This document shows, piece after piece, positions 1 to 64,000 of a stretch of 64,000 bases of DNA. The notes below the pieces were generated by a model that saw only the letters and a program-made list of their open reading frames with translations, searched no databases and was not told where the DNA came from. The translations under genes and the position numbers were made by a program. The stretch is from Trueperaceae bacterium (GTDB taxonomy: Bacteria > Deinococcota > Deinococci > Deinococcales > Trueperaceae), in assembly GCA_023954415.1 (NCBI GenBank), contig JAMLIB010000005.1:1-64000 (forward strand). Direction: 5' to 3'. Positions within the stretch are counted from its first letter, which is position 1. Every line of letters starts with the position of its first letter.

Positions 1-114
1 ACCCCCCCCCACACCAACCGGCACCCCCCCCAACCGCATAACCGCCCCACGCCCAAACTGCCGCTCAATCTGCAACAACGCAGAATCAAGAGCCTTCTTG
101 CGCTGGTCTTCCAT
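1..114 (-). CDS. recA: RecA recombinase, N-terminal fragment cut by the window edge
   Basis: RecA forms filaments on single-stranded DNA for homologous recombination and SOS signalling. Only the first 38 codons are visible. The ATG is at 114-112, with a GGAGG ribosome site about 10 nt upstream. The peptide begins [20 protein letters not shown] and continues [10 protein letters not shown], which closely matches the start of Thermus RecA (family knowledge). It lies downstream of cinA on the same strand, a common arrangement. Codons 1-7 are genome-typical (GAA, GAC, CGC), but from codon 8 every codon ends in G or T and leucine is mostly TTG. The G-rich run at the window edge might be a sequence problem, but the frame stays open. 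Confidence 0.88.
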
Positions 115-188
115 AAGCCCGCAGCCTCCGTTCAGATACGGGAGGACCCGTGGCGGGCCTTCCCTTATGGCGCTTCAGCCGGCTTCAT

Positions 189-220
189 CGTCGTCGGACC
201 GACATCCCGGTCCGACGACG
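189..220 (-). terminator. Perfect 12-bp inverted repeat between cinA and recA
   Basis: Arms 189-200 and 209-220 are exact complements around an 8-nt loop, directly after the cinA stop codon. No T-tract follows on the minus strand, so it may be a factor-assisted terminator, an mRNA processing hairpin or an attenuator that limits cinA readthrough into recA. Confidence 0.5.
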
Positions 221-226
221 ACTACG

Positions 227-1666
227 TCAGCGCAGCGCCGACCGGAGGAGGTGAAGGCTAGTGAAAGCGGACCGTTCTCGTTGCCATGGCCCACCAAGCG
301 GTGGCAGGTCCAGGGTCTTGACGGAGGTTCCGCTCGCAGTGGCTATCGCGATGACCACACGTGTGATCGTTCGGTCGTCTCCTACCGGTTTGGCGCCGGG
401 CACCGCCGGCAGGACGCCTGGCGGCCCCGATCGGGGCGCCTCCTCGGCCTGCATGCGCGTAAGCTTCCCAACGCCGGGTTCAGCGATTGACGCGTCGTTC
501 GAGGCGGCCAGCACGGGGACGCAAGGTCCGAGGTTGGCGACGCCAAGGTCCGCCTTGAAGAACGCCCTGACTGCGGCGGCCAGTGCGGCCACTACCTCGA
601 CCGCCCCGTAAGGCAGCTTCTGCAGTAGTCCGAGGGGTACGCCGAGCGCTCTCATGGTTTCCGAGTCGCATGTTATCACGCTGCCACTGACTGCCCCGAA
701 CCGCGGAGCCGCCTGTTCCGGAGAGGCCGGCCTGCCGTTCAAGGTCTTGGGACGGCCGAGCTGGTCGACACCGTCGTCCGCTCCGACCAAGTAGCCGGTC
801 AAGACGCCGCCGGTGCTCCCCTCCGCGATGGCGAGCCGCTGCCCGCGTTCACGTAGGGCAGAGACGACGAGGCGCGGCAGGTCGTCGGAGTCGGTGCCCC
901 AGACGCTGTCGCCGAGCCTGGCGGCGACCCTCTCGACCGTGGGTCGCGCGAGCGCGGCCGCCCCGTCGAGGTCGTCGGCCTTGGCGGCCACGCGCACGTG
1001 AACGCCGTCGGCCTTCGCGTAGGTCGCGACGCTGGGGTTCGCCTGGTCGGTGAGCTCCCCGAGCGTCTCCGCCACGAGCGACTCGCCGATGCCGATCGTC
1101 TTGAACGTGCGCACGAACAGCTTGCTGCCTGGCAGCGGCAGGCGGGGGAGGGCTTCCTGGAGCCACATGCGCTCCAGCTCGCGGGGCGGACCGGGCAGTG
1201 TGACGATGTAACGCTCCCTGCCGCCCCTGGTGAGGCGCACCAACCAACCGGGCGCCGTCCCTACCGGGTTGGGAAGGACCTCCGACGAGGCGATGACGTG
1301 CGCCTGCCTGAGGTTGGACTCGGGCATGGGCCGGTCGTTGGCGGCGAAGCGTCGCCGCAGCCACGCCTCGATCTCCGGATCGATGGTCTGGGGCTCGCCG
1401 ACTACCGCGGCGATGGCCTCCCGGGTGAGATCGTCGTCGGTGGGGCCGAGTCCGCCGGTCAACACCACGAGGTCGCTGCGTTCCAGGGCGGCGTCGAGCG
1501 CAGCCATGATCCGCGCCTGGTTGTCGCCGACGCGTTGCGACCAGTAGACATCGACGCCCACTTCCGCCAGGTCGGCGGCGACGCGGGCGCTGTTCGTGTC
1601 GACGACCTCGCCGAGGAGCAGCTCCGTGCCGACGGCGATCACTTCCGCGCTTCTCACGCTGTTCAT
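227..1666 (-). CDS. cinA: CinA-family protein with divergent C-terminal amidase domain
   Basis: CinA normally joins an N-terminal MoCF-like domain (ADP-ribose/NMN metabolism) to a C-terminal NMN deamidase domain. The 479-aa product starts MNSVRSAEVIAVGTELLLGE, and residues 1 to about 250 look intact (GTELLLG, TGGLGPTDDDLTREA). The C-terminal half is abnormal. The usual ESCTGG reads EGSTGG, the Tyr/Lys segment is replaced, and the GIAGP loop is replaced by a longer unrelated stretch, so deamidase activity is doubtful. The ATG at 1666 is chosen because TATCCT lies 5 nt upstream, typical of leaderless genes. An extension further upstream to 1954 is rejected as non-homologous. The gene precedes recA. 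Confidence 0.85.
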   Translation of the reverse strand: MNSVRSAEVIAVGTELLLGEVVDTNSARVAADLAEVGVDVYWSQRVGDNQARIMAALDAALERSDLVVLTGGLGPTDDDLTREAIAAVVGEPQTIDPEIEAWLRRRFAANDRPMPESNLRQAHVIASSEVLPNPVGTAPGWLVRLTRGGRERYIVTLPGPPRELERMWLQEALPRLPLPGSKLFVRTFKTIGIGESLVAETLGELTDQANPSVATYAKADGVHVRVAAKADDLDGAAALARPTVERVAARLGDSVWGTDSDDLPRLVVSALRERGQRLAIAEGSTGGVLTGYLVGADDGVDQLGRPKTLNGRPASPEQAAPRFGAVSGSVITCDSETMRALGVPLGLLQKLPYGAVEVVAALAAAVRAFFKADLGVANLGPCVPVLAASNDASIAEPGVGKLTRMQAEEAPRSGPPGVLPAVPGAKPVGDDRTITRVVIAIATASGTSVKTLDLPPLGGPWQRERSAFTSLHLLRSALR

Positions 1667-1671
1667 GAGGG

Positions 1672-1677
1672 AGGATA
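1672..1677 (-). promoter_or_regulatory. -10 box of leaderless cinA (TATCCT)
   Basis: TATCCT on the minus strand ends 5 nt before the cinA ATG. This spacing puts the transcription start at or next to the start codon. Confidence 0.5.
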
Positions 1678-1702
1678 ACAGGCGGCAACACGTGTGAAAC
1701 GG

Positions 1703-1732
1703 ATGACATACGAAAGCGGGATGGTGTAGAAT
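1703..1732 (+). promoter_or_regulatory. Sigma-70-type promoter for a candidate small RNA
   Basis: ATGACA (1703-1708) and TAGAAT (1727-1732) are separated by 18 bp, a close match to the -35/-10 consensus. No open reading frame with a ribosome site follows. A hairpin terminator starts about 65 nt downstream. Confidence 0.55.
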
Positions 1733-1737
1733 CCGTT

Positions 1738-1832
1738 CGGTTCCTTCCCCCCGGGAACCAGGGAGAGGGCTTCGTGCCCTCCACCATCTCCTCTCTTTGA
1801 CCCTGCGCCCCCCACGCAGGGTCAATCCTTTT
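1738..1832 (+). ncRNA. Candidate structured small RNA of about 95 nt
   Basis: This stretch lies between the divergent cinA and moxR genes and has its own promoter (1703-1732) and terminator (1797-1832). It can fold into a GGTTCC/GGAACC hairpin near 1739-1759 and a GAGGGC-TTCG-type hairpin near 1765-1782, ahead of the terminator stem. It lacks the conserved signal recognition particle RNA loop and is too short for 6S RNA, so no known family is assigned. It could also be an abortive leader of the downstream gene, although moxR has its own -10 box. Confidence 0.45.
1797..1832 (+). terminator. Rho-independent terminator
   Basis: An 11-bp perfect stem (1797-1807 with 1815-1825) encloses a 7-nt C-rich loop and is followed by TCCTTTT. 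This is one of the few hairpins in the window with a real T-tract. Confidence 0.75.
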
Positions 1833-1977
1833 GGGTCTCGCCGTCGGAGCCGTTCTGGGCGGCGCCGGCGAGGGGTCGCGGCCCACTCGCGCCCGCGAGT
1901 CGCGGACTCGCCGGGCCCATGCCTAGAGCGGGTAGGCGAACTCAGCGCCGCCAACAGCCGGGCTCACGTGCCGGTGC

Positions 1978-1983
1978 TAGCAT
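1978..1983 (+). promoter_or_regulatory. -10 box of leaderless moxR (TAGCAT)
   Basis: TAGCAT ends 5 nt before the ATG at 1989 and there is no ribosome site. This supports that start over a longer one at 1797. Confidence 0.5.
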
Positions 1984-1988
1984 TGGCC

Positions 1989-3494
1989 ATGACGATTTCT
2001 CGGGCAGCAAGAAGCGCGTCCAGCACGCATAAGGAGCGCCCCAAGACCCTCGGCGAGCTGCGCGGGACCCGCTGGGAGGCCTCGGCGGGCCGGAGCGTTC
2101 GGGACGAGATCCGCTCCAACCTCGTAGTGGCCTTGCAGCGCCGAGATCCCCTGTTCCACGGGGTAGTCGGCTACGGGGAGACGGTCGTGCCGGCCGTGGT
2201 CAACGCGCTGCTCAGCCGTCACAACTTCATCCTTCTCGGGCTGAGGGGGCAGGCTAAGACCCGCATACTGCGCCAACTCGTCACGCTCCTCGACGAGGAG
2301 GTGCCGTACCTGGAGGGCACGGAGCTGCACGATGACCCCTTCGCGCCCCTGACGGCGGAGGGTCGTGGGCTGGTGGCCGAGCTTGGCGAGGAGGCGCCGA
2401 TAGGGTGGTTGCCCCGCGAGCAGCGCTACGTCGAGAAGCTCGCCACGCCGGATACCACGGTGGCCGACATCGTCGGCGACATCGACCCCATCAAGGCCGC
2501 CAGGCTGGGCACGAGGCTGGGGGACGAGCGTGCGGTGCACTTCGGGCTCCTGCCGCGCGCCAACCGGGGCATCTTCGCCATCAACGAACTGCCGGACCTG
2601 GCGGGCAAGGTGCAGGTGGCGCTCTTCAACGTCATGCAGGAGGGCGACGTCCAGATCAAGGGTTACCCTATGCGCCTCCCGCTCGACGTGCTGTTGGTGT
2701 TCAGCGCCAACCCGGAGGACTACACGGCGCGGGGCAAGATCATCACGCCCCTCAAGGACCGCATCGGCAGCGAGGTGCGCACGCACTACCCGCAGCGAGT
2801 CGAGGAGGGCATGGCCATCACGCGCCAGGAGGCCTGGACGGACCGCGCGGAGGGCGTCTTCGTTCCGGCGTTCGTGGCGGAGGCAGTCGAGGAGGTCGCC
2901 TTCCAGGCCCGCTCGGACGCCCGCGTCGACAAGCATTCGGGCGTGTCGCAGCGCCTGCCGATCAGCCTCCTCGAGAACGTGGTGAGCAACGCCGAGCGCA
3001 GGGCGCTCGCGCACGGCGGTCAAGGCGTCGCCCGCATCTCCGACCTGTACGCGGCCCTGCCTGCCGTCACGGGCAAGATCGAGCTGGAGTACGAAGGCGA
3101 GTTGAAGGGGGCGGAGAGCGTCGCGAGGGAGATCGTCAGACGGGCCATCGGTCAAGTGTTCGGGCGGCGCGGGTCAGAGCTCGATACGGCGACCATCGTC
3201 GAGTACTTCGACGCCGGCAACAGCCTGCGGCTCCCAGGCGACCTGCCGAGCAGCGACTGGCGGGCACCCCTCGCCGAGGTCCCCGACCTGCTGACGGTCG
3301 CGGCGGAGCTGGCGGCGGCCACGAGCCGCGACGCCGGCGGGGTGGAGACAGCGGTCTCGGACGAGCTCCCGCTCGTGAGCGCCGAGTTCATCCTCGAGGG
3401 CCTATACGCGCGGCGCCAGATCGGGCGGAGCGAGGAGCTCGGCTACACGGCCGGGGAGGCAGCCCAGCCCGGCTCGCGGCCCCGGTGGAACTGA
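1989..3494 (+). CDS. MoxR/magnesium-chelatase-like AAA+ ATPase
   Basis: A 501-aa AAA+ ATPase of the MoxR/ChlI type. These proteins usually work as chaperones or remodelling partners of VWA-domain proteins. The P-loop is GLRGQAKT at residues 84-91, and a Walker B-like FAINEL segment has its acidic residue at about 200. The [20 protein letters not shown] segment resembles the sensor and arginine-finger region. The partner VWA gene follows 58 nt downstream on the same strand, so the two very likely form one operon and one complex. The substrate cannot be inferred. Confidence 0.85.
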
Positions 3495-3552
3495 CCGCAG
3501 CCCCGGGAGGCGCCCGCCCAGCGCGCAGCGCCGGCGCGCACGGAGGTCCGGT

Positions 3553-4809
3553 ATGGCAGTGATCCGCTACTCGAAGTACGAGGGCACGCTCGACGACCTC
3601 GACATGGCCGACCTCATGCGCATGCTGCAAGACCGGCTCCTCCAGTCCGGCTTCGAGCGCAACCCGTACGACCCGGACCCGGATCACCGGCCGACCATGC
3701 AGGACCTCTACGAGGCCATCGCCCAGGCCTTGGTCGACAACGACCTGGTCAGCGAGGAGGTCCTCAAGGATGCGCTCGAGGCCGAGGACTGGCTGGACAC
3801 CGAGCTCGGAACCGCCGCCCGCGAACTCGCCCGGCGGCTGGAGCAGGAAGGGTACTTGCGGGCGAACCCCGGCGAGGACGGCGCTCGGGACGCCGAGGGG
3901 GCTGCGCCGGGGTCCGCTGGCGGGCCGGCCACGGACCCGGGCAGGGCCACCTTCGAGCTGACCGACAAGGCGATCGACTTCCTCGGCTACCGCACGCTCC
4001 GGGACGTGCTCGGCGGCGCCGGCCGGTCGAGCATCGGCTCGCACGACACTCACTTCACGACCACCGGTGTGGAGACCGTGGGGGCAACGAAGGAGTACGA
4101 GTTCGGCGACGCGCTCAACCTCGACGTGCCGGCCACCCTGGCCCGAGCCGCTAGGCACGGGCTCGATGACGGTCGCATCGATTTGCAGGAAGAGGACCTC
4201 CGAGTTCAGGAGTCGGAGTACTACTCGTCGGCCGCCACGGTGGTGATGCTCGACTGCAGCCACTCGATGATCCTCTACGGCGAGGACCGGTTCAGCCCGG
4301 CGAAGCAGGTCGCGCTGGCCCTCGCCCACCTGATCCGCACGCAGTATCGCGGTGACACCGTGCAGTTCGTCCTGTTCCACAACGGGGCGGAGGAGATCTC
4401 GCTCGAGCGCCTGGCCATGGCGCAGGTCGGGCCGTATCACACGAACACGGCGCAAGGGCTCCGCCTCGCCCAACGCCTGCTCCTGCGCCAGAACAAGGAG
4501 ATGAAGCAGATCGTGATGATCACGGACGGCAAGCCGTCGGCCATCACGCTGCCGGACGGCCGCATCTACCGCAACGCCTATGGCCTGGACCCGCTCGTGC
4601 TCGGTGAGACCCTCAGGGAGGTCGGCGCCTGTCGGCGGCACGGCATCCAGGTCAACACCTTCATGCTGGCGCGCGACCCGGAGCTCGTGGCGTTCGTCCA
4701 GCGTGTCAGCGCCATGACGAGGGGCAAGGCCTACTTCACCACCCCGAGCACCATCGGCCGTTACGTGCTACTCGACTACCAGGCCAAGCGCACTAAGCTC
4801 GTCAACTGA
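3553..4809 (+). CDS. VWA-domain protein partnered with the MoxR-like ATPase
   Basis: A 418-aa protein with a C-terminal von Willebrand factor A domain. The metal-ion site motif DxSxS is present as DCSHS at residues 234-238, and the later Thr/Asp positions appear as ITDGKP around 323-328. The N-terminal half is acidic and helical with an alanine/glycine-rich linker near 115-130. No signal peptide or membrane segment is seen, so it should be cytosolic. Placed directly after the MoxR-like gene, it probably binds that ATPase through the VWA domain, as in other MoxR-VWA pairs. An AGGTCCGGT stretch near 3543 may serve as a weak ribosome site. Confidence 0.85.
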
Positions 4810-4885
4810 TTCGCGAGCCCCGAGCGGGCGCGAGGCCGCACGCGCGCCGGCTCCGGGCCAGATCGGCGTGCCGGCCCGGCCGTAC

Positions 4886-5695
4886 TCACTCGAACGAGCG
4901 CGAGAGCCGGTCGAGGGCCTGGATGGCGGGAGCGTAGTTCGGATCGGCGGTGCGCGCGGCGCGGTAGTTGACCTCGGCGCGCTCAAGGTCGCCCAACTGC
5001 TCGTACGCTTCACCCATACGGTAGTAGGCCTCCACGTAGGCTGGACTGCCGGGCCGCGCCTCGCCGTTGTCCGTTGCCTCGAACACGTCGATGGCGGCAT
5101 TGAAGGCGGAGATAGCGTCAGGGAGGCGACCGACGAACATGAACAGCCGGCCCTTGTCGATATAGGGCCACAACTCGCTCCCTCCGCGAGCCGTGGCGGC
5201 GGCGGCGTCGAACGCCGCCACCGCGTCGTCGAACCGTGCGGCCTGCCATGCCACCCGCCCCCAGTCCATCGCGAACTCGTAGTCGCGGCTACGCAGGAAC
5301 GCGTTCTGGAGTGCACGCAGGGCTCCAACCGGGTCACCGGCGGCCGCGCGTAGCAGGCCTTGCAGGTTGACGATGGCGGGGTCGGAGTCGCCGGACAGCT
5401 CGATGGCGCGGTCCAACTCGACCTGGGAGCGCTCCAGGTTGCCCGTCAGGTAGAGGGCCTTGGCGTACAGGAAGTGCGCCTCGCCGCTCTCCGGGTGATG
5501 GGTGACCAGTTCCGGTCCGTTCAGGCGCGCGGCCGAGTTGTAGTAGCCCTGGGCCAGCAGGTCGCGCATCTGGGCGAAGTCGGCTTGCGCGTAGGCAGCG
5601 CCGCCGAGCAGGAACACGCAGACGGCCAGCGCCAGCGCCACGGCGCGGGTGGACGGCCGCGCTCGCGCCCAGCTGGGTGACGTCCTGAACGGCAC
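4886..5695 (-). CDS. Exported TPR-repeat protein
   Basis: A 269-aa protein with an N-terminal signal peptide (hydrophobic stretch about residues 19-36, cleavage after AYAQ) and several tetratricopeptide repeats. One clear repeat is SPAYVEAYYRMGEAYEQLGD near the C-terminus. TPR arrays scaffold protein contacts, here probably in the periplasm or envelope. The GTG at 5695 is chosen because TACCCT lies exactly 6 nt upstream, which suggests a leaderless transcript. It follows csaB on the same strand after a 95-nt gap but likely has its own promoter. Its partner is unknown. Confidence 0.75.
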   Translation of the reverse strand: MPFRTSPSWARARPSTRAVALALAVCVFLLGGAAYAQADFAQMRDLLAQGYYNSAARLNGPELVTHHPESGEAHFLYAKALYLTGNLERSQVELDRAIELSGDSDPAIVNLQGLLRAAAGDPVGALRALQNAFLRSRDYEFAMDWGRVAWQAARFDDAVAAFDAAAATARGGSELWPYIDKGRLFMFVGRLPDAISAFNAAIDVFEATDNGEARPGSPAYVEAYYRMGEAYEQLGDLERAEVNYRAARTADPNYAPAIQALDRLSRSFE

Positions 5696-5701
5696 GGCGC
5701 A

Positions 5702-5707
5702 AGGGTA
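5702..5707 (-). promoter_or_regulatory. -10 box of leaderless TPR gene (TACCCT)
   Basis: TACCCT on the minus strand ends 6 nt before the GTG start at 5695. Confidence 0.5.
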
Positions 5708-5790
5708 CCCCAAGGCGGGATGAGAAGGGGCGACGCGTTCAGCCCACGAGGACCCCTTGGGCCGCGCCGGCACCGAGGCCGGACCGGACC

Positions 5791-6804
5791 TCACGCCGCG
5801 CTTCCCAGGGTCGCCGCCAACCAGTCCAGCCCCTCGTCGGCCAGGCGGGTCAGGTGGTCGACGGCGTGCGCGGCGGCGGGCGGAGCGGTCCTGACGAGGC
5901 TCAGGAGGGCACGGCCGTCGACGGGCGCGGTGAACGCCGGGGCGGCCGCCTGCGAGAGGAACCCCTTCACCTTCGGGTCGTAAGACAGCCCGGCGAAGCC
6001 GATCCCGAGCCGCGCCGCGAGGATGCAACCGTGCAGCCGCACGGACACGACGTACCGCGCGCCCGCCATGGCCGCGAGCGTCTCGGCGGGGGTGGTGGCC
6101 TGGCGCGCGACGACGCTGGGCGCCGCCCGGATGAGCTCGGCGACGGCCTGCTCGTCCTGGCGCGGCTGGAACGCGACGGCCGCGAGCGGCACCCCTTCGG
6201 CCTGCAAGGCGCCGGCGAGCGCTGCGAGCGCGCCGTTCAGGGCGTCCTGGCCGCCGCGCGGGGCCAGGACGACGGGCCCGTCCCGACGGTCGGCCGGCAG
6301 GTCGGCCGGCGTCACGCCTGGCGGCAACGGCATGACCAGCGCCGGGTCCGCCACCAGCACGGAGCCGTAGCCCATGCTCGCCGCGAGCCCGACGGACTGT
6401 TGGTCCCTGAGGGCGAGCGGCACGCCTGCCAGCGCTCGCCGCGTGCGAGCGAGCCCGCTCGGGGTGAACGGCCCAAGCGACTGGCCGTACACGACGACCC
6501 GCTTGCGCATGGCCTTGGCCAGGCGCAAGGTGGCGAGGTAGTAGGAGAGGCTGCGGCCGCTCGTCACGTCCTGCAGCAGCCCGCCCCCGCCGGAGACGAG
6601 CGCGTCGGCCTTGACGAGAGCCGGCACGAGGCCGGAGTAACGGTCGACCGCCGCGACGCCGTGAAGCTTCCTGGTCGAGCGTGGATCGACAGACAGGACG
6701 ACCGGCTCGATGCCGCGAGCCGTCAAGCCCGTGACGAGGCCGGCCAGGAGCGCCTCGTCGCCGAGGTTGCCCGCCCCGTAGTAACCGCTTACGAGCACGC
6801 GCAC
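5791..6804 (-). CDS. csaB: CsaB-type polysaccharide pyruvyl transferase
   Basis: CsaB adds pyruvate to cell-wall-linked polysaccharide so that SLH-domain S-layer or outer-envelope proteins can dock on it. The 337-aa product shows the family start MRVLVSGYYGAGNLGDEALL, the SGGGGLLQD loop, the VVVYGQSLGP segment and the late VSVRLHGCILA motif. It starts with GTG, 49 nt after the DUF5693 membrane protein, a neighbour commonly seen with csaB. Pyruvylated wall polymer is a known anchor in Thermus and Deinococcus relatives, which fits the proposed lineage. Confidence 0.85.
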   Translation of the reverse strand: MRVLVSGYYGAGNLGDEALLAGLVTGLTARGIEPVVLSVDPRSTRKLHGVAAVDRYSGLVPALVKADALVSGGGGLLQDVTSGRSLSYYLATLRLAKAMRKRVVVYGQSLGPFTPSGLARTRRALAGVPLALRDQQSVGLAASMGYGSVLVADPALVMPLPPGVTPADLPADRRDGPVVLAPRGGQDALNGALAALAGALQAEGVPLAAVAFQPRQDEQAVAELIRAAPSVVARQATTPAETLAAMAGARYVVSVRLHGCILAARLGIGFAGLSYDPKVKGFLSQAAAPAFTAPVDGRALLSLVRTAPPAAAHAVDHLTRLADEGLDWLAATLGSAA

Positions 6805-6853
6805 GGGCTACCCCGGGCTCACGGGATCCAGAGGCGCGGGGGCCACCCGCGCC

Positions 6854-8737
6854 TCAACGGTCGTCCGTCGACGCCAGCCAGCGCCTACCGAGCCTGGTGA
6901 ACAGCGCGGCAACCGGCACGAGCACGGCGCCGATGGCGAGCCCGACGAGGAGGGCGACGCCGGTGCGCTCCAGCGAGATGAGCAGGGGGGTGTGGTAGTG
7001 GCTGAAGGAGTTCAGGATGCTCGCCTGGGCCACTACGCCGGCGGTCAGGAGCGGACCGCGCAGCCACGCCGGCCAGCCGGGGAGCGCCAACGCCACGAGG
7101 GCGGCCGGGTGCCCGATCAGCTCCTTGAAGCGCGGCCTTGCCACGAACTCGCCGAGGAACGACCTGAGGGCCAACTCGAACTGGCTGACGCCGATGACGG
7201 GGTCGTTGCCCCGCCTGAGCACCACGATGGCTACGGCTGCGACCGCCACCAGGCCGACGGCTACGTGCGCGACCGTGATGTTCATGCGCACGAGCCGCTT
7301 GACCCACTCGGCGGGCCGATGGAAGCGCAGCATGTAGGCCACGAGGAACAGTGCGGGCGGGACGACGAGCGTGAGCCCGACGCCGGAGAACGGCCGGATG
7401 GCGAGTAGGGTCTCGCGTTCGCTGCCCACCGCCGTGAGGAGCAGTGCGCCCGCCAGGCTCACGAGCGTCGCGCCGAGGATGGTGGGCCAGCGCTCCTTGA
7501 AGCTCAAGAACCCGAGGGTGGGGAAGACCAACGCGGCCAGGAGGGCGACGGCGTCCCAGGACGCGCCCCCAGCCCAGCCGCATAGGAGGAGCAGCGCGGC
7601 GAACGCGGCGGCGCCCCACGGGGCGGGCAACCGGCGCGCCAACAGCAGGGCGCCGGCCAGCACGCCGAGCGCTGCCAGTGCGCGCAGCCACGTGGTCGTC
7701 CGGAAATCCTTGCCGAGGGTCGTCAGCGGCCCGACGTCGTAGCCCTGAGCCCGCAACGTTCTACTGAGTGAGGAGACGAGCGCCTCGGTGTTGCCGATCG
7801 GGTCGCCGAGTTCGACGGTGGTGTACGGCCGCAGGTACAGGAGCCGCACGTTGCGCTCCTCGACCGCGAGCAGGTACTTGTCGACGAGGTCGGCGGGCTT
7901 GAGGCGCCGGTCGACGTAGTCCTGGTTGAAGCTCAACAGCCTCACGGTCGGGATCTTGCCGGACACGTCCGCCATGCCGTTCTGCGGGGTGCCCTCGATG
8001 ACCGCGGTCAGGTACGGCTGGGAGGCGCTCACCAGCCCCTCGAGCCCGGACGGCCAGCCGGTGAGCTGGGTGCCGGCGTGGATCAGGTAGCTCGCTTCGG
8101 CCGGGAAGTCGTCTCCGACCTCGGTGAGCGCGTAGGTGGCGTTGCGGGGGCGGTACGCGACGTCGAAGCCGGCGCCCTTCCACAGGGCGAGCTGCGCCTT
8201 ATCCGGCCCCGCTGGCAAGAACGTCTTGACGTCCCCAGGCCACAGGTACCAGGTGCGGCCGTCCAGCTCGAAGCTCCTGGCGGCCGGCACGTTCTTGGCG
8301 ACGAGGCGATCGAGCGCGCCTGGCATGAGGGCGGTGACGAGCGTGGCGTCGGACGGGACTGCGGGGGCCGGTTGGCCGTCCGCGACGAGCTGCGCCTTGA
8401 GCTCGGAACCGAGGAGCGTGGCGGCGTAACCCTTGGCGACGAGGGTCTCGATGGTGTCCTCGTAGAGGGCTACGCCCGTCAGCCCGAGCTGCTGGTAGCG
8501 CCGTCCGAGCTCCAGGCTCGTGAGGCCGACGAGGTTGCCCTGCCGCGCGAGCGCCTGCTCGTCCATCACCAGGGCGACCTGCTCCCGGCTCCCCTCGACG
8601 CCGATGCGGCGCGCGGCGAGCACGGCCGCCGGGATGAGGGTCAGGAGGACGACGAGCCATAAGGCGGCGTCGAGGGGGCCGATGGCGATCCTCCGCGACG
8701 CACCCGAGGCGGAGGGGCCTACGCGACGGGGGTTCAC
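6854..8737 (-). CDS. DUF5693-family multi-pass membrane protein
   Basis: A 627-aa membrane protein. One transmembrane helix lies near residues 25-45, a large extracytoplasmic domain spans about 50-350, and roughly seven helices follow. It matches the DUF5693 proteins commonly encoded beside csaB and is likely part of wall-polymer or S-layer anchor biogenesis; the exact reaction is unknown. Its ATG overlaps the udk stop codon by 4 nt (ATGA), so translation is probably coupled. It sits between udk and csaB on the same strand, within one apparent operon that starts at pyrG. Confidence 0.75.
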   Translation of the reverse strand: MNPRRVGPSASGASRRIAIGPLDAALWLVVLLTLIPAAVLAARRIGVEGSREQVALVMDEQALARQGNLVGLTSLELGRRYQQLGLTGVALYEDTIETLVAKGYAATLLGSELKAQLVADGQPAPAVPSDATLVTALMPGALDRLVAKNVPAARSFELDGRTWYLWPGDVKTFLPAGPDKAQLALWKGAGFDVAYRPRNATYALTEVGDDFPAEASYLIHAGTQLTGWPSGLEGLVSASQPYLTAVIEGTPQNGMADVSGKIPTVRLLSFNQDYVDRRLKPADLVDKYLLAVEERNVRLLYLRPYTTVELGDPIGNTEALVSSLSRTLRAQGYDVGPLTTLGKDFRTTTWLRALAALGVLAGALLLARRLPAPWGAAAFAALLLLCGWAGGASWDAVALLAALVFPTLGFLSFKERWPTILGATLVSLAGALLLTAVGSERETLLAIRPFSGVGLTLVVPPALFLVAYMLRFHRPAEWVKRLVRMNITVAHVAVGLVAVAAVAIVVLRRGNDPVIGVSQFELALRSFLGEFVARPRFKELIGHPAALVALALPGWPAWLRGPLLTAGVVAQASILNSFSHYHTPLLISLERTGVALLVGLAIGAVLVPVAALFTRLGRRWLASTDDR

Positions 8738-9371
8738 GCCTCGGCCTTGGCGTGCCGGCGCAGGAAGGCGCCGACGTGGTTGACGAGGACCTCGAGCGCC
8801 ACGCGGTTGGAGCCCCCTTCAGGGAGGATCAGGTCGGCGTACTGCTTGGTCGGTTCGACGAACAGGTCGTGCATCGGCTTCACCGTCCTGCGGTACTGGG
8901 CGATGACCGACTGGGCGGTGCGCCCGCGTTCGGCCACGTCGCGCTCTAGCCGGCGGATGAAGCGCTCGTCGGGCGGGGCGTCGACGAAGACCTTCAGGCG
9001 CATGCGTTCGCGCAGGTGCGCGTCGTGGAGCACGAGGATGCCCTCGACTATCACGATGGGGGCCGGCTCCAGGTGGATCGTGGTGGTCGAGCGGTCGTGA
9101 TGGGTGAAGTCGTAGACGGGCCGCTCGATCGACTCGCCGTTCACGAGCTGGTCGATGTGGCGCACGAGCAGCTCCGTGTCGAACGCGTTCGGCTCGTCGT
9201 AGTTCGTCAGGACGCGCGCCTCGAACGGTAGGTCGCCCTGTGAGCAGTAGTAGGCGTCGTGCGGCAGGAGGATGGCGTTGCCTTCACCGGCGGCGGCCAG
9301 CAGCGAGCGCGCGACGGTCGTCTTGCCGGAGCCGGTGCCGCCGGCAAGCCCGACCACCAACGGTCGCTCGC

Positions 9372-9375
<4 letters not shown>
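8734..9375 (-). CDS. udk: Uridine kinase
   Basis: Udk phosphorylates uridine and cytidine to UMP and CMP in pyrimidine salvage. The 213-aa product has the P-loop GGTGSGKT at residues 12-19, the YDFTHHDR substrate segment, and the FVDAPPDERFIRRLERDVAERG region typical of the family. Length fits the usual 205-215 aa. The ATG at 9375 overlaps the pyrG stop codon by 4 nt, pairing de novo CTP synthesis with salvage in one transcript. Confidence 0.93.
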
Positions 9376-11105
<1,730 letters not shown>

Positions 11106-11275
11106 GATCCACCTTCCCGGGACTCAATCGTAACCCACGAGCGGCCAGGTGGCGCCCCGGAGCCTGCTCCGGCGCGCATGGTACAGTCGCGCCCGTCTTC
11201 GCTGGCGCCCGCTGGCGCGCGAGGTCGCGGGCCCCGGCTCGGGGCTCGGAACGTTCAGGAGGCTGTGGACCGAGG

Positions 11276-11932
11276 GTGAACGAAGGTGCTGACGGGACGT
11301 CCGAGGCGTCGAGCGGCCGCGACAGGCGTAGGGGCGTCCTGTTCGTGATGACCGGCGCGTCCGGCGTCGGGAAGGACACCATCAGGCGCGCCGCCGCGCC
11401 GTTCCTTTCCGACATCGCCTACTCGATCTCCGCCACGACGCGAGCCCGGCGCCCGGGCGAGGAGCACGGCGTCCAGTACTACTTCGTCTCCAAGCCGGAG
11501 TTCGAGGAGATGATCCGCTCCGACGCCCTACTCGAGTACGCGGACTACGTCGGCGACCATTACGGGACGCCCAAGGCGCCGGTGGCCGAGGCGCTGGAGC
11601 GGGGCCAGGACGTGCTCCTGGAGCTGGAGCTGGTTGGCGCGCGGCAGGTGAAGCGGCGCATGCCCGAGGCGGTCATGCTCTTCATCGCCCCACCGTCGTT
11701 GCGGGAGTTGGAGCGTCGGCTGCGGGGGCGCGGCACCGACAGCGAGGACAAGATCCAGAAACGCCTGGCGCGCGCCAAGGAAGAGATACGCGCCATGCGG
11801 GAGTTCGACTACCTCATCGTCAACGACGATCTCGAACGTGCGGTCCAGGAGTTCGAGTCGATCATCAGGGCCGAGCGGGCGCGGGCGGGGCTCGTGACCG
11901 ACGCCGAGCTGGAGAGCTACCTTCGCTCTTGA
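11276..11932 (+). CDS. gmk: Guanylate kinase
   Basis: Gmk converts GMP to GDP using ATP. The 218-aa product has the P-loop variant GASGVGKD near residues 28-35, the SATTRARRPGE GMP-binding segment, and YADYVGDHYGTP. A GTG at 11276 is taken as start; an AGGAGG lies upstream but with a long 13-nt spacing, so a start further inside remains possible. TACAGT at 11183-11188 may be its -10 box. It is divergent from pyrG and precedes rpoZ by 181 nt, a widely conserved gmk-rpoZ order. Confidence 0.93.
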   Translation: MNEGADGTSEASSGRDRRRGVLFVMTGASGVGKDTIRRAAAPFLSDIAYSISATTRARRPGEEHGVQYYFVSKPEFEEMIRSDALLEYADYVGDHYGTPKAPVAEALERGQDVLLELELVGARQVKRRMPEAVMLFIAPPSLRELERRLRGRGTDSEDKIQKRLARAKEEIRAMREFDYLIVNDDLERAVQEFESIIRAERARAGLVTDAELESYLRS

Positions 11933-12113
11933 GTGCGGGTCGCCGTGGCTTCGACCACGATACGTGGCGGCGGGCCTACGCTTGGGGTATGCTCGTCGGT
12001 CGAACGGGCGCCCAGGGCGCTCACTGAGCGCGACCAGACTTTAAGCGTCGCAGCGGCGGGCTTGGACCGGTCCTTCCGGGTGTCGTCCAGGCGTTGCGCC
12101 ACGGAGGCACCAG

Positions 12114-12419
12114 ATGGCTCAAGAAGGTTACGACAAGCTGATCTCCCTGACGGACTCGCGTTACAGGCTCTCCATGATCGTGGCGCGACGGGCCGCCCAG
12201 TTGAAGATGGGCATCCCAACCATGCTCGCGCCCGGCACGCTCGACAGCCTCGAGAACAGCGTCACCGTCGCCATGAAAGAGCTCGAGACGGGGGCCGGCG
12301 TCGTCTGGGGCGACGACCTGCCCGTGCAGGACGACCTGAAGCGCCTCGTCGAGGTGCCCAAGCGTGAGCCGACCAACGCCTACGTCGGCACGCCGTTCGA
12401 CGATGACGACGACGACTGA
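12114..12419 (+). CDS. rpoZ: RNA polymerase omega subunit
   Basis: Omega helps fold and hold the beta-prime subunit in RNA polymerase. The 101-aa protein shows the conserved core DSRYRLSMIVARRAAQL near residues 14-30 and ends in an acidic DDDDDD tail. An AGGC-type ribosome site (CGGAGGCACCAG) precedes the ATG. TATGCT at 11988-11993 may be a promoter in the gap after gmk. A strong terminator follows immediately. Confidence 0.93.
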   Translation: MAQEGYDKLISLTDSRYRLSMIVARRAAQLKMGIPTMLAPGTLDSLENSVTVAMKELETGAGVVWGDDLPVQDDLKRLVEVPKREPTNAYVGTPFDDDDDD

Positions 12420-12440
12420 ACCCTCGACCAACTAGCTGAC

Positions 12441-12472
12441 GCCGCCGCCGGTCCGAACCCGCGGCGGCTTTT
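12441..12472 (+). terminator. Rho-independent terminator after rpoZ
   Basis: GCCGCCGC (12441-12448) pairs with GCGGCGGC (12461-12468) and is followed by TTTT. Confidence 0.8.
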
Positions 12473-12515
12473 CAGTCTGGTGGGTCGGGGCGGCGCGCGT
12501 GCGTAAACCGGATGC

Positions 12516-12530
12516 TAGGATGAATATTCA
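12516..12530 (+). promoter_or_regulatory. argR -10 box overlapping an ARG-box-like palindrome
   Basis: TAGGAT (12516-12521) lies 8 nt before the argR ATG. TGAATATTCA (12521-12530), a perfect palindrome matching an ARG-box half of the family consensus, spans the expected transcription start. ArgR bound here would block its own promoter, so autoregulation is likely. Confidence 0.6.
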
Positions 12531-12988
12531 TGCCTAGCAAGGAGCAGCGCCAGCGACTGATAGCCGAGCTCGTCCAGGAAGAGTTCATCTCGACTCAAGC
12601 GGAGATAGCGGAGCGTCTGGCCCAGAGCGGCATCCAGGTCACGCAGGCGACCATCAGCAGGGATGTCACGGAGCTGCGGCTCGTGCGCGTGCCGTCCGGC
12701 CGGGGCAGGCATCGCTACAGCGCCACTCCGCTCGTGATGCAAGACGACGTCGAGCGCGAGCTGCGCGACTGCTTCAAGCGCTTCGTGCGCAACCTCGACC
12801 GCGGCGAGAACGTGCTCGTCGTGAGCACGGACGAGGGGCACGCGTCCGGTGTCGCCTACGTCCTCGACAAGCTCGAGCGCGAGGAGATCGTCGGGACGCT
12901 GGCCGGCCAGAACGCCATCCTGGTGGTGGCCCGTACGACGGCAGCGGCCGCGGACCTCCTGGAGGAGTTCGAGGGCCTGCTCGACTGA
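12530..12988 (+). CDS. argR: Arginine repressor-family regulator
   Basis: ArgR is a hexameric winged-helix regulator of arginine genes. The 152-aa product has the DNA-binding domain at residues 1-70 (VTQATISRDVTELRLVRV) and a C-terminal oligomerisation and effector domain. The effector motif is usually GTIAGDDT, whose two aspartates hold L-arginine; here it reads GTLAGQNA, so arginine sensing may be altered. No arginine biosynthesis genes lie nearby. A palindromic operator covers the start codon. Confidence 0.9.
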   Translation: MPSKEQRQRLIAELVQEEFISTQAEIAERLAQSGIQVTQATISRDVTELRLVRVPSGRGRHRYSATPLVMQDDVERELRDCFKRFVRNLDRGENVLVVSTDEGHASGVAYVLDKLEREEIVGTLAGQNAILVVARTTAAAADLLEEFEGLLD

Positions 12989-13031
12989 AGGAGGTGCTCG
13001 CGACCGAACCGGGCTCTCATCAACGCCGTGC

Positions 13032-13051
13032 TAGCCTGGAGCCTCTGGAGG
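13032..13051 (+). promoter_or_regulatory. Promoter -10 and ribosome site of the large TPR gene
   Basis: TAGCCT (13032-13037) is followed by GGAGG (13047-13051), 7 nt before the ATG at 13059. Unlike many genes here, this one seems to have a short leader with a ribosome site. Confidence 0.45.
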
Positions 13052-13058
13052 AACACAG

Positions 13059-15464
13059 ATGCCTCGTCCAGCCCGACGTCTCCTGCTGATCCTGGCCGCC
13101 GCGGCGGCGGCCTTCGCACCCCTTTCCGCCGCCTTCGCCGCCACTCTCGCCATCCACCCCTTCGACAGCGACGACACCTTGCTCGGCTTCGCGGTAGCGG
13201 ACGAGCTGGCTGCCGCCTTCGACGCTCCGGGCGCCTCGGAGCTCGCTGCGGACGTCGGGCCGAGCCTGCTCGTGCTAGGCCCCGAGGTAGCCGGCGGCGC
13301 CATCCCGCCGCTCGTGGCCGATGGCGGGTTCGTGGGGCTGTCGCGGGTCGTCGGGGGCGACGTCATGTTCGGGCCGGCAGGAGCCGACCTCCTGCGCACG
13401 GGCCTCGGGGTCGACGTGGCCGTCACGGGCCGTGTCCTCGTCATGGAGGACGATTACCGTCTCGAGCTCCAGGTGGCCGGCGAGGGCGGCGCGATCAGCG
13501 CCACGTTGAGTGCCCCGCACGGTCGGCGTGACCGGCTGGTGGCGCAGGCCGCGCGGGTCGTGGCGAGGGCGTTGGCGGGTGGTACGCCGGCCGACGCCCC
13601 CTCGGCCGTACCGACCGCCGTGGGCAACGTTCCCCTGGAGGGCGCCTACGCCACCTACCTGACGGCCGTGGTCTACGCGGCCGGCGGGCTGGTGACGGAC
13701 GCCGCCACGGTGTTGACCGGTGTTCCGGCCGCCGACCTGTCGCCGCGCGCCGCGCGCCTCAAGGACGACCTCGACGCTGTAGTGGCGGGCGCGCCGGTCG
13801 CGGGCGCCGCCGATGCCGACCCGGGTCGCCTCCTGCGCCGGGCCGTCCTCGAGCTCGGTCTGCCGACGTTCGACGATGTCGCGACGGCCGCCGCCTTCGC
13901 ACGTGTGGCCTCGGCAACCGACCTTCCCCTGGCCTACGCTTGGGCCGCGATCATGGCGGTCAGCGCAGGCGACCTCGACGGCGCGCATGAGCCTTTGGCG
14001 CTGGCCGAGGCGGGCGGCTACCCCTACGCGGCGACGCTGGCCGCCTCGTTGGCGTCGTCGACGGGCGACGTCGAGGCTTATCGCGCCGGGCTCGAGCGCG
14101 TCGTCGCGGGCGAAGCCGACAGCGGCAGCGCGGCGCTGCTCGGCGCGAGCGTCGTCGCTCAGATGGCCGAGGACACCCAGGCGGAGAAGGCCGCCCTCCA
14201 CGCCCTCGGCCGCGCCGCGCCGTTCCTCACCTACACCTTCGAGCGCCTGTCCTACATCGCGTTCGACGAGGAGGACGCCGCCGCTGCCGCCGGCGCCCTT
14301 GCCGTCGCCGTTCAGCTCGACCCGGAATCGGACCTGTACTGGACCAACCTCGGCTGGTCGTACTACCTGCTCGGCTTCCTGGAGCGGAGCGAAGCCGCGT
14401 CGCTCCACGCCGTCGAGCTCGACGCCAACCAGTTCATCGCCAACTACAACGTCGGCCTAGTGCGCTCGGTGACGGGTCGCCTAGCCGAAGCCGTCGACGC
14501 GTACGACCGGGCCATGCGGCTCGATCCCAGCGTGGACGACGAGGCCATCAAGGACCTGGAGAGCGCTAGGAGCCTCTACCCTGACGCGACCTCCGTGTAC
14601 TACTCGCTCGGCTACCTCTACGACGCCGACGGCCGCAGGGCCGAAGCCCGCACGGCGCTGCGCACGTTCGTGAGGCGTGCCGGCGCCGCCGGCCTCTATC
14701 CGGAGTTCGTGGCCACGGCAACGCAGCGGCTCGTGGTGCTCGACGCGCCGCCGCCGCCGCTGGAGCTGTTCGGCGACGTAGTGGTCCACCTCGGCGTGAG
14801 GGGGCCCGAAGCGGCGCCCTTCGGCCCCGGCGACACGCTCTACCCGTCCTTCGAGGTGAGCACGCCCGGCGACGAGCTGCCTGCGACCCTGCACGTCAAG
14901 CTCGCGCTCACCGTGGCAGAGGGCTCCGACCTGGAAGCCACGGCCGACAGCCACGTCCCGGCCGGCGCGGTGGGGTACGTGATCGACACCGTAGGCCTCG
15001 AACTCCCGCTCGACCTCGCCGCCGGCACGTACGAGCTCGTCGTCACGGTGGAAGGCATGGACGGGGAGAGCGTGTCCGCTAGGTCGAGCGTCGAGGTGAC
15101 CGGCAGTCCGGTCGACCTGAGGCGCCTACTTGGGAGGGGCGTCGTCATGACGGCGCTCGAGACCTCCCTGCCCCTCTACAGCGCGAAGGACCTCGCCACG
15201 CCCGACAGGCTGGTAGACGTCCTCGTGGGCGAGCTGCGAGCCGGTGCCGCGGCCGCCGAGCAGGCACTGCCGGCGATCGAGGGCGGGCGGTTCGCCGGGC
15301 TCTCAGGCGGAGCGCTCTTCTCGGAGAGCTCCGCGGATGACGTGAGAGATTACCTCGCGTACTTGCTCGCTTCCGACCTGACCGACTACCGCTTCACGTT
15401 CGTGGACGGCTACGCCCAGTGGGCGTTGGACGGCGCGCCGGAAGGGCCCTTGACGGACCCGTGA
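13059..15464 (+). CDS. Large exported TPR-repeat protein
   Basis: An 801-aa protein with a signal peptide (hydrophobic residues about 7-27, cleavage near AAFAA). An N-terminal region of about 150 residues resembles the domain used by some exported TPR proteins to bind envelope components. TPR repeats fill the centre (for example SDLYWTNLGWSYYLLGFLER and FIANYNVGLVRSVTGRLAEA). A beta-rich C-terminal part around 570-690 follows. No enzyme motif is seen. A periplasmic scaffold role is inferred only from architecture. It is convergent with the TraB-family gene. Confidence 0.7.
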   Translation: MPRPARRLLLILAAAAAAFAPLSAAFAATLAIHPFDSDDTLLGFAVADELAAAFDAPGASELAADVGPSLLVLGPEVAGGAIPPLVADGGFVGLSRVVGGDVMFGPAGADLLRTGLGVDVAVTGRVLVMEDDYRLELQVAGEGGAISATLSAPHGRRDRLVAQAARVVARALAGGTPADAPSAVPTAVGNVPLEGAYATYLTAVVYAAGGLVTDAATVLTGVPAADLSPRAARLKDDLDAVVAGAPVAGAADADPGRLLRRAVLELGLPTFDDVATAAAFARVASATDLPLAYAWAAIMAVSAGDLDGAHEPLALAEAGGYPYAATLAASLASSTGDVEAYRAGLERVVAGEADSGSAALLGASVVAQMAEDTQAEKAALHALGRAAPFLTYTFERLSYIAFDEEDAAAAAGALAVAVQLDPESDLYWTNLGWSYYLLGFLERSEAASLHAVELDANQFIANYNVGLVRSVTGRLAEAVDAYDRAMRLDPSVDDEAIKDLESARSLYPDATSVYYSLGYLYDADGRRAEARTALRTFVRRAGAAGLYPEFVATATQRLVVLDAPPPPLELFGDVVVHLGVRGPEAAPFGPGDTLYPSFEVSTPGDELPATLHVKLALTVAEGSDLEATADSHVPAGAVGYVIDTVGLELPLDLAAGTYELVVTVEGMDGESVSARSSVEVTGSPVDLRRLLGRGVVMTALETSLPLYSAKDLATPDRLVDVLVGELRAGAAAAEQALPAIEGGRFAGLSGGALFSESSADDVRDYLAYLLASDLTDYRFTFVDGYAQWALDGAPEGPLTDP

Positions 15465-15536
15465 CCGCCTGAAAGCTTGCAGGCCGACAGGGCTCCTGGC
15501 GGGACGAGGTCCGGCTGGGAGCCCGTTGCTTGGGCC

Positions 15537-16808
15537 TCAGCCGCCGCCGAAGAGGCGGCCGAAGATCCGGAAGCCCGCGATGTAGGTGCCGCTGGCCGAC
15601 CCGACGGTCGTCAGGATGAACACGAGCAGGACCCGGGCGGCGCGGTTGCGCCACCAGCCGCGCCACGTGGTCACGTCGTGCCGCAGCGCCTGGAAGTCGC
15701 CGACGCTCGGGCGCCTCAGCGACAGCTCCGTGCCCGCGGCCACGAAGCCGACGCCGATCAACGGGTTGAGGGCCGTGAACGGCGACGCGACGGCCGCCAC
15801 GATCACGGTGAGGGGGTGGGCGAGGGCCGCGAGGGCGCCGACGGCGCTGAGGACCATGTGGATCAACGTCCAGTCGGTCAGGAGCCGTAGGCCGATGTCC
15901 GGGCTGCGCAGGAAGCCGATGACGAAGCCCAGGACGATGAGCGCGACGATGGCCCAGGGGAGGGCCTTGACGACCTTGCTCGGCGGAGGCACCTGCTCCA
16001 GCTTGCTCGTGGTCGTGCGGACGTCCTGGCCCTCGGCCGCGAGCCCGGCCGCCACCCCCTTGAGGTGACCGGCGCCCATCACGGCCAAGACCTCGCGGTG
16101 ACCGGCCGCCTGCTGGACGAGCCGCGCGACCATGTAGTCGTCGCGCTCCTTGATCAAGGGTACGTAGATGCGCTCGCTCTTGCTGGCGAACTCGTTGAAG
16201 GTCGACTCGAGCAGGTCGCCTTCCTTGAGGGCCTCGACCTCCTCCTCGGTGATCTTCTCGTTGCTGAAGGCGGAGGCGAGCAGGCCGCCGAAGAGGGTCA
16301 GGCGCTGCCACCATGGGACGTTCGCGTAGACGCGCCTCAGCGTCACGCCGATGTCGCGATCGATGAGGAGCAGGGGGAGGTTGGCGGCCTTCGCGGCCTG
16401 CATGGCTGCCTTCATCTCGGCACCCGGCTCCACGCCGAACTGCTCGGCCATGCGCTGCTGGAAGGCAGACAGGGCCAGGTTGACGGCCAGCATGCCGGCC
16501 TTGCCCTCGCGCAGGACCTTGAAGAGGTCCATCTTCGAGTAGGCGTCCGGGTCGGAAAGCGAGCGGTAACGGCCCGCGTCCAGCTCGATCGCCACGGCGT
16601 CGAAGCGTCCGCTCTCGACCAGGCGAGTGACGGTGGCGGCGCTCGACTTCGAGACGTGCGCGGTGCCGAGGAGCGTGTAACGCACCCCGCCGCGCTCCAC
16701 TACGGCGACGGGTTGATCGCCGGCCAACTCCGCGAGGTCGTATGGGGGCGCCCCTTCGGCCCGATCTCCTGCAGCGGCGCTCTCGGCCGCGGGAAGCTCA
16801 TCGCTCAT
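15537..16808 (-). CDS. TraB/PrgY-family membrane protein
   Basis: A 423-aa protein of the TraB family, named for enterococcal pheromone shutdown and related to the TIKI/GumN metalloprotease fold. The domain shows LLGTAHVSKSSA near residue 47, AIELDAGRYRSL near 72, and VMGAGHLKGVA near 245. Four transmembrane helices follow in the C-terminal third. TACACT lies 5 nt before the ATG at 16808, consistent with a leaderless gene. Its substrate is unknown. Confidence 0.8.
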   Translation of the reverse strand: MSDELPAAESAAAGDRAEGAPPYDLAELAGDQPVAVVERGGVRYTLLGTAHVSKSSAATVTRLVESGRFDAVAIELDAGRYRSLSDPDAYSKMDLFKVLREGKAGMLAVNLALSAFQQRMAEQFGVEPGAEMKAAMQAAKAANLPLLLIDRDIGVTLRRVYANVPWWQRLTLFGGLLASAFSNEKITEEEVEALKEGDLLESTFNEFASKSERIYVPLIKERDDYMVARLVQQAAGHREVLAVMGAGHLKGVAAGLAAEGQDVRTTTSKLEQVPPPSKVVKALPWAIVALIVLGFVIGFLRSPDIGLRLLTDWTLIHMVLSAVGALAALAHPLTVIVAAVASPFTALNPLIGVGFVAAGTELSLRRPSVGDFQALRHDVTTWRGWWRNRAARVLLVFILTTVGSASGTYIAGFRIFGRLFGGG

Positions 16809-16813
16809 GCCGG

Positions 16814-16819
16814 AGTGTA
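16814..16819 (-). promoter_or_regulatory. -10 box of leaderless TraB-family gene (TACACT)
   Basis: TACACT on the minus strand ends 5 nt before the ATG at 16808. Confidence 0.5.
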
Positions 16820-16992
16820 CCTTCGCGACCGGTCTCGGCGACGACCGTGGGCCCGGGGTCGGCCTGAGGTCCGTGGGCGCCGCCCCGACGACCAGGACCG
16901 GTGGAGAGCCCGGGACGAGGCCGCGCCGCGGTCCTTGGGCATCACCGCTACCGCTCCGGCAGTGACGTGCCCGTCCGCTGCTCCCGCCCGAC

Positions 16993-16998
16993 TACAAT
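16993..16998 (+). promoter_or_regulatory. -10 box ahead of a leaderless small upstream ORF
   Basis: TACAAT is followed after 6 nt by the ATG at 17005. It should drive the small ORF and the histidine kinase behind it. Confidence 0.5.
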
Positions 16999-17004
16999 CG
17001 GCTC

Positions 17005-17076
17005 ATGCAGCAACACCACCCCGCGCCACCGGCGGGAGCCGGCAAGCGCTCCTCGAGTTGCGGGGAGCCCGGGTGA
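17005..17076 (+). CDS. Candidate 23-aa leader peptide coupled to the histidine kinase
   Basis: The ORF starts MQQHHPAPPAGAGKRSSSCG and ends at a TGA that overlaps the GTG start of the kinase as GTGA. The TACAAT box 6 nt upstream would make it a leaderless message, so ribosomes could load on the peptide and reinitiate at the kinase. No homology is claimed; the support is the spacing and the overlap. Confidence 0.4.
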   Translation: MQQHHPAPPAGAGKRSSSCGEPG

Positions 17077-18920
17077 CCGCGCTCCTGAAGCGCCTGTTCG
17101 GACGCGTGCCGGGCGGAGCACTCTCCCAGCAGGTGCGCAGCGCTCGCCTCTGGCTGCCCCTGGCCATCGTCGGGGTGGTCATCGTCTACCAGCTCTTCGT
17201 GGTGCCCATCGGCGGCCCGGCCTTCGAGTTCTGGGCACCCATGCTCTTCTACGGGATCATCGGTCCGCTCGCTACGTACGCCACGCTCAACTGGATCGCC
17301 GGCGAGGTCAGGCTGCACGAGCAGGGGCAGGCCGACCTGGCGCGGCTCTACCAGGAGCTCAGGTCGAGCCACGAGCTCCTCGGCGCCATCCAGGACGTGA
17401 CCATGCGGTACGCGGCCGCTCCGGACATCGAGGCGACCGTCGCGACGGCGGCGCGCGGCGTCGCGAAGGTCACCGGCGCTCTCGCCGTCTGCCTCGTGGT
17501 GGGGCCGTCCGAGCTGGGCGCTTCGCACGGGGTCGGGCTCACGCCCGAGCTGGAGGCCGACGCGCTCCGGCGCGACAGGCAGCTGCGCTCGGCCGAGGCC
17601 GGGCAGGAAGGTCCGACCCAAGTGAGCAGGGTCCTGGGCGTGATCGAACGGCCGCTCGTGGTCCTCAGCCGGCCCCTCTCGTGGGGTGACCGCTCGGAAG
17701 GGTCGCTGCACGCTTACTACGCCGAGGAGCCGGACGCCCGCAGCCGCGAGGCGTTCGACATCCTGGCCGCGCAGTTCGCCGCGGCGGCCGAGGCCACGCG
17801 GCTGCGCATGCGCGACATCCTGACGCTCATGGAGGTCGACCGGAGCGTCAGGGCGGAAGGGAACCTTGAACGGCTCCTCGGCACCGTTCTGGGCGAGATG
17901 ATGTCGCGAGTGGCCGCCGGGGCGGGCGGCGTGTTCCTCCTGGACGAGGAGTCGCGCCTCCAGCTGCGCTTCAGCGCCGGTATCGCCCGCCCGACCGCCC
18001 CGGTCTCCTGGAAGCTCGGCGAGGGGATCGTCGGCCGGGTGGCCGTGGAGCGCGAGCCCACCGTGTTGGAGCGCATGAGTGCCGCCGACCGCGGGGCGGC
18101 GGGTCCGCTCCTGCAGGCCGCGGGCAGCGCCGTCCTGCTCCCGCTGACCGCCGACGACCGTCTCCTCGGCGTCATCGTCCTCTCACACCCGGACGAGGAA
18201 CATTTCGACCGCGACGCCATCCCGTTCCTCGGCCTCCTCGCCTCGCAGGTGAGCCTGGCCGTCGGGAACGCCACCGCCTACATCCAGTCCGAGGAACTCG
18301 CCATCGCCGAGGAGCGCGCGCGCATCGCGCGCGAGATCCACGACGGGGTGGCGCAGCTGCTGGCGTTCACGCTCCTGAAGCTCGACCTGGCCGGCAAGCT
18401 CATGGCGAAGGACCAGGCGAAGGCGAGCACCGCCCTCGAGCAGGCACGCGAGACAGTGCGCGAGACGATCAAGGAGTTGAGGCGCTCCATCTTCGCGCTG
18501 CGGCCGGTGGACCTGGAGCGCTACGGCTTCGTCGAGACGGTCAAGCGTTACGCCGTCGACTTCGGCCAGCAGAACGACATACGCGTCGAGCTGGACGTGG
18601 GGGAGTTGCCGACCTTGACCGTGAAGCAAGAGGCGGTGCTGTTCAGGATCTTCCAGGAGGCCATGCACAACGTGGCGAAGCACGCGCGCGCCACCCAAGT
18701 GAGCGTCGAGCTCGGCACCAGCGAGGACGGCATGGCGTTCATGGCCGTGAGGGACGACGGTCACGGCTTCGACCCCATCGCGGTTGGCGACAGGGTGACG
18801 AGCGCCGGCGGTCTCGGGCTCAAGCAGATGCGGGAGCGGGTCGAGGCGCGCGGGGGCAGGCTCGAGGTGACGTCGTCGACCGGCAGCGGCACGACGGTGG
18901 CCGCGGCCATACCGGCGTGA
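17073..18920 (+). CDS. GAF-domain sensor histidine kinase of the NarL/DegS type
   Basis: A 615-aa sensor kinase. Two transmembrane helices lie near residues 25-70, followed by two GAF-like domains (about 105-230 and 250-405). The HisKA_3 dimerisation domain carries the phospho-acceptor His at about 423 in AREIHDGVAQLL, and a HATPase_c domain follows with DDGHGFDP and GGLGLKQMRER. It is a two-component kinase that should act through a NarL-type response regulator, but no regulator is encoded nearby. The GTG at 17073 overlaps the stop of a 23-aa upstream ORF; the region before it shows no homology. Confidence 0.85.
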   Translation: MTALLKRLFGRVPGGALSQQVRSARLWLPLAIVGVVIVYQLFVVPIGGPAFEFWAPMLFYGIIGPLATYATLNWIAGEVRLHEQGQADLARLYQELRSSHELLGAIQDVTMRYAAAPDIEATVATAARGVAKVTGALAVCLVVGPSELGASHGVGLTPELEADALRRDRQLRSAEAGQEGPTQVSRVLGVIERPLVVLSRPLSWGDRSEGSLHAYYAEEPDARSREAFDILAAQFAAAAEATRLRMRDILTLMEVDRSVRAEGNLERLLGTVLGEMMSRVAAGAGGVFLLDEESRLQLRFSAGIARPTAPVSWKLGEGIVGRVAVEREPTVLERMSAADRGAAGPLLQAAGSAVLLPLTADDRLLGVIVLSHPDEEHFDRDAIPFLGLLASQVSLAVGNATAYIQSEELAIAEERARIAREIHDGVAQLLAFTLLKLDLAGKLMAKDQAKASTALEQARETVRETIKELRRSIFALRPVDLERYGFVETVKRYAVDFGQQNDIRVELDVGELPTLTVKQEAVLFRIFQEAMHNVAKHARATQVSVELGTSEDGMAFMAVRDDGHGFDPIAVGDRVTSAGGLGLKQMRERVEARGGRLEVTSSTGSGTTVAAAIPA

Positions 18921-18975
18921 GGCGCGCCTAGGTTTCGGGGGCCTACGCATGGCGGCCCTCGCCCGATGCGACTCC

Positions 18976-19008
18976 GGGTCAGGTCGGCTGCCTAAGCCGA
19001 CCTGACCC
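18976..19008. terminator. 14-bp inverted repeat, first of three hairpins
   Basis: Arms 18976-18989 and 18995-19008 are perfectly complementary around a 5-nt loop, after the histidine kinase and before the convergent rpmE. Confidence 0.65.
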
Positions 19009-19024
19009 GAGGTACCAAATAAGC

Positions 19025-19053
19025 GCGGTTCCAGGGCGAAGCCCTGGAACCGC
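19025..19053. terminator. 13-bp inverted repeat, second of three hairpins
   Basis: Arms 19025-19037 and 19041-19053 are perfectly complementary with a GAA loop. Confidence 0.65.
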
Positions 19054-19058
19054 AACGG

Positions 19059-19095
19059 CTTGTTTTTGGGAAGCTCATAGCTTCCCAAAAACAAG
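19059..19095. terminator. Bidirectional terminator with A and T tracts
   Basis: Arms 19059-19075 and 19079-19095 are perfect 17-bp complements, each carrying a TTTTT or AAAAA tract, so the element can end transcription in both directions. It starts 3 nt beyond the rpmE stop codon. Confidence 0.8.
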
Positions 19096-19098
19096 ACG

Positions 19099-19320
19099 CT
19101 ATTTCTTGAGCGCCTGCCTGTAAGAGTCGCCGAAGCGCTTCTGGAACTTCTCGACGCGGCCCTCCGTGTCGATGAAGCGCTGCTCACCCGTGAAGAACGG
19201 GTGGTTGCCCGACCAGACGTCGACGTGCAGTTCCGGCTTGGTGCTGTACGTCTCCATGACGACCTGGCCGTCGCATATGACCTTGCATGGCACCATCTTG
19301 GGGTGGATGTTCTTCTTCAT
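19099..19320 (-). CDS. rpmE: 50S ribosomal protein L31, zinc-ligand-poor form
   Basis: The 73-aa protein has the L31 signature (IHPK, ETYSTKPE, HPFFTG, RFIDTEGRVEKF, FGDSYR) and is close to Thermus L31. Zinc-binding L31 uses four cysteines (CxC and CxxC). Here only Cys16 remains; the other three positions read Gly18, Trp36 and Asn39, so the zinc site is lost. A GGAGG ribosome site precedes the ATG. It stands alone and is convergent with the histidine kinase. Confidence 0.93.
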   Translation of the reverse strand: MKKNIHPKMVPCKVICDGQVVMETYSTKPELHVDVWSGNHPFFTGEQRFIDTEGRVEKFQKRFGDSYRQALKK

Positions 19321-19411
19321 CTTGAGCTTCCTCCACGGGCTAGCGCCCGGCTATGTCAACCTTGTGATGATAGCACGTGCGTAGCGCCCCCATGCCAACT
19401 GGTGCGGGCAG

Positions 19412-19828
19412 CTAACCGACCTTGGTGAGCTGGCGCTTCACCCGTCCGACGATCGCGCCCATGCCGCGCAGGCGTAGGGGCGAGATGAGCTCGGTCAAGC
19501 CCATGTCCTGGTAGAAGTCCTCCGGCACGGCCAGCACCTCGGCCATGGTGGCGCCGTGCAGGCCCGCGCTGACCACGGATGCGAAGCCTCGCGTGGTCGG
19601 GGACTCGCGCGGGGCGTCGAAGTACAGCTTCACCTCACCGCCCGCGTCGACCTCGGCCTTGAGGAACAGGGGGGTCTGGCACTCGTGGACGCGCTCGAGG
19701 TCGGCCTGCATGCCCGCGGGGGGCGCGGGAAGCTTGTTGGCGTACTCGAGTAGTAGCGGCAAACGTTGAGAGGCGGGCAGCGACCTGAACTCGTCGATGA
19801 TGGCTTGCAGCGGCGCCGGGATGCTCAC
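19412..19828 (-). CDS. sufE: SufE-family cysteine desulfurase partner
   Basis: SufE accepts sulfur from a SufS-type cysteine desulfurase for Fe-S cluster assembly. The 138-aa product carries the active cysteine in VHECQTPLFL near residue 51, plus the GFASVVSAGLHGATMAEVLA and PLRLRGMGAI segments. The GTG at 19828 is preceded by TAGGCT with 7 nt between, typical of the leaderless genes here; the longer upstream reading is rejected. The gene is divergent from aroA, with 61 nt between starts. No other suf genes lie in the window. Confidence 0.88.
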   Translation of the reverse strand: MSIPAPLQAIIDEFRSLPASQRLPLLLEYANKLPAPPAGMQADLERVHECQTPLFLKAEVDAGGEVKLYFDAPRESPTTRGFASVVSAGLHGATMAEVLAVPEDFYQDMGLTELISPLRLRGMGAIVGRVKRQLTKVG

Positions 19829-19835
19829 GCCGAGC

Positions 19836-19841
19836 AGCCTA
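19836..19841 (-). promoter_or_regulatory. -10 box of leaderless sufE (TAGGCT)
   Basis: TAGGCT on the minus strand ends 7 nt before the GTG at 19828. Confidence 0.5.
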
Positions 19842-19889
19842 CCTCGCTCCCGAGCCGCCTCACCACCCGGTGTATCCTTGACGACGCTG

Positions 19890-21197
19890 ATGGTACGCCT
19901 CCCCCCGACAGTGGAAGTTGGACCCCAGGGCCCCGCGCGCGGCGGCCTGCACGTCCCCGGCTCGAAGAGCATCACGAACCGCGCGCTCGTGATCGCGGCC
20001 CTGGCCGACGGTGTCACGACCCTGCGCGGGGCGCTCGTGGCCGAGGACTCCGAGGTCCTGGTGCGCTCCTTGAGCTCGCTGGGCGTCGCCGTCGAGTCGC
20101 TCGGTGGCGACGTGACGGTGCGCGGCTCCGGCGGCCCTTTCCCGGCCAGGGTCGCTGAGCTCGACCTGCGCCTCTCCGGCACGAGCATCCGCTTCCTGAG
20201 CGCCGCGGTGGCGCTCGGCAAGGGCAGGTTCACGCTCGATGGCAACGAGCGCATGCGCGAGAGGCCGATCCAGGAGACGCTCGACGCCGTGCGGGCCCTG
20301 GGCGCCGAGGCTCGTAGCCTGCGCGGCAACGGCTGCCCGCCCGTCGAGATCGTCGCGAACGGGTTGAGCGGCGGTGTCGTCAGGGTGAGGGGCGACCGCA
20401 GCTCGCAGTTCCTCTCCGGGCTGCTCATGGCGGCGCCGTACGCTCGCGGCCCCGTGGTCGTCGAGGTGGACGGCGAACTCCTCTCCAAACCGTTCGTCGA
20501 CATGACGCTCGACGTCATGCGCACGTTCGGCGTCACGGTCGAGCGCGACGGCTACCGCGCCTTCTCCGTCCCGCCGGGTCGCTACCGCGGTCTCGACTAC
20601 GTCGTGGAGGGCGACGCCATGGCCGCCGGCTACTTCTGGGCCGCCGCTGCCATCACGGGCGGGCGGGTGCGCGTGAACAACCTCGGCAAGGCTACACGCC
20701 AGGGCGACGCGCGGCTGCTCGACGTGTTCGAGGCGCTGGGCTGCCAGGTCTGCCGCGGCGAGCACCACGTCACCGTCGAGGGCCCGCGCGGCGGCCGGCT
20801 GCGCGGCGGCCGGGAGTTCGACCTCAACGACATGCCGGACCAGGCGCAGACGCTCGCCGTCGTGGCGCTCTTCGCCGACGCTCCGGTTCGCGTAAGCAAC
20901 GTCGGCAACCTGCGCATCAAGGAGACCGACCGCCTGAGCGCCATGCGCGCGGAGCTCACGAAGCTGGGCGCTCACGTCGAGGAAGGGGAGGACGAGCTCA
21001 CGGTCCACCCGCTCGAGGCGGCCCCGAGCGCACCCGTGGCGCTCGACACGTACGGCGACCACCGCATGGCCATGGCGCTCGCGGTGGCCGGCGCGCGGCT
21101 GCCCAACGTGATCATCAAGGACCCGAGCTGCGTCGTGAAGACCTACCCCCGCTTCTTCGAGGACTTCCTGGGGCTGCTGGCCGGGCGGTTGGCTTGA
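19890..21197 (+). CDS. aroA: 3-phosphoshikimate 1-carboxyvinyltransferase (EPSP synthase)
   Basis: AroA joins shikimate 3-phosphate and PEP on the route to chorismate. The 435-aa product shows PGSKSITNRALVIAAL near residue 20, LSGTSIRFLSAA, DRSSQFLSGLL, RIKETDRLSAM and DTYGDHRMAMA, and the full family length. TATCCT at 19873-19878 lies 11 nt before the ATG, so the leader is very short. It heads a run aroA-cmk-nadK-LpxB-like in which each start overlaps the preceding stop. Confidence 0.96.
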   Translation: MVRLPPTVEVGPQGPARGGLHVPGSKSITNRALVIAALADGVTTLRGALVAEDSEVLVRSLSSLGVAVESLGGDVTVRGSGGPFPARVAELDLRLSGTSIRFLSAAVALGKGRFTLDGNERMRERPIQETLDAVRALGAEARSLRGNGCPPVEIVANGLSGGVVRVRGDRSSQFLSGLLMAAPYARGPVVVEVDGELLSKPFVDMTLDVMRTFGVTVERDGYRAFSVPPGRYRGLDYVVEGDAMAAGYFWAAAAITGGRVRVNNLGKATRQGDARLLDVFEALGCQVCRGEHHVTVEGPRGGRLRGGREFDLNDMPDQAQTLAVVALFADAPVRVSNVGNLRIKETDRLSAMRAELTKLGAHVEEGEDELTVHPLEAAPSAPVALDTYGDHRMAMALAVAGARLPNVIIKDPSCVVKTYPRFFEDFLGLLAGRLA

Positions 21198-21898
21198 ACG
21201 CCGCCGACCCCGGGGCTCCTGACGGCGGCGCGGCCGCGCCGGGCGCCAGGACCGTGATCACGCTCGACGGGCCGGCCGCTTCGGGCAAGTCGAGCGTGGC
21301 GCAGGCCCTGGCGCGGCAGCTGGGCTTCGCGTACGTCTCGAGCGGACTGCTCTACCGGGCGGCCACGCTGGTGGCGATGAGCGCCGGCGTCGACGAGGCC
21401 GACGAGCGCGCCCTGCTCGGCCTCCTCGCGCGCCGCGACGTCGTGTTGCGCCCCGACGCGCTCGGCAACCGCGTCAGCGTGGGCGGCAAGGACGTGACGG
21501 CCGAGCTGCATACGGACGCCGTCGACACCCGCGTCTCCACCGTGGCCAAGCACGAGGGCGTGCGCGACTGGGTCAACGCGCGCCTGCGCGAGCTGGGCGG
21601 CTCGTTCGTGATAGACGGCCGCGACATGGGCACGGTCGTGTTCCCGGACGCGGCGGCGAAGTTCTACCTCACCGCCGACCCCCGGATCCGCGCCGGACGC
21701 AGGGCCAGCGAGCGTGGCAGCGACGTGGACGCCATCGCGGCCGAGCTGGCGCGCCGCGACGCGCGCGACGCGTTGCAATCCGCCCCGGCGCACGATGCCA
21801 CGCTCATCGACACGGGGGGCATGACCCTCGCCGAGGTCGTCGAACGCGTCCGGCATGACGCGCTGCTGGCCCTTGCCGACGCGGCGGTGGCGGGTTGA
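21194..21898 (+). CDS. cmk: Cytidylate kinase
   Basis: Cmk phosphorylates CMP and dCMP. The 234-aa protein has the P-loop LDGPAASGKSS near residues 24-34, the SGLLYRAATL segment, and IDGRDMGTVVFPDA. It starts with TTG at 21194, overlapping the aroA stop codon. An N-terminal Gly/Ala-rich extension of about 18 residues precedes the kinase core, so a slightly later start is possible. aroA-cmk is a frequent gene order. Confidence 0.92.
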   Translation: MNAADPGAPDGGAAAPGARTVITLDGPAASGKSSVAQALARQLGFAYVSSGLLYRAATLVAMSAGVDEADERALLGLLARRDVVLRPDALGNRVSVGGKDVTAELHTDAVDTRVSTVAKHEGVRDWVNARLRELGGSFVIDGRDMGTVVFPDAAAKFYLTADPRIRAGRRASERGSDVDAIAAELARRDARDALQSAPAHDATLIDTGGMTLAEVVERVRHDALLALADAAVAG

Positions 21899-22776
21899 CC
21901 CGCGGCTTCGCCCTTCCGGCCGCGGCGCTGCGCCTCGTCATCGTGGCGAGCAGCCGCTACAAGCCGGAAGCGCACCCGCTCGCCCGTCGGCTCGGCGAGC
22001 TCTTCGAGCGTGCCGGCGCGAACGTGGTCCTCGACCTGGACGGCAGCGCGGAGCTCCGAGCCTATGCGCGGCACGCCGATCTCGCCGTCTCCGTCGGCGG
22101 CGACGGCACCCTGCTCGCGGCCGCCAGGCGCCTCGCCGGCTCCGAGGTGCCGCTCATGGGGGTCAACCTCGGCAAGCTCGGCTTCTTGGCGGAGTTCGGG
22201 GCGGAGGAGGCGCTCGCCTACGCCTCCGGCAAGGCCGCTCCCGACTGGCCCGTGCGCGAGAAGATGCTCATGCAGGTCGGCATAGCCGGGCGCGAGGAGA
22301 AGCGGTACGCGTTCAACGACGTCCTCCTCTCCCAGGGCGTCATGACGCGCCTGGTACGCGTGCGCATGCGTGTCGACGGCGCCTACGCCACGGAGTACCG
22401 AGTGGACGGCATCGTGGTCTCCACGCCCGTCGGCTCCACCGCCTACTCCCTGTCTCTCGGCGGACCGATCCTCGACCAGGGCTTGAGGGCGCTCGTGGTC
22501 ACGCCGATCGCTCCGCACAGCCTCACGAACCGCCCCATCGTCCTGCCGGGCAGCTCGGTGATCGGCCTCGAGGTCCTCACGCGCCCCGACGAGATAGCGA
22601 TGGTGATCGACGGGCAGGAACGGGTCGACCTCGAGATCGGCGACAGCATCCAGATCACGGCGGCGGACCGGGGCCTGCTCCTGGTCTCGACCGGCAGACG
22701 CAGCGCGTTCGAGGTGCTGAGGCACAAGCTCGGCTGGGGCGAGGGCCCGCTGCGGCCCCTCCCCGAAGACGGGTGA
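21895..22776 (+). CDS. nadK: NAD kinase
   Basis: NadK phosphorylates NAD to NADP. The 293-aa product has the GGDGTLL motif near residue 68, GVNLGKLGFLAEF near 90, FNDVLL, and the glycine-rich STPVGSTAYSLSLGGPI segment. The TTG start at 21895 overlaps the cmk stop codon, so translation is coupled. Confidence 0.94.
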   Translation: MTRGFALPAAALRLVIVASSRYKPEAHPLARRLGELFERAGANVVLDLDGSAELRAYARHADLAVSVGGDGTLLAAARRLAGSEVPLMGVNLGKLGFLAEFGAEEALAYASGKAAPDWPVREKMLMQVGIAGREEKRYAFNDVLLSQGVMTRLVRVRMRVDGAYATEYRVDGIVVSTPVGSTAYSLSLGGPILDQGLRALVVTPIAPHSLTNRPIVLPGSSVIGLEVLTRPDEIAMVIDGQERVDLEIGDSIQITAADRGLLLVSTGRRSAFEVLRHKLGWGEGPLRPLPEDG

Positions 22777-23966
22777 CCGGCACCCCTCGCACGCTCCTCG
22801 TCGTCGCCAACGGTCACGGCGAGGACGCCGTCGCCGCCCGCGTGGTCGGCGAACTGCTGCGCCGCGCGCCGTGGGTGACGGTCGAGGCGTTGCCGGTGGT
22901 CGGAGAGGGCGGAGCCGTCGCGCGCTCCGGCGCCCGACTCGCCGGCCCGCGCCGAGAGCTGCCATCCGGCGGGCTGACGTTCCATGCCTGGGACCACCTG
23001 TTGGCCGACCTGCGCGCCGGGATCGTCTCGCTCACCGCCCGTCAGGTGGCCTGGCTGGTGAGGGCGCGGCCCGACGCCGTCTTCGCGGTAGGCGACTTCT
23101 ACGCTCAACTCCTCGCCGCCCTCGTGCGCGCGCCGCGACGGGTGCTGCAGACGCTCGTGTCCGTCCATGCCGCTCCGCGGCCGCAGCCCGGCCGCACCCG
23201 GCTGACGGGCCGCTACTTCATGGAGACTTTCAGGGGGCCGGAGCTGGCGCTCATGCGCGGCGCGGACCGGGTCTACGCGCGCGACGCGGCCACGGCCGCC
23301 CATCTGGCGGCGCGCGGTGTCGCCGGCGCCAGCTACGTCGGCAACCCGATGATGGACGGCCTCGCGGCGGCCCCGCTCGTACCCCCGGGCCTGCGCGGTC
23401 GCCCGACCGTCGGGCTGCTGCCCGGCACGCGGAGTTGGGCGGGAAGCAGCGTAGCGCTGATGATCTCCGCCCTCGAGCGTCTGCCTGGTGCCCTGGGCCT
23501 CGTCGCGTGGACGCACGGCCAGGTTCCGGCCCCGCCCATCGGGTGGGAGAGCGACCTGGCACCCGTGCCGGGGGTGGCGGTGGCGTGGCGCCGCGGGCCC
23601 AACCGGCTGTGGTGGGTCGTCGAGCGCTTCGCCGCCGTGCTCGCCAGTGCGGACGTCGTGCTCGGGACGGCGGGCACGGGCAACGAGCAGGCCGTCGGCC
23701 TCGGGATCCCCACCGTGGCGTTCCCCGTTCCGCCGCACCTGTCGAGCGCCTTCATCGCCAACCAGGCGCGCCTGCTCGGCGAGGGTCTCACGGTCGGCGA
23801 GCCGGACGCGGCGGCATTAGCGGCTCATGTGGCGCGGCTGGCGCGCGATGGCGGGGCGCGCGCTCGCGCCGCCGCCGCGGGCTCGGAACGCATGGGCGGC
23901 CCCGGCGCGAGCGCGGCCCTGGCCGGCGAGCTCGCCGCGTGGTTGGCAGCGTTGCCGCGCCGTTGA
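22773..23966 (+). CDS. Lipid-A-disaccharide synthase-related protein (LpxB-like)
   Basis: A 397-aa GT-B-fold protein matching the LpxB-related family TIGR03492 found in cyanobacteria and Deinococcota, which otherwise lack lipid A. Visible segments are LLVVANGHGEDAVAARV at the N-terminus, FAVGDFYAQLLA, VGLLPGTR, and the C-terminal nucleotide-sugar site with LGTAGTGNEQAVGLGIPTVA. The GTG start overlaps the nadK stop codon. An uncharacterised glycolipid or wall glycosyltransferase role is inferred; the substrate is unknown. It is convergent with zapE with only 3 nt between. Confidence 0.8.
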   Translation: MTGTPRTLLVVANGHGEDAVAARVVGELLRRAPWVTVEALPVVGEGGAVARSGARLAGPRRELPSGGLTFHAWDHLLADLRAGIVSLTARQVAWLVRARPDAVFAVGDFYAQLLAALVRAPRRVLQTLVSVHAAPRPQPGRTRLTGRYFMETFRGPELALMRGADRVYARDAATAAHLAARGVAGASYVGNPMMDGLAAAPLVPPGLRGRPTVGLLPGTRSWAGSSVALMISALERLPGALGLVAWTHGQVPAPPIGWESDLAPVPGVAVAWRRGPNRLWWVVERFAAVLASADVVLGTAGTGNEQAVGLGIPTVAFPVPPHLSSAFIANQARLLGEGLTVGEPDAAALAAHVARLARDGGARARAAAAGSERMGGPGASAALAGELAAWLAALPRR

Positions 23967-23969
23967 CGC

Positions 23970-25049
23970 TCAGAGCGTGACTGAGGGTCTCCGCTCGCCC
24001 ACTTCCTCGCCGAGGAGCTCGGCCAGGCGCGAAGCGCACCGATGGTGCTTCTTGGCGTAGGCGCCTTCGCGGTAGCCGGCGTCGAAGACGTCCACGAGCG
24101 GCCCTTCGCCGCTGGCGCGGAGCACGACCTGGCGATCGTAGAGCTTGTCGACGAAGTGAACGAAGCGCAGCGCGTCGTTCTGCGAGGCGAGCGGACGCAC
24201 GCCGTGCAGGTAGACGCTGCCGACCTGGGCGAGCACGCCACCGAACCGCGTCGGGTGCATGCTTCTCAGCAGCTCGAGGAGCTCGTCCCACGCCACGACC
24301 AGCCGGGGCGCCGGCGACTCTTCGCGCCCCTGCCTGGCGCCTAGCTCCGCCTCGCTCAGCCAGCTGCCCTGCTTGAGCCGCTGGCGGAAGTCGGCCCCGT
24401 CCACCGGCACCACCTCGAACGAGGCCGCCAACGACTGGATCTCGCGCTTGAAGTCCGAGGCGTTGAAGCGCCCCTGCCCCTGCGCCGCCGGCGGGGTGTT
24501 CGAGGTCGTCACGACGGCGGTGCCGGCGGCGAAGCATGCGGCTAGGAAGGTCTTGACGATCAACGTGTTGCCGGGGTCGTCCAGCTCGAACTCGTCGACG
24601 CACAGGAGGTCGCTCGTCGCGAACTCCGTCTGCGCCCGCGCCATCCCCATCACGCCGATCAGGTAGACGAGCTCCTGGAAGCTCAGGTAGCGCTTCGCGG
24701 GCGTGTCCGCGGTGGCGTACGCGGCGGCGAGGAGGTGCGTCTTGCCGACCCCGAACCCGCCGTCGAGGTAGAGGCCGGCCCCGGGCTGCGGCGCTTTACG
24801 CCGCCATGGCCAGCGCAGCGCATGCGCCTGCCTGGCAGGAGGGTCGGTCGTTCGGCGTGCCGCCTCCTCGTGGCGCCAAGCGCGGCCGAGCACGAACTCC
24901 TGCAGCCGGTCGCGCGCGGCGAACTGCGTCGGGTCCTGCGGCGCGTAGGTCTCGAAGGCCACCCCCGCGAAGCGCGGCGGCGGGCGGAGGTCACGCAGCG
25001 ACGGCGGGGGAGGGGGCTCCAGCTGGTCCACCGTCATGGTGCGCGTCAC
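23970..25049 (-). CDS. zapE: ZapE/AFG1-like ATPase
   Basis: A 359-aa P-loop ATPase of the AFG1/ZapE family, which in E. coli acts at the division site and in mitochondria in protein quality control. Motifs are GLYLDGGFGVGKTHLLAA (Walker A, near residue 95), LLCVDEFELDDPGNT (Walker B) and TTSNTPP (sensor). The GTG at 25049 is preferred because TAGGCT lies 7 nt upstream; an ATG at 25037 is the alternative. Its promoter region abuts that of the divergent B12 operon. Confidence 0.85.
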   Translation of the reverse strand: MTRTMTVDQLEPPPPPSLRDLRPPPRFAGVAFETYAPQDPTQFAARDRLQEFVLGRAWRHEEAARRTTDPPARQAHALRWPWRRKAPQPGAGLYLDGGFGVGKTHLLAAAYATADTPAKRYLSFQELVYLIGVMGMARAQTEFATSDLLCVDEFELDDPGNTLIVKTFLAACFAAGTAVVTTSNTPPAAQGQGRFNASDFKREIQSLAASFEVVPVDGADFRQRLKQGSWLSEAELGARQGREESPAPRLVVAWDELLELLRSMHPTRFGGVLAQVGSVYLHGVRPLASQNDALRFVHFVDKLYDRQVVLRASGEGPLVDVFDAGYREGAYAKKHHRCASRLAELLGEEVGERRPSVTL

Positions 25050-25056
25050 GGACGGG

Positions 25057-25062
25057 AGCCTA
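25057..25062 (-). promoter_or_regulatory. -10 box of leaderless zapE (TAGGCT)
   Basis: TAGGCT on the minus strand ends 7 nt before the GTG at 25049. Confidence 0.45.
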
Positions 25063-25073
25063 CCATCCGCCGT

Positions 25074-25102
25074 TTGACAGGCCCTGTGGCGCGCCGTAGA
25101 GT
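25074..25102 (+). promoter_or_regulatory. Promoter of the cobalamin-transport operon
   Basis: A perfect TTGACA (25074-25079), a 17-bp spacer and TAGAGT (25097-25102) precede the riboswitch, placing the transcript start near 25109. Confidence 0.7.
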
Positions 25103-25107
25103 TCCCT

Positions 25108-25207
25108 TGGTCGCCGCTCGGGGAAGTCCGGTGAGAGTCCGGCACTGTCCCGCAACGGTAAGGGCGCGCTAGAGCGCCCAAGTCCGAACACCGGCCGGTC
25201 GACCTCT
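25108..25207 (+). promoter_or_regulatory. Cobalamin riboswitch
   Basis: The region contains the B12-box and core signatures GGGGAAGTCCGGTGAGAGTC, GCACTGTCCCGCAACGGTAA and AAGTCCGAACACCGG in the correct order, closed by a GGTCG/CGACC P1 stem. It sits between the promoter and btuF. About 110 nt of GC-rich expression platform follow to the start codon, so cobalamin binding should reduce importer expression. Confidence 0.93.
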
Positions 25208-25321
25208 ACTTGACCCCTTGCGCGGACGAGGGAGGTCGGTGCGCCTCCGAGCACGGTCGGCGCGGCTGTCCCTCTTGTCATGACGACACCTCTGAACCGC
25301 AGGGCGGAAGGAAGCGACACC

Positions 25322-26206
25322 ATGCTCCGACGCCTCGCGGCACTGACCCTCGCGCTCCTCCTCTTGGCGCCAGGCGCGCTTGCTACGAACTACCCCGTCA
25401 CCGTGGTGGACGACCTCGGGCGGGACGTCACCCTGACGGCGGTGCCGGAGCGCGTCGTCAGCATGCTCCCCAGCCACACGGAGAGCGTCTGCGCCGTTGG
25501 CGCTTGCGCTGCGCTCGTCGGGGTCGACACCTACAGCAACTACCCCGCGTCCGTGACCGGGTTGCCTACGCTGGGCGACGCCTTCGGCCCTGACCTCGAG
25601 GCCATCGTCGCCTTGGAGCCGGACTTCGTCCTGGTGGACGAGTACAGCGGCCTGCAGGCGCCCTTGGAGGCGCTCGGCATCGCCGTCTACGCCGGCTCGC
25701 CGCAGACCATCGCCGAGACCTACGACTTCCTGACCACCCTCGGCACGTTGTTGGATCGCGAGACCGAAGCAGCCGTCCTAGTCGGCCGCCTGCAGGGCGA
25801 GCTCGCCGGCGTGGCCAGCGTCCTGGCGGGCGTTAACGGTCCCACCGTGTTCGTGGAGCTCGACCCTACGCCGTACTCCGTCGGCCCCGGCTCGTACCTG
25901 GACGAGCTCGTCGCCGCCGCCGGCGGCGTGAACGTCGTCACGGCGGCCATGGGGCCGTTCCCGCAGGTGGACCCCGAGTACGTAGTGCTGCAGGACCCGG
26001 CTTTCATCCTCCTGACCGACGCCCCCTTCGGCGTCACGGCCGCCGACGTGGCGGCGCGTCCGGGCTGGGGCGGCCTCACGGCCGTGGTCTCCGGCCGGGT
26101 CGTCGAGATCGACCAGGAGACGGCGGACGTCCTGAGCCGCTCGGGACCGCGGCTCGGGGAGGCGGTACGTCGGCTCGCGGCCATCTTCCACCCGGGGATG
26201 TTCTAG
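25322..26206 (+). CDS. btuF: Cobalamin ABC transporter substrate-binding protein
   Basis: BtuF binds vitamin B12 outside the inner membrane and delivers it to BtuCD. The 294-aa product has a signal peptide (MLRRLAALTLALLLLAPGAL) and the helical-backbone metal-receptor fold seen as VDDLGRDVTL, RVVSMLPSHTESVCAVGAC and LEPDFVLVDEY. No lipobox cysteine is seen, so it is probably periplasmic. The ATG at 25322 has a GGAAGG ribosome site; an in-frame ATG at 25280 is a weaker alternative. It lies under riboswitch control. Confidence 0.88.
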   Translation: MLRRLAALTLALLLLAPGALATNYPVTVVDDLGRDVTLTAVPERVVSMLPSHTESVCAVGACAALVGVDTYSNYPASVTGLPTLGDAFGPDLEAIVALEPDFVLVDEYSGLQAPLEALGIAVYAGSPQTIAETYDFLTTLGTLLDRETEAAVLVGRLQGELAGVASVLAGVNGPTVFVELDPTPYSVGPGSYLDELVAAAGGVNVVTAAMGPFPQVDPEYVVLQDPAFILLTDAPFGVTAADVAARPGWGGLTAVVSGRVVEIDQETADVLSRSGPRLGEAVRRLAAIFHPGMF

Positions 26207-26213
26207 GCAGTCG

Positions 26214-27275
26214 GTGTCGGTGGCGGGCTCGATGACGGGACGCGAGCCTACGAGCCGGCGCGGCGGTGGCCGTAGCCAGCTCCTGATCCTGGCCGCCAGC
26301 GCCGCCGCGCTGGTGGCGGTCATCGTCGTCGCGATCGCCGTCGGCAGCGTGACGGTGACGCCGGACGTCGTCGTGAGCGCCGTGCGCAAGGGGCTCGCGG
26401 GCGAACGGCTCCGCCCTCTGGAGACGGTCGTCTGGCAGCTGCGCCTCCCGCGCGTGCTGCTGGCGGGGCTCGTCGGCGGCGGCCTCGCGCTCGCGGGCGC
26501 CGTCTTCCAGGGCGTGTTCAGGAACCCGCTCGCGGACCCCTACCTGATCGGCACGGCCAGCGGCGCGGGCTTCGGCGCCGTCCTCGTCATGAGCCTCGGG
26601 GCGTCTGTGCCCGTCCTGGCGGGCCTGGGCGCCCCGGCGGCGGCCTTCGTGTGCGCCCTCGCCACGGTCCTGCTCGTCGTCTTCCTCGCCCGCGTCGGCG
26701 GCGCCCTGCCCACCGTCCGTCTCGTCCTCGCCGGTGTCGTGATCAGCTCGCTGTTCACTGCCGGCACCTCCTTCCTCCTCGTGGCGGCGAGGGAGCAGGC
26801 CGGCGGCATCCTGGCCTGGCTCCTCGGCGGCTTCGGCTTCTCGACGTGGCGGCAGGTCGGGCTCATGGCCGCCGTGGCGCTGCCGGCCCTTGCCCTCGTG
26901 GGGGCGTTCTCGCGGGCGCTCGACCTCCTGCAGCTCGGCGAGGAGGGCGCCGCGCTGCTCGGCCTCGGGGTGGAGCGGACGAAGCTCCTCCTCCTCGGCG
27001 TCGCGACGCTCGTGACGGCCGCGGCGGTGAGCGTGGCCGGGATCATCGGGTTCGTCGGGCTCGTCGTCCCGCACGCGGCGCGCCTGGCCCTCGGCCGGCC
27101 GCACGGCAGGCTGCTGCCCATGGCGACGCTCTGGGGCGCCAGCTTCATGATCCTCGCCGATCTGCTCGCGCGTCAGGTCATCGCGCCCGTCGAGGTCCCG
27201 GTGGGTATCGTCACGGCCGTCGTCGGCGGGCCGTTCTTCCTCTGGTTGCTGAAGGGCAGGGCGGACGAGCGGTGA
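26214..27275 (+). CDS. btuC: Cobalamin ABC transporter permease
   Basis: A 353-aa FecCD/BtuC-family permease with about ten hydrophobic helices starting near residue 20. Family motifs include RLPRVLLAGLVGGGLALAGA, NPLADPYLIGTASGAGFGAV, the long VSVAGIIGFVGLVVPHAARL segment and the final PVEVPVGIVTAVVGGPFF. The start is taken as GTG 26214, 7 nt after btuF; ATG 26232 is also possible. It forms the inner-membrane channel for B12. Confidence 0.9.
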   Translation: MSVAGSMTGREPTSRRGGGRSQLLILAASAAALVAVIVVAIAVGSVTVTPDVVVSAVRKGLAGERLRPLETVVWQLRLPRVLLAGLVGGGLALAGAVFQGVFRNPLADPYLIGTASGAGFGAVLVMSLGASVPVLAGLGAPAAAFVCALATVLLVVFLARVGGALPTVRLVLAGVVISSLFTAGTSFLLVAAREQAGGILAWLLGGFGFSTWRQVGLMAAVALPALALVGAFSRALDLLQLGEEGAALLGLGVERTKLLLLGVATLVTAAAVSVAGIIGFVGLVVPHAARLALGRPHGRLLPMATLWGASFMILADLLARQVIAPVEVPVGIVTAVVGGPFFLWLLKGRADER

Positions 27276-28048
27276 GCGCCTGCGTGAGGCTCGAGCACGT
27301 GAGCGTCAGGTTCGCGCCTGGGGCGCCCCTCGTCCTGGAGGACGTCGCCTTGGTCCTGAGGCCCGGCGAGGTCGTCGGGGTGGTGGGACCGAACGGGGCC
27401 GGGAAGAGCACGCTCCTGCGGGTCGTGACGCGCCTCGTGAGGCCGCAACTCGGCGCGTGCGCCATCGACGGCGTGGACGTGGCGCGCCTGTCGCGCGCCG
27501 CCCTGGCGCGCAAGGTGGCGCTCGTCGCCCAGGCGCCCGAGGTGCCCGTCGGCTACCGCGTGCGTGAGGTGATCGCCATGGGGCGCGCGCCGCATCTGGG
27601 CCTGTTCGGCTCTCCCAGGGCGCGCGACGCGGCCGTCATCGAGCACGCCATGGCGGTCACGGAGACGACCGCCTTCGCGGCGCGCTTCGTCGAGACGTTG
27701 TCGGGCGGCGAGCGGCAGCGGGTGGTGTTCGCCCGCGCCCTCGCGCAGGAGCCTGGTTACCTCCTCCTCGACGAGCCGACCAACCACCTCGACCTGCGCT
27801 TCCAGGTGGAGCTGCTCAGGCACGCCCGGGCGCAGGCCGCCGCCGGCCTCGGGGTGCTGCTGGTGATCCACGACCTGAACCTGGCGGCGCGCGCCTGCGA
27901 CCGCCTCGTCCTGCTGGACGGGGGCCACGTCGTGGCCGAGGGCGCGCCTCGCGACGTGCTGCTGCCCGGGACGTTGAGGAGCGTCTTCCGCGCCGACGTC
28001 GACGTGATGCCGGGTCCGGACGGACCCGTGATCGTCGCGCGCGTGTGA
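27272..28048 (+). CDS. btuD: Cobalamin ABC transporter ATP-binding protein
   Basis: A 258-aa ABC ATPase that powers BtuC. It has Walker A GPNGAGKST near residue 40, the signature LSGGERQRVVFARAL near 143, Walker B YLLLDEP and the switch histidine in VIHDLNLAAR. The GTG start overlaps the btuC stop codon (GTGA), so it is translationally coupled and under the same riboswitch. It is convergent with sqdX. Confidence 0.9.
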   Translation: MSACVRLEHVSVRFAPGAPLVLEDVALVLRPGEVVGVVGPNGAGKSTLLRVVTRLVRPQLGACAIDGVDVARLSRAALARKVALVAQAPEVPVGYRVREVIAMGRAPHLGLFGSPRARDAAVIEHAMAVTETTAFAARFVETLSGGERQRVVFARALAQEPGYLLLDEPTNHLDLRFQVELLRHARAQAAAGLGVLLVIHDLNLAARACDRLVLLDGGHVVAEGAPRDVLLPGTLRSVFRADVDVMPGPDGPVIVARV

Positions 28049-28117
28049 CGGCCGTGCGGCCTACGTGGCGCGCGTGACGGCGCGGGCGTCTTGCGTGCCG
28101 GGGTCGACGCTCGCCGG

Positions 28118-29263
28118 TCAGTAGACGCTCGGCGGGTCGAACCGCTCGCGCACCTTGATGGCGAGGTCGTAGTAGTCGACGAGCGCCTGGGTGGCGGCGC
28201 GCCAGCCGTGCCGCTCCATGTCCGCCCTGGCGCGCGCGCCGAGCTTGGCGCGCAGCTCGGGGTCGAAGAGCAGGTTGCCGAGCTTGTCCGTGAGGTCGCC
28301 GAGGTCGCCAGGCGTGAAGAGGAGGCCGTTCTCGCCGTCCTTGATGACGTCCGGGATGCCGCCGGCCCGCGCGCCGACGGCCGGCACGCCCGACGCCATG
28401 GCCTCCATGGCGACGAAGCCGAGCGTCTCCGTGTCGGACGGGAACGCGAAGACGTCCGAGCTCGCGTACGCCGCGGCCAGCTCCAGGCCCGACATGTAGC
28501 CGGTGAACACCGTGTTGGTGCCCTTGAAGCGGCGCTTGAGGTCGGCCTCGGCCGGGCCCGAGCCCACCAGCGCGAGGCGCACGCCGGGCAGCCGGGTTAC
28601 GGGGCCGTACAGCCAGTCGAGGCGCTTCTCGAACGAGAGGCGGCCGACGTAGGTCATGAGCGGCGCTTCCGGGTTGCCGTCCGTCAGGCGCTCGCGCATG
28701 GCCTTGGTGCGCCGTTCGGGGCGGTACAGCTCCGTGTCGACGGCCTTCGGCCAGAGGCGCACGCGCTGGATGCCTAGCGCGCGCGCCGACTTAACCATCG
28801 GCATGCTCGTGCAGAGGTTCACGTGCGCCTGGTTGTGCACGTCGCGCAGGAAGCGCCGAGACGGCTCCTGCAGTAGCGGGAGCTTCAGGTGCAGGGCGTA
28901 CTGCGTGATGTCCGTGTGGTAGCTCGCCAGGAGCGGCAGGTTGCGCTGCTTGGCGAGCGCCGTGCCCCACAGGCCGAGCACGACCGGGTTGACGACGTGG
29001 ACGACCTCGGGGCGGAAGCGGTCGAGCTCGCGGCCCAACCGGGGCCGGGGGAGCCCGAGGAAGAGCTCCGGGTACCACGGCCTGAAGGGGAGGGCCGGCA
29101 CCTTGACGACCCGGTGACCCGCGTACGACTCCGGTGGGTCGTGCGGTGCGAAGACGAGCACCTCGTGGCCCAGCACCGCCAACTGCTCGAGCGTGCGCGT
29201 GATGCGCGTGACGATGCCGTCGACCTTCGGGAGGAAGACCTCCGTGAAGAGCGCGATCCTCAC
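28118..29263 (-). CDS. sqdX: Glycosyltransferase, probable sulfoquinovosyl diacylglycerol synthase
   Basis: A 381-aa GT4-family enzyme expected to transfer sulfoquinovose from UDP-sulfoquinovose to diacylglycerol. It has the N-terminal acceptor domain (MRIALFTEVFLPKVDGIVTR) and the C-terminal donor site with the E-x7-E motif in ETLGFVAMEAMASGVPAVGA. The specific call rests on its place 48 nt downstream of sqdB on the same strand. Related mannosyltransferases have similar sequences, so the substrate is inferred. Confidence 0.78.
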   Translation of the reverse strand: MRIALFTEVFLPKVDGIVTRITRTLEQLAVLGHEVLVFAPHDPPESYAGHRVVKVPALPFRPWYPELFLGLPRPRLGRELDRFRPEVVHVVNPVVLGLWGTALAKQRNLPLLASYHTDITQYALHLKLPLLQEPSRRFLRDVHNQAHVNLCTSMPMVKSARALGIQRVRLWPKAVDTELYRPERRTKAMRERLTDGNPEAPLMTYVGRLSFEKRLDWLYGPVTRLPGVRLALVGSGPAEADLKRRFKGTNTVFTGYMSGLELAAAYASSDVFAFPSDTETLGFVAMEAMASGVPAVGARAGGIPDVIKDGENGLLFTPGDLGDLTDKLGNLLFDPELRAKLGARARADMERHGWRAATQALVDYYDLAIKVRERFDPPSVY

Positions 29264-29311
29264 CGCGGTCCGCCTGGCGCTCGCCCCGTCACGGCCCGAA
29301 CCGGCGTCGTG

Positions 29312-30529
29312 TCAGGCTTTGCCGACCGACTGCGGCTGCGCGAGGGCCGGGTCGCCGGGGAGGTTGTCGCGCGTCCACGTGCTCTTGGCCGGGATCTTGG
29401 AGAGGTCGGCCCGCCCGGCGTACTTCCGCGCGACGTCCGTCACCTCGGCGAGGAGCCCTTCCTGCAACGTCGTGGGTTCCAGGCCGAGGCCGAGGAAGAG
29501 GTCGTTCCTGACGAACAGGTCGTTCTCGGCGTCCTCCCGGCGCGGGTTGGGCGTGAACGCGATCTCGCTGCCCGTCATCGAGGCCACGAGCTTGGCCAGG
29601 TCGCGCACGCGGTGCGTCTCCGTCATCTGGTTGAGGATCCTCACGCGCTCCCCGCGCTTGGGCGGGTTCTCGAGGGCGAGCTGGACGCACTTGACCGTGT
29701 CGGTGATGTGGATGAAGGCGCGCGTCTGGCCGCCCGTGCCGTGGACGGTGAGGGGGTAGCCGACCGCGGCCTGCATGAGGAAGCGGTTCAGGACCGTGCC
29801 GTAGTCGCCGTCGTAGTCGAAGCGGTTGATGAGCCGCTCGTCGAGCTTGGTCTGCGGCGTGTTGGTGCCCCACACGATGCCCTGGTGCAGGTCGGTCAGG
29901 CGCAGCCGGTCGTTCTTCGCGTAGTAGGCGAAGAGGATCTGGTCGAGCGACTTCGTCATGTGGTAGACGCTCCCCGGGTTGGTCGGGTAGAGCACCTCCT
30001 GCCGCACCTTGCGACCGTCGTCGGTGGTCACCTCGATCTCGAGGTAGCCCTCCGGGATCTTCATGCCGGCCGTGCCGTAACCGTAGACGCCCATGGTGCC
30101 CAGGTGCGCCAGGTGGATGTCCTGACCGCTCTCCACGATGGCGGCCAGCACGTTGTGCGTGGCGTTGACGTTGTTGTCCACCGTGTAGCGTTTGTTGCCG
30201 CTGCTCTTCATCGAGTAGGGCGCGGCGCGCTGTTCGGCGAAGTGCACGATGGCGTCGGGGCGCTCGCTCTCGATGAGGTCGAGGAGGCCGGCGTAGTCCT
30301 GCGCCACGTCCAGGTTGTGGAAGCCGATCGTCTTGCCAGTCAGCTCCTTCCAGGCGGCCAGGCGGAGGCCCATGGGCTGGATGGGCGTGAGGCTGCCGGC
30401 CTCCAGCTCGTTGTCGATGTCGCGGCGCGACAGGTTGTCGACGATCACGACGTCGTGACCCAGGTCGCTCAAGTGCAGGCTCGTCGGCCAACCACAGAAG
30501 CCGTCCCCGCCTAGGATGAGTACCTTCAT
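29312..30529 (-). CDS. sqdB: UDP-sulfoquinovose synthase
   Basis: SqdB makes UDP-sulfoquinovose from UDP-glucose and sulfite, the committed step of sulfolipid synthesis. The 405-aa SDR-fold protein begins MKVLILGGDGFCGWPTSLHL, where the cysteine-containing GGDGFCGW nucleotide loop is diagnostic for SqdB. It also has the catalytic threonine segment LGTMGVYGYG and the YHMTKS Tyr/Lys pair. A GGAGG ribosome site precedes the ATG at 30529. With sqdX it forms a complete two-gene sulfoquinovosyl diacylglycerol pathway. Confidence 0.93.
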   Translation of the reverse strand: MKVLILGGDGFCGWPTSLHLSDLGHDVVIVDNLSRRDIDNELEAGSLTPIQPMGLRLAAWKELTGKTIGFHNLDVAQDYAGLLDLIESERPDAIVHFAEQRAAPYSMKSSGNKRYTVDNNVNATHNVLAAIVESGQDIHLAHLGTMGVYGYGTAGMKIPEGYLEIEVTTDDGRKVRQEVLYPTNPGSVYHMTKSLDQILFAYYAKNDRLRLTDLHQGIVWGTNTPQTKLDERLINRFDYDGDYGTVLNRFLMQAAVGYPLTVHGTGGQTRAFIHITDTVKCVQLALENPPKRGERVRILNQMTETHRVRDLAKLVASMTGSEIAFTPNPRREDAENDLFVRNDLFLGLGLEPTTLQEGLLAEVTDVARKYAGRADLSKIPAKSTWTRDNLPGDPALAQPQSVGKA

Positions 30530-30726
30530 TGCAGCCTCCGGTGGCGTGCTTACCGGGCCGTAGCCGAGGGCACGCAAGTTATGTAAGTTTAGCACCGCAT
30601 TTGCGACCAACACCGCCCCTAGCGTCTGAAGGGCGACGACGGCGGTGACCCGCGCTCAGGTCGGTGCCGGCTAGCGGGCTGCCGCCCCGCGACATCTGCG
30701 TCCACCCAGCACGCTAACGACTCCGT

Positions 30727-31941
30727 TCAGTACCGCGCGACTCCGGCCTTGACCCGGCGCCTGAAGAGCCGCAAGCGTCGCTGGAAGAACCGCCGCCGGT
30801 ACGGCTGCGCGCCGGCGCGCCAAGCGCTCGGCTTGAGGAACGACCCAACGACGGCCGTGGCGATGAAGGCGGGGTGCAGCAGCGACCACCAGAGCGTGGT
30901 GAGACCCCACAGGTCGCGGCGCGCCCAGTGACGGGTGCCGATGCCCATGCCGACGTACTCGACGGTCGCCTTGACGAGCCCGAGCCCGAGCACCCAGGGC
31001 GCCATGCCTGGCGCGAACGGGAGCAGCAGGACGGCGAGCGTGAGCCAGACGCTCTGCAGCCCGAGCGTGCCGATGCCGGCCAGGAACGCCGGATGGTAGT
31101 GCAGCACATGGTGGTAGCGGCTCACCCAGCGGCGGCGCTGGCGCACGAGGGCGGCGAGCGAGCCGGCGCCCTTGGTCAGTACGCGGCACTCCGGGCCCTC
31201 CGCGAAGACGACGGTGGCACCCGGGAGCCGGCCCAGACGCTGCGTCAGTAGGTCCTCGTCACCGCTCGGCGCTCTGCCTGCCGCGCCGAAGCCCCCGCAG
31301 GCGTCGAAGGCGGAGCGGCGGTAGGCGAGGTTGTTGGCGCTGCTGGCGTACTTGAGGCCGAAGCGCGTCAGGCTGCGGGAGACGAGCATGAGGGTGAACC
31401 AGTCGACGGACTCGAAGCGCTGTAGGAGCGTCCGCGCTTCGCCCGGCGCGCTAGTCGACACGTAGCCGGCCACCATGACGACGTCGTCCGCGAAGTGCGA
31501 CGCCATCCCGGCCACCCAGTCCGGATGGTGGAGGCAGTCGGCGTCCGTCGCGAGGACGATCTCGCCGCGCGAGGCGCGGATGCCATGATCGACGGCGTTG
31601 ACCTTGGGGGAGAGCCTGCGGCTCGGCTCGGCGACCGTCACGAGCTTGAAGCGCGGGTCCGTGGCCGCGAAGCGCTCGATGACCGCGCGCGTCGCGTCCG
31701 TCGAGCGGTCGTCGACGACCACGAACTCGACGGCGCCCGCGTAGCGCTGGGCGGCCAGCGACGCGAGGCAGGCCGGCAGGGAGGCGGCCTCGTCGTGGGC
31801 GGGCAGGACCACGCTAACGCTTGGCGTGACCGCGCTCCGCCGCACGGGCACCCGCCGCAACGCCCCGACGATCACCATGAGCATGAGGAAGAGGTACGGC
31901 AGCTCGAACAGGTACAGGCTTAGCAAGAAGGCGGACTGCAC
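30727..31941 (-). CDS. Membrane-anchored family 2 glycosyltransferase
   Basis: A 404-aa processive-type GT2 enzyme. One N-terminal helix (about 5-28) precedes the catalytic domain, with VVDDRSTD near residue 75, TDADC near 132, SGDEDLL, and the QxxRW motif as QRRRW near 270. Three helices follow at 288-370. The active site faces the cytoplasm, with a sugar polymer or glycolipid as the expected product. The GTG at 31941 lies 7 nt after TAGAGT, indicating a leaderless message. The acceptor is unknown. Confidence 0.82.
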   Translation of the reverse strand: MQSAFLLSLYLFELPYLFLMLMVIVGALRRVPVRRSAVTPSVSVVLPAHDEAASLPACLASLAAQRYAGAVEFVVVDDRSTDATRAVIERFAATDPRFKLVTVAEPSRRLSPKVNAVDHGIRASRGEIVLATDADCLHHPDWVAGMASHFADDVVMVAGYVSTSAPGEARTLLQRFESVDWFTLMLVSRSLTRFGLKYASSANNLAYRRSAFDACGGFGAAGRAPSGDEDLLTQRLGRLPGATVVFAEGPECRVLTKGAGSLAALVRQRRRWVSRYHHVLHYHPAFLAGIGTLGLQSVWLTLAVLLLPFAPGMAPWVLGLGLVKATVEYVGMGIGTRHWARRDLWGLTTLWWSLLHPAFIATAVVGSFLKPSAWRAGAQPYRRRFFQRRLRLFRRRVKAGVARY

Positions 31942-31948
31942 TTACACG

Positions 31949-31954
31949 ACTCTA
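31949..31954 (-). promoter_or_regulatory. -10 box of leaderless GT2 gene (TAGAGT)
   Basis: TAGAGT on the minus strand ends 7 nt before the GTG at 31941. Confidence 0.45.
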
Positions 31955-32026
31955 ACGCGACCGTCGGCCTTGGGCGAGTCGGGCAGCGGGGTGGTGGGCC
32001 CGACGTAGACCGGGCGCACGCGACGG

Positions 32027-32032
32027 TAGGCT
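32027..32032 (+). promoter_or_regulatory. -10 box of the MrfA-like helicase gene (TAGGCT)
   Basis: TAGGCT ends 10 nt before the GTG at 32043 with no clear ribosome site, so the leader is absent or only a few nt. Confidence 0.4.
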
Positions 32033-32042
32033 CTCCCCTGGA

Positions 32043-34325
32043 GTGGCACGAGACCCGACCCAGAGCTTCCACGCCTACCTCACCCAGCTCCCGGAGTACG
32101 AGGGGCAGGTGGCGGCGTACCACTTCTTCCCCCCGCGTAAGCGCGGCGAGGAGAGCGCTTATGCGGGGCCGTTCGCGGAGCTGCTCCGCCGCGCCGGCTT
32201 CTCGCCTTACGCGCATCAGGCGGCAGCGTTACGCGCCGCCGCCGAGGGGCGCGACGTCGTCGTGGCCACGGCAACGGCCTCGGGGAAGTCCTTGGTCTTC
32301 CAAGTGCCCGTCCTGTCCGAGCTGGACGCCGGGGGCACCAGCCTCCTCCTGTACCCCACGAAGGCCTTGGCAGGCGACCAGCTCCTGAAGCTCCGCGGTC
32401 TGGCCGGCGCCGTCGGGCTTGGCGACGCGGCCGAGCGCATCCATCTCTACGACGGCGACACGGCTGCGGAGCGCCGCGCGGGTATCCGTGCCGCGGCCGG
32501 CGCCCTCCTCACGAACCCCGACATGCTGCATTACGGCATCCTGCCGTACCACGCGGCGTGGGCGCCGTTCCTCGCTCGCTTGCGCTACCTCGTCCTCGAC
32601 GAGCTGCACGCCTACCGCGGGGTGCTCGGCTCGCACGTCGCCAACGTCGTGCGCCGCCTCCTGCGCGTCGCGGCCCGCTACGGCGCCGCTCCCACCGTGG
32701 TGGCCGCCTCCGCGACCGTCGGCAACCCCGGTCAGCACGCCGAACGCCTCGTCGGGCGCCCGTTCGAGGTCGTCGCGGACGACTCCGCCCCGCGGGGCGC
32801 GCGCGAGTTCGTCTTCTGGCGCCCGCCGCTCGTGCCAGGGGGTGACCGGCGGCGCTCGGTCAACTCCGAGGCGGCGGCGCTCGCGGCCGAGTTCGTCAGG
32901 TCGGACGTCAAGAGCATCTTCTTCTGCAACTCGCGCAAGGGCGCAGAGCTGGTGCGGCGCTACGCCGCGGGTCTGCTGGGGGACGGGCTCGCCGAGCGCA
33001 TCGAGAGCTACCGCGCCGGCTACACGCCGGAGGCCCGTGCGGCCCTCGAGGACGCCTTCCGCGCAGGCGCCCTTACCGTCCTCACGAGCACGAGCGCTCT
33101 CGAGCTCGGCGTCGACATCGGGGGCGTCGACGCCGTGGTCATGGTCGGCTACCCCGGCTCCAAGATGGCCATGTGGCAACGTTCCGGTCGGGCCGGTCGC
33201 GCAGGTGGACGCGCGCTGACGCTCCTCATCCCGGGCGCCGATCCACTCGACGAGTACTACGTCGGCCATCCGGACGCTCTGCTCGACGGCCCCGTCGAGG
33301 ACGCGGTGGCCGACCCCTTCAACGACGTCCTGCACCCGCGTCACGTGGTATGTGCGGCCGCGGAGGCGCCCATCGCTCCCGGAGAGAGCCTCCTGGCGCC
33401 GTGGCTCGACCTAGGCGCCGTCGACGGACTGGTGACGCTGCGTGACGGCACTTTCGCCAGCCGCCGCCGCTACCCGCACCGGCGCATCGAGCTGCGCGGT
33501 GGCGGCGGCCGCAGGGTGAAGCTCAAGGACGGTCTCGGCCACACCGTCGGGGTAACCGACTTCGCCACGGCGCTGCGCGAGCTCCACCCGGGGGCCGTCT
33601 ACCTGCACCAGGGCGAGCAGTACCTCGTCGCCGAGCTGGACCTGCACGCCGGCGTCGCGCGGCTGCTCCCGCACATCGAGGACTACTACACGCAGCCGCG
33701 CTCCGAGACGGACATCGAGGTGCTCGGCCCGCTGCCGGAGTCGGAAGGGGCCGGGGTCTTGGGCGCGCCCCCGCCGGGCGTGAGGGTGGGGCGGGTGCGC
33801 GTCACGCACACGGTCACCGGCTACGTACGCAAGCGGTTCTTCAGCGAGGCCGCCTTGGAGGAACGCCCGCTCGACCTGCCCGAGGTGGCGTACGACACCC
33901 ATGCCATGTGGTTCGAGGCGACGGGGCTGCAGGGGCCGCCGGCGGCGGCCGAGCTACCCGCCGCGCTGCACGCCCTCGAGCACACGCTCATCGGGCTGTT
34001 GCCGGCCTTCGTGCTCTGCGAGCGGGCCGACGTCGGTGGCGTGTCGTATCCCGTCTACCCCGCCACGGGGCTGCCGACGGTGTTCATCTACGATGGCCAC
34101 CCTGGCGGGGTGGGCTACGTGCGCGCCGGCGCCGCCGTCTTCCAGGCGTGGCTCGGCGCGGCCGCGGCGCTGTTGGGGGCCTGCGAATGCCAGACGGGCT
34201 GCCCGCGTTGCGTGCTCTCGCCCAAGTGCGGCAACGGCAACCAGTTCCTCGACAAGGGCGCGGCCGAGGTCCTGGCGCGCGCCTTGTTGGCCCGCACGGC
34301 GTCCGTCGCAGGGGCCGCCGCGTAG
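32043..34325 (+). CDS. mrfA: MrfA-type DEAD/DEAH-box repair helicase with zinc-binding tail
   Basis: A 760-aa superfamily 2 helicase of the YprA/MrfA group, which in Bacillus helps repair mitomycin C damage. It has Walker A ATATASGKS near residue 80, DELHAYRG (motif II) near 185, SATVGNP (motif III), TSTSALELGVDIG and QRSGRAGRAGG (motifs V/VI). The DUF1998-type C-terminus carries the four-cysteine cluster CECQTGCPRC...PKCGNGNQFLD at about 712-735. It is a stand-alone gene with its own promoter; length matches the family. Confidence 0.87.
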   Translation: MARDPTQSFHAYLTQLPEYEGQVAAYHFFPPRKRGEESAYAGPFAELLRRAGFSPYAHQAAALRAAAEGRDVVVATATASGKSLVFQVPVLSELDAGGTSLLLYPTKALAGDQLLKLRGLAGAVGLGDAAERIHLYDGDTAAERRAGIRAAAGALLTNPDMLHYGILPYHAAWAPFLARLRYLVLDELHAYRGVLGSHVANVVRRLLRVAARYGAAPTVVAASATVGNPGQHAERLVGRPFEVVADDSAPRGAREFVFWRPPLVPGGDRRRSVNSEAAALAAEFVRSDVKSIFFCNSRKGAELVRRYAAGLLGDGLAERIESYRAGYTPEARAALEDAFRAGALTVLTSTSALELGVDIGGVDAVVMVGYPGSKMAMWQRSGRAGRAGGRALTLLIPGADPLDEYYVGHPDALLDGPVEDAVADPFNDVLHPRHVVCAAAEAPIAPGESLLAPWLDLGAVDGLVTLRDGTFASRRRYPHRRIELRGGGGRRVKLKDGLGHTVGVTDFATALRELHPGAVYLHQGEQYLVAELDLHAGVARLLPHIEDYYTQPRSETDIEVLGPLPESEGAGVLGAPPPGVRVGRVRVTHTVTGYVRKRFFSEAALEERPLDLPEVAYDTHAMWFEATGLQGPPAAAELPAALHALEHTLIGLLPAFVLCERADVGGVSYPVYPATGLPTVFIYDGHPGGVGYVRAGAAVFQAWLGAAAALLGACECQTGCPRCVLSPKCGNGNQFLDKGAAEVLARALLARTASVAGAAA

Positions 34326-34331
34326 GAGTGG

Positions 34332-34337
34332 TAGACT
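34332..34337 (+). promoter_or_regulatory. -10 box of a leaderless gene (TAGACT)
   Basis: TAGACT ends 8 nt before the GTG at 34346 and begins only 7 nt after the helicase stop codon. Confidence 0.5.
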
Positions 34338-34345
34338 CGCGCCTC

Positions 34346-35206
34346 GTGCGCATCGGTTTCTTGACGCAACTCTCGTGGCGCCGCTACGGCCGTTACTGGG
34401 TCGAGCTCGTCGAGGCCGCAGGCCTGGAGCCCGCGTTCGCGGAGCTGCCCGCGGTGAAGGAGGCTTGGCAGGATCCGGACCTCCTCGAGGTCCCCACCCT
34501 GGCCTTCCGGTTGGCGGCCGCCCAGGCGCGAGCTCTGGCCGACTGCCAGCTGATCGTGGTGCCGCGACTCGTCCGCGAGTCGGAGGTCGCACGCGGCGTC
34601 GGTCAGGACCCGTGGGTGATGGACCTCCCGGCCCAGCTGCGCTCGACGTTGCCGGGCCTGCCGCCGCTGCACGCCGTGCCGAGCTGGTTCGACGAGGCGA
34701 TCGAGCCGCACTCCGTAGCGTTCCTGCAGTCGCTCATCCATGACGCGACCTCGGTGAGGCGCGCCCTCGGGCGCGTCAGGCCCCTGGCGAAGGACGCGAA
34801 GGCGGCCACCCCGGACCTTGGCCGGCGCACGGACACGCGGAACGTGGCCGTGCTCGGGCGGCCATGGGCGATCGACGAGGCCTCCACCCGGCTGGTCGAG
34901 CGCGAAGGCGAGCGGGCCGTCGGCCAGCACCTCTTCGACCCGAACGAACTGCGCGACGAGGGCCTGCGCGCGGACGAGCGCCTCGTGGACAGCGACGCGG
35001 AGGTGATCGGCGCGGCGCGGCTCCTCGGACGGCGCGCCGCGATCGACTCGCTCAGGCTGGTGGTCGACGCGGAGGCGAGCAGCGACGCGTGGCTCGCCAA
35101 CCGCGTGGGGAAGGTCACGCATAAGCCGCTAGAGGTCGTGACGTTGCAAACCGTCCTCGCGGACCGCGACCCCGTCGACACCCTGCTACGCAGCCGCATA
35201 CACTGA
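34346..35206 (+). CDS. Uncharacterised protein, faintly CoA-dehydratase-activase-like
   Basis: A 286-aa soluble protein starting VRIGFLTQLSWRRYGRYWVE. The N-terminal pattern and the later NVAVLGRPWAIDEAS segment faintly resemble DUF2229/2-hydroxyacyl-CoA dehydratase activator-type proteins, but the cysteines expected for an Fe-S cluster are absent, so no function is assigned. The start is supported by TAGACT 8 nt upstream. A small membrane-protein gene follows after 4 nt but with its own -10 box inside this gene's 3' end. Confidence 0.6.
   Translation: MRIGFLTQLSWRRYGRYWVELVEAAGLEPAFAELPAVKEAWQDPDLLEVPTLAFRLAAAQARALADCQLIVVPRLVRESEVARGVGQDPWVMDLPAQLRSTLPGLPPLHAVPSWFDEAIEPHSVAFLQSLIHDATSVRRALGRVRPLAKDAKAATPDLGRRTDTRNVAVLGRPWAIDEASTRLVEREGERAVGQHLFDPNELRDEGLRADERLVDSDAEVIGAARLLGRRAAIDSLRLVVDAEASSDAWLANRVGKVTHKPLEVVTLQTVLADRDPVDTLLRSRIH
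35199..35204 (+). promoter_or_regulatory. -10 box of a leaderless small membrane protein gene (TACACT)
   Basis: TACACT ends 6 nt before the GTG at 35211 and overlaps the end of the preceding gene. Confidence 0.5.
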
Positions 35207-35210
35207 CGTC

Positions 35211-35528
35211 GTGCGCATCGTCTTGATGCTGGTGGCGCTTGGCCTCGTCGTGGTCAACGCCTTCGGCGCTTGGGCCGTCAGCCGGCGCAAGCCGGTCGTG
35301 GCGCGCCTGTTCCTCCTCGCCGCCATGGTCCTTACGGTGGCCATGGTGGCCTACGGCTTCGCCGACGCCATGGCGTGGTGGGTGCTCCTGACCGGCACCG
35401 CGCTCGGCTACCTCGCCTCCTACCTGAACGCGCGGCTCGTCATAGGCAAGGTCGTGTGGCCTTATCACTTGCTGCGGGCGGCCGTCCTCGCCGCGCTGCT
35501 CGCGGCGGCGCGGATGCTCGGCGGTTAG
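35211..35528 (+). CDS. Small multi-pass membrane protein of unknown function
   Basis: A 105-aa protein with three to four hydrophobic helices (about 2-22, 30-50, 52-68 and 82-102) and few polar residues. No family is recognised. The GTG start is supported by TACACT 6 nt upstream. The gene directly follows the uncharacterised 34346-35206 gene, so the two may be co-expressed, but neither suggests a role for the other. Confidence 0.55.
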   Translation: MRIVLMLVALGLVVVNAFGAWAVSRRKPVVARLFLLAAMVLTVAMVAYGFADAMAWWVLLTGTALGYLASYLNARLVIGKVVWPYHLLRAAVLAALLAAARMLGG

Positions 35529-35587
35529 GGCGACCCCTCGCCGTTCGCCTGCGAAGGTTGTCGCTCCAGGACGGGATGCGGGCATGC

Positions 35588-35593
35588 TACCTT
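35588..35593 (+). promoter_or_regulatory. -10 box (TACCTT) of an exported protein gene
   Basis: TACCTT lies 49 nt before the ATG at 35643. The leader carries a GGAGG ribosome site at 35632-35636. Confidence 0.35.
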
Positions 35594-35642
35594 CTGGGCG
35601 ATGGGACCGCTCCGCCAACGAGCGAGTCTTCGGAGGTACGCC

Positions 35643-36239
35643 ATGCCACGCCCTCGCGCTCTGCTTCGCTTCTTGCCTCTCGTGCTCCTAGCCCTCGGCG
35701 GCTGGAGCGCCGCTTTCTCCTGGGACATGGGGACGTACGGGGGCGGCAGCCACTTCTACGCCTTCGAGGTCACGAGCGACTCGTCGAGCACGGGCTCGGT
35801 CGTGCGCCTGGAGTTCGACGTCCGCCAGACGGGGGCGACCTACTCGGTGACGACGAGCATGAGCACCAGCAGCGACGGCGTCTCACAAGAGGGCGTGATC
35901 GACGCGTTCAGCGGCGGCGACGCGCTCGGGATGCTCATGTTCGGTCCCATGATGCTCTTCTACGGGCCGGGCCTGTTCATCTTGCCGTTCGCGCTTGGGG
36001 GCCAGGACGTGGCGGTGACGAGCGACGTCTACGTGGTCGCCGGCATGGGCAAGGTCAGGATGGACCGCACGGAGAACGTGGCGGGTCTCGAGTGCGTCGT
36101 GGTCACCTACGAGCCGGCGGACGACGACGACAGCGGCAGCATCGTGTTCGGCTTGGCCGAAGGCATGCCGTTCCCTTGCTTCAGCACCTACGGCGGCGAG
36201 GGCGAGCGGACCAGCATCCGCTTGGTGGAGTACCGCTGA
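35643..36239 (+). CDS. Exported protein of unknown function
   Basis: A 198-aa protein with a signal peptide (MPRPRALLRFLPLVLLALGG, cleavage near SAAFS) and a beta-rich mature part. A hydrophobic stretch at about 98-118 (LGMLMFGPMMLFYGPGLFIL) could insert into a membrane. Two cysteines near 147 and 179 could form a disulfide. No family is recognised. The start is supported by GGAGG 6 nt upstream. Confidence 0.55.
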   Translation: MPRPRALLRFLPLVLLALGGWSAAFSWDMGTYGGGSHFYAFEVTSDSSSTGSVVRLEFDVRQTGATYSVTTSMSTSSDGVSQEGVIDAFSGGDALGMLMFGPMMLFYGPGLFILPFALGGQDVAVTSDVYVVAGMGKVRMDRTENVAGLECVVVTYEPADDDDSGSIVFGLAEGMPFPCFSTYGGEGERTSIRLVEYR

Positions 36240-36273
36240 GGCGGCGGAGTAGACGGTCGCGTTCTGAAAGACA

Positions 36274-36311
36274 GGGTGCGCCGGACCGGAGTACTCCGGT
36301 CCGGCGCACCC
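36274..36311. terminator. 38-nt perfect palindrome between convergent genes
   Basis: The 19-bp arms meet at GTAC with no spacer. The element sits between the converging exported-protein gene and gcdH. It probably ends transcription from both sides, although no T-tract is present; it could also be a protein-binding palindrome. Confidence 0.6.
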
Positions 36312-36323
36312 TTCGACTCGCCG

Positions 36324-37514
36324 TCAGAACGCGTTGATGCCCGTGATCTCGCGTCCGAGCACGAGCGTGTGGACCGTGTCCGTGCCTTCGTAGGTCGCCA
36401 CGGTCTCGAGGTTGAGCATGTGCCTGATGGCGGCGTACTCGGTCGTGATGCCGTTGCCGCCGAGGAGGTCGCGCGCGGCGCGCGCCACGGCCAGTGCGCT
36501 GCGGCAGTTGTCGCGCTTGGCGAGCGAGACGCGCGCCGGGTGGTCCTTGCCCTCCTCCTTGAGCCGCCCGAGGCGGTAAGCGAGGAGGCTGCCGCGCGTG
36601 ATCTCCGAGAGCATGTCCGCCAAGCGCGACTGGACCAGCTGCTTGGCCGCCAACGGCTCGCCGAAGGCCGGCCGGTCGGAGACGTAGGCCGCCGCCTCGT
36701 CGAAGCACGCCTGCGCCGCGCCGAGCACGCCGAACGCGATGCCGAAGCGCGCCTGGTTGAGGCACGACAGGGGGCCCTTCAGCCCGGTGACCTGGAGTTG
36801 GTTGCCGGCCGGCACGCTCACCTCGTCGAGGTAGAGCTCGCTCGTGACTGACGCGCGCATGGAGGCCTTCGTCTTGATGTCGACGGCCTGGAAGCCGGGG
36901 CGGTCCGTCTCGACCACGAAGCCGAGGATCTTGCCGGACTCCTCGTCCTTGGCCCACACGATGGCCACGTGCGCGCGCGACCCGCTCGTGATCCAGCGCT
37001 TGACGCCCGTGATGACCCAGTCGTCGCCGACCTTGCGGCAGCGGGTGCGCATGGCGCCCGGGTCGGAACCGGCGTCCGGCTCCGTCAGGCCGAAGCAGCC
37101 TACGGCCTCGCCGCTGGCCAGTAGCGGGAGCCACTTCGCCTTCACGTGCTCTTGGGCGTAGGCGTTTATGGGGAACATGACGAGGCTCGACTGCACGCTC
37201 ACGAACGAGCGCATGCCGGAGTCGACGTACTCGATCTCCTTGCAGACGAGGCCGTACGCGCTGTACGAGGCGCCCGCGCCGCCGAAGCGCTCCGGGAGCG
37301 TGACGCCGAGAGCACCAAGCTCACCGAACTTGCGGGCCAGGTCCTCAGGGAAGACGCCTTCCAGCCACCACTCGCCCACCTTGGGGAGGAGCTCGGCGCG
37401 CACGTACTCGCGCACGCTGCCCTGGATGAGGCGCTCCTCGTGGTCGTACAGCGCTTCGATGTCGTAGAAGTCGTGCAGAGCCAGAGCGCTGCCCGTGCCC
37501 ACCGGGGTCGTCAT
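36324..37514 (-). CDS. gcdH: Glutaryl-CoA dehydrogenase-type acyl-CoA dehydrogenase
   Basis: A 396-aa FAD enzyme expected to oxidise and decarboxylate glutaryl-CoA to crotonyl-CoA in lysine/tryptophan breakdown. The specific call rests on EYVDSGMRSFVSVQSSLVMF near residue 95 and the C-terminal YEGTDTVHTLVLGREITGI, which carries the catalytic glutamate. The flavin segment FGLTEPDAGSDPG is also present. A TAGGAGG ribosome site precedes the ATG. It lies last in the tatA-to-gcdH minus-strand group, 33 nt after an 80-aa protein gene. Confidence 0.88.
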   Translation of the reverse strand: MTTPVGTGSALALHDFYDIEALYDHEERLIQGSVREYVRAELLPKVGEWWLEGVFPEDLARKFGELGALGVTLPERFGGAGASYSAYGLVCKEIEYVDSGMRSFVSVQSSLVMFPINAYAQEHVKAKWLPLLASGEAVGCFGLTEPDAGSDPGAMRTRCRKVGDDWVITGVKRWITSGSRAHVAIVWAKDEESGKILGFVVETDRPGFQAVDIKTKASMRASVTSELYLDEVSVPAGNQLQVTGLKGPLSCLNQARFGIAFGVLGAAQACFDEAAAYVSDRPAFGEPLAAKQLVQSRLADMLSEITRGSLLAYRLGRLKEEGKDHPARVSLAKRDNCRSALAVARAARDLLGGNGITTEYAAIRHMLNLETVATYEGTDTVHTLVLGREITGINAF

Positions 37515-37547
37515 CGACCGCCTCCTAGGAGTGAGGGACGTTGCTGG

Positions 37548-37790
37548 TCAACCGTCCCCGAACAGCTGTTTCATGGCGTCCTCTTTCGAGGTCCGTTTCG
37601 CCGGGTGGTAGCGTTCGCCGTCCTGGTAGATCTTACCCGCCGCTACCAGCGCGGCCAACGCCGCTTCGAGCGTGTCGACGGCGAGCTCCTCGAAGTGGCG
37701 CTCATCGATGTAGCGCTGCACGTCCCGCAAGCTCGACCCTTTCGAGGAACCTGCCGCGACCGCTTCCATTACCCAAGAGTCGACGGTCAT
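37548..37790 (-). CDS. Small winged-helix-like protein
   Basis: An 80-aa protein whose predicted helices (SLRDVQRYIDERHFEELAVD, LEAALAALVAAGKIY) and final strand (GERYHPA) resemble a compact winged helix. It might bind DNA or another protein. No family name is recognised. It lies between the ferredoxin-like gene (66-nt gap) and gcdH (33-nt gap) on the same strand, which suggests shared transcription but not a specific job. Confidence 0.6.
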   Translation of the reverse strand: MTVDSWVMEAVAAGSSKGSSLRDVQRYIDERHFEELAVDTLEAALAALVAAGKIYQDGERYHPAKRTSKEDAMKQLFGDG

Positions 37791-37856
37791 GGCTCAAGTG
37801 TACGCTCCGGCGGCGCGGAGGTCTGCCCCCGGATGTCCCTGGTCGTGCAACCGCGT

Positions 37857-38858
37857 TCAGCGCGGCACCGCCCCGGTGCCCAGCCGTTCCGGGCCTGAGC
37901 GGAAAGCCTCGCTGGCGCCGCCGCTCAGCTCGCCCCAGGTGACCTCGTCGTCCATGCTCATGACCCGGACGGGGCAGGCGGCGACGCAGGCGTCGCACCC
38001 GACGCAGGCGTCGGGCCCCAGGCGCAAGACGGCCTGCGGGCCACTGAAGTCGCGCTCCAGGGCCCCTGTCGGGCAGGCGCGGGTGCACGCCGGACACATG
38101 ATGCAGCCGTCGGCGACCCGCGGCAGGCGCCATGGGACGAGCGCGCCCGGCGCGGGACTCGCCGCGGCGATGAGCCTTAGGCGGCGGGACGCCTCTGGTG
38201 GCGGTTCGTGGCCGCCGGGCCCGCCCTCCTGGCCGGGTAGCAGAGCCTCGAACGGCGCGAGCGCCTCGACGGCGCCCCGCGCGACCTCGCGGGCGCCGCC
38301 CCGGAAGAGGTCGCGGCGGCTGAGGCGCCTGGTTGGGGCCGGGGCGTCGAGGCGCGCCTGGAGACTCACGTTCACGAGGAGCCGCCTGCCGTGGAGCGCC
38401 TGGAGCTCGCCGGCCCGCGCGGCGGTGGCCGCGACGACCTCGGGCACGGCCGCGCCCCCGACCTTGCAACCGGCGCACTCGCCGCGCGCCAGCGTCACGC
38501 TCTCGCCGTCACCGACCAGCCTCACCAGGTCGGCCGCGGACAGCTGCGCCAGGCACCGCACGGAGGCGGCGTCGCCAGCCACGCGGCTGCACCGCAGCGC
38601 CGGTCCCGGCTCGACCTTGGGCGGCGCCGTCAACGCCTCGCTCGGGCAGGCGCGCACGCAGAGGCCGCAGCCCGTGCAGTTCACCGCGTCGAGCTCGACC
38701 TGCTCGTCGATCCGCACGGCCTCGTGAGGGCAGACGTCCAAGCAGGCGCGACAGGCCTCGGCGCCGCTCCTCACCACGAGGCAGCGACCTTGCGCGTAAG
38801 CCGGCGTTACTTCGACGGCCCGGAGGACGAACGAGAGGAGGTCGTCCAGCCCCGGCAC
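37857..38858 (-). CDS. Multi-cluster 4Fe-4S ferredoxin-like protein
   Basis: A 333-aa electron-transfer protein with two ferredoxin-type halves. Complete cluster motifs CxxCxxCxxxCP occur as CTGCGLCVRACP (about 61-72), CIMCPACTRACP (about 252-263) and CVGCDACVAACP (about 284-295), with another cysteine group CRACLDVCP near 35. The centre (about 80-240) is Arg/Ala-rich, with CAGC near 128. It likely shuttles electrons or matures Fe-S partners; the partner is unknown. The GTG start follows the aroQ/G stop by 13 nt with a G-rich ribosome site. Confidence 0.8.
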   Translation of the reverse strand: MPGLDDLLSFVLRAVEVTPAYAQGRCLVVRSGAEACRACLDVCPHEAVRIDEQVELDAVNCTGCGLCVRACPSEALTAPPKVEPGPALRCSRVAGDAASVRCLAQLSAADLVRLVGDGESVTLARGECAGCKVGGAAVPEVVAATAARAGELQALHGRRLLVNVSLQARLDAPAPTRRLSRRDLFRGGAREVARGAVEALAPFEALLPGQEGGPGGHEPPPEASRRLRLIAAASPAPGALVPWRLPRVADGCIMCPACTRACPTGALERDFSGPQAVLRLGPDACVGCDACVAACPVRVMSMDDEVTWGELSGGASEAFRSGPERLGTGAVPR

Positions 38859-38871
38859 CGTTCGCTACCCC

Positions 38872-39972
38872 CTAGAACCCGTAGAGCTCCACGCGCTTCT
38901 CGCTGAGCTTGGCGTGGTAGCCGGTGGCGTCCAGGTAACGGTCGAACGCCGGGAAGTCGATCTGCTGCTTCGTGTCGGACAGTGCTATGGCCGGGTTCGG
39001 ATGGACCTCGACCATGATCCCGTCCGCCCCGACGGCCAGGCCGGCCTTGGTGAGTGCGACGAGCAGGTCGCGCCGACCGCCGGAGTGCGTGACGTCCACG
39101 AGCACGGGCAGGTGGCTCTCGAGCTTGGCGAGGGCGACGGCGGAGACGTCGAGCGTGTTGCGCGTGTACTGCTCGAACGTCCTGATGCCCCGCTCGCAGA
39201 GGATGACGTTCGGGTTGCCCTCGTTGAGGAGGTACTCGGCCGCCATCAGCCACTCCTCGATGGTGGCCGACAGGCCGCGCTTGAGGAGCACGGGCTTGCT
39301 GCTGCGCCCGACGGCGCGCAGGAGGTGGAAGTTCTGCATGTTGCGGGCGCCGACCTGGAGGAGGTCGACGTACTCCTCGAAGAGCGGCAGGTCGGAGGGC
39401 GTCATGATCTCGCTGACGAACGCCAGGTCGTGCCGGTCGCACGCTTCGCGGCCGATCCTCAGGCCCTCCTCGCCGAGGCCCTGGAAGGAGTACGGGTCGG
39501 TGCGGGGCTTGTAGGCGCCACCGCGGAAGAGCTTGACGCCGCGCGAGGCCACTTGGGAGGCGACGGCCTCCACCTGCTCCTCGGACTCGATGGCGCAGGG
39601 GCCGGCGACGAGCACGGGGGAGTGCTTCGAGCCGATCGGCACGCCGCGGACGGTCACGACCGTGTCCGTGCCCTGCGTGGCGCGCGAGGTGAGGTACGCG
39701 CGCTTCTCCTGCTTCTGGCTCTGCTGCATGCTGGCCTGGAAGATCTGCTTGAAGAGGCTCTTGACCGTTGCGGCGTCGAACGGCCCGCGGTTGGCGGCCA
39801 CCAAGGCGTCCAGCATGGCCTGCTCACGCACGGGGTCGTACTGGGAGCTGCCCATGGAGGATTGCAGGGCGCCGATCTCGGCGGCGACGCTCGCGCGTTC
39901 GGAGACGAGCTCGAGGATCTTCAGGTTCAGGGTGTCAATACGAGCGCGTAGGCTCTGGATCTTCTCTTGCAT
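38872..39972 (-). CDS. aroF: Chorismate mutase-DAHP synthase fusion
   Basis: A 366-aa bifunctional protein. Residues 1-85 form an AroQ-type chorismate mutase (IDTLNLKILELVSERASVAA), and residues about 95-366 form a type I-beta DAHP synthase (VLVAGPCAIESEEQVEA, KLFRGGAYKPRTDPYSF, HPNPAIALSD). This architecture, known from Bacillus, lets chorismate or prephenate control the first step of aromatic amino acid synthesis through the mutase domain. Its start overlaps the end of tatC by 38 nt. Confidence 0.92.
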   Translation of the reverse strand: MQEKIQSLRARIDTLNLKILELVSERASVAAEIGALQSSMGSSQYDPVREQAMLDALVAANRGPFDAATVKSLFKQIFQASMQQSQKQEKRAYLTSRATQGTDTVVTVRGVPIGSKHSPVLVAGPCAIESEEQVEAVASQVASRGVKLFRGGAYKPRTDPYSFQGLGEEGLRIGREACDRHDLAFVSEIMTPSDLPLFEEYVDLLQVGARNMQNFHLLRAVGRSSKPVLLKRGLSATIEEWLMAAEYLLNEGNPNVILCERGIRTFEQYTRNTLDVSAVALAKLESHLPVLVDVTHSGGRRDLLVALTKAGLAVGADGIMVEVHPNPAIALSDTKQQIDFPAFDRYLDATGYHAKLSEKRVELYGF

Positions 39973-40687
39973 GGCGCATCCTACGCTGGGAACCGTGCCG
40001 GCGTTCCGAGATGCGGACGACGACGACCGTCACCTCGTAGAGGACGAGGAACGGCACGGCCACGAGCGCGAGGTTGAAGGGGTCGCCGGTCGGCGTGATG
40101 ATCGCGGCGGCCGCCACTCCGCCCACGATCGCCCAGCGGCGGTACCTGACGAGCGGCGCGTGACGGAGGATGCCGATACGGGCGAGCAGGAAGCCGAGCA
40201 CGGGCAGCTCGAACATGATGCCGAACATGGCCATGAGCATCAGCAGGGTGGAGATGTACTTGCCGATGGAGAGCAGCCCCTGCGCCTCGTCGCCCAGGAA
40301 GGAGAGGAGGATGGGGATGCTGAAGGGGAGCACGACGTAGTACGAGAAGGCCACTCCCGCGGCGAACGCGAGCGCGGCGAACAGGATGAACGGCACGGCG
40401 TAGCGCCGCTCCTCGGCGTAGAGCCCGGGCGCGACGAACCCCCAGACCTGCCCGATGATCACGGGCGACGCGATGACGAGGCCGAAGAACGACGCGACCT
40501 GCATGGACACGGTGAACGGCTCGAGCACCGCGAAGTAGTTGAGCGTCATGGAGGCCGGGAGCGGCGCCTTGAGCCACTCCAGCACCTCGAAGCGGAACGC
40601 GAACGCCACGCCGGAGGCGACGAGCCAGGCCAGCAACGCTATGAAGAGCCGGTTACGCAGCTCCTCGAAGTGCTCGATGAGGGTCAC
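39935..40687 (-). CDS. tatC: Twin-arginine translocase TatC
   Basis: TatC recognises twin-arginine signal peptides and recruits TatA to move folded proteins across the membrane. The 250-aa product starts MTLIEHFEELRNRLFIALLA, with the conserved HFEELRNRL. It shows six membrane helices and the FAALAFAAGVAFSYYVVLP and ITPTGDPFNLALVAVP segments. It follows tatA with a 51-nt gap. The C-terminal 20 residues are basic and overlap the aroQ/G start. Confidence 0.94.
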   Translation of the reverse strand: MTLIEHFEELRNRLFIALLAWLVASGVAFAFRFEVLEWLKAPLPASMTLNYFAVLEPFTVSMQVASFFGLVIASPVIIGQVWGFVAPGLYAEERRYAVPFILFAALAFAAGVAFSYYVVLPFSIPILLSFLGDEAQGLLSIGKYISTLLMLMAMFGIMFELPVLGFLLARIGILRHAPLVRYRRWAIVGGVAAAAIITPTGDPFNLALVAVPFLVLYEVTVVVVRISERRHGSQRRMRHAREDPEPTRSY

Positions 40688-40738
40688 GCTGAAGCCTCGG
40701 GCTGTCCTGACGCGCGTTCTTCGACGGGTCGACCGGCT

Positions 40739-41017
40739 CTACTTGGCGTCCTCGCTGCCGGCGGCCTTGGACACGTTGGCCGACGGCGCCCCGGCGCTGG
40801 CGGCCGCGACGGGTGTCGCCGCTCCGCCGGGCGTCCTGCCGTCGTCGCTTTCGTCGTCGAGGTCCTTCTTCATGTCGCGCAAGCCCTTGCGGAACTCCCG
40901 CACGGACTGGCCGAGCCCCTTCGCCATCTCGGGCAAGCGCTTCGGACCGAAGATGAGCAGCACGAGGGCGAGGATGATGAGGAGTTCTGGTATCCCTATG
41001 GGTCCAATGCGTCCCAT
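40739..41017 (-). CDS. tatA: Twin-arginine translocase TatA/E subunit
   Basis: A 92-aa pore-forming Tat subunit. One membrane helix (IPELLIILALVLLIFGPKRL, about 9-28) is followed by the amphipathic helix PEMAKGLGQSVREFRKGL and an acidic, Ala/Ser-rich tail. A GGAGG ribosome site and a TAACAT -10 box (41042-41047, minus strand) precede the ATG. It is the first gene of the tatA-tatC-aroQ/G-ferredoxin-small protein-gcdH group. Confidence 0.93.
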   Translation of the reverse strand: MGRIGPIGIPELLIILALVLLIFGPKRLPEMAKGLGQSVREFRKGLRDMKKDLDDESDDGRTPGGAATPVAAASAGAPSANVSKAAGSEDAK

Positions 41018-41167
41018 GTGTTGGCGCCTCCAAACGCCAGTATGTTAGCAGGCGCGGGCCGGCTGAGGGTGAGCGGGTGGACACGGGTGGTCCAGCGGCC
41101 TCGACCGCCCGGGCGCGGTGCCGCCGCGGGGAGCGGCAGGTCGCACGAGACCCGTCCAGGACGGTAG

Positions 41168-41197
41168 TTGACACGACTAGCGGCCTAGTGCTACCTT
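41168..41197 (+). promoter_or_regulatory. Strong promoter of the tRNA-tuf unit
   Basis: A perfect TTGACA (41168-41173), an 18-bp spacer and TACCTT (41192-41197) lie 23 nt before the first tRNA. Confidence 0.7.
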
Positions 41198-41220
41198 ACT
41201 TCGGGTCTGTGGCGCGGTCA

Positions 41221-41296
<76 letters not shown>

Positions 41297-41341
41297 CTGT
41301 CCTGAGCGAAGGGAAGCGCCTCGAGACCTCGGCTATGACGC

Positions 41342-41426
41342 GGGTAGGTGCCCGAGTGGTTAAAGGGGACGGACTGTAAATCCGTTGGCTTAGCCTACGC
41401 TGGTTCGAATCCAGCCCTGCCCACCA
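41342..41426 (+). tRNA. tRNA-Tyr (anticodon GTA)
   Basis: An 85-nt class II tRNA with a long variable arm, acceptor stem GGGTAGG/CCTGCCC (one G-T pair), anticodon loop CTGTAAA and T arm GGTTCGAATCC. The CCA end is encoded. Confidence 0.95.
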
Positions 41427-41477
41427 GCCGTGCGGTCACGACCGGGGCGAGCCTTCGGGAGTGGCCCGGTCGCGAAC

Positions 41478-41553
<76 letters not shown>

Positions 41554-41622
41554 GCGCACCGCCTCGTGCCGCCCGGCGCGAGGAGCGAGGCGAGGTAGTG
41601 AACGGCCGCGGGGCCGTGGTGG

Positions 41623-41697
<75 letters not shown>

Positions 41698-41888
41698 AAA
41701 CCTAAGGCGGTACGGTGGAGCGGGTCGCGCGGCGAGCGGTGGTTGCCAGCGACCTCGTTCTGCCTGCCGCTGCAAGAAAGAGGCGCGGCAGCCGGTGAAG
41801 CGGTGAGGCGCCGTCCGCGCCCCCGGACGGGGGGCCGGCCCCCTGCCAGGCGGCGAGCCGCCGGCCGGGACCTCGAAAGGAACGGATC

Positions 41889-43106
41889 ATGGCTAAGGGT
41901 GTGTTTGAGCGTACGAAGCCGCATGTGAATGTGGGGACGATTGGGCATGTGGATCATGGGAAGACGACGTTGACGGCTGCGATTACGTTTACGGCGGCTT
42001 CGGTTGATTCGTCGGTTGAGGTGCAGTCGTATGATCAGATTGATAAGGCGCCTGAGGAGCGGGCGCGTGGGATTACGATTAATACGTCGCATGTTGAGTA
42101 TCAGACTGCGGCTCGGCATTATTCGCATGTTGATTGTCCGGGGCATGCGGATTATGTGAAGAATATGATTACTGGTGCGGCGCAGATGGATGGTGCGATT
42201 TTGGTGGTGTCGGCTGCTGATGGTCCGATGCCGCAGACGCGTGAGCATATTGTGTTGGCGCGTCAGGTGGGGGTGCCGTATATTGTGGTGTTTTTGAATA
42301 AGGTGGATATGGTGGAGGATGAGGAGTTGTTGGAGTTGGTGGAGATGGAGGTGCGTGAGTTGTTGTCTTCGTATGAGTTTCCTGGGGATGATTTGCCGGT
42401 GGTGCGTGGGTCGGCTTTGCGGGCGTTGGAGGTTTTGCAGGGGGAGCCGAAGGTGGCGCGTGGTGTGAATGAGTGGGTTGATCGGGTGTGGGGGTTGTTG
42501 GATGCGGTGGATGCTTATATTCCGACGCCGGTGCGGGATGTTGATCGGGCGTTTTTGATGCCGGTGGAGGATGTGTTTACGATTACGGGTCGTGGGACGG
42601 TGGCTACGGGTCGTATTGAGCGTGGTGTGGTGCGGACGGGGGATGAGGTTGAGGTTGTGGGGTTGTCTGATACTCGTAGGAGTGTTGTGACGGGTGTTGA
42701 GATGCATCGTAAGACGTTGGATTCGGGGATGGCTGGGGATAATGTTGGGGTGTTGTTGCGTGGGGTGGGGCGTGATGATATTGAGCGGGGTCAGGTGTTG
42801 GCTCGGCCGGGTTCGATTACGCCGCATGTGGGGTTTGGTGCGTCTGTGTATATTTTGAGGAAGGAGGAGGGTGGTCGTCACTCTGCTTTTTTCTCGGGGT
42901 ATCGTCCGCAGTTTTATTTTCGGACGACGGATGTGACGGGTGTGGTGTCGTTGCCGTCTGGGGTGGAGATGGTGATGCCTGGGGATAATGTGGAGTTGTC
43001 GGTTGAGTTGATTAAGCCGATTGCGATGGAGGAGGGGTTGCGGTTTGCGATTCGTGAGGGTGGGCGTACGGTTGGTGCTGGGGTTGTGACCAGCATCACG
43101 AAGTAA
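41889..43106 (+). CDS. tuf: Elongation factor Tu with extreme G/T-only codon usage
   Basis: EF-Tu carries aminoacyl-tRNA to the ribosome as a GTP complex. The 405-aa protein has all GTPase motifs ([19 protein letters not shown]) and the family sequence throughout, including the C-terminal [15 protein letters not shown]. Codon use is unlike every neighbour. By my reading only five of the sense codons end in C, none ends in A, and every leucine is TTG. C-ending codons return at 43089, six sense codons before the stop. An AAAGGA ribosome site precedes the ATG. Four tRNAs share its promoter and a terminator follows. Confidence 0.97.
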
Positions 43107-43135
43107 GCTGCCGTAGCCACGTCCGCACCCGCTTC

Positions 43136-43160
43136 GGGGTCGGCGATCCAGGCCGACCCC
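43136..43160 (+). terminator. Hairpin after tuf
   Basis: GGGGTCGGC (43136-43144) pairs with GCCGACCCC (43152-43160). No T-tract follows, but the next promoter begins immediately, so this probably separates tuf from rpmG-secE-nusG. Confidence 0.6.
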
Positions 43161-43190
43161 TGGACGTAGCCCGCAAGAACCGGTTACACT
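43161..43190 (+). promoter_or_regulatory. Promoter of rpmG-secE-nusG
   Basis: TGGACG (43161-43166) and TACACT (43185-43190) are separated by 18 bp, with transcription expected to start near 43197. Confidence 0.55.
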
Positions 43191-43214
43191 GTCAGGTCTG
43201 ATTGGGAGGCCAGG

Positions 43215-43379
43215 ATGGCCAGTGATGTTCGGATCAAACTGCTTCTAGAGTGCACGGAGTGCAAGCGGCGCAACTACGCCACGCACAAGAACCGGCGCAA
43301 CACCCAAGGCAAGATGGAGCTGAAGAAGTACTGCCCATGGGACCGCAAGCACACGGTGCACAAAGAGGTGAAGGTCTAA
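43215..43379 (+). CDS. rpmG: 50S ribosomal protein L33 with one zinc ligand replaced
   Basis: A 54-aa L33 starting [20 protein letters not shown], very close to the Thermus sequence. Zinc-binding L33 has two CxxC pairs. The first is intact (Cys13, Cys16), but the second reads CPWD, with Asp43 in place of cysteine. Asp might still bind the metal, or the site may be weak. A GGCCAGG stretch precedes the ATG. secE follows after 4 nt; the order rpmG-secE-nusG is conserved. Confidence 0.95.
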
Positions 43380-43383
43380 CCTC

Positions 43384-43566
43384 GTGTTCAAGGGCCTCAT
43401 CCAGTACCTGAGGAACTCGCGGGCCGAGCTCGGCCGCGTGACCTGGCCGACGCGCAAGGAAGTCATCCAGGCCACCGAGGCTACGCTGCTGTTCGTCCTC
43501 GTCACCGCGCTGTTCCTGTTCGTCGCCGACCTCACGCTTGGCAACCTGCTCGGCCTGATCACCTGA
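43384..43566 (+). CDS. secE: Protein translocase subunit SecE
   Basis: A 60-aa short-form SecE with the amphipathic segment AELGRVTWPTRKEVIQAT (about 15-32) and one membrane helix (about 36-58). It clamps SecY in the protein-export channel. The start is GTG, 4 nt after rpmG. Confidence 0.95.
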   Translation: MFKGLIQYLRNSRAELGRVTWPTRKEVIQATEATLLFVLVTALFLFVADLTLGNLLGLIT

Positions 43567-43648
43567 CCCCAGGTCGTCTCACGCCGTGGGTGCCAGAGCC
43601 AGCCGACCCAGGTCGGGGTGACGCTCGGCCCCAGACAAAGGAACCCCT

Positions 43649-44206
43649 ATGAGCATCGAGTGGTATGCCGTGCACACCTACGTGGGGCACGAAGAGAAAG
43701 CCAAGGAGAACATCCTGAGCAGGGCGAGGTCGCTCGGCATGGCCGAGTCGATCTATCAGGTCGTCGTGCCCGTCGAAACGACCATGGAGCATATCGGCGG
43801 CGGCAAGAAGAAGGAGACGACCCGCAAGCTGTTCCCCGGCTACATCTTCGTTCAGATGGACCTGGGCGACAACCCGGACGAGCCCAACGAGGCTTGGGAA
43901 GTCGTGCGCTACACGCCGGGGGTCACGGGCTTCGTAGGCACGGCCACCCACGCGGTGCCCCTCTCACCCGACGAGGAAGCCCGCATGCTCACCGCCATGG
44001 GCGTCACTGGCCAGCGGGAGGCCCCGAAGGTCAGGATCACCTTCAACGTCGGCGACATGGTCCAGGTCACCGCCGGGCCGTTCGCCGACTTCACGGGCGT
44101 GGTCTCCGAGGTCAACCCCGAACGCGGCAAGGTCAAGGTCCTCGTCTCCATCTTCGGGCGTGAGACGCCCGTGGAACTGGACTTCTCTCAGGTCATCCGC
44201 GCCTGA
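43649..44206 (+). CDS. nusG: Transcription termination/antitermination factor NusG
   Basis: A 185-aa NusG with the N-terminal NGN domain ([32 protein letters not shown]-type region) and the C-terminal KOW domain ([20 protein letters not shown]). It links RNA polymerase to the ribosome or Rho. It lies in the conserved secE-nusG-rplK order. Confidence 0.96.
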
Positions 44207-44358
44207 CGGCCTCGGCGCCGCCTGGCGCCTGGCCGTCACGCGCTGTAGACAGCGGGCGTTCGTCACGAGCCCCGCAAGCAGTCGAGCGACATGCGCCGCG
44301 GAACGCGGCGCGCCACCCCGCGCCTCGCCATGTGCGTGGGGGAGCCTAAGGAGGAAGC

Positions 44359-44793
44359 ATGGCAAAGAAGATCGCCGGAATCGTCAAGCTCCAGCTCCCG
44401 GCCGGGTCCGCCACGCCGGCACCACCCGTCGGTCCGGCGCTGGGCCAGTACGGTGCCAACATCATGCAGTTCGTGAAGGAGTACAACGCCGCCACGGCGG
44501 CGCAGGCCGGCGCCATCGTGCCGGTCGAGATCACGATCTTCTCGGACCGCTCGTTCACGTTCGTCACGAAGACCTCGCCGGCCAGCTACCTCATCAAGAA
44601 GGCCGCGGGCATCCCCAAGGGCTCCGCCGCCTCCAACAAGGACAAGGTGGGCAAGCTCACCTGGGCCCAGTGCCTCGAGATCGGCAAGACCAAGATGACC
44701 GACCTCAACGCCTCGGACGAGGTGGCCGCCGCCAAGATCATCGCGGGCACGGCGCGCTCCATGGGCGTCACCGTCGAAGGGCAGCCGAGCTGA
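44359..44793 (+). CDS. rplK: 50S ribosomal protein L11
   Basis: A 144-aa L11 starting [20 protein letters not shown], with the proline-rich [13 protein letters not shown] segment and the rRNA-binding C-terminal domain. It forms part of the GTPase-associated centre. An AAGGAGG ribosome site precedes the ATG, and its stop codon overlaps the rplA start by 1 nt. Confidence 0.97.
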
Positions 44794-45494
44794 TGGCGCT
44801 GCACGGTAAGCGTTACCGCGAGTTGGCGAAGAAGGTCGACAAGGACCGCGCGTACTCCGTCGAGGAGGCCGCCGCGCTCGTCAAGGAGCTCGCGAGCGCC
44901 AAGTTCGACGAGACCGTCGAGGCGCACTTCCGCCTCGGCATCGACCCGCGCAAGTCCGACCAGAACGTGCGCGGCACCGTCGCCCTGCCCCACGGCACCG
45001 GCAAGACGGTCCGCGTCCTCGCCATCACGCAGGGCGACGGCGTGGCCGCCGCCGAGGCCGCCGGCGCGGACTTCGTCGGTGGCACCGATATCATCGAGCG
45101 CATCCTCGGCGGTTGGATGGACTTCGACGCCGTGGTCGCTACCCCCGACATGATGGCCGCCGTCGGCTCCAAGCTCGGTAGGGTCCTCGGCCCGCGCGGT
45201 CTGCTCCCGAACCCGAAGGCCGGCACGGTCGGTCTCGACATCGGCGGCATCGTGCGCGCCCTCAAGGCCGGCCAGATCGAGTTCCGCGCCGACAAGACGG
45301 GCGTCGTCCACGCCCCGATCGGCAAGGCGAGCTTCTCTTCCGCCCAGATCGCCGAGAACTTCGCCGCCCTGCGCAGCGCGGTCGAGGCCGCGAAGCCCGA
45401 AGCCGCGCGCGGTCAGTACGTCAAGACCATCCACGTCGCCTCGACCATGGGACCGAGCATGCGCATCGCGCTCGGTGCCGCGACCGAGGCCTGA
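44793..45494 (+). CDS. rplA: 50S ribosomal protein L1
   Basis: A 233-aa L1 starting [20 protein letters not shown], with [19 protein letters not shown] and the late STMGPSMRI segment. It builds the ribosomal L1 stalk and in many bacteria represses its own operon. It is translationally coupled to rplK. Confidence 0.96.
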
Positions 45495-45535
45495 GCCAAG
45501 CATCCCGGTGCGCAGCGCAAGCCGAGCACCTTCGG

Positions 45536-45592
45536 CGTTGGAGACAGCAGGGGCCGCCAGGCTTAAAGATCCTGCCGAGGCGTCGGGAACCT
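45536..45592 (+). promoter_or_regulatory. Ribosomal protein L10 leader
   Basis: The mRNA between rplA and rplJ contains the L10(L12)4-binding motif: GGAGACAGCAGGGGC, then GGCTTAAAG, then CCTGCCGAGGCGTC. This matches the known consensus, with GCAGG pairing to CCTGC. It should give feedback control of rplJ-rplL. Confidence 0.85.
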
Positions 45593-45694
45593 GAGCGCGC
45601 TAAAGCGCTCGAGCGACCGGCACGCGCTTCGCGGCCTGTTCGAGGGTAGCCCAAGGGCGCCCGAGAACGTAGTTCGAGAATAGGAAGGTTTCCC

Positions 45695-46228
45695 ATGGCC
45701 AACCCCAGGAACGTGACTGCGGTCGCCGAGCTGCGCGAGCAACTCGGCGACGCCAAGACGTTCTTCCTGGTGGACTACCAGGGACTCTCCGCTGGCGACC
45801 TCGGTCGGTTGCGCGCTGCTGTGCGCGCCGCCGGCGGGAGGATGCTCGTCGCGAAGAACACCCTCATCAACGTCGTGCTCAAGGAGCAGGGCATCGAGGG
45901 GTTCGAGGCGACGTTGCAAGGACCGACGGCCCTCGTGCTCGTCGGCGACGAGCTCGTGGCGCCCGTCAAGGCGATCACCGAGTTCGCCAAGGCTCACCCC
46001 AAGGAGCTGCCCAAGTCCAAGGGCGGCCGCCTCGAGGGGAGTGCCCTCGGCGAGGACGCGCTCGTCCGCATCGCCAAGCTGCCTTCGAAGCAGCAGATCC
46101 AGAGCCAGTTGGTCGGCGTGCTCATCGCGCCGCTCCAACAGCTCGTCGGAGTGCTCGAAGGTCCGCAGCGGAACCTGGTCACCGTGATGAACAACTACGT
46201 TGACAAGCAGAAAGATGGAGGCAACTAA
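45695..46228 (+). CDS. rplJ: 50S ribosomal protein L10
   Basis: A 177-aa L10 starting [20 protein letters not shown], with [19 protein letters not shown] and [11 protein letters not shown]. It is the base of the L12 stalk and carries the C-terminal helix that binds L12 dimers. It is preceded by an L10 leader, and rplL follows after 1 nt. Confidence 0.96.
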
Positions 46229-46229
46229 G

Positions 46230-46616
46230 ATGGCTTTCGACAAGCAAGCAGTGATCGATCAGCTCAGCGGCCTTACGGTCCTCGAGCTCGTGGAACTCGT
46301 GGACGGCCTCAAGGAGAAGTGGGGCGTCGAAGCCGCCGCCGCCATGCCCATGGGCATGATGATGGCCGGCCCGGCTGGCGGCGACCTGGCGCCCGTCGAG
46401 GAGCAGACCGAGTTCACGGTCAGCATCAAGGCGACGAGCGGCGACAAGAAGCTCAGCGTCATCAAGGAAGTGCGTGCCATCACGAGCCTCGGCCTCAAGG
46501 AGGCCAAGGACCTCGTGGAGGCGGGCGGCGTCGTCAAGGAGTCCGCTACCAAGGACGAAGCCGCGGACATCAAGGCCAAGCTCGAAGCCGCGGGCGCCCA
46601 AGTCGAGGTCAAGTAA
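46230..46616 (+). CDS. rplL: 50S ribosomal protein L7/L12
   Basis: A 128-aa L12 with the N-terminal dimer domain, a hinge rich in Ala/Met/Gly (about 35-52), and a C-terminal factor-binding domain ([20 protein letters not shown]). It recruits translational GTPases, including EF-Tu encoded upstream. The ATG at 46230 has GGAGG at 46217-46221; an in-frame ATG at 46215 is less likely. Confidence 0.96.
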
Positions 46617-46619
46617 GGG

Positions 46620-46654
46620 CCTGGTCTCCCGGGCTCCGGCTCCGGGAGACCAGG
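46620..46654 (+). terminator. 13-bp hairpin after rplL
   Basis: Arms 46620-46632 and 46642-46654 are perfectly complementary with a 9-nt loop and no T-tract. It probably acts as a partial terminator or attenuator that sets the ratio of L12 to RNA polymerase, as known between rplL and rpoB in E. coli. Confidence 0.6.
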
Positions 46655-47083
46655 TCGCTGCAGTTGCCAGGATGCCAGCAAGAAGCGGTCCGTGATCCGG
46701 CCGCGCCCGAGGGTGACGCGCGTTCCCAAGCGCGCGTCACCGAGCGGGCCAAGCGAGGAAGCCGTCGCGCGGGTCACAAGCGCACGCGAGAACGCCTGCT
46801 ACAGTGCGAGGTCGCCGGGAGGCAATGAGCTTGACCAGCGGGGAAATATCTTGATCGACCAACGCAGGAAGGAGCGGCCCGCCCGAACCGGCGGCGCCGC
46901 GGTATCTTGTCATGCTCTCGCCGCCGCTCGCACCAGACGGGTGCGGGGTCTGGGGGGCCTGAAGCGCATATTACCCACATTCGGACCAGAACGGGCAACG
47001 CCCGGGTCGTCGGTCGAGCGCGAGACGCGCGCCGGCCGGGCCACCCAGGCGTCGCCACGCGAGACCCCGCTTCTAGCGAAGGG
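46655..47083 (+). other. Long rplL-rpoB spacer with a second hairpin
   Basis: No gene is seen in these 429 nt. An 11-bp inverted repeat (46712-46722 with 46731-46741) resembles another terminator. TACAGT at 46800-46805 is a possible -10 box for rpoBC, but I find no convincing -35. The N-terminal reading of rpoB can be extended back to 46907 but has no homology there. Confidence 0.45.
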
Positions 47084-55128
<8,045 letters not shown>

Positions 55129-55204
55129 GCGAGCCGAAGACCCCGCGCGCTGGAGCCGACCGGAAGGTCGGGCGCTAGCGCCGCCGACGGCCCCGCACGA
55201 CCGG

Positions 55205-55237
55205 CTGCCCGCCCCCACGATCGTTGGGGGCGGGCAG
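55205..55237 (+). terminator. Terminator hairpin after rpoC
   Basis: A 13-bp perfect stem (55205-55217 with 55225-55237) follows rpoC by 77 nt. Only a weak T-rich stretch comes after it. Confidence 0.7.
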
Positions 55238-55357
55238 CTCCCGTTTCGGCCGTGCTTCGTCCGTAGTCGCGGCGTGCGAGTCCGCCCGACCGGCGGCCTC
55301 ACGAGGGCCCCTGCCGCATCGGCGCCGTCGGCCCGTCCTTGCCCGCGCGGCGACTGC

Positions 55358-55363
55358 TAGGCT
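55358..55363 (+). promoter_or_regulatory. -10 box (TAGGCT) of an RNase H-fold gene
   Basis: TAGGCT ends 10 nt before the GTG at 55374 and no ribosome site is visible. Confidence 0.4.
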
Positions 55364-55373
55364 GTCGCTTAGG

Positions 55374-55751
55374 GTGCTCGTCGCTTTCGATCCCGGTAGG
55401 AACCTCGGTGTCGCCTTCGTCTCGGAGACGGGCGAGCTGCTGCGGCACGAGGTCGTCTCGCTAGGCGACCTCGAGCGGCTCGAGCTCCCACACGCGGTCA
55501 CCGTGCTCGTCGGCGACGGCACGGGCAGCGCAGCCGTCGTGGCCGCCCTGCGCGGGCGCGGCCTCGAGCCCGTCCTCGTGCCCGAGGAAGGCACGACGCT
55601 GGAGGCGAGGGCCCTCTACTTCGCCGACCATCCGCCCAAGGGGTTGGGGCGGCTCGTGCCGCCCGGCCTGCGCAGCGCGCCCGTGGCGATAGACGACTAC
55701 GCCGCCTACGCGGTGGCCCTGCGGTGGCTCGCCGAGCGTGGGGCGGGGTAG
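55374..55751 (+). CDS. RNase H-fold (RuvC/YqgF-like) protein
   Basis: A 125-aa protein starting VLVAFDPGRNLGVAFVSETG, where the aspartate in FDPG is the first metal ligand expected for RuvC/YqgF-like nucleases; further acidic residues lie near 51 and 111. It is shorter than YqgF and no exact family name can be given. Upstream residues up to 55224 are low-complexity and are excluded; the start is supported by TAGGCT. It is convergent with carD. Confidence 0.65.
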   Translation: MLVAFDPGRNLGVAFVSETGELLRHEVVSLGDLERLELPHAVTVLVGDGTGSAAVVAALRGRGLEPVLVPEEGTTLEARALYFADHPPKGLGRLVPPGLRSAPVAIDDYAAYAVALRWLAERGAG

Positions 55752-55760
55752 GAAGCAGCA

Positions 55761-55790
55761 GGGGCGCCGCCTGCTTGAAGGCGGCGCCCC
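55761..55790. terminator. 11-bp hairpin between convergent genes
   Basis: GGGGCGCCGCC (55761-55771) pairs with GGCGGCGCCCC (55780-55790), between the RNase H-fold gene and carD. Confidence 0.6.
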
Positions 55791-55839
55791 GAGAGAGGGT
55801 GCGAGAGGGTGGGGGCGCCCCAGGGGGCGTCTCAGCGGC

Positions 55840-56346
55840 TCAGTTGAGCTCGTCTTCCTCGCCGGCGTCCATGAGGACGCGCGCTTCTTGTTGGGTGATG
55901 CCGAGGACCGCGCTGATCTCGCCGGCCAGGAGCCTGAGGGCCCGCCGGTAGGCTTGGCGGTCGAGGTCGGGCAGGCCGCGCTCGAGGTCCCAGCGGCGGA
56001 GCTCGCTAGCCAGGGTGGCGATCTGGTATGGGTCGCCGGTCGTGAGGAGATCGGTCACCTTACGATGGCGGGCCGCCCACTGCTTGGGGAGCGTGATGCG
56101 GCCGTTCTGTAGCCGCTCGAGGACGCTCTGGACCTCGTCCTTGGTGAGCGCCGCGCGCAGCCCGGCGCCTTGCGGCGCAGCTACGGGGACGTAGGCTCGA
56201 GACGTTCCGTTGGGGAACTCGACCTGGTAATACTTCTGGTTCGCGCCGCCCACGGCGCGCTCGGTCGTGCCGGCTACGATGCCGACGCCGTAAGGCGGGA
56301 GGACGACCTGGTCACCCATCTTGAACGTCTTGCCCTGGTCCTTCAA
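55840..56346 (-). CDS. carD: CarD/CdnL-family RNA polymerase-binding regulator
   Basis: CarD binds the beta subunit and stabilises open promoter complexes. The 168-aa product aligns with Thermus CarD over its full length: MGDQVVLPPYGVGIVAGTTE near the start, then FPNGTSRAYVPV, LPKQWAARHRK, RRWDLERGLPDLDRQAYRRA and the final EDELN. A TTG at 56346 with AGGGAG 7 nt upstream is chosen because it gives the Thermus length of about 164; a TTG at 56535 would add 63 non-homologous residues. The leader is about 190 nt long. Confidence 0.88.
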   Translation of the reverse strand: MKDQGKTFKMGDQVVLPPYGVGIVAGTTERAVGGANQKYYQVEFPNGTSRAYVPVAAPQGAGLRAALTKDEVQSVLERLQNGRITLPKQWAARHRKVTDLLTTGDPYQIATLASELRRWDLERGLPDLDRQAYRRALRLLAGEISAVLGITQQEARVLMDAGEEDELN

Positions 56347-56449
56347 AGCGTTGCTCCCTTCGCGAAACACACCTGGTACCCGTACCCTGCCATCGACCTC
56401 GCTTGGGACGGCCATGACGAGGCGCGCCCCAAACGGACGAACGCACCCG

Positions 56450-56539
56450 TCAAGAACCGGCGCGCTGGCAAGTTGGCGAAGCTGTTGGTTTCCTGGCTTG
56501 TGGTCCGTAGATTTCGCAGCTTCCACCGTACCCAAGCAC
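56450..56539 (-). CDS. Candidate 29-aa leaderless upstream ORF of carD
   Basis: The GTG at 56539 lies 7 nt after a TACCAT -10 box. The ORF begins MLGYGGSCEIYGPQARKPTA and stops 103 nt before the carD start. An overlapping 67-aa frame (56343-56546) instead ends in a TTGA overlap with the carD start. Either could couple translation to carD. No homology is claimed. Confidence 0.3.
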   Translation of the reverse strand: MLGYGGSCEIYGPQARKPTASPTCQRAGS

Positions 56540-56546
56540 GGGTCAT

Positions 56547-56552
56547 ATGGTA
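56547..56552 (-). promoter_or_regulatory. -10 box of the carD transcript (TACCAT)
   Basis: TACCAT on the minus strand predicts a transcription start near 56540, giving carD a leader of about 190 nt. Confidence 0.4.
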
Positions 56553-56679
56553 GCAGAAATCGTGGGAAAATGCACTAAGTCCAGCTACGGTGACCCGGCT
56601 CCCGCAGACGCGCGTCCCGGCCTCGAGGTGGTGTTCGGGAGGCCTTACTCTCGTGTCGGTCGGCTTGGCGCACGCTCGG

Positions 56680-57672
56680 TCAGGCTGCGGCCCTGGGCGT
56701 GAAGCGCACGGTCAGGACCATGCCGCAGAGGACCGCGGCCACGCCCAGGAGCGTGGCGGTGCCGGGCCGCTCCCCGAAGAGCAGGTACGCGAGGACGCCC
56801 GAGGCGAGAGGCTCCAGCAGCAGTGCCGTGGCGAGCGCCGTGGTGTCGAAGTACTTGGCGACGTAGTTGATCCCCGTGTGGCCTATCACCTGCGGCACGA
56901 GGGCGAGGAGGGCGACGAACAGGTAGGTAGCCTGCGGGTAGCCGAGGTAGGGCGCGCCCGTCAACCAGGGTAGTGGCGCCAGGCAGACGGCCGCGACGGC
57001 GTAAGCGCTCCCGGCGTACGCCTGGAGGCTGACGCCCCGCGCCTGCACGTAGCGCCCCAGCAGCAAGTACCCGCCCGCCCCGGCGGCGCCCACCACCGCG
57101 AGGAGGTCGCCGAGCAGCGGCCTGCTCCCACCGAGCATGTCGCCGTAGCCGATGATGGCGGCGCCGGCCACGGACAGAAGCACACCGCCGAGCTGGCGTG
57201 CCGCCGGCGGTCGTGCCAGGAAGAGCCAGGCGAAGAGCGCCACCCACAGCGGGCTCGTCGAGACGAGTGCGCCGCTTGCCGCCACCGTCGTGTACGAGAG
57301 CGACGAGATCCACGCCGCGAAGTGCACGGCCAGGAGCGCTCCGGCGAGGGTGGTGGCACGCCAGGCGCGCGCGTCGAGCGGCGTCCGCCTCAGGCCGGCC
57401 GCGGTCACGGGCGCCATGATCACCGTGGCGATGAGCATCCGGTAGAAGGCGACGACGACACCGGGCGCGTCGGCCCACCTGATGAAGATGGCGGCGAAGC
57501 TGACCGCCGTCAAGGCGACGCCGAGCACCGTCCATACGGTGCCGCGCCGAGGAGGGCCAACCGCGGTCGCGCGCTCGGGCTCCGCGCTCCTGGAAGGCAT
57601 GCCGGCGGGCTCGACGGCAGGGCGTTCCGCGGCGGTCCCGCGCTCCGCGCTCCCGCCGCGGACGGGCCTCAC
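56680..57672 (-). CDS. EamA/DMT-family metabolite exporter
   Basis: A 330-aa drug/metabolite transporter with ten predicted helices in two EamA repeats. The first repeat includes RMLIATVIMAPVTAAGLRRT, and the second PQVIGHTGINYVAKYFDTTA and LEPLASGVLAYLLFGERPG. The N-terminal 45 residues are Arg/Pro-rich and cytoplasmic. The substrate is unknown. It is the last gene of the DUF2207-ABC ATPase-DUF423-EamA minus-strand group, 7 nt after DUF423. Confidence 0.83.
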   Translation of the reverse strand: MRPVRGGSAERGTAAERPAVEPAGMPSRSAEPERATAVGPPRRGTVWTVLGVALTAVSFAAIFIRWADAPGVVVAFYRMLIATVIMAPVTAAGLRRTPLDARAWRATTLAGALLAVHFAAWISSLSYTTVAASGALVSTSPLWVALFAWLFLARPPAARQLGGVLLSVAGAAIIGYGDMLGGSRPLLGDLLAVVGAAGAGGYLLLGRYVQARGVSLQAYAGSAYAVAAVCLAPLPWLTGAPYLGYPQATYLFVALLALVPQVIGHTGINYVAKYFDTTALATALLLEPLASGVLAYLLFGERPGTATLLGVAAVLCGMVLTVRFTPRAAA

Positions 57673-57679
57673 GCTCCCC

Positions 57680-58123
57680 TCAGGCGCCCTTACGCGCCAG
57701 CTGGAAGACCGCCACCGCCCAGCCGGCGATGAGGAGCACGCCGCCTACCGGCGCCACGGCGCCGAACCAGCTCGGCGCGCCGGCGACGAGCGCGTAGAGC
57801 GCCCCGGAGAAGACGAGCGTCCCGGCGATGAGCAGGGGTCCGGAACGCGCGGCGAGCCGCCCCGTGGGCGCGATGGCGGCAAGGGCGAGGAGGCCGAGGC
57901 CCTGGTAGACCTGGTAGCGCACGGCCGTCTCGAACGTCTCGAGGCGCGCCTCGGCCACGAGCCCGCTCAACGTGTGGGCTCCGAAGGCGCCGAGCGCCAC
58001 GCCGAGGCCGACGAACGCCGCGCCCCAGACGGCTGCCGTCCGCGCCGCGCCGCCGACCGTCCGGGGCGCCGCGCCCGTGCCGCTAGCGTCCGGAGTCCGA
58101 GCCCCGCGCTCCACGCCGCTCAC
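57680..58123 (-). CDS. DUF423-family small membrane protein
   Basis: A 147-aa protein with four helices and the family segments LGVALGAFGAHTLSG, FETAVRYQVYQGLGLLALA and APVGGVLLIAGWA. Its role is unknown. The first 28 residues are a polar extension beyond the usual start, so a later start is possible. The GTG at 58123 overlaps the stop of the ABC ATPase gene (GTGA). Confidence 0.82.
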   Translation of the reverse strand: MSGVERGARTPDASGTGAAPRTVGGAARTAAVWGAAFVGLGVALGAFGAHTLSGLVAEARLETFETAVRYQVYQGLGLLALAAIAPTGRLAARSGPLLIAGTLVFSGALYALVAGAPSWFGAVAPVGGVLLIAGWAVAVFQLARKGA

Positions 58124-58818
58124 GCCGCGCCCCGGGTGGCGAGCACGGCGCCGCGCGCGAGCGTGACGTGGCCGTCCAGCAGCTCCAGGACGGCGTCGGC
58201 GCTCTCGGCGACGCCGAGGTCGTGCGTGACGACGATGACGGTCCGGCCTTCGCTCGCTACTTCCCGCAGTGCGCCGAGCACGACCTGGCCGCTGCGGCTG
58301 TCGAGGTTGCCGGTCGGCTCGTCGGCGAAGACGACATCGGGGTCGTTGGCCAGCGCGCGGGCCAGGCTGACGCGCTGGCGCTCCCCGCCGGAGAGGCGCG
58401 CCGGCACGTGGTCGGCGCGCTGGCGCAGCCCGAACCGCTCCAACAGCGCGAGGGCCCGCGCCCTTCGCTCGGACGCCGCGACGCCGGCGAGCCCCATCGG
58501 GAAGGCGACGTTCTGCCAGGCGTTGAGGACGGTGATGAGGTTGAAGGACTGGAACACGAACCCGAACCGCGTGAGGCGCAGCTTGGAGCGTTCGCGCTCC
58601 GTCATGGCGCCGAGCGAGGTGTCGCCGAGGTAGACGGCGCCCGACGTCGGCAGGTCGAAGCCCGCCAGCAGGTTGAGGAGGGTCGACTTGCCGGAGCCGG
58701 AAGGGCCGACGATGGCGGTCAGCCTGCCCCGCTCGAAGGTGGCGTTCAGGCCGGTGAGGGCGGGCACGACGCCGGCGGGCGTCCGGTAGAGCTTCGTTAG
58801 ATCGGTCGTACGCAGCAC
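58120..58818 (-). CDS. MacB/LolD-type ABC transporter ATP-binding protein
   Basis: A 232-aa ABC ATPase with Walker A GPSGSGKSTLLN near residue 37, Q-loop region FGFVFQSFNLI, signature LSGGERQRVSLARAL and Walker B VVFADEPTGN. It belongs to the mechanotransmission class used for lipoprotein sorting or efflux. Its likely permease partner is at 60826-62067, separated by the DUF2207 gene. The GTG start lies 6 nt after TAGCAT, indicating a leaderless message of its own. Confidence 0.87.
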   Translation of the reverse strand: MLRTTDLTKLYRTPAGVVPALTGLNATFERGRLTAIVGPSGSGKSTLLNLLAGFDLPTSGAVYLGDTSLGAMTERERSKLRLTRFGFVFQSFNLITVLNAWQNVAFPMGLAGVAASERRARALALLERFGLRQRADHVPARLSGGERQRVSLARALANDPDVVFADEPTGNLDSRSGQVVLGALREVASEGRTVIVVTHDLGVAESADAVLELLDGHVTLARGAVLATRGAA

Positions 58819-58824
58819 CCGACC

Positions 58825-58830
58825 ATGCTA
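58825..58830 (-). promoter_or_regulatory. -10 box of leaderless ABC ATPase gene (TAGCAT)
   Basis: TAGCAT on the minus strand ends 6 nt before the GTG at 58818. Confidence 0.5.
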
Positions 58831-58864
58831 CCCGGGCCGGGCACCACCGGTCCCGCGGGGGCGC

Positions 58865-60658
58865 TCACCGCCCGCCCGAAGAGCCGCCCCCGCCCCCGCC
58901 CCCACCGCCGCTCGACGATCCACCCGACGACGCCGAGGCGGAGGCCGAGTTGAGGGCGCTCGAGAGGGTGGAGACGGAGCGCGAGAACGAGGAGAAGCTC
59001 GCCAGGCTGGACGTGTTCCCGGCCGACATCCACGCCGCGCTCCTGATGAGCGTGCCCTCGTCGACGCCTGCCAGCGGCGCAGCGCGTCCCAGGGTCTTCA
59101 GGTACTTGTCGGCAACGCCGAGCGCGGCCGCGTAGCAGTAGTAGACGTCCCAGAGCCTGAAGAAGTCGAGCGGCGCGTCCTTCATGCGGGTGTAGTCGGT
59201 CAGGGTGCGCTTGAAGCCTTGCCAGCCGTACACCTCCTCCGCGACCTCCGGACGCCATGAGGGGATGGCTGCGCCCGCGACGATGGCCCCGACGAACTGG
59301 GCGACCGTCGCGGCGATAGCGATGCCGCGCGGCGCGCCCTGGAAGAGGAAGACGAGCGCCAGCGTCGCCAGCGCCGAGATGGCGAGCCGCCCCGCCCACT
59401 TCGCCGCCGCCTTGCGGCTCTCCGGCTCGGTGAGCGGCCCGCCGCGCTGCGCCTCCAACCACTTACGCACCCCAGGCGCCCATCTGGCGAGGAACGTCGA
59501 GGCGCTGCGCTGCGAGTACGCCTTCAGCTCGGAGGAGCTGAGCCGGTTGGGCGCCCCCGGAAGCGCGGCCTTCTTGAGGTAGCCCAGGACCTCGTCCTCG
59601 AAAGGCAGGAGCGGCGCGGTCGGCTTGCCGAGGTTCAGTTGGATGGCGAAGTCGCTCTGCTTCTTGCCGTCGGGGGTGAACTCTCCGTAGCCGCGCCGCA
59701 TCAGGTCCATGATCGTCGCGTGGAACGCCGGCCCCATGGCGGCGGTCGCACCGTTCTGCTGCAGGATGGAGGTCACGGCGGCGGGCGGCAGGCCGGACGG
59801 CGGCTCGAAGGGGTACTTCATCGTCTCGATGCGCGGTTCGCGGCCGTACCGCCGGTAGGCGCCGAACGCCCCCGAACCCGTGAGCAGCAGCAGGCCGAAC
59901 GGCACGAGCGACCACCAGTTGGAGCGCCGCAACTGCATGAGGGTCTGGACCCCGGCGACCTTCGCCTCGTCCCGGAGGAACTCCTCCATGCCGTCTTGCG
60001 CGCCCTTCTGCGTGAAGAGGGCCGGGTCCATGAGGTAGCGGATCTCGACGCCGTCGCCGTCGGGGATACGGTCGAACGCCACGCGCAAGGTGCCGCGGTC
60101 CTCGCTCAACGTCACGGTCGGCAGCTCCTGGTTGCCGAAACGGTGGACGTAGGCGTCGTAAGGCGCGCTCATCGGCCCCGGCGCGCGCACCGTCAGCGTG
60201 TAACCGCGCACGGACGGGTGCTCCTGCTCGAGGATCTGCCAGTACCACTGCACCACGTCGCGCCGTACGTCGAGGACGCCGCTCAGGCGGTAGACGAAGC
60301 GCACCCGGCGCTCCTTCACCCTGACGTCGTTATGCACGACGACCTCCGTGCCCCCAGCGCACGATTGGGAGTACGCGTACGCGCTAGGCCCCGGGCCGAG
60401 TGCCCCCGAGCCGTCCAGCAGGCTCAACGACTGCCCGCCGGTCAACTCGACGCAGATGAAGGCCTCGCCGAAGTCCCCGCTCGTCGAGAGCGTCCTCGTG
60501 TCGTCGACGACCACGCCGCCGTCCGCCTCGATGGTGACGACCTGCACGACGTCGCTCCAGGTGTACGACTGCGCGAGGCCGAAGCCCGCCAAGGCGAGGG
60601 CAAGCAAGGATGAGAGGTAGAGAGCCGAGGAACGGCTGCGGGGCCTATCGCTGGACAT
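58865..60658 (-). CDS. DUF2207-family membrane protein
   Basis: A 597-aa protein with a signal-like helix (about 13-28), an extracytoplasmic beta-rich domain (about 30-245), membrane helices near 252-270 and 425-465, a cytoplasmic stretch between them, and a C-terminal Ser tract then nine consecutive glycines. This architecture is typical of DUF2207, whose role is unknown. TAACAT lies 6 nt before the ATG. It separates an ABC permease gene from the matching ATPase gene. Confidence 0.8.
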   Translation of the reverse strand: MSSDRPRSRSSALYLSSLLALALAGFGLAQSYTWSDVVQVVTIEADGGVVVDDTRTLSTSGDFGEAFICVELTGGQSLSLLDGSGALGPGPSAYAYSQSCAGGTEVVVHNDVRVKERRVRFVYRLSGVLDVRRDVVQWYWQILEQEHPSVRGYTLTVRAPGPMSAPYDAYVHRFGNQELPTVTLSEDRGTLRVAFDRIPDGDGVEIRYLMDPALFTQKGAQDGMEEFLRDEAKVAGVQTLMQLRRSNWWSLVPFGLLLLTGSGAFGAYRRYGREPRIETMKYPFEPPSGLPPAAVTSILQQNGATAAMGPAFHATIMDLMRRGYGEFTPDGKKQSDFAIQLNLGKPTAPLLPFEDEVLGYLKKAALPGAPNRLSSSELKAYSQRSASTFLARWAPGVRKWLEAQRGGPLTEPESRKAAAKWAGRLAISALATLALVFLFQGAPRGIAIAATVAQFVGAIVAGAAIPSWRPEVAEEVYGWQGFKRTLTDYTRMKDAPLDFFRLWDVYYCYAAALGVADKYLKTLGRAAPLAGVDEGTLIRSAAWMSAGNTSSLASFSSFSRSVSTLSSALNSASASASSGGSSSGGGGGGGGGSSGGR

Positions 60659-60664
60659 GGAAGG

Positions 60665-60670
60665 ATGTTA
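60665..60670 (-). promoter_or_regulatory. -10 box of leaderless DUF2207 gene (TAACAT)
   Basis: TAACAT on the minus strand ends 6 nt before the ATG at 60658. Confidence 0.5.
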
Positions 60671-60825
60671 GGCCACGGTGGCACCCTGGTGGGTCGCAAG
60701 TGAGGAAGTTCGCGCGCAGCCGCGTTGGGGACGGGCTCAAGACGGCCGCGGGGTGGGGCCGCCCGCCCACGGCGTCACCGGACCGTCCGCGGGAGCTGCG
60801 CCGCCAACGCGGGTGGCGGGGGAGG

Positions 60826-62067
60826 TCACTCCCGAGCGAGCGCGGCCGCGATAGGGATGCGCGCCGCGCGCCCGGCCGGCAGAAGACCCGACACCAGGCC
60901 CATCACCATCGCCACCAGCACGGCGAAGGCGGCGAGGCGAGGCGTGACGAGGGCCACCTCGAGGCCGAGCTGATCGAGCGCTACGCGGTTCACGAAGTAG
61001 ACGCCCACCCACCCGACGAGTATCCCGCCCGCCGCGCCCGCGAGCGCGAGGAGCAGCGACTCGGAGAGCACGACCCCGAAGAGGAAGCGGGGACGTGCAC
61101 CGACGGCGCGGATGACGCCGAACTCGCGCGTGCGCTCGAACACGCTCATCATGACGGTGTTGGCCACGGCGATGGCGCCGACGATGAGGGCGATGGCGCT
61201 GATGCCGAGGCGCACGAAGTCTGAGACGCGCAGGCTGGTGCTCACCTGGTCGAAGATCTCGGAGCGCGTCTGGGCGCCGAGCTCCGGGTAGGCGGCCTGG
61301 ATCCGGGTCGCGACCTCGTCGGCGCGCTCCGGACGCACGCTCGTGACGGCGAGCAGGCTGTAGCGGTCCGCGACACCGAGGGCGGCCTGCAGGGTGGTGA
61401 GCGGCACGACTATGACGTTGTCGACGAGGCTGCCGGTGGCGCCGAGCACGCCGACGACCTCGAGGCTCGTGGCGGGGTTGAGGCGCAGCGTCGAACCCAG
61501 CTCGATGCGGTTACGTTCCGCCACCGTGGCTCCGATGACGGCGACGCCTCGCCCCTCGTCATCCACGCCGAGCACCCGGCCCTCCTCGGCCACGGCGCCG
61601 GTGAACAGGTCGGCGAGCGGCGTGGCGGCGGGGAGGCCTTCGAAGACGAACGACTGGCTCGGCGCGAGACCGCCGCGCAAGTACAGGAGGACGGGCACGA
61701 CCTCCCGGATCCCCAGCCCGTCGGCCTGCGCGAGCAGCTCTTCGAGGTACGCGGCGGGCAGGTCGGGCGTGGTCGGGAAGAAGTCGCCGCTGCCGGAGCC
61801 GTACGTCACCTGGATGTCGGGGCCGAGGTTGGCGAGCTGGTCGGCGAACACCCGCCTGATGCCCTCGCCGAGCGACAGGAAGACGATGGCGCCCGCCACG
61901 GCCACGGTGATGCCGAGGGCGGTGAGGGCGGAACGCAGCGGTCGTTGGCGCAGCGAGGCGGACGCCAACGACCACGTGAACTGGGGGGCGGTGTTCATGC
62001 TTCTGGCCGACGGGGTCTGCTGGGAGGTCGAGCCTGGCCTCGGGTCCGAGGCGGCGGCCCGGCTCAC
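60826..62067 (-). CDS. MacB/FtsX-family ABC transporter permease
   Basis: A 413-aa permease with an N-terminal helix ([20 protein letters not shown]), a large periplasmic MacB-type domain (about 70-280), and three C-terminal helices. The segment [20 protein letters not shown], typical of FtsX/MacB permeases, couples to the ATPase. The GTG at 62067 overlaps the rodZ stop codon (GTGA); an ATG at 61998 gives a more usual N-terminus and is a real alternative. It probably works with the ATPase at 58120-58818 in lipoprotein or lipid export. Confidence 0.85.
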
Positions 62068-63257
62068 CTGGCGCTGAACGCCCTACCCACGACGGCCCCG
62101 GCCGAGCCCATGACCGTAGGGGCCCCGTCGCCGACCGTCACCTCGACGCCGGCGGCGTTGCCCGCATGCACGTAGACGGGGAGAGTGAAGCGGTAGACGG
62201 CGCCGGGCGCGGCCGTCGTGTACACGAGCCGCTCGCCCTCGTTGCGCGCGGTGCCGCGGTAGACCTCGAGCCAGCTCGTGGCCCTCACGGTGATGAGGAC
62301 CTCGTTGCCGCTCGGAGCCGCGCTCGAAGTGGTGGGGCTGGAAGCGCCGGGCTCGGCGTCGGCGGCCGTCAGCGCGAACTGGAGCGTGCCGCCCTCGGTC
62401 AGGTCGACGGTCTGCTCGAGCGTCTGGTAGCCGTCGAGGCTCACGCGCAGCGTCCGGTTGGCGCGGGCCGTCACGGGCGCGGCGCGGATGGGAGTCACTC
62501 CGGGGAGCATGAAGCCGTCCACGGCCACCTGCGCTCCCGCCGGCTCGGTGATGACGTCGATGAGCACGGTGCCGCCGACGGGCGTGCTCGTCTGGCCCCC
62601 GCCGGCGAGCGGGGCCTCCAGGCCGGCGGCGGGGGGCACGGTGGCGGGAGTCGTAGGGGTGGTGGGGGGCACCTGGGTGACGGCGCTGCCAGGGCGGAAG
62701 AACAGGGCGTTGTACCCCCACACCGCCAAGGCCACGAGCGCGACGACGAGCAGCACGGTCGGGACCATCGGGTTGATCCGGAAACCCCGCCCGGTGGAGC
62801 GGCGCTTCGCCTGGCGCGGCGGCGGTTCGCCCCGCCGCTCCTTCTCCAGGCGCTCCTCCAGCGTGGTGAGACCGCCGGCGCGCTGGCGCTCCCGCTGGTA
62901 GAGCTCGAGGGCCTCGTCGCCGGGTAGGCCGACGGCGTGCGCGAACAGCCTCACGAAGTTGCGGGTGTAGACGTCCTCGGGAAGGTCCGCGAAGCGACCC
63001 TCCTCGAGTGCGCGCAGGTACTCGCGGCGTACGTGCGTCAGCTCGGCGACGTCGCCGAGCTCGAGTCCCTTCGACTCGCGCGCCTCGCGGAAGAGGCGGC
63101 CCAGGTCGCCTGCGCCGGCTTGGCGCAGGTCCGCGCCAGCTTGGCGCAGGTCCGCGCCAGCTTGGCGCAGGTCGGCGCCGGTTTGGCGCAGGTCCGCGCC
63201 GGCGTGGCGCCCGTCGGCGCCGGTCAGTCGGGAGTCGGTGTCGTCCGAGGGTCTCAT
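62064..63257 (-). CDS. RodZ-like helix-turn-helix membrane protein with N-terminal repeats
   Basis: A 397-aa protein with the RodZ layout. A cytoplasmic HTH_25 domain (about 52-125, LGRLFREARESKGLELGDVA) is followed by a transmembrane helix (about 165-183), a Pro/Thr-rich linker, a PEGA-like domain (about 222-285) and a DUF4115-like C-terminus. RodZ links MreB to cell-shape control. Unusually, residues 13-47 are five tandem 7-residue units (GADGRHA, GADLRQT and three GADLRQA). The ATG overlaps the psuG stop codon by 4 nt. Confidence 0.82.
   Translation of the reverse strand: MRPSDDTDSRLTGADGRHAGADLRQTGADLRQAGADLRQAGADLRQAGAGDLGRLFREARESKGLELGDVAELTHVRREYLRALEEGRFADLPEDVYTRNFVRLFAHAVGLPGDEALELYQRERQRAGGLTTLEERLEKERRGEPPPRQAKRRSTGRGFRINPMVPTVLLVVALVALAVWGYNALFFRPGSAVTQVPPTTPTTPATVPPAAGLEAPLAGGGQTSTPVGGTVLIDVITEPAGAQVAVDGFMLPGVTPIRAAPVTARANRTLRVSLDGYQTLEQTVDLTEGGTLQFALTAADAEPGASSPTTSSAAPSGNEVLITVRATSWLEVYRGTARNEGERLVYTTAAPGAVYRFTLPVYVHAGNAAGVEVTVGDGAPTVMGSAGAVVGRAFSAR
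63110..63215 (-). repeat. 21-bp tandem repeat inside the rodZ-like gene
   Basis: About five near-identical 21-bp units, each containing GCGCCAGCTTGGCGCAGGTC or a close variant, encode the 7-residue repeats. The length and in-frame period suggest growth by slippage. Confidence 0.85.
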
Positions 63258-64000
63258 CGCACACCCGCCCCTACGAGATCGGGCGCCGCGCTGCTCGCGC
63301 CCGCGTACGCCGCCGCTATGCGGGCGGCAAGCCTGGCGTTCTCCTCCAATAGACGGAGGTTGACGGTCATCGTCTCGCCGTTCGAGAGCTTGGCGACGGC
63401 GTCGAGCATGTAGGGGGTGGTGTCGCGGCCGTGCACGCCTGCGGCCACGGCGCTCGCCCTGGCTGCTTGGAGCCAGGTATCGAAGCGGTCGCGGGGGAGA
63501 CCGGAACTGACCGGGTTGCTGATGAGCACCCCCGCGCCGAGGCCGAGGCGCTCCTGGGCGCGCAGGACCGCCGCCGCGGCCGCCGGGTCGTCGACCCTGG
63601 ACGGCAGGGGGATCGCCGTCTCCTCGACGAAGAAGCCCGCCAGGCGGTCGGAACGGTAACCGACCACGGGCACGCCGAGGGTCTCGAGGCGTTCGGTGGT
63701 CGCCTCAGCGTCCAGGATGCTCTTGGGGCCGGCGCATACCGTCAGGACGCGGTAGTTGGCCAGCGCGACGAGATCGGCCGACTCGTCGAACGGCGTGTCG
63801 TGCACGCCGCCGATGCCGCCGGTAGCGAACACCTTGATGCCCGCCCCGAACGCAGCGAAGAGGGTGGTGGCGACGGTGGTGCCGGCGTCGCGCCCGGCTG
63901 CGAGCAGGGCGGCGAAGTTCCAGAGGGAGGCCTTGTCGGCGCCCCCGGACGCCAGGCGTTCGAGGTCGGGGGGCTCGAGGCCGACCCTGACCTCGCCGGC
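63254..64000 (-). CDS. psuG: Pseudouridine-5'-phosphate glycosidase, truncated by the window edge
   Basis: PsuG reversibly cleaves pseudouridine 5'-phosphate to uracil and ribose 5-phosphate. The visible 248 residues include GTTVATTLFAAFGAGIKVFA, the signature TGGIGGVHDTPFDESADL, VCAGPKSILD and the late NGETMTVNLRLLEENARLAA. The start lies beyond the window. It is upstream of, and overlaps by 4 nt, the rodZ-like gene. Confidence 0.93.
   Translation of the reverse strand, partial: AGEVRVGLEPPDLERLASGGADKASLWNFAALLAAGRDAGTTVATTLFAAFGAGIKVFATGGIGGVHDTPFDESADLVALANYRVLTVCAGPKSILDAEATTERLETLGVPVVGYRSDRLAGFFVEETAIPLPSRVDDPAAAAAVLRAQERLGLGAGVLISNPVSSGLPRDRFDTWLQAARASAVAAGVHGRDTTPYMLDAVAKLSNGETMTVNLRLLEENARLAARIAAAYAGASSAAPDLVGAGVR

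Follow-up and report, generated by a model that had tools for sequence, protein, structure and literature searches.

A probable stand-alone small RNA gene with an anti-Shine-Dalgarno-like seed between cinA and moxR in Trueperaceae

The window analysed here, a stretch of 64,000 nucleotides from the Trueperaceae genome designated G000, carries the divergently oriented genes cinA and moxR, the latter encoding a MoxR/chelatase-type AAA ATPase, and, between them, a compact unit on the plus strand that lies outside both genes (Table 1). An earlier note, made from the sequence alone, had proposed that this unit is a small RNA gene, consisting of a near-consensus promoter, two hairpins and a stem-plus-T-tract terminator without an open reading frame (ORF), and all of these elements were recovered. 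The note's statement that both flanking genes possess their own -10 boxes likewise held, with the -10-like boxes TGCTAGCAT before moxR and TATCCT before cinA. Because cinA and moxR are divergent, a terminator located between them can only end a transcript that was begun between them. At the cut-offs applied, the only Rfam matches in the window were tRNAs and an adenosylcobalamin (AdoCbl) riboswitch, all away from the RNA unit.

Table 1. Coordinates of the features in the window and of the paralogues linked to the ribosomal protein S1 gene
Feature	Position	Strand	Details
cinA	227-1666	-	TIGR00200, 249 bits against a cut-off of 243; outside the RNA
Sigma-70-like promoter	1703-1732	+	-35 ATGACA, 18-nt spacer, extended -10 TG-TAGAAT
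5′ hairpin	1739-1759	+	GGUUCCU-UCCCCCC-GGGAACC, C6 loop; folding and compensatory changes
Second hairpin	1761-1785	+	Inner stem GAGGGC/GCCCUC, 1765-1770 with 1776-1781; folding
Exposed seed	1782-1796	+	CACCAUCUCCUCUCU; conservation and predicted unpaired state
Intrinsic terminator	1797-1832	+	11-bp stem UUGACCCUGCG/CGCAGGGUCAA, loop CCCCCCA, tail UCCUUUU
moxR	1978-3494	+	MoxR/chelatase-type AAA ATPase gene; own promoter box TGCTAGCAT; outside the RNA
AdoCbl (cobalamin) riboswitch	25096-25241	+	RF01482, 60.9 bits; upstream of an ORF resembling a periplasmic binding protein
Four clustered tRNA genes	41221-41694	+
S1-linked group B paralogues	L074:1240-1528, L070:1501-1577, L086:966-1040, L087:926-996, L088:985-1058

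The promoter is the sole sigma-70-like site within the first 6 kb of the window (0.3 expected from shuffles), and most cinA/moxR-linked copies in related genomes retain a TG-TANNNT -10 element at the same position, with a less conserved -35 element. The predicted 5′ end of the RNA falls near 1738-1741, and the terminator stem, spanning 1797-1825, is followed directly by TCCTTTT. The segment 1736-1832 has a minimum free energy of -45.8 kcal/mol compared with a shuffled mean of -27.9 (z = -5.86; none of 200 shuffles as low), a surplus that comes mostly from the terminator, which alone yields a z-score of -7.5 as against -2.8 for the two upstream hairpins alone. No plausible plus-strand ORF starts inside the unit, and relatives carry insertions and deletions in the loop of hairpin 2 and in the seed whose lengths are not multiples of three, so that coding on either strand is rejected.

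The distribution of the unit was examined in 39 genomes of the family and in 72 genomes of other Deinococcota. In a DNA search of 61 relatives, it was present in genomes of the same genus and the same family. A covariance model of the core (R1) matched 24 of the 39 family genomes and, outside the family, a single further genome of the order, weakly (E = 0.008). A wider model (R2), built from 46 matches and applied at E ≤ 0.001, recovered 59 members in 28 of the 39 Trueperaceae genomes and none in the 72 other Deinococcota genomes. A pattern scan of 84,980 species identified carriers titled Trueperaceae, Truepera or Deinococcota MAGs, along with four isolated matches in other phyla, all lacking a terminator, which look like chance occurrences.

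Comparison among these copies argues for a conserved structure. In the alignment fitted to the model, a procedure that favours such a result, 14 of 15 core pairs show compensatory changes, and the covariation score of this model-fitted alignment is 0.50, compared with 0.20 after shuffling and at most 0.16 in slid registers. Compensatory changes affect all five modelled pairs of the second hairpin and nine of the ten modelled pairs of the terminator, and the 5′ hairpin stem varies in a compensatory manner among GGUUCC/GGAACC, GUUUAG/CUAAAC and GAUUGG/CCAAUC. From an unfitted alignment (A3), only the terminator stem was recovered, with compensatory changes, and hairpin 2, whose loop length varies, was not. 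The folds of 15 copies of the cinA/moxR-linked type (group A) or similar to it share the order 5′ hairpin, second hairpin, open seed and C-loop terminator; the copy in G007 is a clear exception, with a seed predicted to be mostly paired and a weak terminator. Among congeners, sequence identity with the window copy is highest over 1779-1796 (0.99) and in the terminator (0.97), followed by hairpin 1 (0.88) and the start region of cinA (0.87); it falls to 0.63 in the promoter region and to 0.43 in the spacer beyond the terminator. The earlier note had named a covariance search of relatives as a check, and its outcome, hairpins conserved with compensatory changes, went in the note's favour. Having its own promoter, a conserved structure, its own intrinsic terminator and no ORF, the unit is almost certainly a stand-alone intergenic small RNA (sRNA) gene of about 93 nt (about 1739-1832, plus strand) that represents an undescribed family.

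The position of the RNA also raises the question of whether it could be a cis-acting leader or attenuator of moxR, given that 13 Trueperaceae genomes have it ahead of moxR, in the orientation of that gene and with a terminator at its end. This arrangement notwithstanding, genomes without the RNA retain moxR with the same TGCTAG-type or TGCTAGCAT-type box by its start (for example, loci L101, L103, L104, L107, L109, L111, L112, L114 and L116-L119), and the RNA is therefore not considered to be the moxR leader. In G013, the RNA adjoins cinA while moxR is located elsewhere, and paralogues precede unrelated genes. An antiterminator, sought by comparing the sequences of the copies, is not conserved: the fold in which CAGGGAGAGG pairs with CCUCUCU/CCCUG is feasible only in some members of genus g1. 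The spacer from the terminator to the moxR promoter is not conserved either. The presence or absence of the RNA is independent of moxR, which indicates, indirectly, that moxR does not depend on transcription through the element, as it would on a leader. A role as moxR leader is thus extremely improbable, in agreement with the earlier note's view that the unit is not needed as one. The moxR upstream regions of many family members (for example, L099, L102, L103, L110, L113 and L115) share a conserved ACACATA motif, possibly a regulator site, about 20 nt ahead of the TGCTAGCAT box.

Beyond the cinA-moxR locus, dispersed paralogues, which the earlier note had missed, were assigned to two further groups. 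Copies scattered in G006 and G022 make up group C; they share the CCAUCUCCUCUCU seed and end in a C-loop terminator. Group B is distinguished by GAGGUAA..UUACCUC, CCCAUCCUCUUCC and a CCUCCC loop. Both are probably homologous to group A, the link of group B being less certain because its members were first found by weak, largely terminator-driven scores. In G001, G002, G009, G010 and G013, group B copies sit about 90-250 nt upstream of the gene for ribosomal protein S1 (Table 1), whose identity was tested on the G001 protein and assigned in the other four genomes by the shared N-terminus; the S1 protein there has an unusual Ala/Pro-rich N-terminal extension. These copies are possibly an S1-linked regulatory RNA or leader. 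In several g11/g14 genomes, group B instead precedes a gene that by eye looks like serA. TGTAAG-N5-TGTAAG, or a sequence close to it, occurs in many promoters of group B and in a few of group A. In the upstream regions L053, L054, L074, L080, L087 and L089, this direct repeat lies at about the -35 position. Its spacing is typical of OmpR/PhoB-type regulators, and the repeat resembles an operator of the OmpR/PhoB/WalR type. The group B copy of G000 itself (L073:1246-1323, contig C14) is found in the vicinity of a gene encoding a Rep3 initiator domain and may therefore be located on a plasmid.

Multiple copies would also be expected of a dispersed repeat or a mobile terminator-like palindrome devoid of regulatory function, and G006 has eight to nine dispersed copies, G014 has three clustered ones and G010 has tandem partial copies. 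In G010, these are two degenerate units of about 80 bp arranged in tandem behind the intact RNA gene (L008:1350-1530); they retain the C-loop and the 3′ terminator arm and have lost the seed. Most genomes, however, contain only one to three copies, the copy between cinA and moxR is a syntenic orthologue, and no match was found in the viral contigs searched. Moreover, the stems have diverged while the unpaired seed has been kept, the reverse of what is seen in decaying repeats, which leaves an inert repeat as a very improbable explanation.

Comparison with 4227 Rfam families, including SRP RNA and 6S RNA, which the earlier note had already set aside, produced no match to the unit at the gathering cut-off, and a literature search found no paper on sRNAs of Truepera or Trueperaceae. 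The best weak match was to 6C RNA (RF01066), at 25.7 bits (E = 0.056 for the 108-base search) against a gathering cut-off of 47. The actinobacterial 6C RNA/B11 is similarly an intergenic RNA of about 93-100 nt with C6-loop stem-loops, the last of which is the terminator. Both C6-loop stem-loops, overlooked in the earlier note, are present in the window copy as hairpin 1 and the terminator, with an extra hairpin between them. In mycobacteria, B11/6C represses its targets via C-rich loops that pair with ribosome-binding sites (PMC10470900), and Mai et al. 2019, as cited there, state independence of RNA chaperones in their title. The RNA described here differs from 6C in having the extra hairpin, in its seed CACCAUCUCCUCUCU, which is long and exposed, in its occurrence in Trueperaceae only, and in not keeping the first-hairpin C-loop across genera: this loop is retained in nearer genera only and is missing in G006, G016 and G013.

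Further resemblances are found to the alpha-r14/cuckoo RNAs of Alphaproteobacteria (NfeR1, CcsR), which likewise combine hairpins with a conserved anti-Shine-Dalgarno motif; in alpha-r14 RNAs, the stems are variable and the motif is ultraconserved (PMC10746234). In that group, however, the motif CCUCCUCCC, absent from the window RNA, is present more than once, in unpaired parts of the hairpins, whereas the Trueperaceae RNA has a single AUCUCCUCUCU in the linker before the terminator and a host without detectable Hfq. The sX13 RNA of Xanthomonadaceae (RF02232) also has several stem-loops with C-rich loops, but its cut-off of 50 was not reached (13.0 bits in the window, 21.2 in a relative). Within the same phylum, OsiR and Dsr11 of Deinococcus radiodurans are stress-linked sRNAs (PMC7247583, PMC7022480); model R2 has no member outside Trueperaceae in the phylum. 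Overall, we regard the RNA as a new family within a known kind of regulator; it would work like 6C yet is not a member of that family by score or distribution.

The most conserved part of the RNA is the seed CACCAUCUCCUCUCU, the anti-Shine-Dalgarno segment that had escaped the earlier note. It is nearly invariant in 13 genomes of several genera, has a mean predicted unpaired probability of 0.85 in the window copy, and is predicted to be mostly single-stranded in almost every copy of the moxR-linked type. The seed is complementary to AGAGAGGAGAUGGUG and to the Shine-Dalgarno-type AGAGAGGAG(AUGGUG), and its full complement would place AUG directly behind the Shine-Dalgarno sequence, an unusual spacing. 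It also resembles the 3′ end of 16S rRNA, which reads GGATCACCTCCTTTCT in the family member G021; a search that allowed up to one mismatch did not detect such an end in G000, G001 or G019. In these three genomes, the gene may be absent, truncated or divergent at its end.

An open, anti-Shine-Dalgarno-like seed flanked by covarying hairpins suggests that translation is repressed by pairing at start regions, and the RNA is thus likely to be a trans-acting, Hfq-independent anti-Shine-Dalgarno RNA, a class assignment derived from anatomy and precedent. According to this model, the gene would yield an RNA of about 93 nt by means of a promoter and a terminator of its own, and the two hairpins together with the terminator would keep the 15-nt seed single-stranded and open. 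The probable partner of the seed is the Shine-Dalgarno/start region of selected mRNAs, where pairing would block 30S binding and lower translation, and a second contact, with G-rich sites, may come from the C6 loops in hairpin 1 and in the terminator. Such G-C-rich pairing presumably needs no Hfq, since Hfq is not detectable in these genomes: a search for PF17209 found it in none of the 39 family genomes, whereas it was detected in 5 of the 14 known genomes that served as controls.

The searches for targets came out negative. Perfect seed complements by a start codon (AGAGAGGAG-N3-10-RTG) were no commoner than reversed-pattern controls, and no recurrent orthologous seed target was found among congeners. 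Scans with AGAGAGGAGATGGTGG (up to two mismatches) and GAGGAGATGGTG gave only scattered matches that do not recur among congeners. In G000, seed-target matches precede genes that by eye resemble a DUF1778-like antitoxin and a Cas3-like HD gene.

This lack of recurrent targets would also fit an RNA that titrates a protein instead of acting on mRNAs, in which case an RNA-binding protein such as S1 or a cold-shock protein would be bound by the pyrimidine-rich seed and the C-loops. Single strands rich in pyrimidines are the preferred ligands of S1, and the related group B units lie upstream of its gene in five genomes. However, a near-invariant 15-nt seed exceeds what a generic pyrimidine tract would need, and the moxR-linked copies are not near S1, which makes protein titration unlikely compared with pairing to mRNAs. 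A broader version of the anti-Shine-Dalgarno reading, and one that is speculative and rather doubtful, is that a multi-copy, Trueperaceae-wide, Hfq-independent family is placed partly under an OmpR/PhoB-type regulator through TGTAAG-N5-TGTAAG, with one branch wired to the S1 gene, and tunes translation initiation globally under stress.

Few sRNAs of Deinococcota have been characterised, and these results give the phylum a well-supported RNA family with a conserved seed that lends itself to direct testing. The family is lineage-specific, yet appears to represent a familiar kind of regulator. It would provide a further case, beside actinobacterial 6C, of a host apparently without Hfq that uses C/U-rich anti-Shine-Dalgarno RNAs, and thereby bears on how sRNA regulation may operate without the Hfq chaperone.
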